64,000 bases of DNA from an uncultured Rhodopila sp. (GTDB lineage Bacteria; Pseudomonadota; Alphaproteobacteria; Acetobacterales; Acetobacteraceae). The first letter of the stretch is position 1, and each line of letters begins with the position of its first letter. The DNA is taken from positions 1-64,000 of the forward strand of contig NZ_CAJATU010000082.1 of NCBI RefSeq assembly GCF_903944925.1, read 5' to 3'. Position numbers and translations under genes: made by a program. Positions 1 to 64,000 of the stretch are shown one piece after another. The notes under the pieces were generated by a model. It did no database searches and was not told the origin of the DNA. It saw only the letters and a list, made by a program, of their open reading frames with translations.

Positions 1-21
1 GCCCGCACTCTCAACAGGCAG

Positions 22-113
22 GGTGGCCGGGATCAGTTTGGAATGGTGGCCGCCATCAAGTCGGAACGGTGGCCGCCATCAAGTTGGAATAGGTGGCCGG
101 GATGCGTTGGAAT
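22..113. repeat. Four tandem 23-bp repeats, probable IS21-type terminal repeats
   Basis: Four consecutive units begin at 22, 45, 68 and 92, each starting GGTGGCC and ending GGAA(T/C), with a period of about 23 bp. The middle two differ at only two positions (GTCGGAAC against GTTGGAAT). Multiple short repeats at an element end are known for IS21-family elements, where they bind the transposase. No istA or istB gene is visible, so the rest of the element would lie left of the window or be lost. Assignment to IS21 is from memory of the family and was not checked. The block joins directly onto a transposase fragment at about 114. Confidence 0.6.
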
Positions 114-114
114 C

Positions 115-630
115 CGCAGCCTGTGGGAGTATGCTGCGCTGGTCACCTCGCTGGACAGCGAGATACTGACGCTGGGGCAGTTGTACCGCGATCGGGCGGA
201 CTGCGAAAACGGCTTCGACGAATTGAAGAACCAGTGGGGCTGGGGCGGTTTCACGACGCAGGACCTGACGCGCTGCCGGCTGCTCGCCCGCATGGTGGCG
301 CTGATCTACAACTGGTGGAGCCTGTTCGCCCGCCTGGCCGATCCGGAGCATCATCGCGAGGCGATCACCACCCGGCCACTGCTGCTGTCCGCGATTGCGC
401 GCAGAACACACCATGCGGGCCAGGTGACGTTGACTGTCAGCAGCATGCATGGCGCCCGCGACAAGGCCCGGCGGGCCTATGTCCGCATCGCCGGGTTCCT
501 GGCCGAGCTGAGGAAAAATGCGGAGCAGTTGGACCCGCTGGAAAAGTGGTACCGCATCCTGAGCGAAGCCCTTCGTCACTTCCTGAAAGGACGGCAACTC
601 CGGCCGCCGCTGCGCCTCCACCCGGGGTAA
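115..630 (+). pseudogene. Truncated IS1380-family transposase (C-terminal part)
   Basis: From about base 115 the frame encodes a DDE transposase C-terminus with the stretches LYRDRADCENGFDELKNQWG and YNWWSLFARL, typical of IS1380-type transposases. Only about 170 residues remain of a protein usually over 400 residues, so the N-terminal catalytic part is missing. The ORF-track start at 43 lies in the repeat block and is an artefact of the junction. The break at about 114 coincides with the end of the tandem repeats, which suggests a second element inserted into this gene or a deletion between two elements. It is very unlikely to be active. Confidence 0.8.
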
Positions 631-915
631 ACGCCTACCATGGGTTGAATTGCTCCCCGACCCGTCGATGCCAAACGGCGCCAACTGCCGGATTTAGGAT
701 AAGAGGCTACATATCGGGCACCACGATGGCCGGGGTGATCTCTATCTTCATGCAGTTACTTTCGCTACCGTCGATACTTTACCACAGGTGCAGCTCGACA
801 GCAGCGTCGGTTTCCCGCGCGCGGATGGAGTCGACTACGGGGCCGGCAACTATCAAGATACCTGATTAGAACGTCGCTCCCCCGGGCGACAGAACCAACC
901 CAAAGGGAGGCCGTC

Positions 916-1107
916 ATGACCGTCAACCTCGGAACCGTCGACCGCGCTGCCCGCATCGTTCTTGGACTGGCCCTTGGCGCCGCCGGATTGGGCGGTTTCG
1001 TCGGCCTTATATGGGGCGCGGGCGGCATCCTGTCGCTGGCGAGCGGGGTGTCAGGCTTCTGTCCGGCCTACCGCCTGTTTGGCTTCAGAACCTGCGGCGA
1101 TGCCTGA
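916..1107 (+). CDS. DUF2892 / YgaP-type small inner-membrane protein
   Basis: A 63-residue protein with two hydrophobic segments (about residues 10-30 and 33-50) and the DUF2892 pattern: an N-terminal NLGTVDRAARIVLG motif and a Cys-Pro turn (GFCPAY) near the C-terminus. Members are found alone or fused to rhodanese domains in YgaP-like proteins; their role is unclear. A GGGAGG ribosome-binding site lies about 7 bases before the ATG. The 285 bases upstream, between this gene and the transposase remnant, show no convincing gene. Confidence 0.8.
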   Translation: MTVNLGTVDRAARIVLGLALGAAGLGGFVGLIWGAGGILSLASGVSGFCPAYRLFGFRTCGDA

Positions 1108-1189
1108 TCCCGGACGCCGGAGCCACTCGATCTCTGTCTCAGGACCAGAGGCAGCGGCCCGTTGGCCAGGGCAGCGGTGTACGGCCGCT

Positions 1190-2968
1190 CTACCGAACCC
1201 GGCCCAAAGCCGCCTTGATTTGATCCATATTTTCCAGCGCCGCCTGGTGCCCCGCCGCAATCACCTTCTCATGTGCGTTCCAGTCGAAGATCCCGATATC
1301 GCCCACCGCCGGCTTCAGCAGCACGTCGCGGCCATCGCGGATCGGGTTTGCGGCGGTGTCGCTGCCGATGGTGCCCACGCGCCACAGTAAATCCAGGATA
1401 CCCGGCAACCCCGTTTCGCCACCCGATCGCGCATCCCGTTCCATCGAGCCAACATCCACCGCGATCACCGAAGCCACCCCGAACCCGTGAATCCCTTCGA
1501 TCGGCATGTTGTTCAGCACGCCGCCATCGACATAAACCGCATTCCCTTCCAGTATCGGCGGACAAATCCCCGGAACAGCAGTCGTCGCCCGCAGCCAGGT
1601 CACCAGCGGCCCGGTCCGGTGCACTGCCGAAACGCCCTCGGTAATATTCGTCGAGACGCAGAACAGCGGTATCGGCGCATCCTCCATCGCCATGGTCCCA
1701 AAGCAATGACCAAGTGTCCTGACAAACGCCCGCTCGGAATAAAGCGCCGTCCAGGGCACCGCGAAATCGGTGAATTTCCGCCGGTTGAACGCCATGGCCA
1801 GCGCCCGAACCGTGGTCGTGAGATTCCACTCCAAAGCGAACACCGCAGAAACGATCGCGCCGACACTGGTGCCGCCGACAGCGTCGATCTGGATGTCATG
1901 CTCTCGCAGCGCCTGGATGACGCCGATATGCGCCATCGCCTTCGCACCTCCGCCGGACAACACCAAACCCAGCCCGCGCTCCGCGATCAGACGACTCGCC
2001 CGCTCAATATCGGCCGAAGACCGAATGTGAAAATGCCGGCTCGGGTTCACCGCCGCCAGCCAACCCGTGGTCTTACCGGGAACGATCGCGTCCTGCCACA
2101 GCAGCATCAATGCCAGCGGCGTGGTATGCGGCACGTCCAACCGAACCGTCCCCGGTTCGCCATCGCCGTTCGCCACAAGCACGATGCGGTCGCTCTGGCG
2201 GACGCAGAATCGCGTCCAGGGCGTCGGATCGCCGTCCGCCTGCAGCAGAACGAAATCAGAATGCTTCTCGATATCGGAGAACCACGCCGACGTCCGTTCA
2301 GACTTTTGCTTGCCGGCAACAATAACCACCGTCCCGAAAGCCTCCAGGCACGCAGCGATCTTCTGCACAATCGGCCGGATGTCGGTCGCTTCATCCGCCG
2401 GCACAAAGCAAAACGTGTGACACTTCGGCAGCCTCGCCACAGCCGCCTGGCCGCGCTGCAACCGTTGCACCGCCCCGGAACAGACCGCCAGCAAAACACC
2501 ATGGCAACGCGCCGCCGCGGCATGCAGATCGGCCTTCGATATGCGCAAAACTTCGCTGTTGCGCAGCGCCCGCACGCCGACACTGTGCGCTTCGCCGGTA
2601 AAGAAGCCGACATCCCCGATGACATCGCCTGCCCCGAACCGATCGAGCATCGCCCGGCCGCCGCCTGCCGCGTGATAGGCGCCGAACTGGCCGGTCATGA
2701 CGATATAGACCGCCTCCGGCTGCTCGCCTTCCCAAATCAACGCAGTCCCGGCGGGAACCGACATCAACGAGCAGATTGACGTCAGCGCCTCGATCGACTT
2801 GCCATCCGCCAACGGAAACGCCCCGCGCAGATCGCGGGCACGCTCGGCCCGCGCCTTGTCCTCCTCGGCGCGCCGCGCCGAGGACAGCGGGTGACGATAC
2901 AGCCAGCCGTCCGGAGTCCGCGCATGCAGCTTGAGGCTGTTCAAAAGACGAGCGGTCCTGTCCGACAT
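1190..2968 (-). CDS. Cyclic-nucleotide-binding domain plus patatin-like phospholipase (NTE/RssA type)
   Basis: About 592 residues. Roughly residues 45-150 form a cNMP-binding domain (EGEQPEAVYIVMTGQFGAY followed by GDVIGDVGFFTGE). The C-terminal half is a patatin lipase with the oxyanion motif GGGAKAMAHIG at about 339, the nucleophile elbow GGTSVG (Ser near 368) and the catalytic DGG near 481. The architecture matches bacterial neuropathy-target-esterase-like serine hydrolases acting on lysophospholipids. I chose the ATG at 2968 because GAAGGGTCTG gives a good Shine-Dalgarno; the ORF track extends to a GTG at 3010. It lies downstream of the nitrilase-like gene on the same strand with 176 bp between. 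Confidence 0.87.
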   Translation of the reverse strand: MSDRTARLLNSLKLHARTPDGWLYRHPLSSARRAEEDKARAERARDLRGAFPLADGKSIEALTSICSLMSVPAGTALIWEGEQPEAVYIVMTGQFGAYHAAGGGRAMLDRFGAGDVIGDVGFFTGEAHSVGVRALRNSEVLRISKADLHAAAARCHGVLLAVCSGAVQRLQRGQAAVARLPKCHTFCFVPADEATDIRPIVQKIAACLEAFGTVVIVAGKQKSERTSAWFSDIEKHSDFVLLQADGDPTPWTRFCVRQSDRIVLVANGDGEPGTVRLDVPHTTPLALMLLWQDAIVPGKTTGWLAAVNPSRHFHIRSSADIERASRLIAERGLGLVLSGGGAKAMAHIGVIQALREHDIQIDAVGGTSVGAIVSAVFALEWNLTTTVRALAMAFNRRKFTDFAVPWTALYSERAFVRTLGHCFGTMAMEDAPIPLFCVSTNITEGVSAVHRTGPLVTWLRATTAVPGICPPILEGNAVYVDGGVLNNMPIEGIHGFGVASVIAVDVGSMERDARSGGETGLPGILDLLWRVGTIGSDTAANPIRDGRDVLLKPAVGDIGIFDWNAHEKVIAAGHQAALENMDQIKAALGRVR

Positions 2969-3144
2969 CAGACCCTTCATCAACGCCGAATCGTAAGCGC
3001 AGTAACTCACTCAGGTATAGCGGGTTCGCAGTATGAGAAGCCACGACGAACCCGAGGTCCCAATTGTTCGTTATCAACAGCGGATCGCCCGCCGATCGGC
3101 GGTCAATAAAGCGTGGTTCGGCCCGGCTGCCAGACCCCGAGGGC

Positions 3145-4215
3145 TCAGTTTCCGCCCGGGGCTTTCCAGATGTTCCGATCCTGCATCAGCCGCACCTGCC
3201 GATCGATAACCTCGCGCTTGTAGTCGGCGTGACGGCCGGGGATGGTGTCCGCATAAAGGTTTTTCGGGTAGATTGGCTGCTCGTAGATAATCTGCGCCAG
3301 TTCCGCGCGGATGTCCTTGGCCCAATTTGTCACCTGGGCGCTCTGCCGATGGTGCCGCAATGCCTCGATATTGATCACGCCTGCGACAAATGTGGAGCCA
3401 TTGGTATCGCGCTGCTTGCCGACGATCGCGCCACGGTAATCCACGATCATCGACTGCCCGCCGCCGGCGTCGATCGGGGTCTCGCTGTCGGGATACAGGT
3501 GATAGCCGCCAATGTTCGGCGCCACGACATACATATTGTTCTCCAGCGCCCGCGCCCGGTTGGAGATCTCGAAGAAATCGTTCTCCGTGAACGGCGCCGG
3601 CAGCGACGCGCGGTAGACGACTTCCGCGCCGTTCAGCGCCAGGCCGCGGCCGTTTTCGGGATAGCTGCCCTCCATCGCCATCATGATCCCCAGCCGCCCG
3701 ATGGCGGTGTCGGCGACCGGCCAGAAAGCCTGCAAGGTGCGGCCGTATTTCTCGATCCACCAGTCGAACACGTCATGCGGCGAAACCGAGCGCTCGCACG
3801 GCAGCAGCGCCGAGATCTTGTAGTGTTTGAGGATGACGGCGCCGTCCGGATCGACGATGAAGCCGACATTGAAAAACCGGTCCGGCCAGTCTTCGTGCCG
3901 CGCCTTGGCCTGGGCGATGATGAAGCAGCCCCATTGCCGGGCCAGGCGGCCGATCCGGTCGGTTTCCCGGCCGGGGATGTCGATGGCGCAGGTGCGGGCA
4001 AACTCGGCATGATCGACGTCGAGCACTTCGTCGTTGAACCCCTGTAGCGCGCCTTCGGGAATGGCGATCAGCCGGACCGGGATGTCGAGATTGGACAGCC
4101 AGAACGCCGCCTTGGTCAGGCTTTCCAAGTGTTCGAGGTTCTTTTCCATGTCCTCGCGGCGGCGGATACCCCAGAAGCTCGGGATCAGTCCGACCGCGGT
4201 GTAGGGTTCGACCAT
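3145..4215 (-). CDS. Nitrilase-superfamily protein with Ala at the catalytic Cys position
   Basis: A 356-residue carbon-nitrogen-hydrolase fold protein. The Glu motif (IAIPEGALQG) and a Lys motif (KHYKIS) are present. The third element, normally GxxICxDxxFPE, reads LGIMMAMEGSYPE, with Ala (codon GCG, read directly on the minus strand) where the nucleophilic Cys is expected. It may be a non-hydrolytic homologue or a subgroup with altered chemistry. The remaining fold is intact, including RARALENNMYVV and the GGGQSMIVDYRG segment. The ATG has a very strong GGAGGAGGG ribosome-binding site. It follows mnmE by 61 bp on the same strand. Confidence 0.8.
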   Translation of the reverse strand: MVEPYTAVGLIPSFWGIRRREDMEKNLEHLESLTKAAFWLSNLDIPVRLIAIPEGALQGFNDEVLDVDHAEFARTCAIDIPGRETDRIGRLARQWGCFIIAQAKARHEDWPDRFFNVGFIVDPDGAVILKHYKISALLPCERSVSPHDVFDWWIEKYGRTLQAFWPVADTAIGRLGIMMAMEGSYPENGRGLALNGAEVVYRASLPAPFTENDFFEISNRARALENNMYVVAPNIGGYHLYPDSETPIDAGGGQSMIVDYRGAIVGKQRDTNGSTFVAGVINIEALRHHRQSAQVTNWAKDIRAELAQIIYEQPIYPKNLYADTIPGRHADYKREVIDRQVRLMQDRNIWKAPGGN

Positions 4216-4276
4216 GTCACCCTCCTCCGGGAATCAGGTTCGTAACATCATCTGTTTGATGCCATCGCGATGCAAC

Positions 4277-5569
4277 TTATTTGCCGATGCAGAAACGGGA
4301 GAACAGGGTATCCAAAATATCCTCCACCCCGACATGACCGGTGATCCGCCCAAGCTCCCGCATCGCCAGGCGCAAGTCTTCGCCTCGCAACTCCGGCAAT
4401 TCGGCCCGTTCGGCGTCCTCCAGATGACCCGCCGCCGCCGACAGCGCCGCCCGGTGCCGGGCCCGGGTCAGGGGCGGAGCACCCCGGGATTCCGTCATCC
4501 GCCGAGCTGCCGAGGCGAGACAATTGCGCAGGTCAGCCACCCCCTCCCCGGTCTTCGCGCTGATCCGCACCGACCCCGCAGGCCCCGGGAACCCCAGATC
4601 GGCTTTATTGGCCACCAGAATGTGCCGCACGGACGCCAAAGCCGCCACCTCGGCCCCCGCCTCCACCACTGTCAGCACCATATCGGCGTCTTCCACCCTG
4701 GCCAACGCCCGGCGAACCCCCTCCGCCTCGATGCTGTCCGTCGTCTCGCGCAGCCCCGCGGTATCGACCAGCGTCACCGGCACGCCGCCCAGCACCACAC
4801 GCGTCTCCAGCGCATCCCGCGTGGTGCCCGGGGTTGCCGAGACAATCGCCACATCCCGTTCCGCCAAGGCGTTCATCAGAGTCGATTTCCCCACATTGGG
4901 CGCGCCGGTGATGGCAAAGAACAACCCCTCGCGCAGCTTCTCACCCCGCCCGGCGTCGTCCAGGTGAGTGCGGATTTCCGCCCGCACGGCGCGCAACGTG
5001 GCCAGAAGCTGGTCTTCCACTTCGGGCGGCAGATCCTCGTCGGGGAAGTCGATCAGCGCTTCCTGATAGGCCAAAATCCCCCGCAGACGATCCGCCCAGT
5101 CCTGGTAGATCGCGCCGAGCGCCCCCTCCATCTGACGCAAAGCCTGGTGCCGCTGCGCCTCGGTCTCGGCGGAGATCAGGTCGTGCACCGCCTCCGCCTC
5201 CAGCAGGTCCATGCGACCATTCAGGAATGCCCGCCGCGTGAACTCTCCCGGTTCCGCCGGGCGCAGGCCCGCCGCGACCAGGGCGTCCGCCACACCGTCG
5301 ATCACTGCACGGCCGCCATGCAAATGAAGCTCGGCGCAATCCTCACCGGTATAAGTGCCGGGGCCGGGGAACCACAGGACCACCGCCTGATCCAGCAAAT
5401 CGCCCCCGAGGTTGCGCAAACGCCGCAGCGATGCGCGGCGCGGAACCGGCAGTGCACCGCAGCAAAGCGCCGTGACCGCCCGTTCTGCAGCGGCACCGCT
5501 GATCCGCATCACCGCGATGGCGGCGCGGGCGGAGCCGGACGCGAGGGCGAAAATCGTATCATCGCTCAT
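4277..5569 (-). CDS. mnmE: tRNA uridine-5-carboxymethylaminomethyl modification GTPase MnmE
   Basis: About 430 residues. MnmE acts with MnmG to modify the wobble uridine of certain tRNAs. The N-terminal folate-binding domain starts DTIFALASG and contains GEFTRRAFLNGRMDL; the inserted G domain has P-loop GAPNVGKST (about 222-230), DTAG and NKAD; and the protein ends with the signature FCIGK. The ORF-track start is a TTG at 5644, but the family N-terminus matches the ATG at 5569, which leaves room for the bchE control region. No mnmG is in the window. Confidence 0.97.
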   Translation of the reverse strand: MSDDTIFALASGSARAAIAVMRISGAAAERAVTALCCGALPVPRRASLRRLRNLGGDLLDQAVVLWFPGPGTYTGEDCAELHLHGGRAVIDGVADALVAAGLRPAEPGEFTRRAFLNGRMDLLEAEAVHDLISAETEAQRHQALRQMEGALGAIYQDWADRLRGILAYQEALIDFPDEDLPPEVEDQLLATLRAVRAEIRTHLDDAGRGEKLREGLFFAITGAPNVGKSTLMNALAERDVAIVSATPGTTRDALETRVVLGGVPVTLVDTAGLRETTDSIEAEGVRRALARVEDADMVLTVVEAGAEVAALASVRHILVANKADLGFPGPAGSVRISAKTGEGVADLRNCLASAARRMTESRGAPPLTRARHRAALSAAAGHLEDAERAELPELRGEDLRLAMRELGRITGHVGVEDILDTLFSRFCIGK

Positions 5570-5630
5570 CGCGTAACCATAGCGGCTTTCGCGCCGCCCT
5601 GAACCGTCTCGGCTGCTTAATCTATTGCCT

Positions 5631-5644
5631 TTGATCTGCGTCAA
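5631..5644. promoter_or_regulatory. FNR/FixK-type box upstream of bchE (one mismatch)
   Basis: TTGATCTGCGTCAA matches the consensus TTGAT-N4-ATCAA with one difference (G for A at the start of the right half-site). Its centre is about 63 bp before the bchE GTG and lies in the divergent mnmE-bchE gap. FnrL-type control of bchE is known in purple bacteria, and an anaerobic switch would suit an oxygen-sensitive radical SAM cyclase. Binding is inferred. Confidence 0.65.
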
Positions 5645-5663
5645 TGTCAGGTGTCACCCCGAC

Positions 5664-5681
5664 CGTCAACCATGCTTGACA
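5664..5681. promoter_or_regulatory. Possible CrtJ/PpsR-like operator before bchE
   Basis: CGT-N12-ACA, one base from the CrtJ/PpsR consensus TGT-N12-ACA, is built around a perfect GTCAA-N6-TTGAC inverted repeat. It sits about 20 bp before the bchE start, between the FNR-like box and the ribosome-binding site, where a repressor could act. The first triplet mismatch weakens the call. Confidence 0.35.
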
Positions 5682-5700
5682 GATCGGGAGGTCATTCAGC

Positions 5701-7407
5701 GTGCGTATCCTGCTCATTCATCCGAACTACCATTCCGGCGGCGCCGAGATCGCCGGCAACTGGCCGCCCGCCTGGGCCGCTTACCTCGCCGGATCGCTGA
5801 AAGCCGCCGGCTACAGCGATCTGCGGTTCGTCGACGCGATGACCAACAACATCTCGGACGATGACCTGCGCGACATCATTAAGGCCGAACAGCCCGATAT
5901 TGTCGGTTGCACCTGCATCACCCCGTCGATCTACAAGGCCGAGCGGGTGTTGCAGATCGCCAAGGAGGTCGCGCCGAAAACGGTGACCGTCCTCGGCGGC
6001 ATCCACGCCACGTTCATGTACCAGCAGGTCCTCACCGAGGCGCCATGGATCGACACCATCGTCCGCGGTGAGGGCGAGGAGATTCTGATCAACCTCGTCC
6101 GCCTGATCGACCAGGGCCGCTGGCCAGCCGATCGGCATGAGGTCAAGGGGCTGGCGTTTACGGAAACGCTGGCGGAGGGCGCGCAGATCGTCGCCACCGC
6201 GGCGGCGCCCACCATCAAGGACCTGGACTCGATCGAAGCCGACTGGGGCATCCTGGAGTGGGATAAATATCGCTACATCCCGCTGAACTGCCGCGTCGCG
6301 ATCCCGAACATGGCGCGTGGCTGTCCGTTCACCTGCTCCTTCTGCTCGCAGTGGAAGTTCTGGCGCGACTATCGCTTCCGCGACCCGATCAAGGTCGTGG
6401 ACGAGATCGAGACACTCTATAAGAAGTACGATATCGGCTTCTTCATCCTCGCGGACGAGGAACCGACGATCAACCGCAAGAAGTTCATCCAGTTCTGCGA
6501 GGCACTGATCGAGCGCGGGCTGAACGAAAAGGTTCTGTGGGGCATCAACACCCGCGTCACCGACATCTTGCGTGACGAGGAATACCTGCCGCTATACCGC
6601 AAGGCCGGCCTGATCCACGTGTCGCTCGGCACCGAAGCCGCGGCGCAGTTGAAGCTGGACCTGTTCAACAAAGAGACGAAAATCTCCGACAACAAGAAGG
6701 CGATCCAGCTTCTGCGGGATGCCGGCATCGTTGTCGAAGCCCAGTTCATCGTCGGTCTGGAGAACGAGACCGCCGAGACGCTGGAAGAGACCTACCGCAT
6801 GGCGGTGGAATGGGGTCCCGACCTGGCGAACTGGTCGATGTATACGCCGTGGCCGTTCACGTCGCTGTTCCAGGAGATGAAGGACAAGGTCGAGATCTTC
6901 GACTTCGACAAGTACAATTTCGTTACGCCGATCATGAAGCCCAATGCGATGGATCGCAGTGAGCTGCTGGATCGGGTGATGAACAACTACCGCCGCTTCT
7001 ATATAAAGAAGGCTCTGTTCCACTACCCGTGGGCCGGCAAGGGCGCGCGGCGGCGCTATCTGCTGGGCTGCCTGAAAGCCTTCCTCAAGTCCGGTTTCGA
7101 ACGCAAGTTCTACGACCTCGGCAAGGTCGGCTATTGGGGACCGCAGTCGAAGAAGAAGGTCAACTTCCACTTCGACGAGGGCCGCAAGCTGGCTGAGGCG
7201 CAGACCAGCGACTGGATTGCCGCGGCCGATACCTCGCGCAAGGCGAAGCCGTTGATTCCGTTGTCGGCGGTTTCCGCTTGCGGCGGCGGACGCGACCAGA
7301 TGGACGCAATCGAAGCCAGCGGTGCCAAGTCGCCGGCGGTGGTGATGGCGTGCGGTGGCGGCACCGAGCAGATGGCCGAGACCGATGACGCAGCCGGCGC
7401 GGATTGA
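5701..7407 (+). CDS. bchE: Anaerobic Mg-protoporphyrin IX monomethyl ester oxidative cyclase BchE
   Basis: 568 residues. BchE is a radical SAM enzyme that forms the fifth (E) ring of bacteriochlorophyll without oxygen. A B12-binding-like N-terminal domain opens with [20 protein letters not shown], and the radical SAM cluster motif CPFTCSFC has cysteines at about 208, 212 and 215. Length and order fit BchE rather than generic B12-radical SAM proteins. The start is GTG with GGGAGG about 8 bases upstream. The C-terminal tail carries two similar motifs, ACGGGRDQM and ACGGGTEQM. It overlaps or abuts bchJ, so the two probably form an operon, preceded by a FNR-like box. Confidence 0.93.
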
Positions 7408-8029
7408 TCGTTCGATGCACGGCCTGACCGATGACCCCTCGGTACCCGGGGTCATCGGACCGAACGCGGTGCTTCAGCTTATCGAGGCGCTGAAGGCCGC
7501 GGGACTATACGACGTATCCGCCCCGGTCTTCGCATCGGCCGGGGTGGCGGACTGGCTGGTTGACCCGCCTGAGAAAATGGTCGACCAGCGCCGGGTTGCC
7601 CGGCTGCACCAGGCGATCCGTGCGGTGTCCTCGCCTGAGGAGGGCATCGCGCTGATGGCCGAGTCCGGGCGGCTGACCGCGGATTACATCCTGGCCAACC
7701 GCATTCCCAAGCCGGCTCAGGTGCTGTTGAAGCTGCTGCCGCCGAGGCTGGCGGCCGCGGCGTTCGTGCCGGCGATCAAGGCGCATTCGTGGACCTTCGC
7801 CGGAACGGGCAAATTCACTGGCAAGGCCGGTTCGCCGACGGTGTTCACCCTGATCGGCAATCCGCTGTGCGCGGGGGAGCGCGCCTCCAAGCCGGTCTGC
7901 ACCTGGCATGCGGGGGTGTTCCAGCGGCTGTTTCAGGTTCTGGTGTCACCCCGTGCTCGTGCCGTCGAGACGGATTGCGAGGCCTGCGGCGGCCCGTTCT
8001 GCCGCTTCGAAGTGGATTGGCGGAAATAG
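7385..8029 (+). CDS. bchJ: Bacteriochlorophyll biosynthesis protein BchJ (V4R domain)
   Basis: About 214 residues with the 4-vinyl-reductase (V4R) fold: an N-terminal [12 protein letters not shown] segment and a C-terminal cysteine cluster [15 protein letters not shown]. BchJ was originally named as a vinyl reductase, but its exact role is debated and an accessory or substrate-handling role with Mg-chelatase has been proposed. The ATG at 7385 overlaps the bchE 3' end; an ATG at 7415, just after the bchE stop, is an equally possible start. Either way translation is probably coupled to bchE. Confidence 0.88.
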
Positions 8030-8087
8030 GCTGGCATTAAGCCGATCTTAACTATTTGGCGGTTTTGTAGGGGCGCAAGAACGGGAT

Positions 8088-8429
8088 GTGCCCCACTGCA
8101 TGCTGCCTCCAGGAACTTTTAGTGCGCTGAAAGGCCACCATGACGCCATCGTCACGGTGGCCTGCCTCGGTGCATGTTTGACTGCGATTGTATGCGGGGT
8201 GCCCGCTTGGGCTGCAATAGCAGCGCTTGCATTGTCTTTGGGCATATCACATCTTCGAGCAACCAAGAAGGAACGTCATATTGAGGCACTTGCCCGTCGA
8301 CAGATGATCGATGCAATGGTTAGGCTTGCGACCATTGAGAATGAGCGTTCGGACGCCGCGCCTCGGTCCGGACGTAAATCTCGGCGGGCGGTGCGGCAAC
8401 TGGAAGACGATGAGGGTTACCCACGATGA
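8088..8429 (+). CDS. Small hypothetical membrane protein
   Basis: About 113 residues from a GTG; an internal ATG at 8100 is an alternative. A hydrophobic region spans about residues 20-53 (VACLGACLTAIVCGVP and the following AWAAIAALALSLGI), then a charged, Arg-rich cytoplasmic-type tail. I do not recognise the family. Its stop overlaps the next gene in an ATGA arrangement, which supports real, coupled translation. It may follow bchJ in the same transcript (58-bp gap). Confidence 0.5.
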   Translation: MPHCMLPPGTFSALKGHHDAIVTVACLGACLTAIVCGVPAWAAIAALALSLGISHLRATKKERHIEALARRQMIDAMVRLATIENERSDAAPRSGRKSRRAVRQLEDDEGYPR

Positions 8430-8665
8430 ACCTGCTATCAACTGACCTTGCGGCGATCGTGGCGGCCATTCTTGTGGCGGTGTCCGCGTGGGCCGTTCGC
8501 GCGCAGTCGCACGCCCGGCACGAAGCCCGCGTCAGGCTTCTGCGGGAAACCACGGAATCGCTGCATCGAAAGGCGGAGGAAGCTGCCCGGTTCCGCGCGG
8601 TGGCGGGCATGCCGGTGCAGGGTTCGGCGGCTTCGGCCAAGCCGTCTCAGGTCTTTCCGGCGTAG
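8426..8665 (+). CDS. Small hypothetical membrane-anchored protein
   Basis: 79 residues with one N-terminal transmembrane helix (about 7-24, LAAIVAAILVAVSAWAV) and a charged helical tail. The ATG overlaps the stop of the preceding small gene (ATGA), so the two are probably coupled. Its 3' end overlaps the 3' end of the convergent DUF169 gene by 19 bp. No family was recognised. Confidence 0.5.
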   Translation: MNLLSTDLAAIVAAILVAVSAWAVRAQSHARHEARVRLLRETTESLHRKAEEAARFRAVAGMPVQGSAASAKPSQVFPA

Positions 8666-9453
8666 CTTTTCGCCATCCCCTCGCCCGGCTCGGCCTGCGG
8701 GCCGAACGGCATGATCGGATAGCGAAGGCCGGCTTTCGACAGGCCCTGTAGCCCGATCACCGCACGTTGCAGGTCTTCCGGCGGACAGGCCATCAGCATC
8801 TCGTCATCGGCGACTCCACCGTATCGGCGCTCGGCATAGCAGGGGATCGACAGGCTAACCTTGCGGTTCTTCAGCGCGCTGCCCCAGCTATCGGCGCAGG
8901 CGCTTTCGCCGGTGATGCTGAAGTCGTAGCGCTGGTAGTTGCGCCATTGCAGGCCGTTGATGAACAGGATCATCTGCGCCGGGTTGCCGTAGAACAGGCA
9001 CACATCCGGCGGGTCCAGCCGCCCGGTGCGCAACGGCGAGATCGCCAGGCCGTGGTAGGTCCCGGGCGGCACGCGCGGCATCTGCGCCTGATGCGCGGCG
9101 GCAGCGTCTCGGTTCTCGAACCACACGCCCTCCATCTTGCGGCCGGAGGTGTAGATTTCGCCGGGTGCATCCAGGCCGATGACACTGCTGCAGCTTGAGA
9201 AGGGCGGCACGTTCTCGGTGGTGATGCCGAGGGTGAAGCCGGCCATGCGGGACTGGGTGACAAGCTGGCAGGTGGAGAAGGTTTTTCCGGCGGCCGGACG
9301 GCGCAGGCCGGGGATGGCTTCCATCTCGGCCACGTCCGCGAACAGCTTCATGCCGATGGGAAAGGTCCGCAGCCTCAGCAACTGGTTGAGCTGTTCCGCG
9401 AGATCCGCGATGGCCTTGCCGTTCAGCGGCTGCGTCGTTGACACGTCGTTCAT
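8647..9453 (-). CDS. DUF169 family protein
   Basis: 268 residues. The pattern of conserved short segments (LRTFPIGMKLF near the N-terminus, FSTCQLVTQSR, then FINGLQWRNYQRYDFSITGESAC) fits DUF169, a family of unknown function widespread in anaerobes and facultative bacteria. Several cysteines sit in conserved-looking positions (STCQ, SSCSS, SACADSW, IPCYAE), which could bind metal or a thiol ligand; that is inference. It is transcribed towards the bchEJ-proximal small genes and overlaps the last by 19 bp tail to tail. Confidence 0.8.
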   Translation of the reverse strand: MNDVSTTQPLNGKAIADLAEQLNQLLRLRTFPIGMKLFADVAEMEAIPGLRRPAAGKTFSTCQLVTQSRMAGFTLGITTENVPPFSSCSSVIGLDAPGEIYTSGRKMEGVWFENRDAAAAHQAQMPRVPPGTYHGLAISPLRTGRLDPPDVCLFYGNPAQMILFINGLQWRNYQRYDFSITGESACADSWGSALKNRKVSLSIPCYAERRYGGVADDEMLMACPPEDLQRAVIGLQGLSKAGLRYPIMPFGPQAEPGEGMAKSYAGKT

Positions 9454-9513
9454 GGCCGGTTGCCTCCTGCACGCTCATGGTGCCATGGCGCGCTTCGGAG
9501 GGAAACTCGGCCG

Positions 9514-9738
9514 TCAGGCAGGAACGATCTCCAGCCGGCGCTCGATCCGGTCAAGCCGGAGTTCGATGCGATCGATCCGCTCGGACTGCGCCGCGAAGTC
9601 GCCGTGCAGAAGGACAACCTTGGTTTCAAGCGACGTCACACGCCGCCCGAGGTCGCCGATGGCCGAGGCCAGCCGATCAAGCTTTTCGTCCATCCGGCGA
9701 AGATAGACCAGTATCAGGTTGTCAGGCTCACCGCTCAT
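9514..9738 (-). CDS. Small coiled-coil hypothetical protein
   Basis: About 74 residues from MSGEPDNLILVYLRRMDEKL. Nearly the whole protein is an amphipathic heptad-rich helix (SLETKVVLLHGDFAAQSERI, then DRIELRLDRIERRL), predicting a coiled coil. Alternative starts lie at 9750 and 9813; no strong ribosome-binding site decides between them. Similar short proteins are common hypothetical proteins in alphaproteobacteria. Function unknown. Confidence 0.6.
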   Translation of the reverse strand: MSGEPDNLILVYLRRMDEKLDRLASAIGDLGRRVTSLETKVVLLHGDFAAQSERIDRIELRLDRIERRLEIVPA

Positions 9739-9813
9739 TCCATGCTTCATCGACTGCGTGCCGACAGTATCCAACATATGTGTTAACAAGCGGCTAAGGA
9801 AGCGCCCGGGCAA

Positions 9814-10737
9814 TCACGTTCCGTGCCGCACCAGCCGCCGCAAGCCCGCCATCTGCTGCTGCACCCATGTCCCGGTGGCCAGAGCCTCCTCCCCCGACGG
9901 ATCCCCCGTGGGTACATAGTCGCGCGAGAAATCCGCCGTCCGGAACAGCATGTCCCACCACGGTAGCACCGCCCCGTAATTGCAGCTTCGCTGCCCGGCC
10001 GCCAGCACCCCGTGATGCGCGCGGTGGAACCGCGGCGAGATCAGCAGGCGCTCCCCCAGCCAGCCGAACGACAGCCGCACATTGGCGTGCGACAGCGACT
10101 CCAGGAACCGCAGCACCAGCACCAGCAGCGGGAACTGCAGCGGCGGCACCCCGATCAGCAGCGCGATCACGCCGAACCAGACGAAGGCGATCAGATCGTC
10201 CAGGACATGATTCCGGTCATCCGACCAGAACGTCATCTGCCGCTGCGCATGGTGCAGCGAGTGCAGCGCCCACCACCATCGAAACTGATGCGCCAGCCAG
10301 TGCCGCGAGTAATCGGCAAAGTCCAGGATGACCGCGTAGATCACGAACACCACCACCTGCTGTCCGAGCAGCACCGGAAACAGCCCCTCCAGCGTCGGCG
10401 GCACCCATCCCTGATCGGCCATCCAGCCGTTGACCGCGACCTGGGCGCGGTAGAACAGCACGTAAGTAACGAACGGCAGGACGCCGACGCGCGACAACAG
10501 CGTGTACAGCACGTCGACCCAGACTGCATGGCTGTCCGGCCAACGCTCCACCGGCCGCCAGCGCTCCAGCGGCAGGCAGACGGCGAAGGTCAGCACCACC
10601 TGGGCAACGCCGTACAGAGCGAACAGCGCCCAGCCGTACGACACGTCCTCCCAGTTCATCAGTCCCAGCCAGTACAGAGCCGGGACCAGCGCATGCTCCT
10701 CAAGCCAACCGGCGGCGAGATCGAACGGATCGCCCAT
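9814..10737 (-). CDS. Sterol desaturase / fatty acid hydroxylase superfamily membrane protein
   Basis: 307 residues, several hydrophobic segments and the superfamily's di-iron histidine boxes: HWLAH (146-150), HSLHH (159-163) and HRAHH (238-242), plus NHVLDD. Members hydroxylate or desaturate lipid substrates at the membrane; the substrate here is unknown. The start ATG shares its A with the TGA stop of the upstream beta-propeller gene (TGATG), so the two are translationally coupled and may act together. Confidence 0.88.
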   Translation of the reverse strand: MGDPFDLAAGWLEEHALVPALYWLGLMNWEDVSYGWALFALYGVAQVVLTFAVCLPLERWRPVERWPDSHAVWVDVLYTLLSRVGVLPFVTYVLFYRAQVAVNGWMADQGWVPPTLEGLFPVLLGQQVVVFVIYAVILDFADYSRHWLAHQFRWWWALHSLHHAQRQMTFWSDDRNHVLDDLIAFVWFGVIALLIGVPPLQFPLLVLVLRFLESLSHANVRLSFGWLGERLLISPRFHRAHHGVLAAGQRSCNYGAVLPWWDMLFRTADFSRDYVPTGDPSGEEALATGTWVQQQMAGLRRLVRHGT

Positions 10738-11705
10738 CAGCGGCTGGATACCACCATCGGCGACGGGGCGCGCGCGTTCAGGAACAGCCCGTGCGGGGAG
10801 CGTCCCACGGCGATCGTCTCAAACGTGCCGCTGACCGGGTCCAGCACCGCCACGCTCTCCGCCCAGCGCCGCGTGATCCACAGCTTGCCGCCGGGCGCGA
10901 AATCGATGTCGTCCGGACCGCCGGGCACCGAGTAGCTGCGGATCACCTTCAAGGTCGCAGCGTCCACCGAGACGGTCGTCCCGCCGGCCCGGTCGTTGAC
11001 CCACAGGATTTTCCGGTCGGGTGACAGGAACAACTGATGCACGCCCCTGCCGGTGACGATACGCTCCACCACCTTGCCGTCGGCCGGATCGACCACGGCG
11101 ACATAGTCGGTGCCCATGTCCGCCACCAGCACGCGGCCGTTCAGCCACAGCACGCCGGCCGGCGTCTTGCCGACGGGAACCGTCCATTTCTCGGTCATCG
11201 TCCGCAGGTCGAAGGCGGCCAGCTTGTCGCTGTCCTGCAAGCTGACGAACAGGGTGGACGAGTCCGGCGACCAGGTCAGGTGGCTCGGCGTCGCCACCAC
11301 CGGGAAGCGCTTCAGCAGCTTCATGCTGGCGGCGTCGTAGATATCCACCTGGTTGCGCGCCAGGCCGTTCACCCCCAGGAACTTCGCATCCGGGCTGAAC
11401 TGCAACTGATACGGATCTGCTATCGGCAGGCGCTTCTGCACCTCCCCGGTGGTCGGGTCGATGAACATGATCTGGTTGCCGGCGGTATCGCCCACCAGCA
11501 GGCTCTTGCCGTCGGGGCTGAGGATCAGGTGATGCGGCTCCCGCAGGCTCGGGATGCGGCGCACTTCCTTCTGTGTCGCCATGTCGATCACGCTGATCGA
11601 GGCGCCGTTCGAATTCACCACGAACGCGATGCCGCCCGCCCGGACAGGGGCGGCAAAACCGCCGATGGCGGCAACGCAGAAAAGTGCAATACAAAGACGC
11701 CGCAT
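10737..11705 (-). CDS. Exported YVTN-type beta-propeller protein
   Basis: 322 residues with an N-terminal signal peptide (cleavage probably after APVRA) and about seven repeats of the YVTN/40-residue type, seen as SPDGKSLLVGD, SPDAKFLGV, SPDSSTLFVS and SPDRKILWVND. It is expected to be periplasmic and to act as a binding scaffold rather than an enzyme. It overlaps the sterol-desaturase-like gene by one base. A GGAG ribosome-binding site precedes the ATG. Confidence 0.85.
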   Translation of the reverse strand: MRRLCIALFCVAAIGGFAAPVRAGGIAFVVNSNGASISVIDMATQKEVRRIPSLREPHHLILSPDGKSLLVGDTAGNQIMFIDPTTGEVQKRLPIADPYQLQFSPDAKFLGVNGLARNQVDIYDAASMKLLKRFPVVATPSHLTWSPDSSTLFVSLQDSDKLAAFDLRTMTEKWTVPVGKTPAGVLWLNGRVLVADMGTDYVAVVDPADGKVVERIVTGRGVHQLFLSPDRKILWVNDRAGGTTVSVDAATLKVIRSYSVPGGPDDIDFAPGGKLWITRRWAESVAVLDPVSGTFETIAVGRSPHGLFLNARAPSPMVVSSR

Positions 11706-11736
11706 GGGGTGCTCCGGCAGGAATGATGCGCCGTCC

Positions 11737-13086
11737 CTACCTCTTCGGCGCGGAATCGGGCAAGGCCAATCGGGCGTCCGCGAACACCGCCGTGGCGAGC
11801 GCGAACAGCACGCAGGCCGGGGTGGAGATCAGCACATTGTCGGTGACGGCATGGCAGGCGAATGCTGCGAACACCAGCCGCATGATCCGCGCATCGGCCG
11901 GGCGCAAGACCCGCGTATGGACAAAAACCCAGGCAGCGAACAGGCCGATGAACGCCGCGCGGCCGACTTGTCCGCCCTCGACCTCCATGCGGAGGTACTC
12001 GTTATGCGCCGCCCAGGTGTGCAGGATGCGGGCGACCGGACCGTCCGGCGGAATCACCGCGTTGCCGGCGCCGATGCCCCAGCCCAACCAGGGCGACTGG
12101 GCCGAGGCCGCCTCGAACGCCGGCCACAGCAGGCCGCGCCCGCTGAGGTCCCCGGCGTAGTTGGTGACGACGTTGAACAGCCGGATGTCGGACAGGTCGC
12201 CGGCGAACAGCAGCAAAAGAGGTGCGGCGGCACTCCCGGCCAGGATCAGCAGCAGGCGGTGGTGCCAGGGGAAGACGGTGGAGCGTATCGTCGCGAGGCT
12301 GATACCGGTGACCGCAACGGCGTAGGCCAACGGGGCACGCGCTCCGGTCAGCAGCAGGAACACAAAGTTCACTGACAGAAGCGCCAGGTCGCGCGCCCGG
12401 CCGTGACGATACAGCAAGATGAGGCAGGCGTAGATCGCCGCGAGGCAGACTCCAGCCAGGAACGCCGGGTGCCCCAGTCCGGCCAGACGCGCGCCCCCGC
12501 TGTCTACGAAAAGCGGCCGGATGCCGGCCATGGCGATTGGAACCGAGGCGGCAATGGCGACGGATGGGCACCAGGCGACAGCCCGTATCATAGAGCGCGG
12601 CCAGTTGGGCGGCAGACGGCAGAAGCAGAAGGCGAACGGCGCGGCGGAGCCGACGAACGACCTTATGCTTTCGGCAGGGCTAAGTCCCGGGTGCAGGCCG
12701 TGGACCATGCCAATCGCCAGCATCGCCAGATAGGCCCAGACCGGGTTGAGCGGGTCGAGCCGGGGGCCGAACCGCAGCGCGCATATCATCGCCAGTGCGA
12801 TCCCGATGCCTTTGACTGTTGCTATGACCGGCTGGAACATCTCATCGCCCGCCACGTCGGCGAAGGTCATTTCCAGGCTCATGGCGACGACCAACAGCCA
12901 GGCGACGCAGAAGGGAGTGGGATGGAGGAACGCAAGGATAGCGATGCCGGCGATGACGCTGCCGGCGAGTGCTACCCAGAAGACAGGCGGCACGATCAGC
13001 CCGCAGCCCAGGGCGCCCGCCAGCAGCAGGGCGGCGGCGGCCAGAGGGGCCATATCGGGGTGATCGGCGAGGCGAGATGTTGGCAT
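11737..13086 (-). CDS. O-antigen ligase / Wzy_C-type polytopic membrane protein
   Basis: About 449 residues, mostly hydrophobic, with around ten membrane segments. The loop PWLGWGIGAGN followed by HTWAAHNEYLRMEVEGG is the Wzy_C signature, including the conserved His-Asn-x-x-Leu. Such proteins ligate or polymerise surface polysaccharide. No glycan cluster is adjacent, so the substrate cannot be inferred. A GTG directly before the ATG is the ORF-track start; I used the ATG. Confidence 0.8.
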   Translation of the reverse strand: MPTSRLADHPDMAPLAAAALLLAGALGCGLIVPPVFWVALAGSVIAGIAILAFLHPTPFCVAWLLVVAMSLEMTFADVAGDEMFQPVIATVKGIGIALAMICALRFGPRLDPLNPVWAYLAMLAIGMVHGLHPGLSPAESIRSFVGSAAPFAFCFCRLPPNWPRSMIRAVAWCPSVAIAASVPIAMAGIRPLFVDSGGARLAGLGHPAFLAGVCLAAIYACLILLYRHGRARDLALLSVNFVFLLLTGARAPLAYAVAVTGISLATIRSTVFPWHHRLLLILAGSAAAPLLLLFAGDLSDIRLFNVVTNYAGDLSGRGLLWPAFEAASAQSPWLGWGIGAGNAVIPPDGPVARILHTWAAHNEYLRMEVEGGQVGRAAFIGLFAAWVFVHTRVLRPADARIMRLVFAAFACHAVTDNVLISTPACVLFALATAVFADARLALPDSAPKR

Positions 13087-13201
13087 CACGCTCCGATATG
13101 CCGGAAACAGATGAACAAAAGGTTTACGTCAAGGACCCCTGCGCCTTCACACTTTCCCCGCCGCCGACCTATCCTCCCGCAAAACACCGGAGGAAACCAC
13201 C

Positions 13202-14122
13202 ATGCCCGACATCCGCGTCATCGCCACCGGCCTGCGCTTTCCGGAAGGTCCGGTGGCCATGCGGGACGGCTCGATCGTGCTGGTGGAAATCGAGCGCCAG
13301 ACCGTCACCCGGGTCTATCCAAACGGCCGCACCGTGGTCGTCGCCCATACCGGCGGCGGCCCGAACGGCCTGGCCATCGGCCCGGATGGCGCGTTCTACG
13401 TCTGCAACAACGGCGGCTTCCAGTGGCGGCTGGAACAGAACCTGCTCCGCCCCGGCGGTCCGGCCTCGGACTACACCGGCGGGCGGATCGAGCGGATCGA
13501 TCCCGCCACCGGCGCCGTCACCGTTCTGTATGACCATTGCGGCCCGCACCGGCTGCTCGGCCCGAACGACATCGTCTTTGACGGGCTGGGCGGCTTCTAC
13601 TTCACCGACCTTGGCAAGGCCCGTGCCCGCGACCGGGACTGGGGCGGCGTATACTACGCGCTGGCGGACGGCTCCCGCATCACCGAGATCGTGCATCCGA
13701 TCCTGACCCCGAACGGCATCGGCCTGTCACCCGACGGCAAGACCCTCTATGTCGCGGAAACCGAGACGGCGCGGCTATGGGCGTTCGACGTGAAGGCGCC
13801 CGGCGTGCTGGAGAAAGCCCCCTTCCCCTCCCCGCATGGCGGGCGCCTGGTCGCCGGCCTCGGCGGATACCAGCGCTTCGACAGCCTGGCGGTGGATGCC
13901 GCCGGCAATATTTGCGTGGCGACGTTGGTGAACGGGTCGGTCAGCATCGTCGCACCGTCCGGCGGTCTGGTACGGCAGGTGCCGATGCCGGACCTGTTCT
14001 GTACCAACATCTGCTTCGGCGGCCCCGATCTGAGGACTGCCTACATGACGCTGTCCGGAACCGGGCAGCTGGTCTCCATGCCCTGGGACAGCCCCGGGCT
14101 GCGACTGGCCTACGAAGGCTGA
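13202..14122 (+). CDS. SMP-30/gluconolactonase-family hydrolase
   Basis: 306 residues with the six-bladed SMP-30/LRE propeller pattern: LRFPEGPVAMRDGSI, GPNGLAIGPDGAFYVCNNGG, GPNDIVFDGLGGFYFTDLG and PNGIGLSPDGKTLYVAET. The acidic and Asn residues that bind the divalent metal in this family are present. Likely a lactonase acting on a sugar lactone. A GGAGGAAACC ribosome-binding site precedes the ATG. It stands alone between genes on the other strand and a stress-protein pair. Confidence 0.9.
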   Translation: MPDIRVIATGLRFPEGPVAMRDGSIVLVEIERQTVTRVYPNGRTVVVAHTGGGPNGLAIGPDGAFYVCNNGGFQWRLEQNLLRPGGPASDYTGGRIERIDPATGAVTVLYDHCGPHRLLGPNDIVFDGLGGFYFTDLGKARARDRDWGGVYYALADGSRITEIVHPILTPNGIGLSPDGKTLYVAETETARLWAFDVKAPGVLEKAPFPSPHGGRLVAGLGGYQRFDSLAVDAAGNICVATLVNGSVSIVAPSGGLVRQVPMPDLFCTNICFGGPDLRTAYMTLSGTGQLVSMPWDSPGLRLAYEG

Positions 14123-14301
14123 GCCGGCGTTGCACTCGGAACTTCAAATAATAACTGAAGTATCACGACGCCTCCGGGGTGTAAATTAGCCGTGACATAC
14201 AGACAAACCTCCGGTTCGCGGCTGCTCTACATGGGCGCGTCCTGCTAGAGCAAGCTGGCAACCCGGTCCGAAGGCCGGGAAAAACCGGGGAGCTTGCCTG
14301 C

Positions 14302-14592
14302 ATGCTGGGATTTTTCTGGGCCTTGATCATCGGCTTCGTCGTCGGAGCCGTTGCCAAGTTCATCATGCCGGGACGCGATCCGGGCGGCTTCATCATCACC
14401 ATCCTGCTGGGCATCTGCGGCTCGGAGCTGGCGACATTCCTCGGCCGGGCCATCGGCTGGTATCGCGGCGACCAGACCGCGCGGTTCGTCGGTTCGGTCG
14501 TCGGGGCGGTCATCATCCTGGCGATCTACCGGTTCTACCTCAGCCGCCGCGGCCCGGTTGCCGGCCCCGGCGGCGGCCAGCGATTCACCTGA
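14302..14592 (+). CDS. GlsB/YeaQ/YmgE family stress-response membrane protein
   Basis: 96 residues with the Gly-rich membrane pattern of the transglycosylase-associated (GlsB/YeaQ) family: WALIIGFVVGAVAKFIMPG, then GGFIITILLGICGSE and VGSVVGAVIILAIYRF. Three short transmembrane helices are predicted. The family is stress-inducible and of unknown mechanism. It is followed 36 bp later by a YidB-like gene. About 180 bp upstream hold no clear gene. Confidence 0.9.
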   Translation: MLGFFWALIIGFVVGAVAKFIMPGRDPGGFIITILLGICGSELATFLGRAIGWYRGDQTARFVGSVVGAVIILAIYRFYLSRRGPVAGPGGGQRFT

Positions 14593-14628
14593 CGTCATCG
14601 CATCAACCAGTTTCGGGGATACACAACC

Positions 14629-15075
14629 ATGAGCGGATTCGTCGGTCAGATACTGCAAGGCGTTCTCGGCGGCGGCGGACAGGCCCAGTCCTCGTCCATC
14701 CTGAACGGGGTCCTCCAGCAGGTGCTGGCTGTGAAGGACGGCGACAAGGAAGGCGTCGCCGCGATCATCCAGAAGTTCCAGAACGCCGGCCTCGGCACTT
14801 ATGTCCAGTCCTGGGTGGGCAGCGGAACGAACCAGCCGATAACGGTGGATCACGTCGGTTCGGTCTTCTCACCGCAGCAGCTTCAGGGTTGGGCGCAGCA
14901 GGCGGGCACAACGCCGGAGGCCATCCGTGACGTGCTCGCCCAGGCGATCCCGCATGTCGTGGATCACCTCACCCCGGGCGGCCAGGTGCCGGCGCAAACG
15001 CCGCCGCAAATGGTCGATCTCGCCGGCATTCTCGGCAAGCTGATGGGCACGACGGGGTCGACCCGCACCGCCTGA
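14629..15075 (+). CDS. YidB family protein (DUF937)
   Basis: 148 residues. The glycine-rich start (GFVGQILQGVLGGGG), the NAGLGTYVQSWVGSGTNQPI motif and the alpha-helical domain FSPQQLQGWAQQAG identify the YidB/DUF937 family, a soluble helical protein of unknown function. It probably shares a transcript with the GlsB-like gene before it. Confidence 0.88.
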   Translation: MSGFVGQILQGVLGGGGQAQSSSILNGVLQQVLAVKDGDKEGVAAIIQKFQNAGLGTYVQSWVGSGTNQPITVDHVGSVFSPQQLQGWAQQAGTTPEAIRDVLAQAIPHVVDHLTPGGQVPAQTPPQMVDLAGILGKLMGTTGSTRTA

Positions 15076-15102
15076 ACGCATCAGTATACAAGGGGAAAAC
15101 GT

Positions 15103-15639
15103 ATGGCGGACCATGACCTCGTGGCGCTGTGGGAGGCGCATTGCCGCTACGAGTTCGAGACGCGCGACGTCGATGCCACCATGGCGACGATGGTCGAGCA
15201 GCCCTACGTCAACCACATCCCGACCATGACCGGCGGGGTCGGGCAACACGATTTGCGGCAGTTCTACGCGAACCACTTCATCGGGGTGAACCCTCCCGAT
15301 TTCGCCCTCGACCCGATCAGCCGCACCGTCGGCGCCGATCGGCTGGTGGATGAGTTTGTGGCGCGGTTCACGCACACGACGGAGATCGATTGGATGCTGC
15401 CGGGAATCGCGCCCACGGGGCAGGCCGTCAGAGTACCCATGGTCGCGATCGTGCAATTCGAGGGCGACAAGCTCGTGCATGAGCACATCTACTGGGACCA
15501 GGCTTCCGTGCTTGTGCAGATCGGCTTGCTCGACCCCGCCGGGCTTCCGGTGGTTGGCAGCGAGGAGGCGCGGAAGGTCGTGGACAAGAACCTGCCGAGC
15601 AACGCGCTGATGGGCTCGCTTTGGAAGCAGCAGCGTTGA
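15103..15639 (+). CDS. SnoaL-like / NTF2-fold protein
   Basis: 178 residues with a cone-shaped NTF2-like fold pattern: an N-terminal helix with HCRYEFETRDVDATMATM, then VNHIPTMTGG, and DEFVARFTHTTEIDWMLPG with VAIVQFEGDKLVHEHIYWD. Members are hydrolases, cyclases or binding proteins, and homologues often sit near dienelactone hydrolases. No partner is adjacent and no catalytic assignment can be made. It starts 27 bp after the YidB-like gene. Confidence 0.78.
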   Translation: MADHDLVALWEAHCRYEFETRDVDATMATMVEQPYVNHIPTMTGGVGQHDLRQFYANHFIGVNPPDFALDPISRTVGADRLVDEFVARFTHTTEIDWMLPGIAPTGQAVRVPMVAIVQFEGDKLVHEHIYWDQASVLVQIGLLDPAGLPVVGSEEARKVVDKNLPSNALMGSLWKQQR

Positions 15640-15779
15640 ACGCCATCGGCTATTACGCTTGCGGCTGCTGGCCGAGGCCTTCCGCGCGTTCTTTATATTC
15701 GGCCGGTTGACGATGGAGGTTGCCTTGCCCCTGGTGCGATGCAACAACTCCCTCCATTCCCAACCTCCCGAGTAAAAGT

Positions 15780-18700
15780 ATGCCGCTGCACGTCGCTCTG
15801 ACGCATAAGACCTCGTACCATTACGACCGGCTGGTCTCGCTCGGTCCGCAGACCATCCGGCTGCGTCCAGCGCCGCAGGCCAGGACGGCGATCCTGTCCT
15901 ATGACCTGAAGATCGAACCCGAGCCGCACTTCATCAACTGGATGCAGGACCCGCAGGGCAACCACCTCGCCCGCGTCGTCTTCCCGGAGAAAGTGGACCG
16001 GTTCGAGGTCACCGTGGACCTCGTCGCCGACATGGTGACGATCAACCCGTTCGACTTCTTCCTGGAACCCGAGGCGGAAAACTACCCGTTCGGCTACGAC
16101 CCCGTGCTCGACCAGGAACTCGCCCCGTTCCGCAAGGCCGAACCCGCCGGTCCGCACCTGACCGCGTTGCTGGCAGCCATCCCGCGCGAGGAAAAGCGCA
16201 CGGTCGATAAGCTGGTCGAGCTGAACACACTCGTCCAGCACGCCGTCGCCTACATCGTGCGGCTGGAGCCGGGGGTCTACACGCCGGAGGAAACCCTCGA
16301 CCTCGGCAAGGGATCCTGCCGCGATTCAGCCTGGCTGCTGGTGCAGGTGCTGCGCCATCTCGGCATGGCGGCGCGCTTCGTCTCCGGCTACCTGATCCAG
16401 CTTGTCGGCGACGTGAAGCCGCTGACGGGTCCGGAGGGCCCGACCGCCGACTTCACCGACCTGCATGCCTGGGCCGAAGTCTACCTGCCGGGCGCCGGCT
16501 GGGTCGGCCTTGACGCCACTTCCGGCCTGTTCTGCGGCGAGGGCCACATCCCGCTCGCCGCCAGCCCGGACCCGATCTCCGCCGCACCGATAACCGGGCT
16601 GGTGGAGAAGGCCGAAGTCACCTTCGACTTCGCCATGTCGATCTCCCGCATCAAGGAAACGCCGCGGACCACGAAGCCTTATACCGAGGCGCAGTGGCAG
16701 GCGATCCTGGCGCAGGGCGCCGCGGTGGACCGCGCGCTGGTCCGGAACGACGTCCGCCTGACCATGGGCGGCGAGCCGACATTCATCGCCGCCAACGACA
16801 TGGATGCGCCGGAATGGAATACCGACGCGCTCGGCCCGACCAAGCGGGCTTATGCCGGGCGGCTGATCCGCCGGCTGATGGACCGCTGGGCGCCGGGTGC
16901 GGCACTGTCGCACGCCATGGACAAGCACTATCCCGGCGAGCAATTGCCGCGCTGGGCGCTGCATTGCTACTGGCGCAAGGACGGCGAGCCGATTTGGACC
17001 AACCCGTTCCTGCTCGCCTCTGACGACGACCAGGACAGCGCGACCGCCGCCGACGTTGCGGAGTTCGCCGCCAGTCTGGCGGAGCGGCTGCAGGTTGATC
17101 CCTCACTGGTCATCCCGGCCTATGAGGACATCTACTATTATCTTTGGAAAGAGCGGCAACTGCCCGGCAACGTGGTGGCCGAGGACTCCAAGCTGAAGGA
17201 TCCGCTCGAACGCGCCCGGATGGTGCGGATCTTCCAGCAGGGTCTCGCGAGTGTCGCCGGCAGCGTGCTGCCGCTGCGCCGGGTGATCGATGGCGGCGTC
17301 CGCCGCTGGCAGTCCGGCAAATGGTTCTTCCGCGCCGGCGAGATGTTCCTGATCCCCGGCGACAGCCCCGTCGGCTTCCGACTGCCGCTGGACAGCCTGC
17401 CCTGGGCCGATCCGGCGACGGTGGATTTTGAGACGCCGCCCGATCCGTTCGCGCCGTCGTCGCCCTTGCCGCGGCGGCAGTTGCTGCAGAACCGCCGGTT
17501 GACCCCCGGCGGGGGGATCGAGAATTTCCGTCCGGTCCGACAGGAACTGCCGGTTGTCGGCCAGGGCGACCCGAACGTCGTCCGCACCGCTTTGGCGGTC
17601 GAATCCCGTGAGGGTAAGCTGCATGTCTTCCTGCCGCCGCTGTATGCGGCCGAAGACTGGCTGGCTCTGGCCGCTGCGATCGAGGAAACCGCCGCCGAGC
17701 TTGGCCGCAAGGTCGTGCTGGAAGGCTACCAGCCTCCTGAGGACGATCGCATCCTGAGCTTCTCGGTCACACCTGACCCCGGCGTGATCGAGGTCAACGT
17801 CCACCCCACCGACAACTGGGCGGATCAGGTCCGGCTGACGGAAGAGTTGTATGAGGAAGCCCGGCAGGTCGGCCTGGCGACGGAGAAGTTCAACCTGGAC
17901 GGCCGCCATGTCGGCACCGGCGGCGGCAACCACGTGGTGATGGGCGGAGCACGGGCCGAGGATTCGCCGTTCCTCCGCCGCCCCGACCTGCTGAAATCGG
18001 TTGTCGGCTTCTGGCACAACCACCCGAGCCTGTCGTATTTGTTCAGCGGCCAGTTCATCGGGCCGACGAGCCAGCATCCGCGACTGGATGAGGCGCGGCA
18101 GGACAGCCTGGCGGAACTGGAGATCGCGTTCTCCCACGTCAAGGCGAAGCAGCCGGTCGCGCCCTGGATCACCGACCGCCTGTTTCGCAATATCCTGGCG
18201 GACATGACCGGCAATACCCACCGGACGGAATTCTGCATCGACAAGATGTACACCCCGGACAGCGCGTCCGGCCGGCGCGGGCTGGTGGAGTGCCGGGCGT
18301 TTGAGATGCCGCCCCATGCGCGCATGTCGGCGGCGCAGATCCTGCTGATGCGGTCTGCGGTGGCAGCGTTCTGGGAGCGGCCGTATGAGCGGCGGATGAT
18401 TCAGTGGGGCACGCGGGTGCATGACGATTTCATGCTGCCGCATTTCGTCGAACAGGATTTCCGCGAGGTGCTGGATGAGCTTAGCGGACTGGGCTTCGGC
18501 CTCGACCCGGCTTGGTTCGCGCCGCATCTGGCGTTCCGCTTCCCGCATGTCGGGACGGTCGATCTGCGCGGGCTGCAGCTTGAGATCCGCAACGCGCTGG
18601 AACCGTGGCACGTGCTGGGCGAGGAGCAGGTCTCCGGCGGCACGGCGCGCTATGTCGACAGTTCTGTGGAGCGGGTGCAGGCGAAGGTCTCCGGCTGGGT

Positions 18701-19079
18701 GAACGAACGCTACACCCTGGCGTGCAACGGCGCCGCGGTGCCGCTGAGTGCGACGGACCGGGTGGGCGAATATGTCGGCGGGGTGCGGTTCAAGGCGTGG
18801 AACCCGCCGAGTTCGCTGCATCCGACGATCCGCCCGCATGCGCCGCTGACGTTCGACGTGTTCGACACCTGGAACGGGCGGAGCATCGGCGGGCTGAGCT
18901 ACAACGTGTCACATCCCGGCGGGCGGAGCTACGAGACGTTCCCGGTCAATGCGAACGAGGCGGAAGCGCGGCGGCGCTCACGGTTCTTCGCGTTCGGGCA
19001 TACGCCCGGATCGATGCCGGAGCCGGTGGTGGAGCTGTCGCGGGAGCATCCGCGGACGCTCGATCTGCGGCGGGTTTAG
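15780..19079 (+). CDS. Large transglutaminase-like protein with DUF2126
   Basis: 1099 residues. An N-terminal bacterial transglutaminase domain has a complete triad: Cys180 in GKGSCRDSAWL, His229 in DLHAWAEVYLP and Asp245 in GWVGLDATSG. The rest is the long DUF2126 region, with the ends MGGEPTFI, GTGGGNHVVMGG and HPSLSYLFSGQFIGPTSQHP. Such proteins are usually found with circularly permuted ATP-grasp, alpha-E and proteasome-type protease genes, suggesting peptide ligation or modification; none of these partners is in the window. The ATG at 15780 was chosen because homologues begin LHVALTHKTSYHYDR; the ORF track starts 60 bp earlier. Confidence 0.92.
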   Translation: MPLHVALTHKTSYHYDRLVSLGPQTIRLRPAPQARTAILSYDLKIEPEPHFINWMQDPQGNHLARVVFPEKVDRFEVTVDLVADMVTINPFDFFLEPEAENYPFGYDPVLDQELAPFRKAEPAGPHLTALLAAIPREEKRTVDKLVELNTLVQHAVAYIVRLEPGVYTPEETLDLGKGSCRDSAWLLVQVLRHLGMAARFVSGYLIQLVGDVKPLTGPEGPTADFTDLHAWAEVYLPGAGWVGLDATSGLFCGEGHIPLAASPDPISAAPITGLVEKAEVTFDFAMSISRIKETPRTTKPYTEAQWQAILAQGAAVDRALVRNDVRLTMGGEPTFIAANDMDAPEWNTDALGPTKRAYAGRLIRRLMDRWAPGAALSHAMDKHYPGEQLPRWALHCYWRKDGEPIWTNPFLLASDDDQDSATAADVAEFAASLAERLQVDPSLVIPAYEDIYYYLWKERQLPGNVVAEDSKLKDPLERARMVRIFQQGLASVAGSVLPLRRVIDGGVRRWQSGKWFFRAGEMFLIPGDSPVGFRLPLDSLPWADPATVDFETPPDPFAPSSPLPRRQLLQNRRLTPGGGIENFRPVRQELPVVGQGDPNVVRTALAVESREGKLHVFLPPLYAAEDWLALAAAIEETAAELGRKVVLEGYQPPEDDRILSFSVTPDPGVIEVNVHPTDNWADQVRLTEELYEEARQVGLATEKFNLDGRHVGTGGGNHVVMGGARAEDSPFLRRPDLLKSVVGFWHNHPSLSYLFSGQFIGPTSQHPRLDEARQDSLAELEIAFSHVKAKQPVAPWITDRLFRNILADMTGNTHRTEFCIDKMYTPDSASGRRGLVECRAFEMPPHARMSAAQILLMRSAVAAFWERPYERRMIQWGTRVHDDFMLPHFVEQDFREVLDELSGLGFGLDPAWFAPHLAFRFPHVGTVDLRGLQLEIRNALEPWHVLGEEQVSGGTARYVDSSVERVQAKVSGWVNERYTLACNGAAVPLSATDRVGEYVGGVRFKAWNPPSSLHPTIRPHAPLTFDVFDTWNGRSIGGLSYNVSHPGGRSYETFPVNANEAEARRRSRFFAFGHTPGSMPEPVVELSREHPRTLDLRRV

Positions 19080-19147
19080 GGGGCTTCGACCCGTGATGGC
19101 GCGCGACCGGCCGATTGGCCGATCGGCGGGCGGCTTTGGGAGCGGGC

Positions 19148-20797
19148 CTACCCGTAAACCCCAACCCCCTCGCCTCGCGTCATCCGTTCAACCAGTGGAA
19201 CCCCGGTCAAGCTGCACGCCACCGCCTCCGCCACCCTGATCCCGTCCACACCCGCCGACAAAATCCCCCCGGCATAGCCGGCCCCTTCGCCGGCCGGGAA
19301 TAACCCCGGCGTATTTATGCTATGCCCGTCCGCGCCCCTGACGATCCGGATGGGTGAGGACGTTCGCGTCTCCACCCCCGTCAGCACCGCGTCGTGCATC
19401 GCGAAGCCGGGGATCTCCCGGGCAAACCGCCCCACGGCCTCACGGATCGCCTCCACGGCGAACCCGGGCAGGCAGGCTGCCATATCCGCCACCGCCACCC
19501 CCGGCTGATAAGACGGCACCACCACCCCCAGCGCCCGGGACGCCCGGCCCTCCAGCAGATCGCCGACGGTCTGCACCGGAGCGGCATACGAACAACCCCC
19601 CGCCTCGAACGCACGCCGCTCCCATTCCTGCTGGTAGGCCACGCCCGCCAGCGCATCGCCCGGATAGTCCGCCGGCGTGATCCCGCAGACGATCCCGGCA
19701 TTGGCGTTGAACTCGGCGCGGGAATACTGGCTCATGCCGTTGGTGGCGACGCACCCGGCTTCCGATGTCGCCGCCACCACGCGCCCGCCGGGGCACATGC
19801 AGAAGCTGTAGACGGATCTGCCGTTGCTGGCGTGGTGCACCAGCTTGTAGTCCGCCGCGCCAAGCAACGGATGACCCGCAAACCCGCCGAACCGGGCGCG
19901 ATCGATAAGCGACTGTGGATGCTCGATGCGCACGCCGATAGAGAACGGCTTGGCCTCGATGAAAAGGCCCCGCCGGTGCAGCACCCCGAACGTGTCCCGC
20001 GCGCTGTGCCCGATCGCCAGCACCACGGCCGATGCGTCGATCTGCGAGCCATCCGCCAGGACTACGCCGCGCACCCGCCGCTGCTCGTCCAGCGCAAGAT
20101 CATCGACCCGTGCGCCGAAGCGATACTCGCCGCCGAGCGCCTCGATCTTCGCCCGGATGCCCTCCACCACCGTCACCAGCCGGAAGGTGCCGATATGCGG
20201 CTTGGAGACCCACAGGATTTCCTCCGGCGCGCCGGCCTCGACGAACTCCGTCAGCACCCGCCGCCCGAGGCCGCGATGGTCCTTGATGCCGGAGTACAGC
20301 TTGCCGTCGGAGAACGTGCCGGCGCCGCCCTCGCCGAACTGCACGTTGGATTCGGGGTCCAGCACGCCGCGGCGCCACAGGCCCCAGGTGTCTTTCGTGC
20401 GCTCCCGCACCAGCTTGCCGCGTTCCAGGATCAGCGGCCGGAAACCCATCTGCGCCAGGGTCAGCGCCGCCATCAGCCCGCACGGGCCGGTGCCGATGAC
20501 AACCGGCCGACTCTCTGACCCGCCGGCATGAACGGGCAGACAGTACTGCGTGTCCGGCGCCTGGCCGACACGAGGGTTGCCGGCGCAACGCGCCAGCACG
20601 GACGCCTCGTCCCGCACCGCCACATCCACCGCATACACCAGGCTGATCGCCGATCGGCGGCGCGCGTCGTAGCCGCGCCGGGTGACGGTCAGGGACAGAA
20701 TATCGGCGGCAGCCACGCCAAGCCGCTCAAGCACCGCGTCGCGCAAGGCATCGGGCGGATGATCGAGCGGCAGCTTCAGTTCGGTCAGGCGGAGCAT
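19148..20797 (-). CDS. FAD-dependent oxidoreductase (COG2509-type)
   Basis: About 549 residues. A small N-terminal domain (TELKLPLDHPPDAL) precedes an FAD-binding Rossmann motif VVIGTGPCGLMAALTLAQMG, followed by the family signature QFGEGGAGTFSDGKLYSG and the C-terminal TPGLFPAGEGAGYAGGI. This matches widespread uncharacterised FAD dehydrogenases whose substrate is unknown. I used the ATG at 20797 (MLRLTELKL), not the ORF-track start at 20899, which would overlap ilvE. It follows ilvE by 28 bp on the same strand. Confidence 0.9.
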   Translation of the reverse strand: MLRLTELKLPLDHPPDALRDAVLERLGVAAADILSLTVTRRGYDARRRSAISLVYAVDVAVRDEASVLARCAGNPRVGQAPDTQYCLPVHAGGSESRPVVIGTGPCGLMAALTLAQMGFRPLILERGKLVRERTKDTWGLWRRGVLDPESNVQFGEGGAGTFSDGKLYSGIKDHRGLGRRVLTEFVEAGAPEEILWVSKPHIGTFRLVTVVEGIRAKIEALGGEYRFGARVDDLALDEQRRVRGVVLADGSQIDASAVVLAIGHSARDTFGVLHRRGLFIEAKPFSIGVRIEHPQSLIDRARFGGFAGHPLLGAADYKLVHHASNGRSVYSFCMCPGGRVVAATSEAGCVATNGMSQYSRAEFNANAGIVCGITPADYPGDALAGVAYQQEWERRAFEAGGCSYAAPVQTVGDLLEGRASRALGVVVPSYQPGVAVADMAACLPGFAVEAIREAVGRFAREIPGFAMHDAVLTGVETRTSSPIRIVRGADGHSINTPGLFPAGEGAGYAGGILSAGVDGIRVAEAVACSLTGVPLVERMTRGEGVGVYG

Positions 20798-20825
20798 GCT
20801 GGCTAACGAACGCGCGACCGCGCCC

Positions 20826-21893
20826 CTACCCCCGCAGCAGTGTTGCCCACCCGTGCGGGTCCGGCGCGGTGCCATATTGGATACCCACGATGGTATCATA
20901 CAGCTTCTGCGTCAGCGCCCCGGTCTGGCCGCCATTGATGATATACTTCTCGCCCTTGTAGCCTAGCTCCCCGACCGGCGAGATCACCGCCGCCGTCCCG
21001 GTGCCCCACATCTCCAGCGTCCCGGCCTTCGCCGCCGCCAGCACGTCGTCGATCGCAATCGGCCGCTCGGACACGCGCAGCCCCCAGTCGCGCAGCAGGG
21101 TCAGCGCCGAGTCCCGGGTGATGCCAGCCAGGATGGTCCCGTTCAGCGGCGGGGTGATCACCTCATCGCCGATTTTCAGCATGATGTTCATGGTGCCGAC
21201 CTCGTCGAGGTATTTGTGCTCGACGCCGTCGAGCCAGAGCACCTGGGTATAGCCGGCCTTCTGGGCTTCCTCCGCGCCGAACAGCGAGGCCGCGTAGTTG
21301 GCCATTGTCTTCGCCGCACCCAGCCCGCCGCGCACCGCACGGACATACTGGTCCGTGGCCAGGATACGCACCGGGTTCATGCCTTCCTTGTAATAAGCCC
21401 CCACCGGCCCGACGATCACGTAGTACAGATACGAGTGCGACGGATGCACGCCCAGGAACGTCTCCGCCGCGATCACCGTCGGGCGGATATACAGCGAGGT
21501 GCCCGGCAGCGAAGGCACCCAGCGCTGATCGACTTCCACCAGCGCCCGGATCGATTCCTCCACCAGGGCGGGATCGATCTCCGGAATGCACAGGTAATGT
21601 CCCGATTTGTTCAGCCGCCGCGAGTGGTCCGCCACGCGGAACAGCCGGATCTGCCCGTCGGCGCCGCGAAACGCCTTCAACCCGTCGAAAATGCCCTGTC
21701 CGTAGTGCAGTACGCAGGTGGCCGGGTCCAGCACGAACGGTGCGTAAGGCTCGATCCGCGGCGAGTGCCAGCCCTTCCCCTCGTCGTAGTTCATCAGGAA
21801 CATATGGTCGGAGAACACCTTCCCGAACGCCAGGCTCTCATCAGCCGGGGGCTGCGCGGGGTTGGCGGTGCGGGTTATCGCGATCTGGGTCAC
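20826..21893 (-). CDS. ilvE: Branched-chain amino acid aminotransferase IlvE
   Basis: 355 residues, fold-type IV PLP enzyme, catalysing the last transamination in Leu, Ile and Val synthesis or the first step in their breakdown. The PLP lysine is K195 in GAAKTMANYAAS. Other signatures are HYGQGIFDGLKAFR and the EVGTMNIMLKIGD loop. Length fits the larger BCAT subgroup. It is probably co-transcribed with the downstream FAD oxidoreductase. Confidence 0.95.
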   Translation of the reverse strand: MTQIAITRTANPAQPPADESLAFGKVFSDHMFLMNYDEGKGWHSPRIEPYAPFVLDPATCVLHYGQGIFDGLKAFRGADGQIRLFRVADHSRRLNKSGHYLCIPEIDPALVEESIRALVEVDQRWVPSLPGTSLYIRPTVIAAETFLGVHPSHSYLYYVIVGPVGAYYKEGMNPVRILATDQYVRAVRGGLGAAKTMANYAASLFGAEEAQKAGYTQVLWLDGVEHKYLDEVGTMNIMLKIGDEVITPPLNGTILAGITRDSALTLLRDWGLRVSERPIAIDDVLAAAKAGTLEMWGTGTAAVISPVGELGYKGEKYIINGGQTGALTQKLYDTIVGIQYGTAPDPHGWATLLRG

Positions 21894-22023
21894 TGCGGTC
21901 TCGTTGTCTGAAGGAGCCTCACGCTACAATACCATGAAACCCCGCGCCATTGCAGCCTGCGGTCGCCCGTCATGCGTGTGCCGGCAATCCGACGTGACCG
22001 CGACGGGCGGTGACGCCCCGGCG

Positions 22024-22212
22024 CTATCCGCCGCGTTCCGCGATCTGCTGCTGCCGCCGCCTGTCGCTGACCGTGCGCATGTTGAGCAGTTCGCGCCGGA
22101 CTTCCGCATTCTCATCGTCGGTGCCGGGGTGCCGCGAGCCGTCAGGCGCCAGCCAGTAACAGGTTTCCGCCTCGGCATTGATGATCTTTTGCCAGTCCTT
22201 TGGCCTGCTCAC
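22024..22212 (-). CDS. Small conserved-looking hypothetical protein
   Basis: A 62-residue protein starting at GTG: SRPKDWQKIINAEAETCYW and ending in a charged helix (RTVSDRRRQQQIAERGG). The ORF track reports it only as the tail of a longer frame. An AGGAG ribosome-binding site seven bases before the GTG decides the start. Trp and Cys content and the absence of low complexity argue that it is real. Function unknown. It lies between the amidase and ilvE on the same strand. Confidence 0.65.
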   Translation of the reverse strand: MSRPKDWQKIINAEAETCYWLAPDGSRHPGTDDENAEVRRELLNMRTVSDRRRQQQIAERGG

Positions 22213-22367
22213 GATAGCTCCTGCTTTCCGGAAAAGGGGTGATGACGCGTGACCCGAGGTGGAGGGAACCGCCGACTCCACGCCACCGGCAGTGAACCTT
22301 GTGCCGGGCGCGGCACAGGCAAGACGACGGTCGCCAGGTGGCGGAGATTCTTCAAGGCGGAGCTGCA

Positions 22368-23633
22368 TCAGCCGAGCGCCGCCTGCACCCAGCGCGCCCC
22401 GGCCAGCACCGCCCGATCCTCCCCTCGCCGGCCGACGATCTGGATGCCCAGCGGCAACCCGTTCGGACCCGTCCCGGCCGGCACCGTTACGCAGGGCACG
22501 TGCAACGAGGTCCAGATGAAGTTGAACACGGGGTCGCCGGTCCACTCCAAACCCTTCGGCGCCTCACCGGGCGCGGCGGGCGTAACCAGCACATCCAGCC
22601 CCTCCATTGCCCGCGGAAACGCGGCCTGCATGCGAGCGAACACGGCATAGGCGTGATCCAGCGCCGCCTCGGTTTGCGAAAGCCCGAACGCCAGGCGTTC
22701 CCGCAGCCCTTCGCTGATCAGGTCCGGGAAGCGGGTCAGTTCCCATGCCAGAGATCGGGCGCTTTCCGCATTCATGACGATCGGGTGCGCCTCGATCAGC
22801 TCCGCGAAATCCTCCGGCAGTTCCCGCTGGCAGATCGAGGCGCCCGCCCGGCCGAGCGCATCGCTCACCCGTTCTATCAACGCCACGGTTTCCGGTGCCG
22901 CTGCGGACCACACGGGTGAGCGGCAAATCCCGATCCGCGGGGCGCGCTGGGGCTTTGCATCCGGATCGCCGAGGTCGCGGCCGGAGACCGCCCCGGCAAA
23001 CAGCGCGCAGTCGGCTACCGTGCGCGCGATCACGCCGACGGTATCAAGACTGTCCGACATGATCTTCATGCCGCTGCGGCAGATCAGGCCGAATGTCGGC
23101 TTGTAGCCCACCACGCCGCAAAACGCCGCCGGACGGATCACGCTGCCGGCGGTCTGGGTGCCGAAAGCCAGAGGGAACAGGCCCGCGCCGACTCCCGCGG
23201 CTGAACCGGAGGACGACCCGCCGGGGGTGTGGGCGGGATTGACCGGGTTCATCGTCGGCCCCGGCTGCCGCGTCGCGAACTCCGTCGTCACGGTTTTGCC
23301 GACGACCACCCCGCCGGCCGCCCGGGCCGCAGCCACTGCCGCGGCATCCGCCCTCGGCTGCCAGCCCTGCCAAATCGGCGAACCGTATTCGGACGGCATG
23401 TCGGCCGTGTCGAGCACGTCCTTAACCCCGATCGGGATGCCTTGCAGCGGCCCCGGACGACACGACGCCGCGGCTGCGCGAACTTTGTCCGGATCGAAAC
23501 AGGCAAACGCCTTGACCGCCGGATCATGACGGGCGATGCGATCCACATACGCTTCCGCAAGATCGAGCGGGGTTAGCTTGCCATCCCGTACCAGATGAAC
23601 GGCGCGCACTGCGGACAGGCCGGGCAAATCCAT
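22368..23633 (-). CDS. Amidase-signature family hydrolase
   Basis: About 421 residues. The amidase-signature triad is complete: Lys in GIPIGVKDVLDTADMPSEYG, the cis-Ser in HTPGGSSSGSAAGV and the nucleophilic Ser in GTQTAGSVIRPAAFCG. It is not GatA: there is no gatC or gatB nearby, and the C-terminus is of the general amidase type. Substrate unknown. Start at the ATG with AGGAGG about 8 bases upstream; the ORF track begins 195 bp earlier. Confidence 0.92.
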   Translation of the reverse strand: MDLPGLSAVRAVHLVRDGKLTPLDLAEAYVDRIARHDPAVKAFACFDPDKVRAAAASCRPGPLQGIPIGVKDVLDTADMPSEYGSPIWQGWQPRADAAAVAAARAAGGVVVGKTVTTEFATRQPGPTMNPVNPAHTPGGSSSGSAAGVGAGLFPLAFGTQTAGSVIRPAAFCGVVGYKPTFGLICRSGMKIMSDSLDTVGVIARTVADCALFAGAVSGRDLGDPDAKPQRAPRIGICRSPVWSAAAPETVALIERVSDALGRAGASICQRELPEDFAELIEAHPIVMNAESARSLAWELTRFPDLISEGLRERLAFGLSQTEAALDHAYAVFARMQAAFPRAMEGLDVLVTPAAPGEAPKGLEWTGDPVFNFIWTSLHVPCVTVPAGTGPNGLPLGIQIVGRRGEDRAVLAGARWVQAALG

Positions 23634-23703
23634 CTTCGCTGCCTCCTGAAAACCCCGGCAGCTTGCAACACAGCCTTTTTGGCGTCCACCTATCCCCGCG
23701 TTT

Positions 23704-24153
23704 TCAAAGTCGAGCGTCCCCGGCTTCGAAGCCCAGCACCCCCGCGACATCGAGGTCTGGCTTGGACCACGCTTTCGGGTCTGCACCCGTCCACGCTCCC
23801 ATCTGATCGAAAGCCGCCTCAACGGCATCGGGATAAACCTCGTGCCTGAGGCTGGGCAGACTCTTCAACAGCCGCCGGATCTCACGCTGCTGCTCGCGGG
23901 TCGTCAGGCGCCAGCTCCGCGTCGCCATTTCGGGCTGTATGCGCAACTTCGGAATGTGCGCATAAAGCACGATCAACCGCGATCCAAGTTCGCGGCGGTC
24001 ACGCGCAGCCATGTCCGTCAGGTACGCGATGAGGTTGCCGCTGTCGAGCACGGCAAGATCGCCGTTTTGCAAGGCTGCGATCTGTCGCTCGATCCATGCA
24101 TGCTCATCCGCCTCGTACAGCGTGCCGGTCGGCTGCTCGACCAGATCGGCCAT
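23704..24153 (-). CDS. DUF29 domain protein
   Basis: 149 residues with the DUF29 pattern: YEADEHAWIERQIAALQNGD near the start, DSGNLIAYLTDMAARDRREL and RLIVLYAHIPKLRIQPEMATRSW. The family is all-helical, of unknown function and common in cyanobacteria and alphaproteobacteria. The ATG at 24153 has a GGAGG ribosome-binding site. It lies 70 bp upstream of the amidase on the same strand. The 203 bp before it, up to the divergent gene at 24357, show only a TTGAT-N8-ATCAA inverted repeat. Confidence 0.85.
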   Translation of the reverse strand: MADLVEQPTGTLYEADEHAWIERQIAALQNGDLAVLDSGNLIAYLTDMAARDRRELGSRLIVLYAHIPKLRIQPEMATRSWRLTTREQQREIRRLLKSLPSLRHEVYPDAVEAAFDQMGAWTGADPKAWSKPDLDVAGVLGFEAGDARL

Positions 24154-24356
24154 CCGTCTGCCTCCAATCACCCAATTGATTCTAGCACATCAAGCGGAGC
24201 AAAAAATCGGCAATGAACAAAGCCGTCGGCCATGAGCTAACGTTCTGCGGGGCGGGAACGTCGAACTCCATAGGTATGTCGCACATACCTGATTTCTTCA
24301 CCTTGAACGCCAACTGACACTGGCGCCGCATTTCGACCGGGTCCATCCTTTCCCCG

Positions 24357-24932
24357 ATGAGCGCACAGCAGCAGCCCAAGGGGGATACGTCAGGCACCGG
24401 CGGCGGACCCATCCGCGTCGGCGGCACGCCCGACGGCCTCGTGACCTATTTGGTCGATCTGCCGCCCGAGGCACTTCCCGCCGTCTGCAAGCGCGACCTG
24501 GAACGCGCCTGGTACGCCGCGCGCGATGCCGCCCTGGCCGAGCGCCAAGGAGCGGTGCGCGGATTCCGGTTCAACCGACCGGACGGCAGCCACACCGATC
24601 TCGCCCTGGCAGACCGCGACGCACGCTGCTGGGTCGGCGCGGTGGACCTGACCGTGGGGATCGCCACGGCGAACGGATTATCGCTGTGTCTGCGGCTGCT
24701 CGCCCTGATCGATCTGCTGGCCCGGGCGCCCTGGGCACGGTCGCTGCTGCATCTCGCCCGCGACGGGGCGGAATTCCATCCGGCGTTGCTGAAGGCCGCC
24801 GCAAGTCAACCGTTGACGCGGGATGCGCGGTTCGACGAAACCGGGTTCCGCACCCGCCTGTCCCGATTCGCCGGCGGCTTCCAGATCGAAGCGCCGGAGG
24901 CGGTCCCCCGCCTTTCAGGAGCCCATTCATGA
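24357..24932 (+). CDS. Hypothetical protein
   Basis: 191 residues, soluble, no signal peptide. Visible segments are GLVTYLVDLPPEALPAVCKRDLERAW and a helical centre (LSLCLRLLALIDLLARAPWA). I do not recognise the family. Its stop overlaps the start of the following lipoprotein gene (ATGA), so they are coupled. Confidence 0.6.
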   Translation: MSAQQQPKGDTSGTGGGPIRVGGTPDGLVTYLVDLPPEALPAVCKRDLERAWYAARDAALAERQGAVRGFRFNRPDGSHTDLALADRDARCWVGAVDLTVGIATANGLSLCLRLLALIDLLARAPWARSLLHLARDGAEFHPALLKAAASQPLTRDARFDETGFRTRLSRFAGGFQIEAPEAVPRLSGAHS

Positions 24933-25267
24933 CTTGCCTCCGTATCGCGATCTCAACCGGAGCCTTGCTCGGGGCCGTCGCCTTGTCCGCGTGCGACAGC
25001 GCCCCGCAGACCGCCCAGCAGCAGGCCGATGCCCAAACGGCCGCCGCGTGCCGCCAGCGCGCGAACGAAATCTTCGATCGGCAGAACCGCGGCGCCATCT
25101 ACGCCGCCAACCCGTCTACCAACTCGCCGTTTTCCGCCAACTTCACAGGCGACAATCCCAGCCGCGGCCTGTCGCAACAGTTTGCCCATGACAGGCAGGT
25201 CAGCGACTGCATACGCAACTCCGGCACCGGGGCCGAGCGTAGCCAGCCGCCGGCGGACCAGCACTGA
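24929..25267 (+). CDS. Small putative lipoprotein
   Basis: 112 residues. The signal peptide ends in a lipobox (ALSAC, Cys at about 22), followed by a Gln/Ala-rich linker and a soluble part with two more cysteines (AACRQR and VSDCIR) that could pair. The ATG lies in an ATGA overlap with the preceding gene and has CAGGAG upstream. The ORF track starts the frame 243 bp too early. Function unknown. Confidence 0.75.
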   Translation: MTCLRIAISTGALLGAVALSACDSAPQTAQQQADAQTAAACRQRANEIFDRQNRGAIYAANPSTNSPFSANFTGDNPSRGLSQQFAHDRQVSDCIRNSGTGAERSQPPADQH

Positions 25268-25301
25268 GCCGCCGCTTGTCGCCTGCGTCCGAGTTCCGCC
25301 G

Positions 25302-26486
25302 ATGATACAAGCGGCGAAACCCCATATGGACGCCATGGATCTGACCTTCATCCCGGGTTCCCGGATCGTCGAGGTGGCCCGCCTGGCCTTCGCCACGCCG
25401 GACGTGGATTTCCTGTGCTTCGGCGAATCCGACCAGCCGAGCCCGGACTCCGCACGGCAGGCCGCGGTGCAGGCGCTGGCGGACGGCGAGACCCGTTACC
25501 CCGACGTGCGCGGCCTGCCGGCGCTGCGGATGGCGCTGTCGGCCTACCTGTCGCGGCTGCACGCCAAGCCGGTGACGGAAGGCCGCATCCAGGTGACGGC
25601 GTCGGGCATGGCGGGGCTGTCGATCGCCATGGCGGCGGTGATCCGTGCCGGCGACAGGGTGGTCGTGCATGGGCCGATCTGGCCGAACATTCCGAACGCC
25701 GCGCATCTGCGCGGGGCCGATGTCGAGCAGATCGACCTGGACGCGCAGCCCGATGGCGGCTTCCGGCTCGACCTCGACCGCCTCGACTCGCTGATGGCGG
25801 GCGCGCGCGCGTTCATCCTGAACTCACCCGGCAACCCGACCGGCTGGACCGCCGAGGAGGCGGAGCTGCTGGCAATCCGCGAGATCTGCCGGCGGCACGG
25901 CGCCTGGCTGATCTCCGACGAGGTGTATTCCCGCCTGGTCTATGACGGGCGCCCCGCCGCGCCGTCGCTGCTGGACATCGCCGAACCGGGCGACCGCATT
26001 ATCGTCTGCAACAGCTTTTCCAAGACCTGGATGATGACCGGGTGGCGGCTGGGCTGGCTGGTGGTGCCGGACGGCACGCAGGAGGCGTTCATCAACATCG
26101 TCGAAGTGTCGCACTCCGGCGTCGCGCCGTTCATCCAGCAAGGCGGAGTCGCCGCCGTCGGCGACTCCCGGGCGGTGGACGACTTCCGCGCCCACTGCGC
26201 CGCCGGGCGCGCCATGGCCGGGGAGGCGCTGGCGGGCCTGAACGGCGTGCGCTACCGGCCGCCCCCGGGTGCGTTTTATGCCTTTCTCGCCGTCGAGGGA
26301 TTGCGCGATAGTCTCGATCTGGCGAAGAAACTCGTCACCCGGCACGGCGTTGCCGTGGCCCCGGGCGTGGCTTTCGGTTCGGCGGGCGAGGGCTGGCTGC
26401 GGGTCTGTTTCGCCCAGTCCGCGCCGCTGATGGAGCGGGCGATGCATCGCCTGCGGGACGGACTTCGGGCGGAGATAGGATCATGA
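25302..26486 (+). CDS. Class I/II PLP-dependent aminotransferase
   Basis: 394 residues with the fold-type I aminotransferase pattern: CFGESDQPSPDS, TRYPDVRGLPALR, NSPGNPTGW, SDEVYSRLVYDG and the Schiff-base lysine K241 in NSFSKTWMMTGWRLGW. The amino-acid substrate cannot be told from sequence alone. An internal ATG at 25326 is an alternative start. The stop overlaps the following gene in an ATGA arrangement. Confidence 0.92.
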   Translation: MIQAAKPHMDAMDLTFIPGSRIVEVARLAFATPDVDFLCFGESDQPSPDSARQAAVQALADGETRYPDVRGLPALRMALSAYLSRLHAKPVTEGRIQVTASGMAGLSIAMAAVIRAGDRVVVHGPIWPNIPNAAHLRGADVEQIDLDAQPDGGFRLDLDRLDSLMAGARAFILNSPGNPTGWTAEEAELLAIREICRRHGAWLISDEVYSRLVYDGRPAAPSLLDIAEPGDRIIVCNSFSKTWMMTGWRLGWLVVPDGTQEAFINIVEVSHSGVAPFIQQGGVAAVGDSRAVDDFRAHCAAGRAMAGEALAGLNGVRYRPPPGAFYAFLAVEGLRDSLDLAKKLVTRHGVAVAPGVAFGSAGEGWLRVCFAQSAPLMERAMHRLRDGLRAEIGS

Positions 26487-27166
26487 GCCAAACCATCACC
26501 TGTGCAGTTTGCGGCGCCCCGGCCAGAGCCGCGTTTGCCGCCCCCCAGCCGGAGATCGCGCCGGACCTGGACATGCGTCCGGGGGAGCCCGCGCGCTCCA
26601 CCCTGCCCGACTGGATCCAGCAATGTCCGCGCTGCCGCGCCGCCGCGCCGGATCTCTCGGCGCTGCCCAAGGCGGCCAAGGCGATCGTTGAATCGGATGC
26701 ATACCACGCGCTGAGCACGTCCGGGCTGGAGGAAACCCTGCCATTCCGCCGCTGGGCGCTGATCTGCGAGCGCACCGGGGATCATCCGCAACAGGCGGAG
26801 GCCTTGCTGCAGGCCGCCTGGGCGGCTGATGACGCTGCCGTGATGACCGATGCGGCCCGCCTGCGCACCGAGGTCGCGGCGCTGTGGGATGGCACCGAAG
26901 ACGTCGAACTCGGGCTGCGGCGGCTGGACGTGCTGCGCCGCGCCGGCCTGTTCGATCAGGCCGCCGCCTGGGCGGACGTGCTGGCGGCGCGGCAGCAGGG
27001 GGAGACCGGCCGGTTGATCCTCGCGTTCCAGAAGGCGCGGATCGCGACCCGCGACGTCGGGCGGCACCTGATCAGCGCCGCCCTGCCGCCACCGTCCGCA
27101 ACGCCGCACGTTTCCCACGGCAAGCGCGCTCAAACCGGGTTCTGGTCGCGCCTGCTGCGGAAGTAG
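26483..27166 (+). CDS. Hypothetical protein with zinc-ribbon-like N-terminus
   Basis: 227 residues. Two CxxC pairs (CAVCGAP near residue 7 and CPRCRAAAPDLS near 49) could bind zinc. The rest is helical and TPR-like (ALICERTGDHPQQAEALLQ, LDVLRRAGLFDQAAAWADVL). The start overlaps the aminotransferase stop (ATGA). No function assigned. Confidence 0.7.
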   Translation: MSQTITCAVCGAPARAAFAAPQPEIAPDLDMRPGEPARSTLPDWIQQCPRCRAAAPDLSALPKAAKAIVESDAYHALSTSGLEETLPFRRWALICERTGDHPQQAEALLQAAWAADDAAVMTDAARLRTEVAALWDGTEDVELGLRRLDVLRRAGLFDQAAAWADVLAARQQGETGRLILAFQKARIATRDVGRHLISAALPPPSATPHVSHGKRAQTGFWSRLLRK

Positions 27167-27237
27167 GTGGCGTCAGACCGGCCTCTCAGGCGACGCCTCC
27201 GCGTCCGGGCGGTGACGAAAAAAGCGCCCGATTGGCG

Positions 27238-27489
27238 TCAAATCATGAACATCCGGGTGATTGACACGCCGAGCAGCAACAGCCCGATCAAAGCGAAGCC
27301 GAGGGCGCCGTAGGGCGGCAGGATACTGAGTATATTGAGGACGATGAACACCACGGCGGTCAGCGAGGTTCCGACGGCCATGAGGAAACTGGGCTTGGCG
27401 AGCGAAGAGGCTCCTTCCCGGAAATAGAATCGAAGGACGAAGACAACGAAAGCGGCGACAAAAGGCAGCAGGAGAATGCTGTGCGGCAT
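27238..27489 (-). CDS. Small hypothetical membrane protein
   Basis: 83 residues with three hydrophobic segments (LLLPFVAAFVVFVLRFYF, AVGTSLTAVVFIVLNILSIL and GFALIGLLLLGVSI). No known family recognised. It sits alone between convergent genes, so it is probably monocistronic. Confidence 0.6.
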   Translation of the reverse strand: MPHSILLLPFVAAFVVFVLRFYFREGASSLAKPSFLMAVGTSLTAVVFIVLNILSILPPYGALGFALIGLLLLGVSITRMFMI

Positions 27490-27629
27490 GGGAACGCTAT
27501 ACTCCAGAGGACCGGTGCGGGAGCGTCACTAGACCCTTTCCGGCGGATTGGCATCAGGCGTCATCCGGTCGCAGGATTATCCCGCCGGTTCCCGACAGGC
27601 ACATGCATGGCGCCAGATGTGCCCTGGCT

Positions 27630-28832
27630 TCAATCCGTTTGGCGCACCGGCCGCGTCTCCGGCATCGTTAGAAGGACCGTAACAAAAGCAGCCATCCCGA
27701 TGCCTGCCAGCGTGAAGAACGCCGCCTGCATACCAGCAGTGTCCGCAATGCCGCCCGACATCGTCGTGCTGATCGCCGCTCCGATATAGGCCGCCAGGCC
27801 GAGGACCCCCATGCACAGGTTGAAATGCGCCGTGCCCAAGGTCAGGTCGGAGGCCACCAAGGGCAGCAGTACTCCGAACACCGCCGCGCTGATGCCGCTG
27901 ACCGCCTGTCCCGCCACCAGCGGCCAGGCCCCGGGCAACACTGCCAGCAGCACGCCGCGCAGTGGCAGCGCGCCCCAGCCGAGCAGCAGAAGGCGCTTGC
28001 GCCCAAATCGCTCGGCGGCGCGGCCGATACGCGGGGACAGCAGGGCGACGACGCATTGCGGCACGACAATGCAGGCGGCGATGATCAGGTTGGCGAAATT
28101 GCCGGCCCGCATCGTCACCGCCGCGCCCGCCAGCGGCAGCATCGCGGCGTTGGACATGTGGAACAGCATGACACTGGCGCTGAAGATCAGCAGTTTGTGG
28201 TCGCCGAAGAGGCGCTTCAGCCCGGACATATCCAGCAGCCGGCTGGTGGTCTGGCCCCTCGCGTAGCTGCCGGCGCCAACCGACCAGAGTGAGATCAGAG
28301 CCGGCACGCTCAGCGCGGCGGTCAGCAGGAACACGAAGCGCGAGGACAGATACGCTCCGGTCGCGCCCATCACCGCCGCGGCGAGGCCGTTGCCGATCGA
28401 CGCATAGCGGGCGTTACGCCCCAGCCGCTCGCCCAGTCCGGCGTGGCCAACCAGGTGCAGGCTGATCGCGGCGATCGCCGGGGTCAGGATGCAACTGGCG
28501 AAACCGTGCAGCATCTGCGCCACCAGCACCGGCAGCCGATTGGGCAGCGTTGCCAGTAGCAGGGCGGCGATGATCACGGCGACCAGCGCGCCGGATGCGA
28601 CTCCGCGCTTGTTGCGCACCGCGTCCACCAGTGCGCCGGCCGGAAGCTGGCTGACCAGCGAGGTGACGGTGCCGAGCGTCAGGGCAAAGCCGATCTCCAC
28701 CTGGGTCCATTTTTGCGTGGTGAGGTAGACGGCGACGAAGGGGCCGAAGCCGGTCTGCACATCGGCGACGAAGAAGTTCACCAGGTCCAGGGCGCGGTTG
28801 CCGGATGGCCATGACGGGAGCAGGCGCCGCAT
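27630..28832 (-). CDS. Major facilitator superfamily transporter
   Basis: 400 residues, twelve predicted membrane helices. The MFS cytoplasmic loop is seen as AGALVDAVRNKRG between helices 2 and 3, and a second as IGRAAERFGRKRLLL between helices 8 and 9. Substrate unknown; architecture fits drug or metabolite efflux. It ends the minus-strand run and is preceded by the PRC-barrel gene with a 6-bp gap, so the two are probably co-transcribed. Confidence 0.88.
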   Translation of the reverse strand: MRRLLPSWPSGNRALDLVNFFVADVQTGFGPFVAVYLTTQKWTQVEIGFALTLGTVTSLVSQLPAGALVDAVRNKRGVASGALVAVIIAALLLATLPNRLPVLVAQMLHGFASCILTPAIAAISLHLVGHAGLGERLGRNARYASIGNGLAAAVMGATGAYLSSRFVFLLTAALSVPALISLWSVGAGSYARGQTTSRLLDMSGLKRLFGDHKLLIFSASVMLFHMSNAAMLPLAGAAVTMRAGNFANLIIAACIVVPQCVVALLSPRIGRAAERFGRKRLLLLGWGALPLRGVLLAVLPGAWPLVAGQAVSGISAAVFGVLLPLVASDLTLGTAHFNLCMGVLGLAAYIGAAISTTMSGGIADTAGMQAAFFTLAGIGMAAFVTVLLTMPETRPVRQTD

Positions 28833-28838
28833 CCGGGG

Positions 28839-29270
28839 CTAATGCGCCGGCGTTGGCGCGGGTGCGGCATCGGCTGGCGTCACCACTGGCGCCGCCTTGC
28901 CGGTGTTGCTGAATTCCGGCGCCGCCTTGATCTGGTCCGGGGTCATTTCCAGGGTGACCTGGTGCTTGCCTGAGGGCTTGAAGCGCAGCGCGCTCCAGTG
29001 CACCGCGACCTTGCGGCTGCCGACGCCCATGAAGCCGCCGAAATCGATGACCGCGGCCTGGGGCTGGCCGTTCTCGTCCACCAGCACATCGACCAGGCGG
29101 CCGATATCCTTGCCGTCGGGGCCGGTGACGTTGCAGCCGAGGATCGCCTCGGCGTCCTCGGGCTGGACGGTCTGGACGGAGCTGGCTGGTGCCGGCGGAT
29201 CGTCCGCGCGGACGGCTGGACATATCGAGATCGTGACGGATATCGCTACGGCCAGGACCATTCGTTGCAT
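28839..29270 (-). CDS. Exported PRC-barrel domain protein
   Basis: 143 residues. A signal peptide (LAVAISVTISICPAVRA) is followed by a PRC-barrel domain: ILGCNVTGPDGKDIGRLVDV, VDENGQPQAAVIDFGGFMGVG and VHWSALRFKP. The C-terminus is Ala/Pro-rich. Proteins of this kind are periplasmic and of unknown function. The ATG at 29270 has GGAGG upstream; the ORF track starts 141 bp earlier. Confidence 0.85.
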   Translation of the reverse strand: MQRMVLAVAISVTISICPAVRADDPPAPASSVQTVQPEDAEAILGCNVTGPDGKDIGRLVDVLVDENGQPQAAVIDFGGFMGVGSRKVAVHWSALRFKPSGKHQVTLEMTPDQIKAAPEFSNTGKAAPVVTPADAAPAPTPAH

Positions 29271-29334
29271 CGCCGCCTCCGCCAGGACCCGACAGGTCGG
29301 AAGCGCGGAGGCCCGTATCAAGTTGAAGGCATGT

Positions 29335-30258
29335 TCACGTTCTATTGCGGAGCGAAACCGGCTTTGTCTCCCTGTCGACGTTGAACGACGCCAGAACGAT
29401 ACCGCTGCCAATCATTGCGATACCGATGGCATGATACACCTGGAAACGTTCATGCAGGAACAGCACCGCCAGCACGCTGCCGAACAGCGGCATCAAATGC
29501 ATCGACTGGCCGGCGGCACCGGCGCCGATGAGTTCGACGCCGCGGTTGAAGAACAGGTAGGCGACGAAGGACGGCAGCACCGCCGTGTAGGCAATGCCGA
29601 TCCAGGACGGCAGGCCACCCTGAATCGACGCTCCGGACGCGACCTCCCACAGCATGAACGGCAGGATCATGCAGGACCCGATCCCCATGGCCGCAACCAG
29701 GAAACTCAATGGATGCACCACCGGGCGCTTGCGCAGCATCACGCAGTAGAACGCGTAGATCGCCAGTGCCGTCAGCACCCAGAGGTCGCCATGGTTGAGC
29801 CGCAGATGAAACAGCACGTCCGGGGAGCCGCGCGCGGCGATGACCGCCACGCCCATCAGGGACAGCATCACGCCCGCGGCCTGGCGGGGCGACGGAGTCT
29901 CCCGGAACAGCGCGAAGGCCCAGAGCACGATGATCAGCGGCGTGGCGGATTGCAGCAGCAGCACGTTGAGCGCCGTCGTGCCGGTCAGGCCGAGATAAGC
30001 CATGGTATTGTAGCAGGCGATGCCGGTCGCCGAGAGCAGCAGCATCATCTTCCAATGCCGCAGCATCACCGGCGCGTCGGCCCGCAGCCGCGGCCAGGCG
30101 AAGCCGATGGCGACCAGGAAGGCGCCGGTCCAGCGGCACCACGACAGCGTCACCGGTGGAACCTGCCCCACAAGGCCGCGTCCGAGGACGATATTGCCCG
30201 CCCAGAACAGGTTGGCCGCAGCCAGAAGGCCCCAGGCGGAGTGCCAGAGTGATCGCAT
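29335..30258 (-). CDS. EamA/DMT-family transporter
   Basis: About 307 residues with ten membrane helices in two EamA repeats (FWAGNIVLGRGLVGQVPPVT in the first; SFVAYLFFNRGVELIGAGAA in the second). It probably exports amino acids or other metabolites. I used the ATG at 30258 (MRSLWHSAWG), which removes a hydrophilic extension in the ORF-track start at 30324. No strong ribosome-binding site is visible. Confidence 0.87.
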   Translation of the reverse strand: MRSLWHSAWGLLAAANLFWAGNIVLGRGLVGQVPPVTLSWCRWTGAFLVAIGFAWPRLRADAPVMLRHWKMMLLLSATGIACYNTMAYLGLTGTTALNVLLLQSATPLIIVLWAFALFRETPSPRQAAGVMLSLMGVAVIAARGSPDVLFHLRLNHGDLWVLTALAIYAFYCVMLRKRPVVHPLSFLVAAMGIGSCMILPFMLWEVASGASIQGGLPSWIGIAYTAVLPSFVAYLFFNRGVELIGAGAAGQSMHLMPLFGSVLAVLFLHERFQVYHAIGIAMIGSGIVLASFNVDRETKPVSLRNRT

Positions 30259-30377
30259 GCGGTGCTTCGGACGTCCCCCGGGGTATTCGCAACCGCTTTG
30301 CACGCGGGCACGTTGGCGTATCATAAAACCAAAGCGCTGCTTTGAAAGCCGCGCAGGTCCGGGATTGCCTGATTGTC

Positions 30378-31676
30378 ATGCGACAGATCGCGTTAAGCAG
30401 CGAGACCGACTGGGACGGCTGGCGTCAGGCCGCGCGGCGGCTGGTGCTGGCCGGGATCGAGCCGGCGGAACTGTCCTGGTCGGTTGGCGGCGCGTCAGAC
30501 CCCCTGCCCGACGCATCCGGCAGCTTCAACGTGTCGCGGGCTCTGGTGTCGCTGGCCTCAGTAGCGTTCCAGGCGCGGGAGCCGGAGCGGTTCGGCCTGC
30601 TGTACAGCCTGGTATGGCGCTCGCATGCCGGCGACAAACTGCTGGAGGACGCAGACGATCCCGATCTGCTGCTGGCCCGCCGCATGGCCCTGTCGGTGCG
30701 GGCCGACGCGCACCGGATGCGCACCAACATGCGGTTCCTGCCGGTGGAGGACGGCGCACGCTTCCTGGGCTGGTACGCCCCGGCGCATTTCGTGCTGGAG
30801 GCGAACGCGCAGTTGATCGCCCGCCGGTTCCCGGACCTGGCGTTCTCGATCGTCACCCCGGACGGGGCCGCGCACTGGAACGATACGGCGCTGCGGTTCG
30901 GCTCCGGCCTGCGCCATGCCGAGGACGACGAGGCGCTTGCGGCGTGGTGGGACCGTCACGGCGCGGCGCTGCTGGAGCAGGCGGCGGAAGGCACCTCCGT
31001 GCCGGAAGCCGAGGACCTGGACGAAGCCCCCCGGCCGCCGGACCTGCCCGCCTTGGGGCCGGTGGTGCTGCGCGCCGTGTCCGATCCTGCGCTGCTCCGG
31101 GCGGGCAAGGACGCGGCTTCGTGCCAGCGCTGCCCGCTGTTCGCTCCGGCAACCCAAATGGTGTTCGGCGAGGGTTCCGCGGACAGCGCGGTGATGTTCG
31201 TCGGCGAGCAGCCGGGCGACCAGGAGGACGTCATCGGCCGCCCCTTCGTCGGACCCGCCGGCCAGATGATGGATCGCGCGATGGAGGAAGCCGGCATCGA
31301 CCGCCGCACCGTCTACGTCACCAACTCGGTCAAGCACTTCAAGTTCGTCCAGCGCGGCAAGCGGCGGATTCACCAGACTCCGGAGGTGCCGGAAATCCAG
31401 GCCTGCGGCGGCTGGCTGGACCTGGAGCGGGACCGGGTGCGGCCGCGCCTGCTGGTGCTGATGGGCGGTTCGGCAGCGCGGGCGGTGATGGGGCGGGCGG
31501 TGACGATCAGCCGCGAGCGCGGGCGGCCGATCCAACTGCCGGACGGGCAGACGGCGTTCGTGACGGTGCATCCGTCCTATCTGCTGCGCCTGCCCGATGC
31601 GGCGTCCAGGGCGCGGGAATACGCGGCGTTCGTGCGCGATTTGCAGGCGGTGCGGGCGATCATGCAGGCGGGGTAA
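30378..31676 (+). CDS. DUF4130 fused to UdgX-type uracil-DNA glycosylase
   Basis: About 432 residues in two parts. Residues 1-220 are a DUF4130-type domain (SETDWDGWRQAARRLVLAG, FLGWYAPAHFVLEANAQLIA). The C-terminal half is a family-4-like uracil-DNA glycosylase: CxxC (SCQRC), motif GEQPGDQEDVIGRPFVGPAG and HPSYLLRLP. The loop KRRIHQTP is the hallmark of UdgX, which forms a covalent bond to the abasic site through that His. DUF4130 usually accompanies a radical SAM DNA-repair protein, not seen here. The ORF-track TTG at 30342 is replaced by the ATG at 30378. Confidence 0.88.
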   Translation: MRQIALSSETDWDGWRQAARRLVLAGIEPAELSWSVGGASDPLPDASGSFNVSRALVSLASVAFQAREPERFGLLYSLVWRSHAGDKLLEDADDPDLLLARRMALSVRADAHRMRTNMRFLPVEDGARFLGWYAPAHFVLEANAQLIARRFPDLAFSIVTPDGAAHWNDTALRFGSGLRHAEDDEALAAWWDRHGAALLEQAAEGTSVPEAEDLDEAPRPPDLPALGPVVLRAVSDPALLRAGKDAASCQRCPLFAPATQMVFGEGSADSAVMFVGEQPGDQEDVIGRPFVGPAGQMMDRAMEEAGIDRRTVYVTNSVKHFKFVQRGKRRIHQTPEVPEIQACGGWLDLERDRVRPRLLVLMGGSAARAVMGRAVTISRERGRPIQLPDGQTAFVTVHPSYLLRLPDAASRAREYAAFVRDLQAVRAIMQAG

Positions 31677-31801
31677 GCTGCTTCACCGCCGCTTCGATGT
31701 CTGCTACTGTCGTCGCGAAATGATCGAGGCTGAGGCATGGCGCCCGGGTGGTTCGGCTCCACGGCACTAAACCGTAACGGCACGGCATCGGCCGGCTGCG
31801 C

Positions 31802-32233
31802 ATGAGCGTTCCGTTTCTGACCTGCATGGCAGCCGCGGCGGCGTTCTATCACCTGCCGCCGCGGGTTTTGCCCGCCATCCAGGCGGTCGAAGGCGGCCGC
31901 GTCGGCCTGATGCACATGAATGCCAACAATACAGCCGATCTCGGGGTGATGCAGGTCAATACGGCCTGGATACGACCGCTGGCAAGCTACGCGCACATGC
32001 CGACGCAGGCCGTCGCCGAGCGGCTGATCAACGATGCCTGCTTCAACGTCGCCGCCTCCGCCGCGATCATGCGGGTCTACCTCAATGAGTCGCATGGCAA
32101 TCTCATGGCCGCAATCGGCTACTACCATTCCCATACCCCGGCGCTGAGCACCGCCTACCAGCAGAAGGTTCTCAGCGCAGCCGTAACGTTATTCGCCGGC
32201 AACCGGAAATCCGCGCCGGCCCCCCAACGATAA
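31802..32233 (+). CDS. VirB1-like lytic transglycosylase domain protein
   Basis: 143 residues. The SLT fold is visible: HLPPRVLPAIQAVEGGRVGL holds the catalytic Glu in a VEGG context, then NNTADLGVMQVNTAWI and a YYHSHTP motif near the end. This type opens peptidoglycan for secretion or conjugation machines. No signal peptide is apparent from this start, so a different start or an unusual export route is possible. It ends 12 bp before gspG and is probably co-transcribed, which suggests it serves the type II secretion system. Confidence 0.78.
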   Translation: MSVPFLTCMAAAAAFYHLPPRVLPAIQAVEGGRVGLMHMNANNTADLGVMQVNTAWIRPLASYAHMPTQAVAERLINDACFNVAASAAIMRVYLNESHGNLMAAIGYYHSHTPALSTAYQQKVLSAAVTLFAGNRKSAPAPQR

Positions 32234-32245
32234 GAGCGCCGAACC

Positions 32246-32662
32246 ATGAACACCCGATCCCGCCGCGGCGAGCGCGGCTTCACTTTGCTCGAACTGCTGG
32301 TCGTCATCGCCATCCTCGGCCTGCTGATCGGCCTGGTGGCACCCGCCGCGTTGCGGCAGCTCGGCAGCGCGCGCACCTCCGTCGCGAAGCAATCGATCGA
32401 GCGGATTTCGTCGATCCTTGATATCTACAAGCTGGATGTCGGCAGCTATCCCACAACCGACCAGGGACTGCGCGCGCTGGTCGAACAGCCAACCGCCGTT
32501 TCGGCCTGGAGCGGCCCGTATGTGAAAAACGGCGTGCCGGTCGATCCGTGGAACCATCCGTATGTCTACCGCGAGCCGTCCAGCCGGGCGGGGCACGATT
32601 TCGATCTGTGCTCGAACGGACCGTCGGGCAATGGCGGCAGCGACATGATCTGCAACCCGTGA
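32246..32662 (+). CDS. gspG: Type II secretion major pseudopilin GspG
   Basis: 138 residues. The prepilin peptidase site is RGERG/FTLLELLVVIAILG, with Glu at mature position 5. The GspG-specific domain follows: YKLDVGSYPTTDQGLRALV, GPYVKNGVPVDPWNHPYVYR and a C-terminal DLCSNGPSGNGGSD region with the calcium-site pattern. It builds the periplasmic pseudopilus. Its stop lies 2 bp from the gspD stop (convergent). Confidence 0.93.
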   Translation: MNTRSRRGERGFTLLELLVVIAILGLLIGLVAPAALRQLGSARTSVAKQSIERISSILDIYKLDVGSYPTTDQGLRALVEQPTAVSAWSGPYVKNGVPVDPWNHPYVYREPSSRAGHDFDLCSNGPSGNGGSDMICNP

Positions 32663-32664
32663 AC

Positions 32665-35016
32665 CTATTGTTGCAAGCGCAACTGTTGGCGTAGCCGGGC
32701 AGCCGGATCTGCTTGGCCGGACGGACGCAAATTGTTCAACAGATTGGGCGTCGCCGCCGCGTTGATCAGTTGCTCCCGCAGATCGTTGGTCAGCGCGCGG
32801 GCATCGCGCTGGTCGTGGATGACGTGCGGAGTAATTAGAACCAGCAGCTCCGTCCGCTCCCGCGAATTGTTCTGATTCCCCGCCAGCAATCCCAGGATCG
32901 GCACGTCCTTGAGCCAGGGAATGCCCTGGTTGCCTGTCGTCGCCGTATCGGTAATCAGCCCGGCCAGGCCGACCGTCTGGCCGTCCTGCACGACAACCCG
33001 GGAATTGACGTTGCGTTCGTTGAACGTCGGCGACGTTAGCCCGGGCGTGGTGATTGTCGTGGCGACGCTGCTGACGTCCTGCATGATGTCCAACGTAACG
33101 AGTCCGCCGCTGTTCACCCGCGGCGTCACCTCCATGATCACACCGGTCTGCTGATAATTAACCGAGTTGACGATCGGCGCATTGGCCGTGAGCTGGCTTT
33201 GCGACGACTGGCTGAGGTACGGCACCACGGCGCCCACCTGAAGCCGCGCCGGCTGATTGTCGAGGACAAGCAGTTCCGGCGAAGAAAGCACGTGGACGGT
33301 GGTGACCTGCTGCAACGCCTGAATGGCGAACGGCGCGCCGCCGGCGCCGTTGCCGCCGAGGAAAAAGCCGGGGAAACTCAGGGCCAGCGTCGCGGCCGAG
33401 GCACTCACCGGGGTGGTCGTGGACGCGCCGGTGTTGAGGATGCCGTTGATGCCGCCGGCCTTGAAAAAGAACTGCGTGCCGTATTGCAGAGCGTCGTTCA
33501 GGGTGACCTCGGCGATAACCGCGTCGATACGAACCTGCAAGGGCAGGATGTCGATCTTGCGCAGCATCGCTTCCATCGTCCCGACTTCGCGTTCGGTGCC
33601 ATAGACCAGCACGGCATTGTTCTGATCCTCCGGAATGACCCGCAGCGAATCGGCGGTTTGTTCGCCGCCCGGTTCCAGGCCGCCCAGCAGCGGATTGGCG
33701 CCGGCCGCCGGGGCCTGCTGTTGCTGCTGCTGTCCGCCGCCGCCGGCTGACAGGATACCGCCCTGCTGCTGACCGCCCGACTGGCCAAATCCACCACCGG
33801 ATTGGCCGAGGCTGCCGCCGCCGGGGTTGATCCCGCCGTTCATGCCGGAGCGCCCCAGCCCGCCGGCCGAACCGCCGCCGAGGCCCCCGGCGCCACCGCC
33901 AATTCCGGATTGCCCCGTGCCGGACTGGCCGTTTTGCGAACGGTTCTGGTTTGTCGGCTGCGCGGTGACGTTGCCCGGGGTAAAGGCCTGCTGCAACACG
34001 TAGGCAACGTCCTCGGAGTGGCTGTTCTGCAGGTAGTAGACATGCCATGTCCGCAATGTCTGCCGCCGTCCGCGGTCGATCAGCGCATAGACGCGCCGCG
34101 CCTCATCGATGTAGCGCTGCTGCGAAGACACAACCAGGACCGCATTGATGCGAGCCAGCGGGATCACCCGCACCAGCCCGGCCAGCGCGCCGCCGTTCTG
34201 GCCGCGGAACGCATCCTGCATCGCCGAGGCGAAATCCTTCACATCACCCGCGCCGATGGGCAGCAGCGCATAGGACTGGCGGGCGAGCACGTCCACGTCG
34301 AACGCCTGGATCAGGCCGATAAGCCCTTCCCTCGCCTGCGGCTCTCCCGACACCAGCAGCGCATTCGGCCCCGGATCGGCCGCGATCTTGCCGCCGTCGC
34401 CGACATAGGGTTGCAGGATTTTCGCCAGATCCTCGGCGGAGGCGTAGCGCAGCGGCACGACCACCGCACCCGCCGTGCCGGCGCCGCTGGCCGCGGTCGC
34501 TGCGGCCTGCGCCAGCGGAACCACGCGATACAATGAGCCGTTCGTAACCAACGCGGCGCCGTTCGATGCCAGCAGCGATTCCAGCGTCGGCACCAGTTCC
34601 GAGCGGTTGAGCGGCCGCACGGTGTGCAACGTCGCGGTGCCACGCACCGCCGGATCGATCGTGTAGTTGACCCGCAGGATCGTGCCGAGGATCTGCGCGA
34701 CGACCTCCCGAATATCGGTGTCGGCGAAGTCCAGGGTGACGTCACCGGCCGCCCCGACGGAAACCCCCGGGCCGGGCCGCGGCGCGGGCGTTCCCTGCCC
34801 GCTGTCGGTACCGTACGCGAACTGGGCCGGCGGCAAGGCGTCCGGCGCACCCACCGCACCGTTGATGCGCGGCGGCGCCGCGGTGGCGCCGGGCGGCAGC
34901 GGGGACAATTCCGGGATGGCGGGCGGTGACGGATGATTGCAACCGGACAAATGAGTGAGGGCAAGCAGAACCAGCCAGCGGCCGCACAGCCTTCCGCGAA
35001 CGATGTGTAGCCGCAT
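32665..35016 (-). CDS. gspD: Type II secretion secretin GspD
   Basis: 783 residues with a lipoprotein signal (HLSGC). Order: N0 (VTLDFADTDIREVVAQILG), N1 (LRYASAEDLAKILQPYVGDGG), N2, N3, then the secretin beta-barrel (VRIDAVIAEVTLNDALQYG, LLVLDNQPARLQVGAVVPYL, GGLVTLDIMQDVSSV). N3 is interrupted by a long Gly/Gln/Ser-rich stretch of about 80 residues. It forms the outer-membrane pore. No pilotin or GspC is seen nearby. It is transcribed towards gspG. Confidence 0.94.
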   Translation of the reverse strand: MRLHIVRGRLCGRWLVLLALTHLSGCNHPSPPAIPELSPLPPGATAAPPRINGAVGAPDALPPAQFAYGTDSGQGTPAPRPGPGVSVGAAGDVTLDFADTDIREVVAQILGTILRVNYTIDPAVRGTATLHTVRPLNRSELVPTLESLLASNGAALVTNGSLYRVVPLAQAAATAASGAGTAGAVVVPLRYASAEDLAKILQPYVGDGGKIAADPGPNALLVSGEPQAREGLIGLIQAFDVDVLARQSYALLPIGAGDVKDFASAMQDAFRGQNGGALAGLVRVIPLARINAVLVVSSQQRYIDEARRVYALIDRGRRQTLRTWHVYYLQNSHSEDVAYVLQQAFTPGNVTAQPTNQNRSQNGQSGTGQSGIGGGAGGLGGGSAGGLGRSGMNGGINPGGGSLGQSGGGFGQSGGQQQGGILSAGGGGQQQQQQAPAAGANPLLGGLEPGGEQTADSLRVIPEDQNNAVLVYGTEREVGTMEAMLRKIDILPLQVRIDAVIAEVTLNDALQYGTQFFFKAGGINGILNTGASTTTPVSASAATLALSFPGFFLGGNGAGGAPFAIQALQQVTTVHVLSSPELLVLDNQPARLQVGAVVPYLSQSSQSQLTANAPIVNSVNYQQTGVIMEVTPRVNSGGLVTLDIMQDVSSVATTITTPGLTSPTFNERNVNSRVVVQDGQTVGLAGLITDTATTGNQGIPWLKDVPILGLLAGNQNNSRERTELLVLITPHVIHDQRDARALTNDLREQLINAAATPNLLNNLRPSGQADPAARLRQQLRLQQ

Positions 35017-35139
35017 ACTTCGGTTGAACTCCGCCCCGCCCGTTCAGAGCTTACTGATGGACCCGAGCATCCTCCGGACGCGACGCAATCCGTTGTGATC
35101 GACGTGCGAGTCTGCGTGATAATTGTTGAATGGCAGGAA

Positions 35140-35167
35140 GAAGGGGCGCCAGGATAAGCGCCCCTTC
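35140..35167 (-). terminator. Hairpin after the phosphoesterase gene
   Basis: GAAGGGGCGC and GCGCCCCTTC form a perfect 10-bp stem with an 8-base loop (CAGGATAA). It lies about 23 bp beyond the stop of the minus-strand phosphoesterase, before gspD. On the minus strand the stem is followed by TTCCTGCC, only weakly T-rich, so it may be a weak intrinsic terminator or an mRNA-stabilising hairpin. Confidence 0.55.
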
Positions 35168-35190
35168 GCGGTCGGCCGAGCTTGATCGGC

Positions 35191-37107
35191 TTAGAAATGG
35201 AACAAAGACATCAGGTCGCCAATGGCGGGGCCGTTTGTCGGCGCGTATGGATTGGGGCCGGATTGGTCCGGGTTCGGCAGGTTGTCGCGGCTGCGGGCGG
35301 AGATCACCGGCAGGCTCCAATTGGCCTCGATGAACTTCAGGATCGATACGTGGTCGCCATATTCATGCGAAACATGCCCGCCGCGCGTGAACGGAGACAC
35401 CACGATCAGCGGTATCCGCGAGCTGTCACCGAACCAGTCTATCGGCTGGATATAGCCGGAATCCCAATAGCCACCGGCCTCATCCGTGGTGATGAACACC
35501 GCGGTCGATGCCCACAGCTTGGGCTGTTTTTGCAGCTCCGTGATGACCTTGCGGACGAACGCCTCATAAATGCTGAACTTGGACGACGCCGGATGTCCGT
35601 CGTTCAGCCCGCCCGGCTTCACGAACGACACCGCCGGCAAGACGCCCGCCTGGAGATCGGTGTAGAAATCGCTGGTGTCCTTCACCACCTGCTCCCGCAC
35701 CGTCTCATTCGTCATGATCGAAGTCTGATACTGGAACGGATTGCAGATGTTGCAGTAGACGTTGGTGGCCGCGTTCGGGTCCTGCACGTAATCGTTGTAG
35801 CCCTCACCGAACCAGGCGAACGACACCTCGGCCGACAGCAGCACGTTGGCGATGCTGTTGGTCGGGACCGGAGGGATTGTGAACGGATTCAGCGTCGTGT
35901 CGGCGACCGAACCATCTCCGTAGTAGCCGGGGTTGTAGTTGTTCAGCAGATAGTAACGGTCGGGATCGCAATTCGCCGCAACGGGCTTGGGCAGCGCCTT
36001 GAGATAGCTCGTGACCGCGCCGACACCGGGCTGGCTGGTATCCGCGCAGGTGCTGTAGGAACCGCCCGAATAGCCGTCCTGGGTATAATAGTTGTTGGTG
36101 CCGGACTGCGCGTCGGGATCCTCGATCTGGTTGGACGGCGGAACGGTGGCATTGCCCTTGCCGTCGGTATAATAAATAGCATCCGCAAAGCCGGCGATGA
36201 TGCTGTCCAGCCCGGTGCCGCCCATGGCGGGCTGATGGTAGTTGTCGCTGATGGTGTACTCATCCGCCAGGTGCTTGAAATACGGCATGTCGCCCTGGAG
36301 AACGTTGTAGAACCCCATCGCCGTCGACCCTTCGCCGGTGGTCTGGTCGGTGAACGGAACCGGCTGCGGCTTGCCGTTGCTGCCGGCGCCGATGGTCACC
36401 TCCACCCAGGGAAACAGATCGTTCTGGCATCCGCTCGGGTTGTCGGAGGTTGCTTTGGCTGCGTCGCAATCGGTCTGCTGACGCGACTGGTAATAGCGGT
36501 GCACCGGGCTGGCGGCATAGGCGTCATACGGCACGCCGGGCGTCAACTGGAACGGGCCGCTCGGCAAGCTGTTGACGTTGGCGATGCGGGTGTCGATCGA
36601 CCCGTGCGGCAGTCCGGTGGCGCCGGTGGTCAGCAGGCGGATATCCTTCGGCAGCAACCCGTAATCGGCGTTCTCAGCCGCCTGCAGCGTCGCAAAGGGC
36701 GGCGGGCTGGTATCACTGGCGAATTGGTTGCCGCCAACCATCGGCGGCGGCAAGGTCTGATAGGCGGAGGTCTTCGGCGGACTCGCGCTGAATGCACCGG
36801 GGGCGCTGGCCTGATATTGCGCCGCCTTGGAGAAATTCGGGCCGGGCGTGCCGTCCTCGTTGACGATGCCTTCCGACAGGATGTTGAACACGGAGTCGCC
36901 GGAGGGCGAACGATACGTTGCAAACACGTGATCAAAGCTGCGGTTCTCGCCATAAATGACGATGACATGCTTGATCGGCGTCCTGGTGTTCAGGTCGTTG
37001 CTGCCCAGCGGCGTGCCGGCCATCACAGACGGCGCAACGACCTGGCTGGCCATCGAAAACAGCGAGGTATATAGAAACAGTTTCGCCTTCAGCGACTTTA
37101 GCTGCAT
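35191..37107 (-). CDS. Exported phosphoesterase (PF04185; phospholipase C / acid phosphatase type)
   Basis: 638 residues with a signal peptide (cleavage near PSVMAGT). The family start motif is HVIVIYGENRSFDHVFATY and the C-terminal metal-site motif is FITTDEAGGYWDSGYI with PLIVVSPF. The central part has SDNYHQPAMGGTG. It likely cleaves phosphomonoester or phospholipid substrates outside the cytoplasm. It is flanked by gspD and a beta-propeller gene, then gspK, and is a good candidate cargo of the type II system. The 630-residue ORF on the other strand is a shadow. Confidence 0.9.
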   Translation of the reverse strand: MQLKSLKAKLFLYTSLFSMASQVVAPSVMAGTPLGSNDLNTRTPIKHVIVIYGENRSFDHVFATYRSPSGDSVFNILSEGIVNEDGTPGPNFSKAAQYQASAPGAFSASPPKTSAYQTLPPPMVGGNQFASDTSPPPFATLQAAENADYGLLPKDIRLLTTGATGLPHGSIDTRIANVNSLPSGPFQLTPGVPYDAYAASPVHRYYQSRQQTDCDAAKATSDNPSGCQNDLFPWVEVTIGAGSNGKPQPVPFTDQTTGEGSTAMGFYNVLQGDMPYFKHLADEYTISDNYHQPAMGGTGLDSIIAGFADAIYYTDGKGNATVPPSNQIEDPDAQSGTNNYYTQDGYSGGSYSTCADTSQPGVGAVTSYLKALPKPVAANCDPDRYYLLNNYNPGYYGDGSVADTTLNPFTIPPVPTNSIANVLLSAEVSFAWFGEGYNDYVQDPNAATNVYCNICNPFQYQTSIMTNETVREQVVKDTSDFYTDLQAGVLPAVSFVKPGGLNDGHPASSKFSIYEAFVRKVITELQKQPKLWASTAVFITTDEAGGYWDSGYIQPIDWFGDSSRIPLIVVSPFTRGGHVSHEYGDHVSILKFIEANWSLPVISARSRDNLPNPDQSGPNPYAPTNGPAIGDLMSLFHF

Positions 37108-37256
37108 TGCTCATCCCCTTTGTCGGCCGGCTGGTCCGGCTGACAAAGGTTCTGAACCAAGTGTGAGTAAAGCGGCTTACAACCGTGTTGCAGTTCGAAG
37201 ACTCACGCCGTTGTGCTTTCGGACAAACATCGATTATCAGTTCGCAGATTAAAGAA

Positions 37257-38459
37257 CTACTTCGAAGCCGTGCGGGTCCGGTCGTCGGCATCGATGGAGG
37301 ACGGCAGATACACCGCGATGCAGCCCTTGCTGACCACCGGACAGGGATTCGTCGGATCCGACGCACCGGCGGCCGGAAAGCCGATGGGCACGAAAACATG
37401 GTGCGACACCTTGTCGGCGGCGACGGAATGGGCGGAGGTGGAGGTGGCGACATTGCCGTCGAAGACGTTCGATTTGGCATCGACCGTGCCAAGGACGGGC
37501 GTGATCTTGCCGGTGTTGTCGGTGTTGTTTCTCGCCGCGAGGTAGTAATGGTTCGATGCGGAATCATACCACACCTCGTCCGAACCGCCTACCTGCGGAA
37601 TGTTCGCCACGACCCGTCCGCTGACCAGGTCGATGACCACGGACTGCGTCAGCACGTTCGGGCTGGTGCCGAAGGAGGCGCTGCAGCCGATGATGGCCTG
37701 GTTGTCCGGTCCCAGCGACAGTCCGGCCGGCGAGCAGTTGCTGACCGGATAGACCTTGGTCACGCTCTGGCTCGACGGGTCGATCACCGCGATGCCGCCC
37801 TGCGTCGCATCGGTTGGAACGATCTGCGGCACCGAAACGTAGAACAGTCCGGTCTTCGGCGACCATTGCGACTGCTCGATGCCGGTTGTCGTTGCATCGG
37901 GCGTGCCGTTGGTGCCATCGAACACAATCTTGCCGACGACCGTGCGCGTATCGGTGTTGATGAAGGTGACGAAGGGCGGTGAATCGGCGTTGTTGGCGAC
38001 AGCGAGGAGATGGTCCGCGGAATCCCACGCCATCTCATCGCACCGGAATTTGCCGCCGGTGGGAATCGTTGCGACAATCTGGAAGCTGGCGATGTCGATC
38101 ACCTTGACCGTGCTGTCGCCGTCGCCGGCCCAGACTTCCTTGTTGCCGACAATGGTGACGCCGTCGGGTCCGGAGATGCTGGTGGTCGCCAGCGACCCGG
38201 CAAAGCCGCCGACACGGCCGATGAACGTGGCATCCCGAGGATTGAAGAAATCCACCGAAGCATTGGTTCGGTCGGCCAGAACGTAAAGGTTGATCTTCGC
38301 ATCGACGAAGCTGATGTCGAAGGCGCCGAGGCCTTTGTCGCTGTTGACGTCGATCGTGTCGACCAGGACCATATGCTCGTCGGCGCGCACCTGTTTCAGC
38401 GGTGCTGCAAGCAGAACGAATGGAATCGCGCACAGGGCGGCGTACTTGAACTTGGACAT
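37257..38459 (-). CDS. Exported beta-propeller protein
   Basis: 400 residues with a signal peptide (AIPFVLLAAPLKQVRA). Repeated blades read NKEVWAGDGDSTVKVIDIAS, DSADHLLAVANNADSPPFVTF and YDSASNHYYLAARNNTDN, the YncE/NHL-like pattern. Seven blades are plausible. Two pairs of Cys (NCSPAGLS/IGCSAS and PCPVVSKGC) could form disulphides. It probably binds rather than catalyses. It lies 149 bp upstream of the phosphoesterase on the same strand. The 222 bp before its start, up to gspK, show no gene. Confidence 0.85.
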   Translation of the reverse strand: MSKFKYAALCAIPFVLLAAPLKQVRADEHMVLVDTIDVNSDKGLGAFDISFVDAKINLYVLADRTNASVDFFNPRDATFIGRVGGFAGSLATTSISGPDGVTIVGNKEVWAGDGDSTVKVIDIASFQIVATIPTGGKFRCDEMAWDSADHLLAVANNADSPPFVTFINTDTRTVVGKIVFDGTNGTPDATTTGIEQSQWSPKTGLFYVSVPQIVPTDATQGGIAVIDPSSQSVTKVYPVSNCSPAGLSLGPDNQAIIGCSASFGTSPNVLTQSVVIDLVSGRVVANIPQVGGSDEVWYDSASNHYYLAARNNTDNTGKITPVLGTVDAKSNVFDGNVATSTSAHSVAADKVSHHVFVPIGFPAAGASDPTNPCPVVSKGCIAVYLPSSIDADDRTRTASK

Positions 38460-38681
38460 CGTGTAATCCCCCGGTTATATTTACGACAACAAATGCCAGG
38501 CGCCGCGGTCGCAGTCGGGGCAATTCAACTTCCGGATAGACCATAATGGCCGCTCGATCCCGCCCGACGCCAAACCGCCGTTTGCCGGATACGATTCAGT
38601 GATTTCGTCGCGGCGCCGGCAAGAAAGCGCCGTAGCGCGCCCATATCGCGCCCGGGCGCACCAAGCCATTGCGGCCAAGGA

Positions 38682-39545
38682 CTAAAATGCCCCGGCAATC
38701 CTGGTGCCGTTCACAGCCGCGGTGACGCGCTGGCGCAACAGAATGTTCACGCGCGGCGCGCCGCTCTGGAAGTCCGCCGCCGCAACGACCTCCTCGGAGT
38801 AACGCGCCGCATCCCGGCCCAGCGCGGTCACGCTGATTCGCACGATATCCTCGGCGGTCTGCTGCGCGGTCAGGACCTCCTCGGCCACGCCCGCGGCATC
38901 CGTCAGTGCCAGCGCAACGATCGGGTCGCGCGTCGTGATGTCCGGATCACTGTCCGTAAGCACGGTCACGTGTGGTGCCAGACGCTCAAGCAGCGCCGGG
39001 GTCATGCCCAGTACGTCCGCCAGTTCGTCAACGCTCTGGAACGGATTGCCCGGCGGCCCGAATGCCAGCCCGGCGGCCTGGTATTCCGGCGCCTTGGCGC
39101 CCCCCGGCCGCGCCTTCACGCCCGAAGTCCGCCAGTCCAAAATCGCCGCCGCCAGCCGCTCGGCCTGCGCCGGGGGAGCGCCGGTTTCAATCATCAGCGC
39201 ACGCAACAGCCCCAGCGAGGCGGTATTGAGATTGACCCGATCCGCTTCGTTGGCGACACGAACCAGCACCGGCGTCCCGCCGATGCGTAACGACTGCTCG
39301 ACCCCGCCGGCCCGGAGGCCCGGATCATGCGCCGCCTGCATGGCGAACATCACCCGCGCGACAGCGCCATCCGCCGCGGCGCGCAACACCGCCTCCTGCT
39401 TCAGGTTGTCCGCCAGGCGGGTGTCCGACCGACCGGACGCGACAAGCTGCGTCCCGAGAAGTGCGAGGAAACCCAAGGTCCAAAGCACGATCAGCAGGGC
39501 GAACCCGGATTGGCGGGGGCTGACGACCACACCCTGCGATCGCAT
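38682..39545 (-). CDS. gspK: Type II secretion minor pseudopilin GspK
   Basis: About 287 residues. A prepilin-like N-terminus (RQSGFALLIVLWTLGFLALL) has Gly before Phe at the cleavage site but lacks the usual Glu5, as is typical of GspK. The large domain has RVNLNTASLGLLRALMIETG and the helix-hairpin-helix-like FQSVDELADVLGMTPALLERL. GspK caps the pseudopilus tip. I used the ATG at 39545; the ORF track starts 69 bp earlier. GspH, I, J, E, F, L and M are not in the window. Confidence 0.9.
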   Translation of the reverse strand: MRSQGVVVSPRQSGFALLIVLWTLGFLALLGTQLVASGRSDTRLADNLKQEAVLRAAADGAVARVMFAMQAAHDPGLRAGGVEQSLRIGGTPVLVRVANEADRVNLNTASLGLLRALMIETGAPPAQAERLAAAILDWRTSGVKARPGGAKAPEYQAAGLAFGPPGNPFQSVDELADVLGMTPALLERLAPHVTVLTDSDPDITTRDPIVALALTDAAGVAEEVLTAQQTAEDIVRISVTALGRDAARYSEEVVAAADFQSGAPRVNILLRQRVTAAVNGTRIAGAF

Positions 39546-39626
39546 TGTCGATCCTGCCTTCCTGCCACGGGCGGCCAGTATCGCCGAAGATGCTCCGGAT
39601 GCCCAGATCATCACCGGCCGGCAGTA

Positions 39627-40211
39627 TTACTCGCCGACGGGCGATGTCGCGTCGCCGACGGGAAACCGCATCGTCCAGGCCGTCCCGCCGACGGTTTCCA
39701 CCTCCAGCGTGCCGCCGATTTGCTGCATCAGCCGGCGTGCGAGGCCGACCCCGTGGCGGCGGCTTTCTGGATCGGCGACATAGCCGGATCCGTCGTCGGT
39801 GATCTGCACCATGCCCCGGTCCGGGTGCCCGTCGGGCCGGACGCTGACGACGATCGATCCGCCGCGTTCATCAAAGGCATGTTCGTAGCTGTTCGATACG
39901 AGTTCGGCGATGACCAGCCCCAGCGCGGTCGCCGCCGTCAGGTCCAGGGAGAGCGGTTCCGACTGGCACAGAAGCGAAACAGGAAACGGGGCTTGCGGCT
40001 GAAGCTCCGGCAGGTTTTCGCACAGCAGCCTGGCATAGGCGCCGAAATCCAGGTTCGATCCCATGCCGACGCCAAGCAGATGGTCGTAGACGGTGGCCAG
40101 GGTCATGACCCGGTGGTCAAGGAGGCGCGTTTCGGCCACGCCTGCCTGCACAAGCCATACAGCCTCGCCACGCTGCAACTGGCGCTGACGATCGTCGATG
40201 ACATGGTGCAC
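39627..40211 (-). pseudogene. N-terminally truncated sensor histidine kinase (HWE/HisKA_2 type)
   Basis: From RVMTLATVYDHLLGV onwards the frame matches the end of a HisKA_2 dimerisation domain and a HATPase_c domain (ALGLVIAELVSNSYEHAF, DDGSGY, GVGLARRLMQQIGG). The DHRVKN phospho-acceptor region and any sensor are missing. The first 35 residues of the ORF do not resemble a kinase and are read through the other-strand response-regulator fragment. The gene is therefore probably broken; a short functional ATPase-only protein cannot be excluded. Confidence 0.6.
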
Positions 40212-40316
40212 GGCAAGCGGCCGCCGCGCACGCTGCCGCCCGGCATGCTGCTGCTGGGCCTGAACCCGGCGGCCGCCGCCGCCCGGCCGGCCTCGGCGGC
40301 GAAGCTGCTGGTTTAG
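40126..40316 (+). pseudogene. Response-regulator receiver fragment (C-terminal part)
   Basis: The plus frame ending at the TAG of 40314-40316 reads FGHACLHKPYSLATLQLAL and continues VDDMVHG with a proline-rich tail. The Lys-Pro after a hydrophobic strand resembles the last beta strand and helix of a receiver domain. Nothing receiver-like is readable upstream because the histidine-kinase fragment begins there on the opposite strand. It appears to be a remnant joined at about 40110-40130. The assignment is moderate because the piece is only about 60 residues long. Confidence 0.45.
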
Positions 40317-40323
40317 CGGGTGA

Positions 40324-41265
40324 TCATACCAGCCAGGTCGCCTCGTTCTCGCCCCACTCCCGCCCGTCGCGCAGCCGGCTCTCCAGCAGCCTGAACCGCT
40401 CGACCAGGAAGTCGATCACCACCCGGGTGCGTGGCGCCATGTGGCGGCGGGACGGATACACGACGAACGCCGGGCGGCGGCGCGCGACATAGTCCGGCAG
40501 CAGCCGGTACAGCCGGCTCGAGCGGATGTCGTTGACCGTGATGGGATCGCCGAGCAGCGCGATGCCGTACCCGGCCAGCGCCGCCTGCCGGGCCACCAGG
40601 CTGTTATTGGACCGGAACGCGCCGGTCACCTCGACATCCACCGTGCCGTCCGGCCCGGTGAACGCCCAGTGCGTGCTGTCGCGGCCGACGTCGTGGATGA
40701 TGCAGGTGTGGTTCACCAGTTCCGAGGGATGCGACGGCGCGCCGTAACGCTCCAGGTAGGCCGGCGCCGCGACCGGCGCGGAGCCGAGCGTGGCGATGGC
40801 GCGCGACACCAGCGAGGTATCCGGCGACTGGCCGAAGCGCAGCGCCAGATCGAGGCGCTCCTCCACCAGGTCGTTCATCTCCTCGCTGACCACGAGGTCC
40901 AGCGACAGCCCGGGATATTCCCGCATCAGCGCGGTCAGTTCCGGCACCAGCAGGATCGCCGCGCCCACCGGTATGCCGATACGCACCAAGCCGGTGGGGG
41001 CACCCCCGTTGCGGCCGAAGGTGTCTTCGAGGTCCTCGGCTTCCTCCAGCAGATGGCGGGCGCGGCTGACCAGGCCCTGGCCGTCGTCGGTCAGGCTGAG
41101 CTTGCGGGTGGTGCGATGGAACAGCCGCACCCCGAAATGCTCTTCGAGCTGCGCCACCTGGCGGGTCACGGCCGACTGGCTGGCGTTGGTTTCCCGCGCC
41201 ACGGCGGAGAACGAGCCGGTCTCCACGACCCGGACGAATGTCTTCAGGCCGGCGATCAGGTCCAT
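40324..41265 (-). CDS. LysR-family transcriptional regulator
   Basis: 313 residues. N-terminal winged helix-turn-helix: LKTFVRVVETGSFSAVARET, SQSAVTRQVAQLEEHFGVRL and HRTTRKLSLTDDG. The C-terminal ligand-binding domain includes VRIGIPVGAAILLVPELTAL. The target genes are not obvious; the gene diverges from a small exported protein. The 227-bp gap contains an 11-bp direct repeat at 41336-41369 that could be its site. Confidence 0.93.
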   Translation of the reverse strand: MDLIAGLKTFVRVVETGSFSAVARETNASQSAVTRQVAQLEEHFGVRLFHRTTRKLSLTDDGQGLVSRARHLLEEAEDLEDTFGRNGGAPTGLVRIGIPVGAAILLVPELTALMREYPGLSLDLVVSEEMNDLVEERLDLALRFGQSPDTSLVSRAIATLGSAPVAAPAYLERYGAPSHPSELVNHTCIIHDVGRDSTHWAFTGPDGTVDVEVTGAFRSNNSLVARQAALAGYGIALLGDPITVNDIRSSRLYRLLPDYVARRRPAFVVYPSRRHMAPRTRVVIDFLVERFRLLESRLRDGREWGENEATWLV

Positions 41266-41335
41266 CGCCGCTCCGGCATGGTGTGGGACGTCATGCGCAC
41301 GGACATGACTTCCAGCAAATCGGTATTGCCGCGCT

Positions 41336-41369
41336 GCGTCAACGGCCGCCCCGGTGGAGCGTCAACGGC
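41336..41369. repeat. Pair of 11-bp direct repeats in the LysR divergent region
   Basis: GCGTCAACGGC occurs at 41336-41346 and again at 41359-41369. The spacing is 23 bp, about two helical turns, so both copies face the same side of the DNA. It lies between the LysR-type regulator and the small exported protein gene and is a candidate regulator site. Confidence 0.45.
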
Positions 41370-41492
41370 GTTCCCCGAATGTCACCCATTCGTGCAGACC
41401 GCGCCGGAAAGATGGGCAGTGCGCCTATGTCCTGGGCCACGGCTGTCTGGCCTGATCCGGTCCGCCGGGTGGCCGCCGGAATGGAGATTGCC

Positions 41493-41615
41493 ATGAAACG
41501 CTTGATTTTAGCTGCAATCGCAGTGCTGAGCCTGGGTGTCGGAACGGCCTTCGCGCAATCCTTCGCGCATGAAGCCGCGCCCGCGGGTCAGCAGCAGAAA
41601 GCGACAGGGAACTAA
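41493..41615 (+). CDS. Very small exported protein
   Basis: 40 residues: KRLILAAIAVLSLGVGTAFA is a clear signal peptide with an AFA/Q cleavage site, leaving a mature peptide of about 19 residues (QSFAHEAAPAGQQQKATGN). The ATG has ATGGAGATTGCC upstream, giving a GGAG ribosome-binding site. The ORF track hides it in a longer frame. It diverges from the LysR gene. Function unknown. Confidence 0.6.
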   Translation: MKRLILAAIAVLSLGVGTAFAQSFAHEAAPAGQQQKATGN

Positions 41616-41668
41616 GTCGGTTCCCCCTGTGGGCGGATGAGGGCGTTCAGCACGGCTGCTCCCTCACC

Positions 41669-41739
41669 GTCATGGCGTGTCCCGGCCATCTTCGCACCGC
41701 CGTTGGAGCGCGGATGGCCGGGACACGCCCGGCCATGAC
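41669..41739. repeat. REP-like long imperfect palindrome
   Basis: The left arm GTCATGGC plus GTGTCCCGGCCATC pairs with the right arm GATGGCCGGGACAC plus GCCATGAC, giving a 22-bp stem broken by a 5-base insertion (GCCCG) in the right arm, with a 22-base loop. The right arm by itself is also a palindrome, ATGGCCGGG-N5-CCCGGCCAT, and recurs at 44792. It lies between the small exported protein and the threonine-synthase-like gene. Confidence 0.7.
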
Positions 41740-41824
41740 TGTGGGGGTGGAAAGGCCGCCCTGTTCGGATGCAAATTGACGCTGCCGCTTGAGCGACTCC
41801 GCCATTCCGCTCACACTCAGGCGC

Positions 41825-42958
41825 ATGCAGATCGACTATATCGACCCCCGCTCCGGCGCCACTTTCCCGCTCGACCAACCGCGCTGGTGCGGGCCGGGGC
41901 AAGTGCCGCTGCTCCTCACGCCGATGCCGGGACTGCGCCGCGAGCAGATCGACACCACCACGCGCAGCCTGTGGCGCTACCGCGCCGCCTTCCCGCTGCA
42001 AACCGATGACCCCGTCACCCTGGGCGAAGGCTGCACACCGCTGATCCCGCGCATCGTCGCCGGGGTGCGCGTGCTGATGAAGTACGAATGGTTCAACCCG
42101 ACCTGCAGCTTCAAGGATCGCGGCGCCAGCGTCATGCTGTCGTTGCTCCGCGCGCAGGGCATCCGCCACGTGCTGGAGGACAGCTCCGGCAACGGCGGTG
42201 CCGCGGTGTCCGCCTACGCCGCGGCGGGCGGCATTGCGGCCACCATCCTGACGCCGGCCTCCACCAGCCCGGCCAAGACCGTGCAGATGCGCGCCCACGG
42301 CGCGGCGGTGGAGTTGATCCCCGGCACCCGCCAGGACACCGCGGATGCCGCCGTCGCCCGCTCAGGCGATATCTTCTACGCCAGCCACAACTGGCACCCG
42401 TTCTTCCTGCACGGCACCAAGACGCTTGCCTACGAGATCTGGGAAGACCTGGGTTTCCGCGTCCCGGACAACATCATCACCCCCTGCGGCGCCGGCTCCA
42501 CCGTTCTCGGCTGCCAGATCGGCTTTTCCGAGTTGTTCCGCTCCGGCCAGATCCCTTCGCTGCCGCGCATCTTCGCCGCCCAGCCCGCCAACTGCGCGCC
42601 GATAGCCGCGGCATTCATGGCCGGCGGGGACGACCCGGTGCCGACGACCATCACGCCCACCATGGCGGAGGGCACCGCCATCGCGCATCCCGTGCGGCTG
42701 CGCGAGGTGCTCGGCACCCTGCGCGAAACCCGCGGCGGCGCCGTCACCCTGACCGAAGCTGAAATCGGCGCCGCCACGCTGGATCTCGCCCGCATCGGAA
42801 TTTATGTCGAGCCGACATGCGCACAGGCGGCCGCGGCGTTCGGCAAGCTGCTGGAAACCGGCACGATCACGCCGGAGCAGACCACGGTGCTGGTGATGAC
42901 CGGAACCGGCTTGAAGGCGACGCCGCGAATCGCCGAACTGCTGGGGATTGCGCTATGA
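41825..42958 (+). CDS. Threonine-synthase-like PLP-dependent enzyme
   Basis: 377 residues, fold-type II PLP enzyme. The N-terminal section has DYIDPRSGATFPLDQPRW, then LGEGCTPLIPR; the PLP lysine is K97 in NPTCSFKDRGASVM; the phosphate-binding loop is DSSGNGGAAVSAYA. The pattern fits threonine synthase/diaminopropionate-lyase relatives, and the substrate is uncertain. The ATG at 41825 is used; the ORF track begins at a TTG at 41789. The next gene is another PLP enzyme 65 bp on. Confidence 0.85.
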   Translation: MQIDYIDPRSGATFPLDQPRWCGPGQVPLLLTPMPGLRREQIDTTTRSLWRYRAAFPLQTDDPVTLGEGCTPLIPRIVAGVRVLMKYEWFNPTCSFKDRGASVMLSLLRAQGIRHVLEDSSGNGGAAVSAYAAAGGIAATILTPASTSPAKTVQMRAHGAAVELIPGTRQDTADAAVARSGDIFYASHNWHPFFLHGTKTLAYEIWEDLGFRVPDNIITPCGAGSTVLGCQIGFSELFRSGQIPSLPRIFAAQPANCAPIAAAFMAGGDDPVPTTITPTMAEGTAIAHPVRLREVLGTLRETRGGAVTLTEAEIGAATLDLARIGIYVEPTCAQAAAAFGKLLETGTITPEQTTVLVMTGTGLKATPRIAELLGIAL

Positions 42959-43023
42959 TCTGTCCGGGTCAACAACGGCCGCGTCCGGCGCCCCGGCGCC
43001 GCCGCTGATTGGGTGCTGCCGAA

Positions 43024-44121
43024 ATGAAGCTCGCCGACTTGCCGACGCCTTGCCTCGTGCTGGACCGCACCGTTCTCGCCCGCAACATCCGCGGGATGGC
43101 GCGGGCGTTGCAACGGCTGAACGTGCCGCTCCGCCCGCACATGAAGACCGCGAAGTCGATTGAGGTGGCCCGCATGGCGCTGGAAGGCCAGCCGGGTGGC
43201 ATCACCGTCTCCACCCTGGCGGAAGCCGAGTATTTCTTCGGCCACGGCATTACCGACATCCTCTATGCCGTCGGGATCACGCCGCAGAAGCTGGAGCGCG
43301 TGGCGAGGTTGAACGCGAGTGGGGCGCAAATAATCGTGATCACAGACGATCCCACCGTCGCGGATGTGATCGCGGCGCAGCCGGCGCCGATACGCACCCT
43401 GATCGAGATCGACAGCGGCGAGGGGCGCGGCGGGGTCCATCCTGACAGCGACCGGGTGATCGAACTGGCCGCCAGGTTGGGTCCCTGCCTTGCTGGACTC
43501 ATGACGCATGCCGGGCACTCTTATTCCGGCCGCCGATCGAGCGAGATTGCGGCGGTTGCCGAGGCCGAGCGGAGCGCCGTGGTGCACGCGGCGGAGCGAT
43601 TGCGGGAGGCCGGCTACCACGCCGGCATCATATCCGCCGGCAGTTCGCCGACGGCGCGGCATGCCGAAAACCTGGCCGGCATCACCGAGATGCGGGCGGG
43701 CGTCTACATGTTCGGCGACCTGTTCCAGGCGGAAATCGAGACCCATGGTGCCGACGGCATCGCGCTGAGCGTCCTGACCAGCATCATCGGCCACAATGCC
43801 GGGCGGGTGCTGATCGATGCCGGCGGCCTGGCCCTGTCGAAGGATCGCAGCACCGAATCCACGCTGCATGACTTCGGCTACGGACTGGCGATGGATATCG
43901 AGGGGCGCCGCAGCTTCGGCCGGGCTATCGTTGCCAAAGCTTATCAGGAGCACGGGGTCATCGAGACCGATCCGCTGTTTCCGATCCATCTGCCCATCGG
44001 CGGCAAGCTGCGGATTGCTCCCAATCACGCCTGCATGACCGCAGCGGCGCATGATCGCTATTTCGTGGTGGATGGAGACCAGCACGTTGCGGCGATTTGG
44101 CATCGTGCGAACGGCTGGTAA
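43024..44121 (+). CDS. DSD1-type D-serine dehydratase / D-threonine aldolase family enzyme
   Basis: About 365 residues, fold-type III. DLPTPCLVLDRTVLARNIRG is the family start; the PLP lysine is in RPHMKTAKS; the C-terminal zinc site is PNHACMTAAAHDRYFVVDGD. It acts on a D-beta-hydroxy amino acid, releasing ammonia or an aldehyde. The pairing with the upstream threonine-synthase-like enzyme suggests a hydroxy-amino-acid pathway. I used the ATG at 43024; the ORF track begins at a GTG 15 bp earlier. Confidence 0.88.
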   Translation: MKLADLPTPCLVLDRTVLARNIRGMARALQRLNVPLRPHMKTAKSIEVARMALEGQPGGITVSTLAEAEYFFGHGITDILYAVGITPQKLERVARLNASGAQIIVITDDPTVADVIAAQPAPIRTLIEIDSGEGRGGVHPDSDRVIELAARLGPCLAGLMTHAGHSYSGRRSSEIAAVAEAERSAVVHAAERLREAGYHAGIISAGSSPTARHAENLAGITEMRAGVYMFGDLFQAEIETHGADGIALSVLTSIIGHNAGRVLIDAGGLALSKDRSTESTLHDFGYGLAMDIEGRRSFGRAIVAKAYQEHGVIETDPLFPIHLPIGGKLRIAPNHACMTAAAHDRYFVVDGDQHVAAIWHRANGW

Positions 44122-44245
44122 ACTTGCCGCTTCCGTGTCCCGGCCGATGTGATACACGTAGCTCCTGACCGCATCCGTTCGTGAAAGGATCTGTGTCTTC
44201 CAGCAGACTGGTCCCAATGACTGGGGGTCGTACCCGGGGTCGTCC

Positions 44246-44716
44246 GTGCCGGTTTCACCCGTGCTTGCGCTGGTGGGGTTCGTCGGTCTGTGCCTGCTGG
44301 TCGGGGCTGTCGGCGGCACGATGACCGCGCATTCGGTGCCCCGCTGGTATGCGACGCTGATCGCTCCTCCCGGGACGCCGCCGAAATGGGTGTTCGCTCC
44401 GGTCTGGAGCGCGATTTACGTCACCGTCGGCGTCGCGGGATGGCTGGTCTGGAGGCGCAACGGCACCTCGCGGGTGCTGCGCCTGTGGGGCTGGCAACTG
44501 GCGGCCAACGCGTTGTGGGCCCCCGCGTTCTTCGGCGCCCACAGCCCGGCCCTGGCGCTGGCGATCATGGCGGTGATGCTGATCCTGATCGGCGCCACGA
44601 TCCGCGCCTTCCGGCCCATACATCGAACGGCGGCGATGCTGATGGTGCCTTATCTGACGTGGTGCCTCTACGCGGCCTATTTGAACATGGGTTTCCTGTT
44701 ACTCAACTACACTTGA
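44246..44716 (+). CDS. tspO: TspO/MBR (CrtK) family tryptophan-rich membrane protein
   Basis: 156 residues, five transmembrane helices. Conserved TspO segments are WYATLIAPPGTPPKWVFAPV, APVWSAIYVTVGVAGWLVW and a C-terminal YLTWCLYAAYLNMG. TspO binds tetrapyrroles and in Rhodobacter affects photosynthesis gene expression, so its presence fits the bchEJ genes. It starts at GTG with no clear strong ribosome-binding site. It is not adjacent to pigment genes here. Confidence 0.92.
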   Translation: MPVSPVLALVGFVGLCLLVGAVGGTMTAHSVPRWYATLIAPPGTPPKWVFAPVWSAIYVTVGVAGWLVWRRNGTSRVLRLWGWQLAANALWAPAFFGAHSPALALAIMAVMLILIGATIRAFRPIHRTAAMLMVPYLTWCLYAAYLNMGFLLLNYT

Positions 44717-44791
44717 CGCCCCGGGGCTGTGGCTGAAGGCGCTTCGGGCGTATCATCCTCGTCGCGGACCCGGATAGCGCTCGCGTTGGGA

Positions 44792-44814
44792 ATGGCCGGG
44801 ACACACCCGGCCAT
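44792..44814. repeat. Second copy of the REP-like palindrome core
   Basis: ATGGCCGGG-ACACA-CCCGGCCAT, a 9-bp inverted repeat, followed by GAC. It matches the right arm of the 41669-41739 element with a single base change in the loop. It sits in the gap between tspO and the phosphoketolase gene. Confidence 0.65.
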
Positions 44815-44881
44815 GACGGAGAGTACGGGGGCTGGCTCGGACGACACTGGCGCCAGCCAACCAATCAGGAGAAATCCCGAC

Positions 44882-47251
44882 ATGGACCAGCAAACAGCGA
44901 AGCCGCTCAGTGCCGCTCAGGTTGAGCGCATGAACCTGTGGTGGCGCGCCGCCAACTACCTGTCCGTCGGGCAGATCTACCTGCTGGCCAACCCGCTGCT
45001 GCGCGAGCCGCTGACGATGGATCACGTCAAGCCGCGGCTGCTCGGCCACTGGGGCACCACGCCCGGTTTGAATTTCCTCTACGTGCACCTCAACCGGATC
45101 ATTGCGGAACGCAACCTTGACCTACTGTTCATCGCCGGCCCCGGCCACGGCGCACCCGGTGTCGTCGCCAGCACCTGGCTGGAGGGCACCTACAGCGAGA
45201 CCTACCCGAACGTTTCGCGCGACGCCGAGGGCATGCACCACCTGTTCCGCCAGTTCTCCTTCCCCGGCGGTATCCCCAGCCATGCCGCGCCGGATACCCC
45301 CGGCTCGATCCATGAGGGCGGCGAACTCGGCTACTCGCTGTCGCATGCCTACGGCGCGGTGCTCGACAACCCCGACCTGATCGCCGCCTGCGTTATCGGC
45401 GACGGAGAGGCCGAGACCGGGCCGCTGGCAACCTCCTGGCACGGCAACAAGTTCCTCGACGCGGCGCAGGACGGGGCGGTGCTGCCGATTCTGCATCTGA
45501 ACGGGTATAAAATCGCCAATCCGACGGTGCTCGCGCGGATCCCGGATGACGAACTGCGCGCCCTTATGACCGGTTATGGCTATGAGCCGATAGAGGTTGC
45601 AGGCCACGATCCGGACGCGATGCACCAGGCGATGGCAGCGGCGATGGACCGTGCGTTCGATTCCATCCGCGCCATCCAGCAGGCGGCGCGCGGCGGCAAG
45701 CCCGGGCGGCCGCGCTGGCCGATGATTATTCTCCGCAGCCTGAAGGGCTGGACCGGCCCGAAGACCGTCGATGGCAAGCCGGCCGAGGGCAACTGGCGCG
45801 CCCACCAGGTCCCGTTCACCATGGAAAAGCCGGAGCATCTCGGGCTGCTGAACGACTGGCTGCAAAGCTACCGTCCGGAAGAACTGTTCGACGACGCCGG
45901 CCGCCCGATCGAGGCGATCACCGGCCTGAGCCCCGCCGGCGAGAAGCGCATGAGCGCCAATCCGCACAGCAATGGCGGCCTGCTGATGCGGCCGCTGCGC
46001 ATGCCGGATTACCGGGACTACGCGGTAAAGGTGCCCGCGCCCGGCGCGGTGGACGGGGAATCGACCCGGGTGATGGGCGCGTTCCTGCGCGACGTGATGA
46101 AGGCCAATGCCGACAGCCGCAATTTCCGCGTGTTCGCGCCGGACGAGAACAATTCCAACCGGCTGAACGACATCCTGGACGCAACCAACCGCGCCTGGGA
46201 CGCCGAGACGGTGGCGAACGACGACCACCTCGCACCCGACGGGCGGGTGATGGAGATCCTCAGCGAGCACACCTGCCAGGGCTGGCTGGAGGGCTACCTT
46301 CTTACAGGCCGGCACGGGTTGCTGTCCTGCTACGAGGCGTTCATCCACATCGTCGATTCGATGGTCAACCAGCACGCCAAGTGGCTGAAAAGTTCGCGGG
46401 CAATCCCATGGCGGCGGCCGATTTCATCGTTGAACTACCTGCTGACATCACATGTCTGGCGGCAGGACCATAACGGGTTCAGCCACCAGGACCCCGGGTT
46501 CATCGACCACGTGGTGAACAAGAAGGCCGACATCGTGCGGGTCTATCTGCCGCCCGACGCGAACACCCTGCTCTGGGTGACGGATCATTGCCTGCGAAGC
46601 TGGGACCGGATCAACGTCATCGTCGCCGGCAAGCAGCCGGAGCCGCAATGGCTCGATATGGACTCGGCGATCAAGCACTGCACCCAGGGCATCGGCATCT
46701 GGCCGTGGGCGAGCAACGACCAGGACTCCGAGCCTGACGTGATCATGGGCTGCGCCGGGGACGTCCCGACGCTGGAGGTGATGGCGGCGACGGACCTGCT
46801 GCGACAGTTGCTGCCCGGCCTGAAGCTGCGGGTGGTGAACGTGGTCGACCTGATGACGCTGCAACCGAAATCCCAGCACCCGCACGGGCTGTCGGAGCAG
46901 GATTTCGATGCGCTGTTCACGCCCGGCACCCCGGTGATCTTCGCCTATCACGGCTACCCGAGCCTGATCCACCGGCTGGTCTACAAGCGCACCAACCACG
47001 ACAACTTCCATGTCCGCGGCTTCATGGAGGAAGGCACCACGACGACACCGTTCGACATGGTGGTGCGCAACCGGCTGGACCGCTTCCATCTGGTCGCCGA
47101 CGTGATCGACCGGGTGCCCGGCCTGGCCGCACGGGCGGTCTATGTGAAGCAGGCGATGCGGGACAAGCTGATCGAGCATGAGCAATATATCGTGCGAGTC
47201 GGCGCCGACATGCCGGAGGTCGCGGACTGGCGCTGGCCGGGCAAGGCGTGA
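44882..47251 (+). CDS. Phosphoketolase (Xfp family)
   Basis: 789 residues. Phosphoketolase uses thiamine diphosphate to split xylulose-5-phosphate (and often fructose-6-phosphate) to acetyl phosphate. Signatures include [28 protein letters not shown] and the ThDP-binding [20 protein letters not shown]. The C-terminal domain is intact, ending [11 protein letters not shown]. The ATG at 44882 has CAGGAGAAAT upstream; the ORF track starts 153 bp too early. No acetate kinase is adjacent. Confidence 0.95.
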
Positions 47252-47360
47252 GCAGCGCGGCAGGCGAAACGATCATATCTGACAAGTCCTAATCATATCG
47301 ACGGATCGAAGCGTTCGCTGCTAGAAGCGCGATTCTATTGATCCACTGATGGGCCGTGTC

Positions 47361-48002
47361 ATGAACAAGACTGCCGGGAAGCGCCTTGCCGCACTGGGCC
47401 TCAGTGTCACACTGGGTGTGATTACCGCCTCCGCCGCGTTGGCGCAGTTGCCGTCATCCGGTCCCGGCGTCAGCAGCATCGGCAAGCGCACGGCCACCCA
47501 GGGCGCAGTCGAAAAGCCGCCGGAAGCCGCGCCCGACGTGTTGCCCGGTGCCAGGGCCCGCGCCCCGGCCGCTCCGGCCAGCCGCTCGACGGCCGACATG
47601 CCGCCGACGGAGGCCTTGTTCGATGCGATCAACCGAGGCGACATCGCCTCCGCACGAGACGCGCTCAGCCGGGGAGCCGATTTGGACGGCGTCAATGTGC
47701 TGGGGATGACGCCGATGGAGTTGTCGGTCGATCTCGGGCGCAACGACATCTCCTTCCTGCTGCTGTCGATGCGCGGCGAGGATGCCGGCCGCGGGTCGCG
47801 AGCGATGGCGCACGCCAGCCCAACCCCGGCCCCGTCGAAGAAGCTCGCCCGCGAGGCCAAGCCGAAGCCGGGCAATGCGCACGGGCCGGCAGCCGTTGCG
47901 GTGAAGCCGGTCGCGACGCCGAAGCTGTTCGCCAACGACGGCGGCACGCCACTGCCGAGCGCCGGATTCCTCGGCTTCGATCCGCATTCTGCAACGAACT
48001 GA
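47361..48002 (+). CDS. Exported protein with ankyrin-like repeat
   Basis: About 213 residues. The signal peptide (LGLSVTLGVITASAALA) is followed by an Ala/Pro-rich linker, then an ankyrin-like pair, TEALFDAINRGDIASARDAL and SRGADLDGVNVLGMTPMELS. A basic, Pro-rich C-terminus follows. It likely mediates protein contact in the periplasm. The ORF track starts at 47349; neither start has a clear ribosome-binding site. Confidence 0.7.
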   Translation: MNKTAGKRLAALGLSVTLGVITASAALAQLPSSGPGVSSIGKRTATQGAVEKPPEAAPDVLPGARARAPAAPASRSTADMPPTEALFDAINRGDIASARDALSRGADLDGVNVLGMTPMELSVDLGRNDISFLLLSMRGEDAGRGSRAMAHASPTPAPSKKLAREAKPKPGNAHGPAAVAVKPVATPKLFANDGGTPLPSAGFLGFDPHSATN

Positions 48003-48096
48003 GGGCGGGACGGTGGTTACAATTCGTACAAATGACTGGAGATCGCACTCCGGCCGCCCCATGTCGCCTGGCATCACAGAAGCCAGGAGGGCTGAC

Positions 48097-48297
48097 ATGC
48101 TCGCATACGAAAACAAGCAGATCGCGCGTAATATCATGAGCGTGCATGGTTTGCGGGCCCAGGCGGTGGTTCAGGAACGCATCGCCGAGGCCCGGTTGGC
48201 CGGTGACCGCGCCGGATTGGACAGGTGGCAGAACGTCCTCGCTGCGATCGGGGAGTTGCGGCAGACCAACCGGCAGAACGAACTGACGCACGCTTAG
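48097..48297 (+). CDS. Small hypothetical protein
   Basis: 66 residues with a charged helical composition (YENKQIARNIMSVHGLRAQA, RWQNVLAAIGELRQTNRQNE). The ATG has CAGGAGGGCTGAC upstream, a strong ribosome-binding site that decides this start over 48013. Function unknown. It follows the ankyrin-like gene by 94 bp. Confidence 0.65.
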   Translation: MLAYENKQIARNIMSVHGLRAQAVVQERIAEARLAGDRAGLDRWQNVLAAIGELRQTNRQNELTHA

Positions 48298-48359
48298 GCT
48301 TATCGGCCAGCGCCTGTAGCGGTCCGGCGAATGACATCGCGCCGGGTCCGTGCAGCGCG

Positions 48360-51300
48360 TCAACGGGCCTCAGGGGGAGCCGCCGGCTCCCCTTGCGCCG
48401 TGGGTGAAGTTGCCGTCGGATCGCACCAGTCCCGTTCGATTTCCTGCGTTAGCTCATGAAGCGCTTGCTCAAGGGCCCTGAACTTTGCGGCTGCGCACTC
48501 CAGCGTTTCAGACACCTCAACCTCACGGGCAAGGGCGGTCGCCCGTTCTGCGCCGAACTGAAGACATAGGCCTTTGATGCTGTGGGAAATGCGTTTGACG
48601 GCGGCCAGGTCGGAACCGCCGAACGCCACACGCATATTGATCAGGCTGTCGTGTGTGTGATTGGCCAACTCGGCGAGCAAATCGGCAAACACTGGCGGCG
48701 GTAGCATGTCCCGGGTTTCCTGTAGGCGGCTGACGTTGATGACGGGAAGCGCCTGGACAGCGACGGATGCCGGAACGGAACATGGCCGCTGCGCAGGATC
48801 GCGCGTCAGCACCGCGTCCACTTCATTCCACTCGATCGGCTTGGTCAGGAAGTCGGTCAGCCCCGCCTGCATGTAAGCCGCGCGGTGCTCGCTGACGGCA
48901 TCGGCGGTCAGCGCGACGATCGGGATATCGCACAGCGGCGGCGATAGCGCCCTGATACGCCGCGTCGCCTCGACGCCATCCATCGTTGGCATCTGCATGT
49001 CCATCAGGATGATATCATAGCCTCCGGCGGACGCCGCTTCGACCGCCTGCCGGCCGTCCCTGACCAGGGTCACCTGATGGCGGCGATGTTCGAGGCCGAG
49101 TTTCACGATCATGCCGTTGATCGTATTGTCTTCAGCGACGAGCACCTTGAGCGGCCTGACGACATGGCTTGCCAACGAATCGGCCAGGAGATCGGCTTCA
49201 ACGCCGGGTTGCACGACGCAGGTGAACCAGAACAACGCACCCTCGCCAGGCTCACCGTGGGCGCCGATATCACCGTCCATCATCGTGATGAGGCGCTTGC
49301 TGATCGCAAGGCCGAGGCCGGTGCCGCCGAACTTGCGGCTCGTGCCGGCATCGGCCTGGGCGAAGGGTTCGAACAGGCGCCCGATATCCCCGCTGGACAG
49401 GCCGATCCCGGTATCTTCGACCTCGAACCGCAGGCGGAGATGATCTGCGGCCTGCTCCTGGCGGAGCCGGATGGCGATCTTGCCATTCGCGGTGAATTTC
49501 ACCGCGTTGCTGACGAGGTTGCCCAATACCTGCCTGATGCGGATCGGGTCGCCGATGACCAGCAGCCGCGTCGTGCCGCCGGTATCGAGAGTGAGATCGC
49601 AGCCATTCTGTTGCGCCACGGGGCCGTACAGGCGAGCCGTTTCCGCGGCAACCGCCACAACATCGAAGCAAACCCGCTCCAGCGTCAGCCGATCGGCTTC
49701 GATCTTTGAATAGTCCAGGATGTCGTTGAGGATGGTCAACAGGGTCTTGGCCGAGGCCTGCATGGTATCGAGATACGAACGCTGGACCGCATCAAGCGCT
49801 GTCAGTGACAGGAAATCCGCCATGCCGATGACGCCCGTAATCGGCGTGCGGATTTCGTGGCTCATCATCGCCAGGAACGAGGATTTGGAGCGGTTGGCCA
49901 CCTCGGCCAGATGACGGGCCTCATTCACCTGGCGTTCCGTCTCCTTGCGTTCGGTCAGATCGAAGAACTGGATCAGCAGGTGAGCCTCGCCGCGCATGCG
50001 TATCGGCAAAATCAGGCAGTCGCACCAGACCTCTTTGCCGGCGAGCGATGTAACGTGGATTTCGGCCTGCTGCCGGCGGTTCGTTGCGAGGCTGTGCAGG
50101 CAACGTTCCAGCAGTCCCGATGTCCGCCAGGACTCGATGTCGCGGAAATTGCGCGACATCAGAACCTCATCCGATCCACCGACGAGGTTGGTGTAGGCTT
50201 TGTTGACCACGATGCATTGGCCTGATTCGAGATAGACACCCATGGCGACGGGGGAGGATTGCAGGATCGTCTCGTTGAACCTCACCAACTCGGCAAGGCT
50301 TTGTCGTTCCAGGGTCAGGTCCGCCGTGCGTTCGTCCACACGCGTGGCCAGCGCCGCCCGCTCGGCGGCGAGGTTCCGCAGCGCCGCGTTCCGCTGCCAG
50401 GCCAAACGGGCGACCAGAACCAGCATCACCGCCAGCATGACGATGATTGCCGCGATGCTCAGGATCACAGGCCGGTACAGGACCCATACGCTCGGGACGC
50501 GGTAGCGGATGATGGCATCCGCGGCAAGCGAGGCGCCGGTCAGGTGCCAGCGCTCCAGTTGGCGCCAATCGTAGCTCGTGCGGAGGTTGCCTTCCGGCGG
50601 CGGCGCGTGCCCGAGGATCAAGGCGCCGATACTGCGGCCAACCAGTTCGTGACTGAGCATGTAACCGCCGACGATACCGCTGCCGAGATGCGATTCCCAT
50701 TGGCTGAACACCGGCACCGACGCCAGTTCAGCCAGACGCGCATCGGCGGCCGGCGGTCGCACGAAGCCGCCGGAGCCATCGTTAAAGATCAGCAGGGAGT
50801 AGATCATCGACCCGGCCGCCAGGGTCGGCGCGAGCGCCAGCACGTCCTTGAACGGCACGGCGGTCAGATCCTCAACCGCTATCGGCCCCGGAAGCGTGGC
50901 CACGCCGCTCCGGAATGCCGCCAGTTCAAGCCGACCGAACGCGCTCCCGCTGTCGCCGGTCAGATAGATCTTCCCGGCACCGGTCAACGCCAGCGCCTCC
51001 TTGACCGACCGGGCGTAGTCAAACCGGGAGACCAGGAACTCCCCGCCGTCGTCGAGCCTTTTCAGCGGGGCGACCCAGTCGGGCACCACGTCCGCATAAA
51101 TCCGTCTCGCGGCGGGAAACACCTCCCGGCTGCGCGCGATGGCGCTGGCGCCCGGCCATGAGACGCCGACGACAAAGTCGAAACGGGTCTGGCCGTATTT
51201 CTCGCGGACCAGGTCGCGCAGCCAAACGTCGGCGTCCGCCGCGTCGAGGCGCGCACCGTCGAGGAACTCGAAGAAGACAGTGCTGCCGCCGGCGCGAAAG

Positions 51301-51638
51301 CCGATGACCGCGTCGAGTCCGTCTTCCATCTCGGTCTGGCTGCGGGCATCCTTGTCGAGCGGCATGACGAACAGGATGTTCAGGGTTCGCTCGGCTCCGG
51401 CGCGTTCCAAAGGTCCGCCGCCCGCTTGCGAGCCATCCGCGGCCCTTGTCTGGGTCCCCACGATACCGGCGCGCGCCTGCCTCAGGACGGCGGTAAAATC
51501 GCGGGCGTGTCCAGCGAGTACGCCGGCGGCGATCAGGCTTGCGACGGCGATGAGCCAGGATACCAGGATCGTCTTGAACCGGCGCGGCTGTTTATCGCCG
51601 AACGGCCCGCCATCGCGATGATGGTCTTCAACGTCCAT
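48360..51638 (-). CDS. Hybrid histidine kinase with substrate-binding-like sensor, PAS, receiver and HPt
   Basis: About 1092 residues. A membrane helix (residues 21-41) leads into a periplasmic part that resembles an ABC-type substrate-binding protein (NILFVMPLDKDARSQTEMED, RFDFVVGVSW). A second helix (about 390-415) is followed by PAS (FNETILQSSPVAMGVYLESG), HisKA (AMMSHEIRTPITGVIGM), HATPase_c (DTGIGLSSGDIGRLFEPFAQ), a receiver (ILMDMQMPTMDG, LTKPIE) and an HPt domain with ISHSIKG. It can run a complete phosphorelay. I used the ATG at 51638; the ORF-track TTG is nine bases upstream. It diverges from another kinase. Confidence 0.92.
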   Translation of the reverse strand: MDVEDHHRDGGPFGDKQPRRFKTILVSWLIAVASLIAAGVLAGHARDFTAVLRQARAGIVGTQTRAADGSQAGGGPLERAGAERTLNILFVMPLDKDARSQTEMEDGLDAVIGFRAGGSTVFFEFLDGARLDAADADVWLRDLVREKYGQTRFDFVVGVSWPGASAIARSREVFPAARRIYADVVPDWVAPLKRLDDGGEFLVSRFDYARSVKEALALTGAGKIYLTGDSGSAFGRLELAAFRSGVATLPGPIAVEDLTAVPFKDVLALAPTLAAGSMIYSLLIFNDGSGGFVRPPAADARLAELASVPVFSQWESHLGSGIVGGYMLSHELVGRSIGALILGHAPPPEGNLRTSYDWRQLERWHLTGASLAADAIIRYRVPSVWVLYRPVILSIAAIIVMLAVMLVLVARLAWQRNAALRNLAAERAALATRVDERTADLTLERQSLAELVRFNETILQSSPVAMGVYLESGQCIVVNKAYTNLVGGSDEVLMSRNFRDIESWRTSGLLERCLHSLATNRRQQAEIHVTSLAGKEVWCDCLILPIRMRGEAHLLIQFFDLTERKETERQVNEARHLAEVANRSKSSFLAMMSHEIRTPITGVIGMADFLSLTALDAVQRSYLDTMQASAKTLLTILNDILDYSKIEADRLTLERVCFDVVAVAAETARLYGPVAQQNGCDLTLDTGGTTRLLVIGDPIRIRQVLGNLVSNAVKFTANGKIAIRLRQEQAADHLRLRFEVEDTGIGLSSGDIGRLFEPFAQADAGTSRKFGGTGLGLAISKRLITMMDGDIGAHGEPGEGALFWFTCVVQPGVEADLLADSLASHVVRPLKVLVAEDNTINGMIVKLGLEHRRHQVTLVRDGRQAVEAASAGGYDIILMDMQMPTMDGVEATRRIRALSPPLCDIPIVALTADAVSEHRAAYMQAGLTDFLTKPIEWNEVDAVLTRDPAQRPCSVPASVAVQALPVINVSRLQETRDMLPPPVFADLLAELANHTHDSLINMRVAFGGSDLAAVKRISHSIKGLCLQFGAERATALAREVEVSETLECAAAKFRALEQALHELTQEIERDWCDPTATSPTAQGEPAAPPEAR

Positions 51639-52009
51639 CGGCTTCAAAGCTCCGTCCCGGCGTCAACCAACGACCGGCCGGTTCCGGTAGGGGCCTGACT
51701 TCGATCCAGTATCGCCGCCCTTTGCCGCCGGGACGACGACGCAGCCAGCCGTGACCGGAAGCCGGAACGATACTCATACAGTTGGCTTGTCGCAAGAGTT
51801 AGATTCTCATTGCGGCCGGCGGATGTCGGCGGAACCGGCCCGCATCGGGCAACCGTCAGGCAATCCGCGGCACCGCAAGTTGCTTTCCAAAGTAACCGCT
51901 TCGGCCCGGCGTTTGATGCAAATCAAGGCCGGCCGGCGCAAACCGCCGCAAGACCATGACATCCTGCGATAAAACCGGAGCAATCCCCGGCGGTGGAGCA
52001 AGCAGCCGA
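51639..52009. other. 371-bp divergent intergenic region between two sensor kinases
   Basis: No gene is seen. It must hold the promoters of both kinases. Its only clear element is a perfect FNR/FixK-type box at 51913-51926, nearer the plus-strand kinase. Short GC palindromes (GGCCGGCC) follow the box. Confidence 0.7.
51913..51926. promoter_or_regulatory. Perfect FNR/FixK-type box (TTGAT-N4-ATCAA)
   Basis: TTGATGCAAATCAA matches the consensus in all ten specified positions. Its centre is about 90 bp before the ATG of the plus-strand kinase, at a distance where activation is possible if the transcript starts about 40 bp downstream. It is about 275 bp from the start of the minus-strand kinase. 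Regulation by FnrL or FixK is inferred. Confidence 0.7.
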
Positions 52010-54307
52010 ATGAAACGCCTCCTGACGCGGCTGTTGCTGGTCATGTCTGTCGCCATGCTGCCGGCGCTGGGCTTCCAGATCTACACCGAACACGAGGCGC
52101 GCCAAACCCGTGCGTTGCTGGTGAGGGACGAAGCACTCAGTCTGGTACGTCTGGTCAGCGGCGAGCAAAACCGCATCATCGAAGGCGCCGAGCAGGTGCT
52201 GACCACCATCACAGGCGCTCCGGCCGTGCAGGACAGCGACACCGAGCGGTGCCACCGCCTGCTCGCCAACCTGGTCGAGCAGTCGCCTCGCTACAACAAC
52301 GCACTCGTCGTGCAACCTGACGGCCATATCCCGTGTGCGGCCCACCTGCTGGACCCCTCGATCAACGGAGCCGATCGGCCGTATTTCCGCGAGGCGCTGC
52401 GAACCGGAGACTTCGTGCTTGGCGAGTATACGATTGGCCGCGGCACGGGACTGCCGACGATTCATATAGCCAAACGGGTCATCGGCACTGACGGCAGGAT
52501 CATCGGCGTCGCCGTCCTCGCGCTCAACATCGGTTGGCTCTCCGACCAGGTCGAGCAGCTCAGCCTGCCGGCGGGAGCGATCGTGACGATCACCGACCGC
52601 AATGGCACCATCCTGGTGCGCCGCCCGGGACAGGCGCGCTTCTCGGGCACGCAGACACCGGGCGATAGCCGCTTCCTCCTCGACGGCAAAGAGATCGGGT
52701 TCGCCGAGATGAAGAGCCTGGATCAGGGCCGCCCGGTGATGGTTGCGTTCGCCCCGCTGGCCGTCGAACCAATAGGCTTGAGCATCCGGGTCGCGCTCGA
52801 CCGGGACATCACCTTCGCCGCCCTGGTCCGGGCCAACTGGATCGGCCCAGCATTGATAATGCTCGGCATCATGCTGGCGCTGGCCACGGCCGCGCTGCTT
52901 GGATCTCGGCTTATCGGCCGCCCCATCGGCCGGCTCATCGGGGCGGCCGAGAGCTGGCGTGGCGGCAATCTCGGGTCCCGCACCGGGCTGGGCGGGGAAC
53001 AGAGCGAATTCGGGCGGCTCGGCACCGCGCTCGATGCGATGGCGGCGGCGCTGGGCGAGCGCGAGGCGGAGCTTCGCCGGCTGAACACGGGTCTGGAGAA
53101 TCGGGTCAGCGAGGAGGTCGCTGCGCGCGAGGCGGCGCAGGCGCGGGCCGCACAGGCCGAACGCATGCAGGCGCTGGGGCAGCTTGCCGGCGGCGTCGCG
53201 CACGATTTCAACAATGTGCTTCAGGCCGTGGAGGGTGCGGCCCTGCTGATCGAACGCGAATCCAAAGGGCAGGAGCGCATCAACCGCCTGGTGCGCCTCG
53301 CGCTGGAAGCCACGGCACGCGGCGCCTCGGTCACTCGCCGGCTGCTCGCGTTCGGCCGCCGCGGCGACCTGCGCGCCGTGGCGATCGATGCCGATGCGCT
53401 GCTCGCCGGGCTGCGGGAACTGCTCGCCCATACGCTGGGCGCGGGGACGGAAGTGTCGGTCGTGGCCGAGCCGGGTCTCCGTCCGATCCTGGCGGACAAG
53501 GGACAGCTTGAAACCGCGCTGGTGAACCTGGCGACGAACGCCCGCGACGCCATGCCGAAGGGTGGCGCGCTGAAGCTGCGGGCCGCGGCCGACATCATCG
53601 AGGCGAACACCCCGGCGCATCCGGCCGGCCTGGCGCCGGGCCGCTATGTCCGGCTGACCGTCGCCGATACCGGATCGGGGATGGATGCCGCCACGCTTCT
53701 GCATGTTGGCGAGCCGTTCTTCACGACCAAGAAAACCGGCGAAGGGACCGGTCTCGGCGTGGCCATGGTGAAAGGCTTCGCGGCGCAGTCCGGCGGCGGG
53801 GTGCGTATCGAAAGCAGCCCGGAGCAGGGCACCGTGGTGTCGCTCTGGCTGCCGCAGGCTGATACCGGCGCTGTCTCGCGCGCGGCCCTGCCGGTGGCAC
53901 CGGAGGCGATCAGTCCGGCGGGAGCGATCCGGTTGCTGCTGGTGGACGATGAGAAGCTGGTGCGGGATGTGCTGGCGGAGCAGTTGGAGGACGAGGGGTT
54001 CAGCACCGTGACCGCCTCGAATGCCGCCGAGGCCCTGGCGCTGCTCGATGCCGGCGAAGCGGTGGATCTGCTGGTGTCGGATTTTTCGATGCCGGGCATG
54101 GATGGGCTTGCCCTGATCCACGCGGCGCAGCGGCGGCGGCCGTGCCTGCCGGCGGTGCTGCTGACCGGGTATTCAGGGGATGGCGTCGCACTGGCGCTGG
54201 GGACGAATGTGAGCGGGAAGATCGTCTTGCTGCGCAAGCCGATCCGGGTTGAGGACCTGGCTGACCGGGTGCATGTGCTGCTGACGGCGGTGGAGAAGGT
54301 GGGGTGA
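52010..54307 (+). CDS. Hybrid histidine kinase with double-CACHE sensor and receiver
   Basis: About 765 residues. An N-terminal membrane helix (LLLVMSVAMLPALGFQIY), a periplasmic double-CACHE sensor (YFREALRTGDFVLGEYTIG, VAVLALNIGWLSDQV), a second helix (LIMLGIMLALATAALLG) and a HAMP-like linker with a coiled coil. The kinase core has GGVAHDFNNVLQAVEG (phospho-His) and GTGLGVAMVKGFAAQSGG. The receiver has LLLVDDEKLVRD, VSDFSMPGMDG and LRKPIRV. No HPt. The ATG at 52010 is used; the ORF track begins 54 bp earlier. A perfect FNR-type box lies upstream. Confidence 0.92.
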   Translation: MKRLLTRLLLVMSVAMLPALGFQIYTEHEARQTRALLVRDEALSLVRLVSGEQNRIIEGAEQVLTTITGAPAVQDSDTERCHRLLANLVEQSPRYNNALVVQPDGHIPCAAHLLDPSINGADRPYFREALRTGDFVLGEYTIGRGTGLPTIHIAKRVIGTDGRIIGVAVLALNIGWLSDQVEQLSLPAGAIVTITDRNGTILVRRPGQARFSGTQTPGDSRFLLDGKEIGFAEMKSLDQGRPVMVAFAPLAVEPIGLSIRVALDRDITFAALVRANWIGPALIMLGIMLALATAALLGSRLIGRPIGRLIGAAESWRGGNLGSRTGLGGEQSEFGRLGTALDAMAAALGEREAELRRLNTGLENRVSEEVAAREAAQARAAQAERMQALGQLAGGVAHDFNNVLQAVEGAALLIERESKGQERINRLVRLALEATARGASVTRRLLAFGRRGDLRAVAIDADALLAGLRELLAHTLGAGTEVSVVAEPGLRPILADKGQLETALVNLATNARDAMPKGGALKLRAAADIIEANTPAHPAGLAPGRYVRLTVADTGSGMDAATLLHVGEPFFTTKKTGEGTGLGVAMVKGFAAQSGGGVRIESSPEQGTVVSLWLPQADTGAVSRAALPVAPEAISPAGAIRLLLVDDEKLVRDVLAEQLEDEGFSTVTASNAAEALALLDAGEAVDLLVSDFSMPGMDGLALIHAAQRRRPCLPAVLLTGYSGDGVALALGTNVSGKIVLLRKPIRVEDLADRVHVLLTAVEKVG

Positions 54308-54311
54308 TCGC

Positions 54312-54386
54312 TGGCTGGGGCGGGAGGGATCGAACCTCCGAATGACGGAATCAAAATCCGTTGCCTTACCGCTTGGCGACGCCCCA
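54312..54386 (-). tRNA. tRNA-Gln (anticodon TTG)
   Basis: On the minus strand the acceptor TGGGGCG pairs with CGCCCCA, followed by G and an encoded CCA. The anticodon arm is ACGGA-TTTTGAT-TCCGT, giving anticodon TTG, and the T arm is GGAGG-TTCGATC-CCTCC. The D arm GCCAAGCGGTAAGGC is normal. It decodes CAA (Gln). It lies just after the plus-strand kinase and downstream of ispE. Confidence 0.96.
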
Positions 54387-54435
54387 ATAGGCCAACGTGA
54401 TAGGTCCCCCGGCGGCTCACGTAAAGCCGGAACCG

Positions 54436-55293
54436 CTAGCCGCTGTTAATCCCGCCGCCCCAGACCCACCATCCGGGACGGGCAACCGCCGCAGCAGCCG
54501 CCCGCGCCACCGCCGCATCGGCGTAAAGCCCGAAACAGGTCGCCCCCGATCCGCTCATGCGCGCCAGCAGGCAGCGCGCATCCGCCGCCAGCGCCGCCAG
54601 CGCCTCACCGATGCCCGGCGCCAATCCCAAGGCGGCCGCCTCCAGGTCGTTGCCGGTGGCGTGCAGGCTCGCCGCCAGCGACTTTGCATCCCGCCAGCCG
54701 CCCGCCGGCCAAACCGCGGCAGTCGAGAATCCGCCGTCGCGGGCGCGGAACACAGCCGGAGTCGAAACCGCCACCCCCGGGTTGACCAGCACGATCCCGG
54801 CCTCCGGCAAGCGAGGCGCCGGCGCCAGGATTTCGCCAATTCCGGACATCAGCGCGGGCCTGCTGGAAACGCAGACCGGCACGTCGGCGCCGAGACCGCC
54901 GGCAATCGCCGCCAGCACCCCCTGCCCCGCCCCGATCTCCCAGAACCTGTCCAGCAATCGCAGCGCCGCAGCGGCATCGGCCGAACCACCGCCGATTCCC
55001 GAGGCAACCGGCAGGTTCTTCTCCAGCACCAGCCGCCCGGCTGGCGGCACATCGGCGTGGATCGCCAGTGCCCGCGCCGCGCGCAGCACCAGATTGTCCG
55101 CCTCATTGTCCAGGCCGGCCGCGAACGGTCCCGTCACCGCCAGGGACAGCGTCCCGGCCCGTTCGACTGTGAGCACATCCGCCGCACCGGCGAACACCAC
55201 CAGGCTGTCGAGCAAATGATATCCGTCAGGCCGCCGCCCGACGACATGCAGATGCAGGTTGATCTTCGCGCAGGCGCGTTCGGACAGCATCAC
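54436..55293 (-). CDS. ispE: 4-diphosphocytidyl-2-C-methyl-D-erythritol kinase IspE
   Basis: 285 residues, GHMP kinase of the MEP isoprenoid pathway, phosphorylating CDP-methylerythritol. The start motif is [20 protein letters not shown], the ATP-binding loop is [18 protein letters not shown], and the C-terminal motif is [12 protein letters not shown]. It lies 12 bp after the TPR lipoprotein gene on the same strand and is probably co-transcribed with it. Isoprenoid supply would feed pigments and quinones. Confidence 0.95.
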
Positions 55294-55305
55294 GATGCGC
55301 CGCGG

Positions 55306-56991
55306 CTATTGCCCGCTCAGGACGGGGCCGGGGCGGCCGGTGTTCAGCTTGGCTTCCAGCTTTGCCGCGTCGTCGGGCGGCGGGTTCAGGGTCAACGCCC
55401 GCCGCCATTGATACTGTGCTTCGACTTTGCGGCCGGCGGCCCAGTAGGCGTCGCCGAGATGGCCGTTGATCGTCGAATCCTCGGGTTCCAGCTCAACCGC
55501 CTTTTCCAGCGTTCGCACGGCCTCCTTGGTGTCGCCCTGGCGGTACATTACCCAGCCCAGGCTATCGACGATCGCACCGTCGTTCGGCCGCCGCTCCGCC
55601 GCGCGCTGGATCATGTCGCGCGCCTCATTCAGGTGATGGCCCATGTCGGCGTAGGAATAGCCGAGGTAGTTCAATACAAACGGCTGGTCGGGCGACAGTT
55701 CCAGCGCGCGGTGAAAATCGGCATCCGCCTTCGGCCAGAGATGCGCGCGCTCCTCGGCCACGCCGCGATCGTAGAAAACCACCCAGTCACTCGGCCCCGG
55801 ACTGCCGATGCGCGCAATCGCATGGTCGTAGGCCGCCACCGCGTCCGGAAATCTTTGCTTGATGCGCAGGATATCGCCGCGCTGCTCGTCCGGCAGCGGG
55901 CTATCCGGATAATCCTTCGCCAGGCGCTCCAGATCCCGCATTGCATCGTCCGATCGGCCCAGATTATCGATCAGCGCCGCCCGCTTGAGCTGCACCACCG
56001 GCGCCAGGGGGTCGGTTGCAGGCACATCGTTGAGCATTTTCAGCGCCAGCGCCGGATGCCGATCATTGACCAGCACGTCAGCGGCGAGCAGCCGCGCGGC
56101 GGCGAAATCAGGCCGCAGATCGAGCGCCAGCCGCAGCATCATCAGCGAGAAATCGTTGGCGTCCTGCGACCGCAGGATGGCCGCGAAGGTGAAATAGGAT
56201 TCCGCCACGCCGTCGATCGCCCGCGGCACCGGACGTTTGGTCACAGAGGCGAGCAGCCCGGGCATGGCGATGCCGAGATCCGGCGCGACCGCGGGCAGCG
56301 CGGCGAGAATGCGCTGTGCCTCGGCGGGTTGGCCGGAGCGGGACTGCCAACTGGCCAGCACCTGCGCGAGACGCAGATTCGGCTCATTCATGCCGGCTTC
56401 GGCGATGCGATACAGCGGCGCGGCGGCATCGGGACGATTGCCGGCATCGGCGATCATCGCGGCCTGCAGGGCGAAGATGCCGCGGAAGCGCGGATTATCG
56501 ACGTAGGGACGCAGAGTGGACAGGGCGGAATCGACGCGGCCATCGCCAAGCTGTGCCCAGGCCACCAGCAGCGGCTGGAGCAACTGCGTCATGCCCTCCC
56601 GCGGCAGGTCGCGGAAGCGCTGCTCGGCCGCCTGCCAGCGCCCGGCCTTGATATCGACATCGGCGATGACAAGCTGCCCGATCGGGTTGCCGGGCAGTTG
56701 CCTCGCCAGCTTGACCGCTTCCGGGCGGCCGGCATCGACGCAGGCGACGAACGCCTGGAGAGTGAGTTCCGGATCGCCGGGAGAGTCCGCAACGGCCTTC
56801 AGCAGGTCGTTGGCGGCAGTGGCTGAGTCGCCCTCGGACAGCGCAAAACGCCCGGCCAGGTAGTTGCCGATGACCCCATTGGCGACGGGCGGGGAAGACG
56901 AACCGTCCGAGGAGGGTTCGGATGCCGCGCAAGCCGACAGAAGCGTGAGCGCGAGGAGGACGGACCGCCGGGCGGCGCGGGCATGTTGCAT
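55306..56991 (-). CDS. TPR-repeat lipoprotein
   Basis: 561 residues. A lipobox (LLSAC at about 21) is followed by about 12 tetratricopeptide-type helical pairs, clearest at the C-terminus: DFHRALELSPDQPFVLNYLG, GDTKEAVRTLEKAVELEPED and INGHLGDAYWAAGRKVEAQY. It is probably anchored to the outer membrane facing the periplasm and involved in assembly. It forms a likely operon with ispE. Confidence 0.88.
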   Translation of the reverse strand: MQHARAARRSVLLALTLLSACAASEPSSDGSSSPPVANGVIGNYLAGRFALSEGDSATAANDLLKAVADSPGDPELTLQAFVACVDAGRPEAVKLARQLPGNPIGQLVIADVDIKAGRWQAAEQRFRDLPREGMTQLLQPLLVAWAQLGDGRVDSALSTLRPYVDNPRFRGIFALQAAMIADAGNRPDAAAPLYRIAEAGMNEPNLRLAQVLASWQSRSGQPAEAQRILAALPAVAPDLGIAMPGLLASVTKRPVPRAIDGVAESYFTFAAILRSQDANDFSLMMLRLALDLRPDFAAARLLAADVLVNDRHPALALKMLNDVPATDPLAPVVQLKRAALIDNLGRSDDAMRDLERLAKDYPDSPLPDEQRGDILRIKQRFPDAVAAYDHAIARIGSPGPSDWVVFYDRGVAEERAHLWPKADADFHRALELSPDQPFVLNYLGYSYADMGHHLNEARDMIQRAAERRPNDGAIVDSLGWVMYRQGDTKEAVRTLEKAVELEPEDSTINGHLGDAYWAAGRKVEAQYQWRRALTLNPPPDDAAKLEAKLNTGRPGPVLSGQ

Positions 56992-57184
56992 TGTGCCAGT
57001 GTATCAGGCGATTCCGGCGCTGTCATTCATCTTGCGATGACGCCAACAGGGTTGTGCCTGACGGTTACCGAACGCAGCGAAAGTCGCCGCGCAACGGTTC
57101 GGCACTGGCGCGGAAGTGATCCGGCGGCGCAGCGCCCGGCGCTAAGACGTGCCGCTCTCTTTCGACTTCAGGGAATATCCGCGC

Positions 57185-58320
57185 ATGACGGCTGTCACGT
57201 TCACCGACCAGGCGCGGGAGGTTTCCGGCGCGCGCGCGTCGCGCGGCAAGACCCTCTACCACCTGCAGGCGCTGCGCGGACTCGCCGCGTCGCTGGTCGT
57301 GGTATCGCACTGCGCCGACACGCTGGCCGAGCATGGCCTGATGCCGGCTTCCGTCGCCGGCCGGCTGGGCATCTCCGGATATTTCGGCGTCGCCACATTC
57401 TTCCTCATCAGCGGCTTCATCATCTACAAGACGTCGCGGCAAGCGTTCGGCGATCTGCACGGCGCGCGCACGTTCGTGCTGAAGCGGCTGATCCGCATCT
57501 TTCCGGTGTACTGGATCGCCACCGCGCTGTTCGTGGTGCTCAGCCCCCACCGCGCCGGGTTCACCGCCGGCGACATCGTGTCGTCGCTGCTGCTGGTGCC
57601 GCATTGGATCGCCTCCGCCGGGAACATGCATCCGCTTGTCGGCCAGGGCTGGACACTGCAATACGAGATGCTGTTCTACATGATCTTCGCCGCCGGGCTG
57701 TTCTTCACCCGGACCGTCGGCACCGGCCTGATCGTTGCGGCAATGGCCGGGCTTGTGCTGCTCGGTTCGGCAATCATGCCGCTTGCCGACATGACCGAAC
57801 CGGCAACCATCGCCGCCTACTGGACCCGCCCCATCATCTTTCTGTTCGCCGGCGGGATCGGCTTTGGTTTGATTGAGGAACGAATGCCGCGGTCTTTCGC
57901 GGTGCCATACCCGTTCATGCTGATGCTGGCGGTGCTCGGCCTGTGGTTTGCCTACAGCCTGGGCGCGCCGCTATCAGCCTCCGAGCAGATCCGGTTCCCG
58001 ACCGTGCTGGTGATCTGGGCGCTGTGCGGCGTGTGGGTCTTCGCCAGCATCTTCGGACGCAGCGGAGAAGGCGCGTTCGAGACGGCGGCCGAGGTGTTCG
58101 GCGATGCGTCCTACAGCGTCTACCTGTTTCACACCTTCGTCCTGTCGGCCCTGCTGCGGCTGAAGCTGCAGGACGTGAGTCCGCCGCTGTTCGTCGTGGC
58201 CGCGGTGATCGGGGCGAACGTTCTGGGATACGCCATGTACCGGCTGGTGGAGCTGCCGATACTGCGGACGTTCCGGAAAATGCTGTTGCGGGCGCAGGGT
58301 GCCCGCAACAGCGGTTCCGT

Positions 58321-58339
<19 letters not shown>
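57185..58339 (+). CDS. Acyltransferase family 3 (OafA/YrhL type) membrane protein
   Basis: 384 residues with about ten membrane helices. Family motifs include LQALRGLAASLVVVSHCAD, FFLISGFIIYKTSR and a WTLQYEMLFYM segment. It likely transfers acetyl or other acyl groups to surface glycan. The ATG at 57185 was used; the ORF track begins at a GTG 36 bp earlier. Its 3' end overlaps the convergent ETF-QO gene by 19 bp and contains that gene's apparent terminator. Confidence 0.87.
58275..58312 (-). terminator. Rho-independent terminator of the ETF-QO gene, inside the acyltransferase CDS
   Basis: GCTGTTGCGGGC and GCCCGCAACAGC form a perfect 12-bp stem with a 7-base loop. On the minus strand it is followed by A-TTTT-CC, and it begins nine bases after the ETF-QO stop. 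This is a convincing intrinsic terminator, but it lies within the coding end of the convergent acyltransferase. Confidence 0.8.
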
Positions 58340-59958
<1,619 letters not shown>

Positions 59959-60076
59959 GTGCAACTCCTTGCCTTTGGGCATGTGCTGGTTTCAGGCTTA
60001 TCTGCGCCAGAACGCCGCCCGGGGCAAACCGGTCGCGATGAACGCGCATTTACGCCGGCAAGAGGGAGTGCCGCCC

Positions 60077-60796
60077 GTGTCCACCACCGCCGCCTTGTTG
60101 CTGGTTGCCCATGGGTCTTCGCGCTTTGCGGACGCGGCGGAGGTGCTGCACCGGCACGCCGCGGCGCTGCGGACGGAGGGGACGTTCAGCCAGGTGGAGG
60201 TCGGGCTGCTGAACGGCGCGCCCTCCGTCGCCGAGTCGCTGGCGCGGATCGATGCGGGCGACGTGCGGGTCGTGCCGTTCTTCATGGAAGCGGGCTATTT
60301 CACCCGGGAAGCGATCCCGCGCGCCCTGGGATCGGATCCGCGTATTCGTCTGTGCCCGCCGGTGGGCACGCATGACGGCATGGCGGGGCTGATCGAGCGC
60401 CAGGCGCTGGCAGCCTGCGAAACCATGGGGGTCGCGTCGCGCGAAACCGCCGTGCTGGTCGCCGGGCATGGTTCGGCCAGCGCGCCGGGCCGGACGCTGG
60501 CGTTGCATGAGCATGGCGCCCGCGTCGGCTGGACCACCCTGTTCGCCCGCGTCGAATCGGCCTGCCTGGAGGAAGCGCCGTTCGTCGCCGAGGCTTTGCG
60601 CGGGTTGCGCCACCACCCGGTCGTGATTATCGGCTTTTTTGCCGGCGGGGGCGGGCATGTGCGTGACGACCTGCCGGCTCTGGTGACAGCGGAGCAGGCG
60701 GCGCGGGGGCAGGACGGCTTTGCCGTCCGTTTCAACGGCTCCGTCACGGACGATCCGGCGATGCTGCAAATCATCCAGGACCAGGCTGCGGTCTAA
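60077..60796 (+). CDS. CbiX/sirohydrochlorin chelatase family protein
   Basis: About 239 residues made of two CbiX-type halves, each with a catalytic-His motif: LLLVAHGSSRFADAAEVL and VLVAGHGSASAPGRTLAL. RVVPFFMEAGYFTREAIPRA is also typical. It inserts cobalt or iron into a tetrapyrrole (cobalamin or siroheme). The GTG at 60077 has a GGGAG ribosome-binding site; an ATG at 60038 is an alternative. It is followed after 15 bp by a lactonase gene. Confidence 0.85.
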   Translation: MSTTAALLLVAHGSSRFADAAEVLHRHAAALRTEGTFSQVEVGLLNGAPSVAESLARIDAGDVRVVPFFMEAGYFTREAIPRALGSDPRIRLCPPVGTHDGMAGLIERQALAACETMGVASRETAVLVAGHGSASAPGRTLALHEHGARVGWTTLFARVESACLEEAPFVAEALRGLRHHPVVIIGFFAGGGGHVRDDLPALVTAEQAARGQDGFAVRFNGSVTDDPAMLQIIQDQAAV

Positions 60797-60811
60797 CCGA
60801 TGGGGGGCAGA

Positions 60812-61858
60812 ATGTTTGCGTATGTCGGAGGCTATACCACGGCCGACAGGGACGGGCGCGGCAACGGCATCAACGTGTTCCGTATCGATCCGACGAGCGG
60901 CGGATGGACTCATGTCCAGCACGTGGGCGGGCTTGAGAATCCGTCGCTGTTCACGCTGACGCGGGACGGTTCGCGGCTGTACAGCGTGCACGGCGCGCGG
61001 ACGCTGGTCAGCGCCTTTGCCGTCGATCGCCAGACCGGCAGGCTGAATTTGCTCAACCAGGCCGAGTGCGGCGGCGTGAATCCGGTCGATTCGGCGCTGG
61101 ACCCTACAGAGCGGTTTCTCGTGGTCGCCAATTACGGTTCCGGCAGCGTCGCGGTACTGCCGGTTGCCGCGGACGGGCGGCTGGAGCCGATAGGTCAGCT
61201 TGTGGTGCTGGAAGGGACGCCGGGGCCGGACCCGAAGGAGCAATCATCATCGCACCCGCACGCCGTGCTGTTCGATCCGTCCGGCGCGTTCGTCGTTGTG
61301 CCGGATAAGGGGTTGGACCGGACCTTCGTCTTCCGGTTCGGGTCCGGGCGGCTGTCCCCGATAGGCAGCGCCGGGTCCGCGGCCGGAGCGGGACCGCGCC
61401 ATGCGGTGTTTCATCCGTCACTGCCGGTGCTGTACGTCAACAACGAGCTCGACTCGACGGTCACGGTGTTCACCCTGGACTCGGGCGTCCTCGTGGAGCG
61501 GCAGGTCATCGCCACGCGGCCGGCAGGGTATACCGGGCCGAACACCGCGTCGGAGATCGCCGCCTCGTCCTGCGGGCGGTTCGTGTATGTTTCGAACCGC
61601 GGCCACGACAGCATCGTGCAGTTCCTGGTCTCACCCGGCAGCGGGCTGCTGAGCTATGCCGGGCATGTCCCGGCAGGCGGCACGGTGCCACGGTTTTTTG
61701 CCATCGCGCCGGATGGGCGGCATCTGTATGCGGCGAACCAGGGCAGCGATTCGATCACCGCGTTTCGCATCGATCTGGCCGCCGGCAGCCTGACGCCCAT
61801 CGGCCTGCGGATTGAGGTTGGCAGTCCCTCGGCGATCAGCTTCGTAACGCCCTCTTGA
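60812..61858 (+). CDS. Lactonase family protein (6-phosphogluconolactonase-like propeller)
   Basis: 348 residues with the seven-bladed lactonase pattern: FAYVGGYTTADRDGRGNGIN, NPSLFTLTRDGSRLYSVHGA, NYGSGSVAVLPV, HPHAVLFDPSGAFVVVPDKG and NRGHDSIVQFLV. Most members hydrolyse a sugar lactone. The ATG at 60812 follows a GGGGGGCAG sequence; the ATG at 60800 is possible. Probably co-transcribed with the chelatase. Confidence 0.85.
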   Translation: MFAYVGGYTTADRDGRGNGINVFRIDPTSGGWTHVQHVGGLENPSLFTLTRDGSRLYSVHGARTLVSAFAVDRQTGRLNLLNQAECGGVNPVDSALDPTERFLVVANYGSGSVAVLPVAADGRLEPIGQLVVLEGTPGPDPKEQSSSHPHAVLFDPSGAFVVVPDKGLDRTFVFRFGSGRLSPIGSAGSAAGAGPRHAVFHPSLPVLYVNNELDSTVTVFTLDSGVLVERQVIATRPAGYTGPNTASEIAASSCGRFVYVSNRGHDSIVQFLVSPGSGLLSYAGHVPAGGTVPRFFAIAPDGRHLYAANQGSDSITAFRIDLAAGSLTPIGLRIEVGSPSAISFVTPS

Positions 61859-61919
61859 AACCGTAGCGGCATCCTGTCGATACTGTACTCAACCGAGACG
61901 TTTGACGAGGATATCGCCC

Positions 61920-62798
61920 ATGGCCAAAGCAAGCACCGGACGCGGCGGGTCCGCCAGGAAGGCGGCGGCTCCGCCTGTAGCCGCGCGCAAGAAGGCCAAG
62001 GCCGCGGGGGCGCCGGGAAAGCAGGCGGCAGCAAAAAAGGCTGATGCGGTCAAGGCGGAAGCCAACAAGGCTGGTGCCAAAAAGGCCGTCGCCACAAAGG
62101 CTTCTGCCGGCAAGGCGAAAGCCCGGACGCCGGTAGCGGCGGCGAAAAAGACCGCGTCAGCCAAGACCGCGGCGCGCGCCGGGGCTGCACCGAAGCCGGC
62201 GGCGAAAAAGACCGCAGCGAAACTATCGTCCCCGGCGAAGAAGGCGCCGGCGAAGAAGGCTGCCCCGGCGGCTCCGTCGAAGACCCTGGCGGTGACCAAG
62301 GCGGCCCCGCGCCGCCCCAAAGTGCGGGTTGCCACGCCGATACCGGCAGCCCGGCGAGGGCGCCCTGCCCCGGCGGCGGCGCGCAAGGCACCTTCGGTCT
62401 CGCCCATCGGCGGCAAGGCGCCGCAGGCTTTCACCGTCAGCCATTTGCACGAAGCCGACTTCAAGGCCGACGGGCTGCGACCGTATGCGTTGTATCGAGA
62501 CCTGGGGATTGCCGCGGCCACCGCCGGGCTGGCCCGGGCGCATGTCATCCGCTTCGTCCCGCCCTGCACCGACGCGGTGCGCAAACGCCACGTCCACCGC
62601 ACGGACCTCCAGCTTGTGTATGTGCTGAAAGGCTGGATCAAGAACGAGTTCGAGGGCCATGGTGAGCAGATGATGTCCACCGGAAGCTGCTGGCTGCAGC
62701 CGTCCGGGATCGAGCACACCGTGCTGGACTACTCGCCGGATTGCGAAGTGCTGGAGATCATCGTTCCGGCGGATTTCACCACGGAAGACGCCGGCTGA
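61920..62798 (+). CDS. Cupin protein with a histone-H1-like Lys/Ala/Pro-rich N-terminal tail
   Basis: 292 residues. Residues 1 to about 165 consist of Lys-Ala-Pro repeats (KKTASAKTAARAGAAPKPAA, then PAKKAPAKKAAPAAP), like eukaryotic H1 tails and bacterial HC2/AlgP-type proteins, which bind DNA. The remaining 125 residues form a single cupin: VRKRHVHRTDLQLVYVLKG gives the metal-site His residues, and WLQPSGIEHTVLDYSPDCEV the second motif. The ATG has GAGGA upstream. The combination suggests a DNA-bound cupin, but a role is not established. Confidence 0.75.
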   Translation: MAKASTGRGGSARKAAAPPVAARKKAKAAGAPGKQAAAKKADAVKAEANKAGAKKAVATKASAGKAKARTPVAAAKKTASAKTAARAGAAPKPAAKKTAAKLSSPAKKAPAKKAAPAAPSKTLAVTKAAPRRPKVRVATPIPAARRGRPAPAAARKAPSVSPIGGKAPQAFTVSHLHEADFKADGLRPYALYRDLGIAAATAGLARAHVIRFVPPCTDAVRKRHVHRTDLQLVYVLKGWIKNEFEGHGEQMMSTGSCWLQPSGIEHTVLDYSPDCEVLEIIVPADFTTEDAG

Positions 62799-62813
62799 CC
62801 CCATATCGGCGGC

Positions 62814-63170
62814 ATGGCTTCGCATGAGCGCCTCGATTGCCTGAAATGTCCCGCCTTGTGCTGCCGTATGGCCGGCTATGTGCGGGTCAGCCGGGACGAT
62901 ATCAGGCGGCTGGCGAAGCACCTGGACATGACGGTGCCGGCGTTCGAGCAGCGGCACGTCGTCGAGGTGACCAGGCAGGGCGAGAAGCGGATCAAGGCCG
63001 GCTACAGGACATGCCAGTTCCTCGACGAGCGGCATCGGTGCACCGTGTATGCGGCCCGGCCGCACGATTGCCGGGGCTATGTCTGCTGGAACCAGGAGGA
63101 TGAGACGGTTTATTTGTACGCGGTGTATTTGCAGACGGGGGTGGCGAAGCTGCGGGAGATGGAGACATAG
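62814..63170 (+). CDS. YkgJ family cysteine-cluster protein
   Basis: 118 residues with the YkgJ-type cysteine pattern: DCLKCPALCCRMAG near the start, TCQFLDERHRCTVYAARPHDC and GYVCWNQ. The cysteines probably bind zinc or an iron-sulphur cluster. The start lies 15 bp after the cupin stop, so the two probably share a transcript. The following 255 bp to purA hold no gene I can support. Confidence 0.88.
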   Translation: MASHERLDCLKCPALCCRMAGYVRVSRDDIRRLAKHLDMTVPAFEQRHVVEVTRQGEKRIKAGYRTCQFLDERHRCTVYAARPHDCRGYVCWNQEDETVYLYAVYLQTGVAKLREMET

Positions 63171-63425
63171 TAACGCCGATCATTTTATACCAACCGGCGA
63201 TGATGTTGACTCTCCGGCCGCGCCGCCTCGTCATGGCGGTAGAGGCGATCGTGACTATGGGTCGAAGTCACCGCCGGTTTGTATTACGGTCAAGAAATGT
63301 TTTGACGCCCGGTCTGTTGTCGGCGCATGGAAACGAGACCGGTCGTTACTTTCATCAAACCGCATGACTCAGGGCCAACCGGGAAAGAGATGGCCTGTCG
63401 ACAACCATCTGCCCGACTGCAGGCG

Positions 63426-64000
63426 TCACCCCTCGAACGGGTCCTTCACCATGATCGTGTCGTCCCGCTCCGGACTGGTCGACAGCAAGGTCACCGGTGC
63501 CTCCACCAGTTCCTCGATCCGCCGCACATACTTTACCGCCTGAGCCGGCAGATCCGCCCAGGACCGCGCGCCGCGCGAGGAGCCGGACCAGCCTTCCATC
63601 GTTTCGTATACCGGCACGGTTGCCGCCTGCGCCGCCGGTGCCGCCGGCAGATGCCGGGAGAACGCGCCGTTGATGTCATAGCCGATGCAGATTTTCAGGT
63701 GCGGCAGCCCGTCCAGCACATCCAGTTTCGTCAATGCCAGCCCCTGCACGCCGCCCACCTTGACCGCCTGGCGCACCAGCGCGGCGTCGAACCAGCCGCA
63801 GCGCCGCGGCCGCCCGGTCACCGTGCCGAATTCATGTCCGCGCTCACCCAGCAGCCGCCCGGTTTCGTCGTGCAGTTCGGTCGGGAACGGGCCCGAGCCG
63901 ACGCGCGTGGTGTAGGCTTTGGCGATCCCCAGCACGAAGCCGACGGCCCCCGGACCGACGCCGGAGCCGGAAGCGGCGGTGGCCGCGACGGTATTGGACG
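63426..64000 (-). CDS. purA: Adenylosuccinate synthetase PurA (C-terminal part, runs off the window)
   Basis: Only the C-terminal 190 or so residues are present; the gene continues past base 64000. Motifs include [59 protein letters not shown] and the GTP-binding end [14 protein letters not shown]. It makes adenylosuccinate from IMP and aspartate in purine synthesis. The stop is at 63426. Confidence 0.95.

Follow-up and report, generated by a model that had tools for sequence, protein, structure and literature searches.

Low-oxygen regulons built on the palindrome TTGAT-N4-ATCAA have been described for two types of regulators. In Caulobacter and in Bradyrhizobium/Rhodopseudomonas, the boxes are used by FixK, a protein free of a cysteine cluster and encoded in a fixL-fixJ-fixK cluster, with hemN and cyd-type genes among its targets. 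In Rhodobacter and other alphaproteobacteria, the same box serves FnrL/FNR. The core FNR regulon includes hemN, OmpW and a bchE-type cyclase (PMC2908626 Table 1). In Caulobacterales, cyd and hemN are under FixK control (PMC4999443), as are bacteriochlorophyll genes in R. palustris TIE-1 (PMC3050613). In view of these target lists, a link between pigment synthesis and the motif is already known in kind. The genome studied here has in common with the FixLJ-FixK systems the gene cluster, the FixK without cysteine cluster, the boxes and the hemN and cyd-type targets. It differs from them by a dCache hybrid kinase and other targets absent from the published core lists compared, and by its host, an acetobacteraceal phototroph. 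With the FnrL/FNR systems it shares the box and the hemN, OmpW and bchE-type cyclase targets but, unlike them, no FNR with four cysteines (4-Cys FNR) was found in the genome. In a poorly studied, acidophile-related phototroph, a Rhodopila-like purple bacterium, a membrane kinase of the chemical-sensing kind thereby joins genes for bacteriochlorophyll, haem and respiration under a common predicted control by oxygen.

The stretch of DNA analysed (the window, 64 kb) belongs to a 7.0-Mb genome, G000, whose assembly is 99.4% complete. The genome of a sister species, G007, was used for comparison. The preliminary description of this DNA reported an exact match to the consensus between two divergent sensor kinases, and both the sequence and the open reading frames agree with this (Table 1). 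The box TTGATGCAAATCAA is the sole perfect TTGAT-N4-ATCAA in the window, as compared to a chance mean of 0.01 (100 dinucleotide shuffles). The genome-wide scan suggested in that description returned 25 perfect boxes versus 2 sites with the reversed control pattern, and the excess over control was also present across the genus. The one-base variant TTGAT-N4-GTCAA was enriched in the genome as well (27 versus 2). The palindrome therefore occurs beyond chance and, conservation left aside, the background for any single site is about 2 in 25. TTGATGCAAATCAA is a real and probably functional FixK box, ordinary in kind.

Table 1. Features at the kinase locus and at bchE, numbered from the first base of the window
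Feature	Position	Strand	Basis or remark
Perfect FixK/FNR box TTGATGCAAATCAA, predicted	51913..51926	.	exact TTGAT-N4-ATCAA palindrome
Orphan hybrid sensor histidine kinase (rightward), TM-dCache_1-HAMP-HDFNN-type H box-HATPase-receiver	52010..54307	+	Pfam; start inferred from G007
Divergent hybrid kinase (leftward), periplasmic sensor part-PAS-HisKA-HATPase-receiver-Hpt	48360..51638	-	Pfam; ORF from TTG 51647, ATG at 51638
Candidate -10 element GATAAA (GGTAAT in G007)	51968..51973	+	inferred from G000-G007 alignment
Intergenic block with the highest conservation, resembling a promoter of the leftward kinase, TTGCGA-N17-TATCGT	51767..51800	-	85% identity with G007 versus 67% overall
Near-perfect FixK/FNR box TTGATCTGCGTCAA before bchE	5631..5644	+	one base off consensus
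bchE, anaerobic Mg-protoporphyrin monomethyl ester cyclase	5701..7407	+	TIGR02026, 795 bits (cut-off 481)

Conservation of the box was examined in G007, which has the only close ortholog of the rightward kinase found with a box (85% protein identity). There, the box TTGATCCAGATCAA stands at the aligned position, in front of this one ortholog. Both half-sites are intact and 2 of the 4 spacer bases differ from TTGATGCAAATCAA, in an intergenic region only 67% identical overall. At this identity, the chance of retaining all ten bases is about 2% by our own arithmetic, with sites assumed independent. A stronger argument than the retention of a single site is that the box belongs to a conserved set. 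G007 has 19 perfect boxes, and for 16 of them the similarity of the encoded proteins identifies a matching box locus in G000. The match is strong for 15, in all of which the box itself aligns, and weak for one (G007 L236 with G000 L011, 65%). As partner of the G000 bd-oxidase box, L236 was rejected, the flank identity being 47%. The leftward divergent kinase is also collinear in G007. No perfect box was found upstream of three more distant relatives of the rightward kinase (55-58% identity; G000:C20, G007:C61:73706 and G024:C181).

The genes adjoining perfect boxes in G000 include hemN (TIGR00538) and ubiT, both above the NCBIfam cut-offs, as well as genes for bd oxidase subunit I, OmpW and a CBB3-type cytochrome. 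These five agree with the published alphaproteobacterial FNR/FixK regulons (PMC2908626, PMC4999443). Further genes at perfect boxes code for a dicarboxylate transporter and a BadF-type activase, and one for a second hybrid kinase. With hemN, bd oxidase, OmpW and UbiT, the genes at the boxes make up a textbook low-oxygen regulon, and the rightward Cache kinase probably belongs to this otherwise conventional set. The FNR-like box that the preliminary description placed before bchE is real. It has one mismatch, lies 56 bp ahead of the bchE start, is identical in G007 and G019, and is present with an altered spacer in G002. As a side observation, the second hybrid kinase (PAS-HisKA-HATPase-receiver) has its perfect box at its start (L140:5659-5672; G000:C168:14658), and this box is kept in G007 (L234) despite flanks only 55% identical.

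The regulator was sought with profile searches of the G000 assembly for all proteins with a cNMP-binding domain or a Crp-type HTH. Only one Crp/Fnr protein, L016 (G000:C39:29565-30254), carries the TTGAT-reading helix ETVSR. Six CRP-family genes have a full HTH, and L017 to L021 were rejected as regulator because their helices differ from ETVSR. L016 has the Crp/Fnr fold and the E-x2-SR recognition helix, ETVSR being aligned to that of FixK2 (4i2o), its best solved-structure relative (E 4e-49), and it is devoid of the four Fe-S cysteines of FNR. Its best NCBIfam family is Caulobacter FixK with 233 bits, below the equivalog cut-off of 300 of a model made for the Caulobacter protein. L016 is encoded together with fixL and fixJ. 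The FixJ protein scores above the NF006900 cut-off. The FixL score is below the NCBIfam equivalog cut-off; its PAS domain, predicted to bind heme, can be aligned to the heme-PAS domains of solved FixL structures, including the R-x-HD-x-Y segment. Between fixJ and fixK lies a single-domain receiver (L224:10340-10768) with a weak likeness to FixT (46 of 150 bits) and a possible role in feedback. A cyclic-nucleotide-binding domain is also found within the window, at 1190-3010, in a patatin-like protein of the neuropathy target esterase type.

The 99.4%-complete G000 assembly was searched with both profiles and proteins, and no FNR/FnrL-type protein with an N-terminal cysteine cluster was found. 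When the 4-Cys FNR of G007 was used as a query in G000, the only matches were FixK and weaker proteins. The earlier designation of fnrL as the regulator gene thus has to be corrected to fixK, since the right helix occurs only in FixK, beside fixL and fixJ. Therefore, an fnrL mutant would have no evident target gene, and fixK or fixL is the gene to be mutated instead.

We consider it likely that TTGATGCAAATCAA is a FixK box which activates the rightward Cache hybrid kinase at low oxygen through FixL, FixJ and FixK. In this scheme, the heme-PAS kinase FixL would phosphorylate FixJ when oxygen is low and FixJ would switch on fixK. The TTGAT-N4-ATCAA boxes of some 25 promoters or more would then be bound by FixK, among them those of hemN, the bd oxidase, ompW, ubiT, bchE and the rightward Cache kinase. 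At the last of these, FixK would bind TTGATGCAAATCAA and activate from about -61, giving oxygen control of the kinase. The elements of this scheme shown by the sequence are the box, its enrichment and conservation, the known low-oxygen genes in the regulon, and a fixL-fixJ-fixK cluster in a genome where no 4-Cys FNR was detected.

The position of the box was considered with respect to the two kinase starts. The longer open reading frame of the rightward kinase spans 51956-54307. Translation of the G007 sequence from the upstream ATG would end at a stop codon at the equivalent of the 52010 start, and this start has a strong ribosome-binding site there; the start is therefore more likely ATG 52010 than 51956. 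With ATG 52010, the box centre is 90 bp upstream of the start codon, a position that favours the rightward Cache kinase as the probable target. If GATAAA serves as the -10 element, the box centre would lie near -61, a usual activating position for the Crp/Fnr family. This value is a guess because a sigma-70 promoter is not recognisable beside the box: a consensus scan of the intergenic region gave no match, the candidate elements at 51968 and 51767 included. Regarding the protein, the rightward kinase has in common with the CckA-type and PRK13557-type hybrid kinases the HDFNN phospho-acceptor region, the HATPase and the C-terminal receiver. It is unlike CckA in having a dCache_1 sensor, and its CckA score of 264 bits is far below the equivalog cut-off of 1000. 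No output response regulator was found among the immediate neighbours of either kinase. Near the leftward kinase, a phosphoketolase gene is present (44729-47251); phosphoketolase is on a published FixK core list, and no TTGA-N6-TCAA box was found near this gene.

The box sits in an intergenic region common to both kinases, and it could control the two of them, or chiefly the leftward one, a reading we regard as unlikely. The normal working range of Crp/Fnr activators is about -40 to -90. About 275 bp separate the box from the start of the leftward kinase (51638-51647), and about 150-160 bp from the block at 51767-51800. This block, the best-conserved part of the region, is plausibly the leftward kinase's own promoter. 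The leftward kinase is thus probably not the main target. Of the oxygen regulon first described as joining pigment synthesis to two kinases, the genome-wide regulon including bchE is retained, and so is a box well placed for the Cache kinase; the part concerning the leftward kinase is not, given its distance and its own promoter-like block.

With activation of the rightward kinase kept as the preferred reading, the regulator itself could be an FnrL-type 4-Cys FNR, missed by the draft assembly, rather than FixK. In favour of such a protein, the sister species G007 and G024 carry a 4-Cys FNR besides FixK, and FNR and FixK read one common motif (PMC2908626). Moreover, a clean empty FNR site was not obtained, the neighbourhood of the G007 gene not being collinear with the tested G000 contig (the contigs are collinear over 5 kb only, with the FNR gene outside). 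An assembly of such completeness, in which neither profile nor protein searches find the gene, makes this improbable. We give still less credit to a palindrome arisen by chance, or decayed, and without function. The reversed-pattern control does allow about 2 of the 25 perfect sites to be background; however, the box lies between genes and ahead of a start, and G007 has an independently perfect one at the corresponding site. FixK acting at a functional box upstream of the Cache kinase is therefore the reading we retain.

The distribution of the two regulators was then compared across the genus. In the MnmE tree, the fixK orthologs (at least 53%) all fall within a single clade of the genus (branch 100/99), in which G022 is without one. 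In most other species examined, sixteen of them, a 4-Cys FNR with the N-terminal cysteine motif is present. Both regulators occur in G007 (L241/L242) and G024 (L289). These two are closest to the window's species, which has only FixK. The surroundings of fixK were read in G000 and G007, where fixL and fixJ adjoin it. A 2016 survey assigned only FnrN to the Rhodospirillales, and it has been proposed that Caulobacterales gained fixLJ-fixK, took over the FnrN sites and then lost FnrN (PMC4999443). Displacement of FNR by FixK was likewise proposed in another study (PMC2908626). The set of species studied here looks like a second instance of such a takeover, its direction being unproven from one gene tree and draft genomes. 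Tentatively, and with slightly more doubt than confidence, we suggest that within one acetobacteraceal genus FixLJ-FixK, acting through boxes that stayed unchanged, took control of what was ancestrally an FNR regulon. G007 and G024 would have been caught with both regulators and the window's species with FixK only, the Cache kinase having been drawn into the regulon in one lineage. These few close species, intermediate state included, are a set suited to the study of the FNR-to-FixK switch that has been proposed for Caulobacterales. Finally, at one box pair (L005/L239), G000 and G007 do not differ over 200 bp of flanking sequence, and the adjoining protein is 98% identical; as compared to the 67% of the kinase intergenic region, this possibly reflects a recent exchange.
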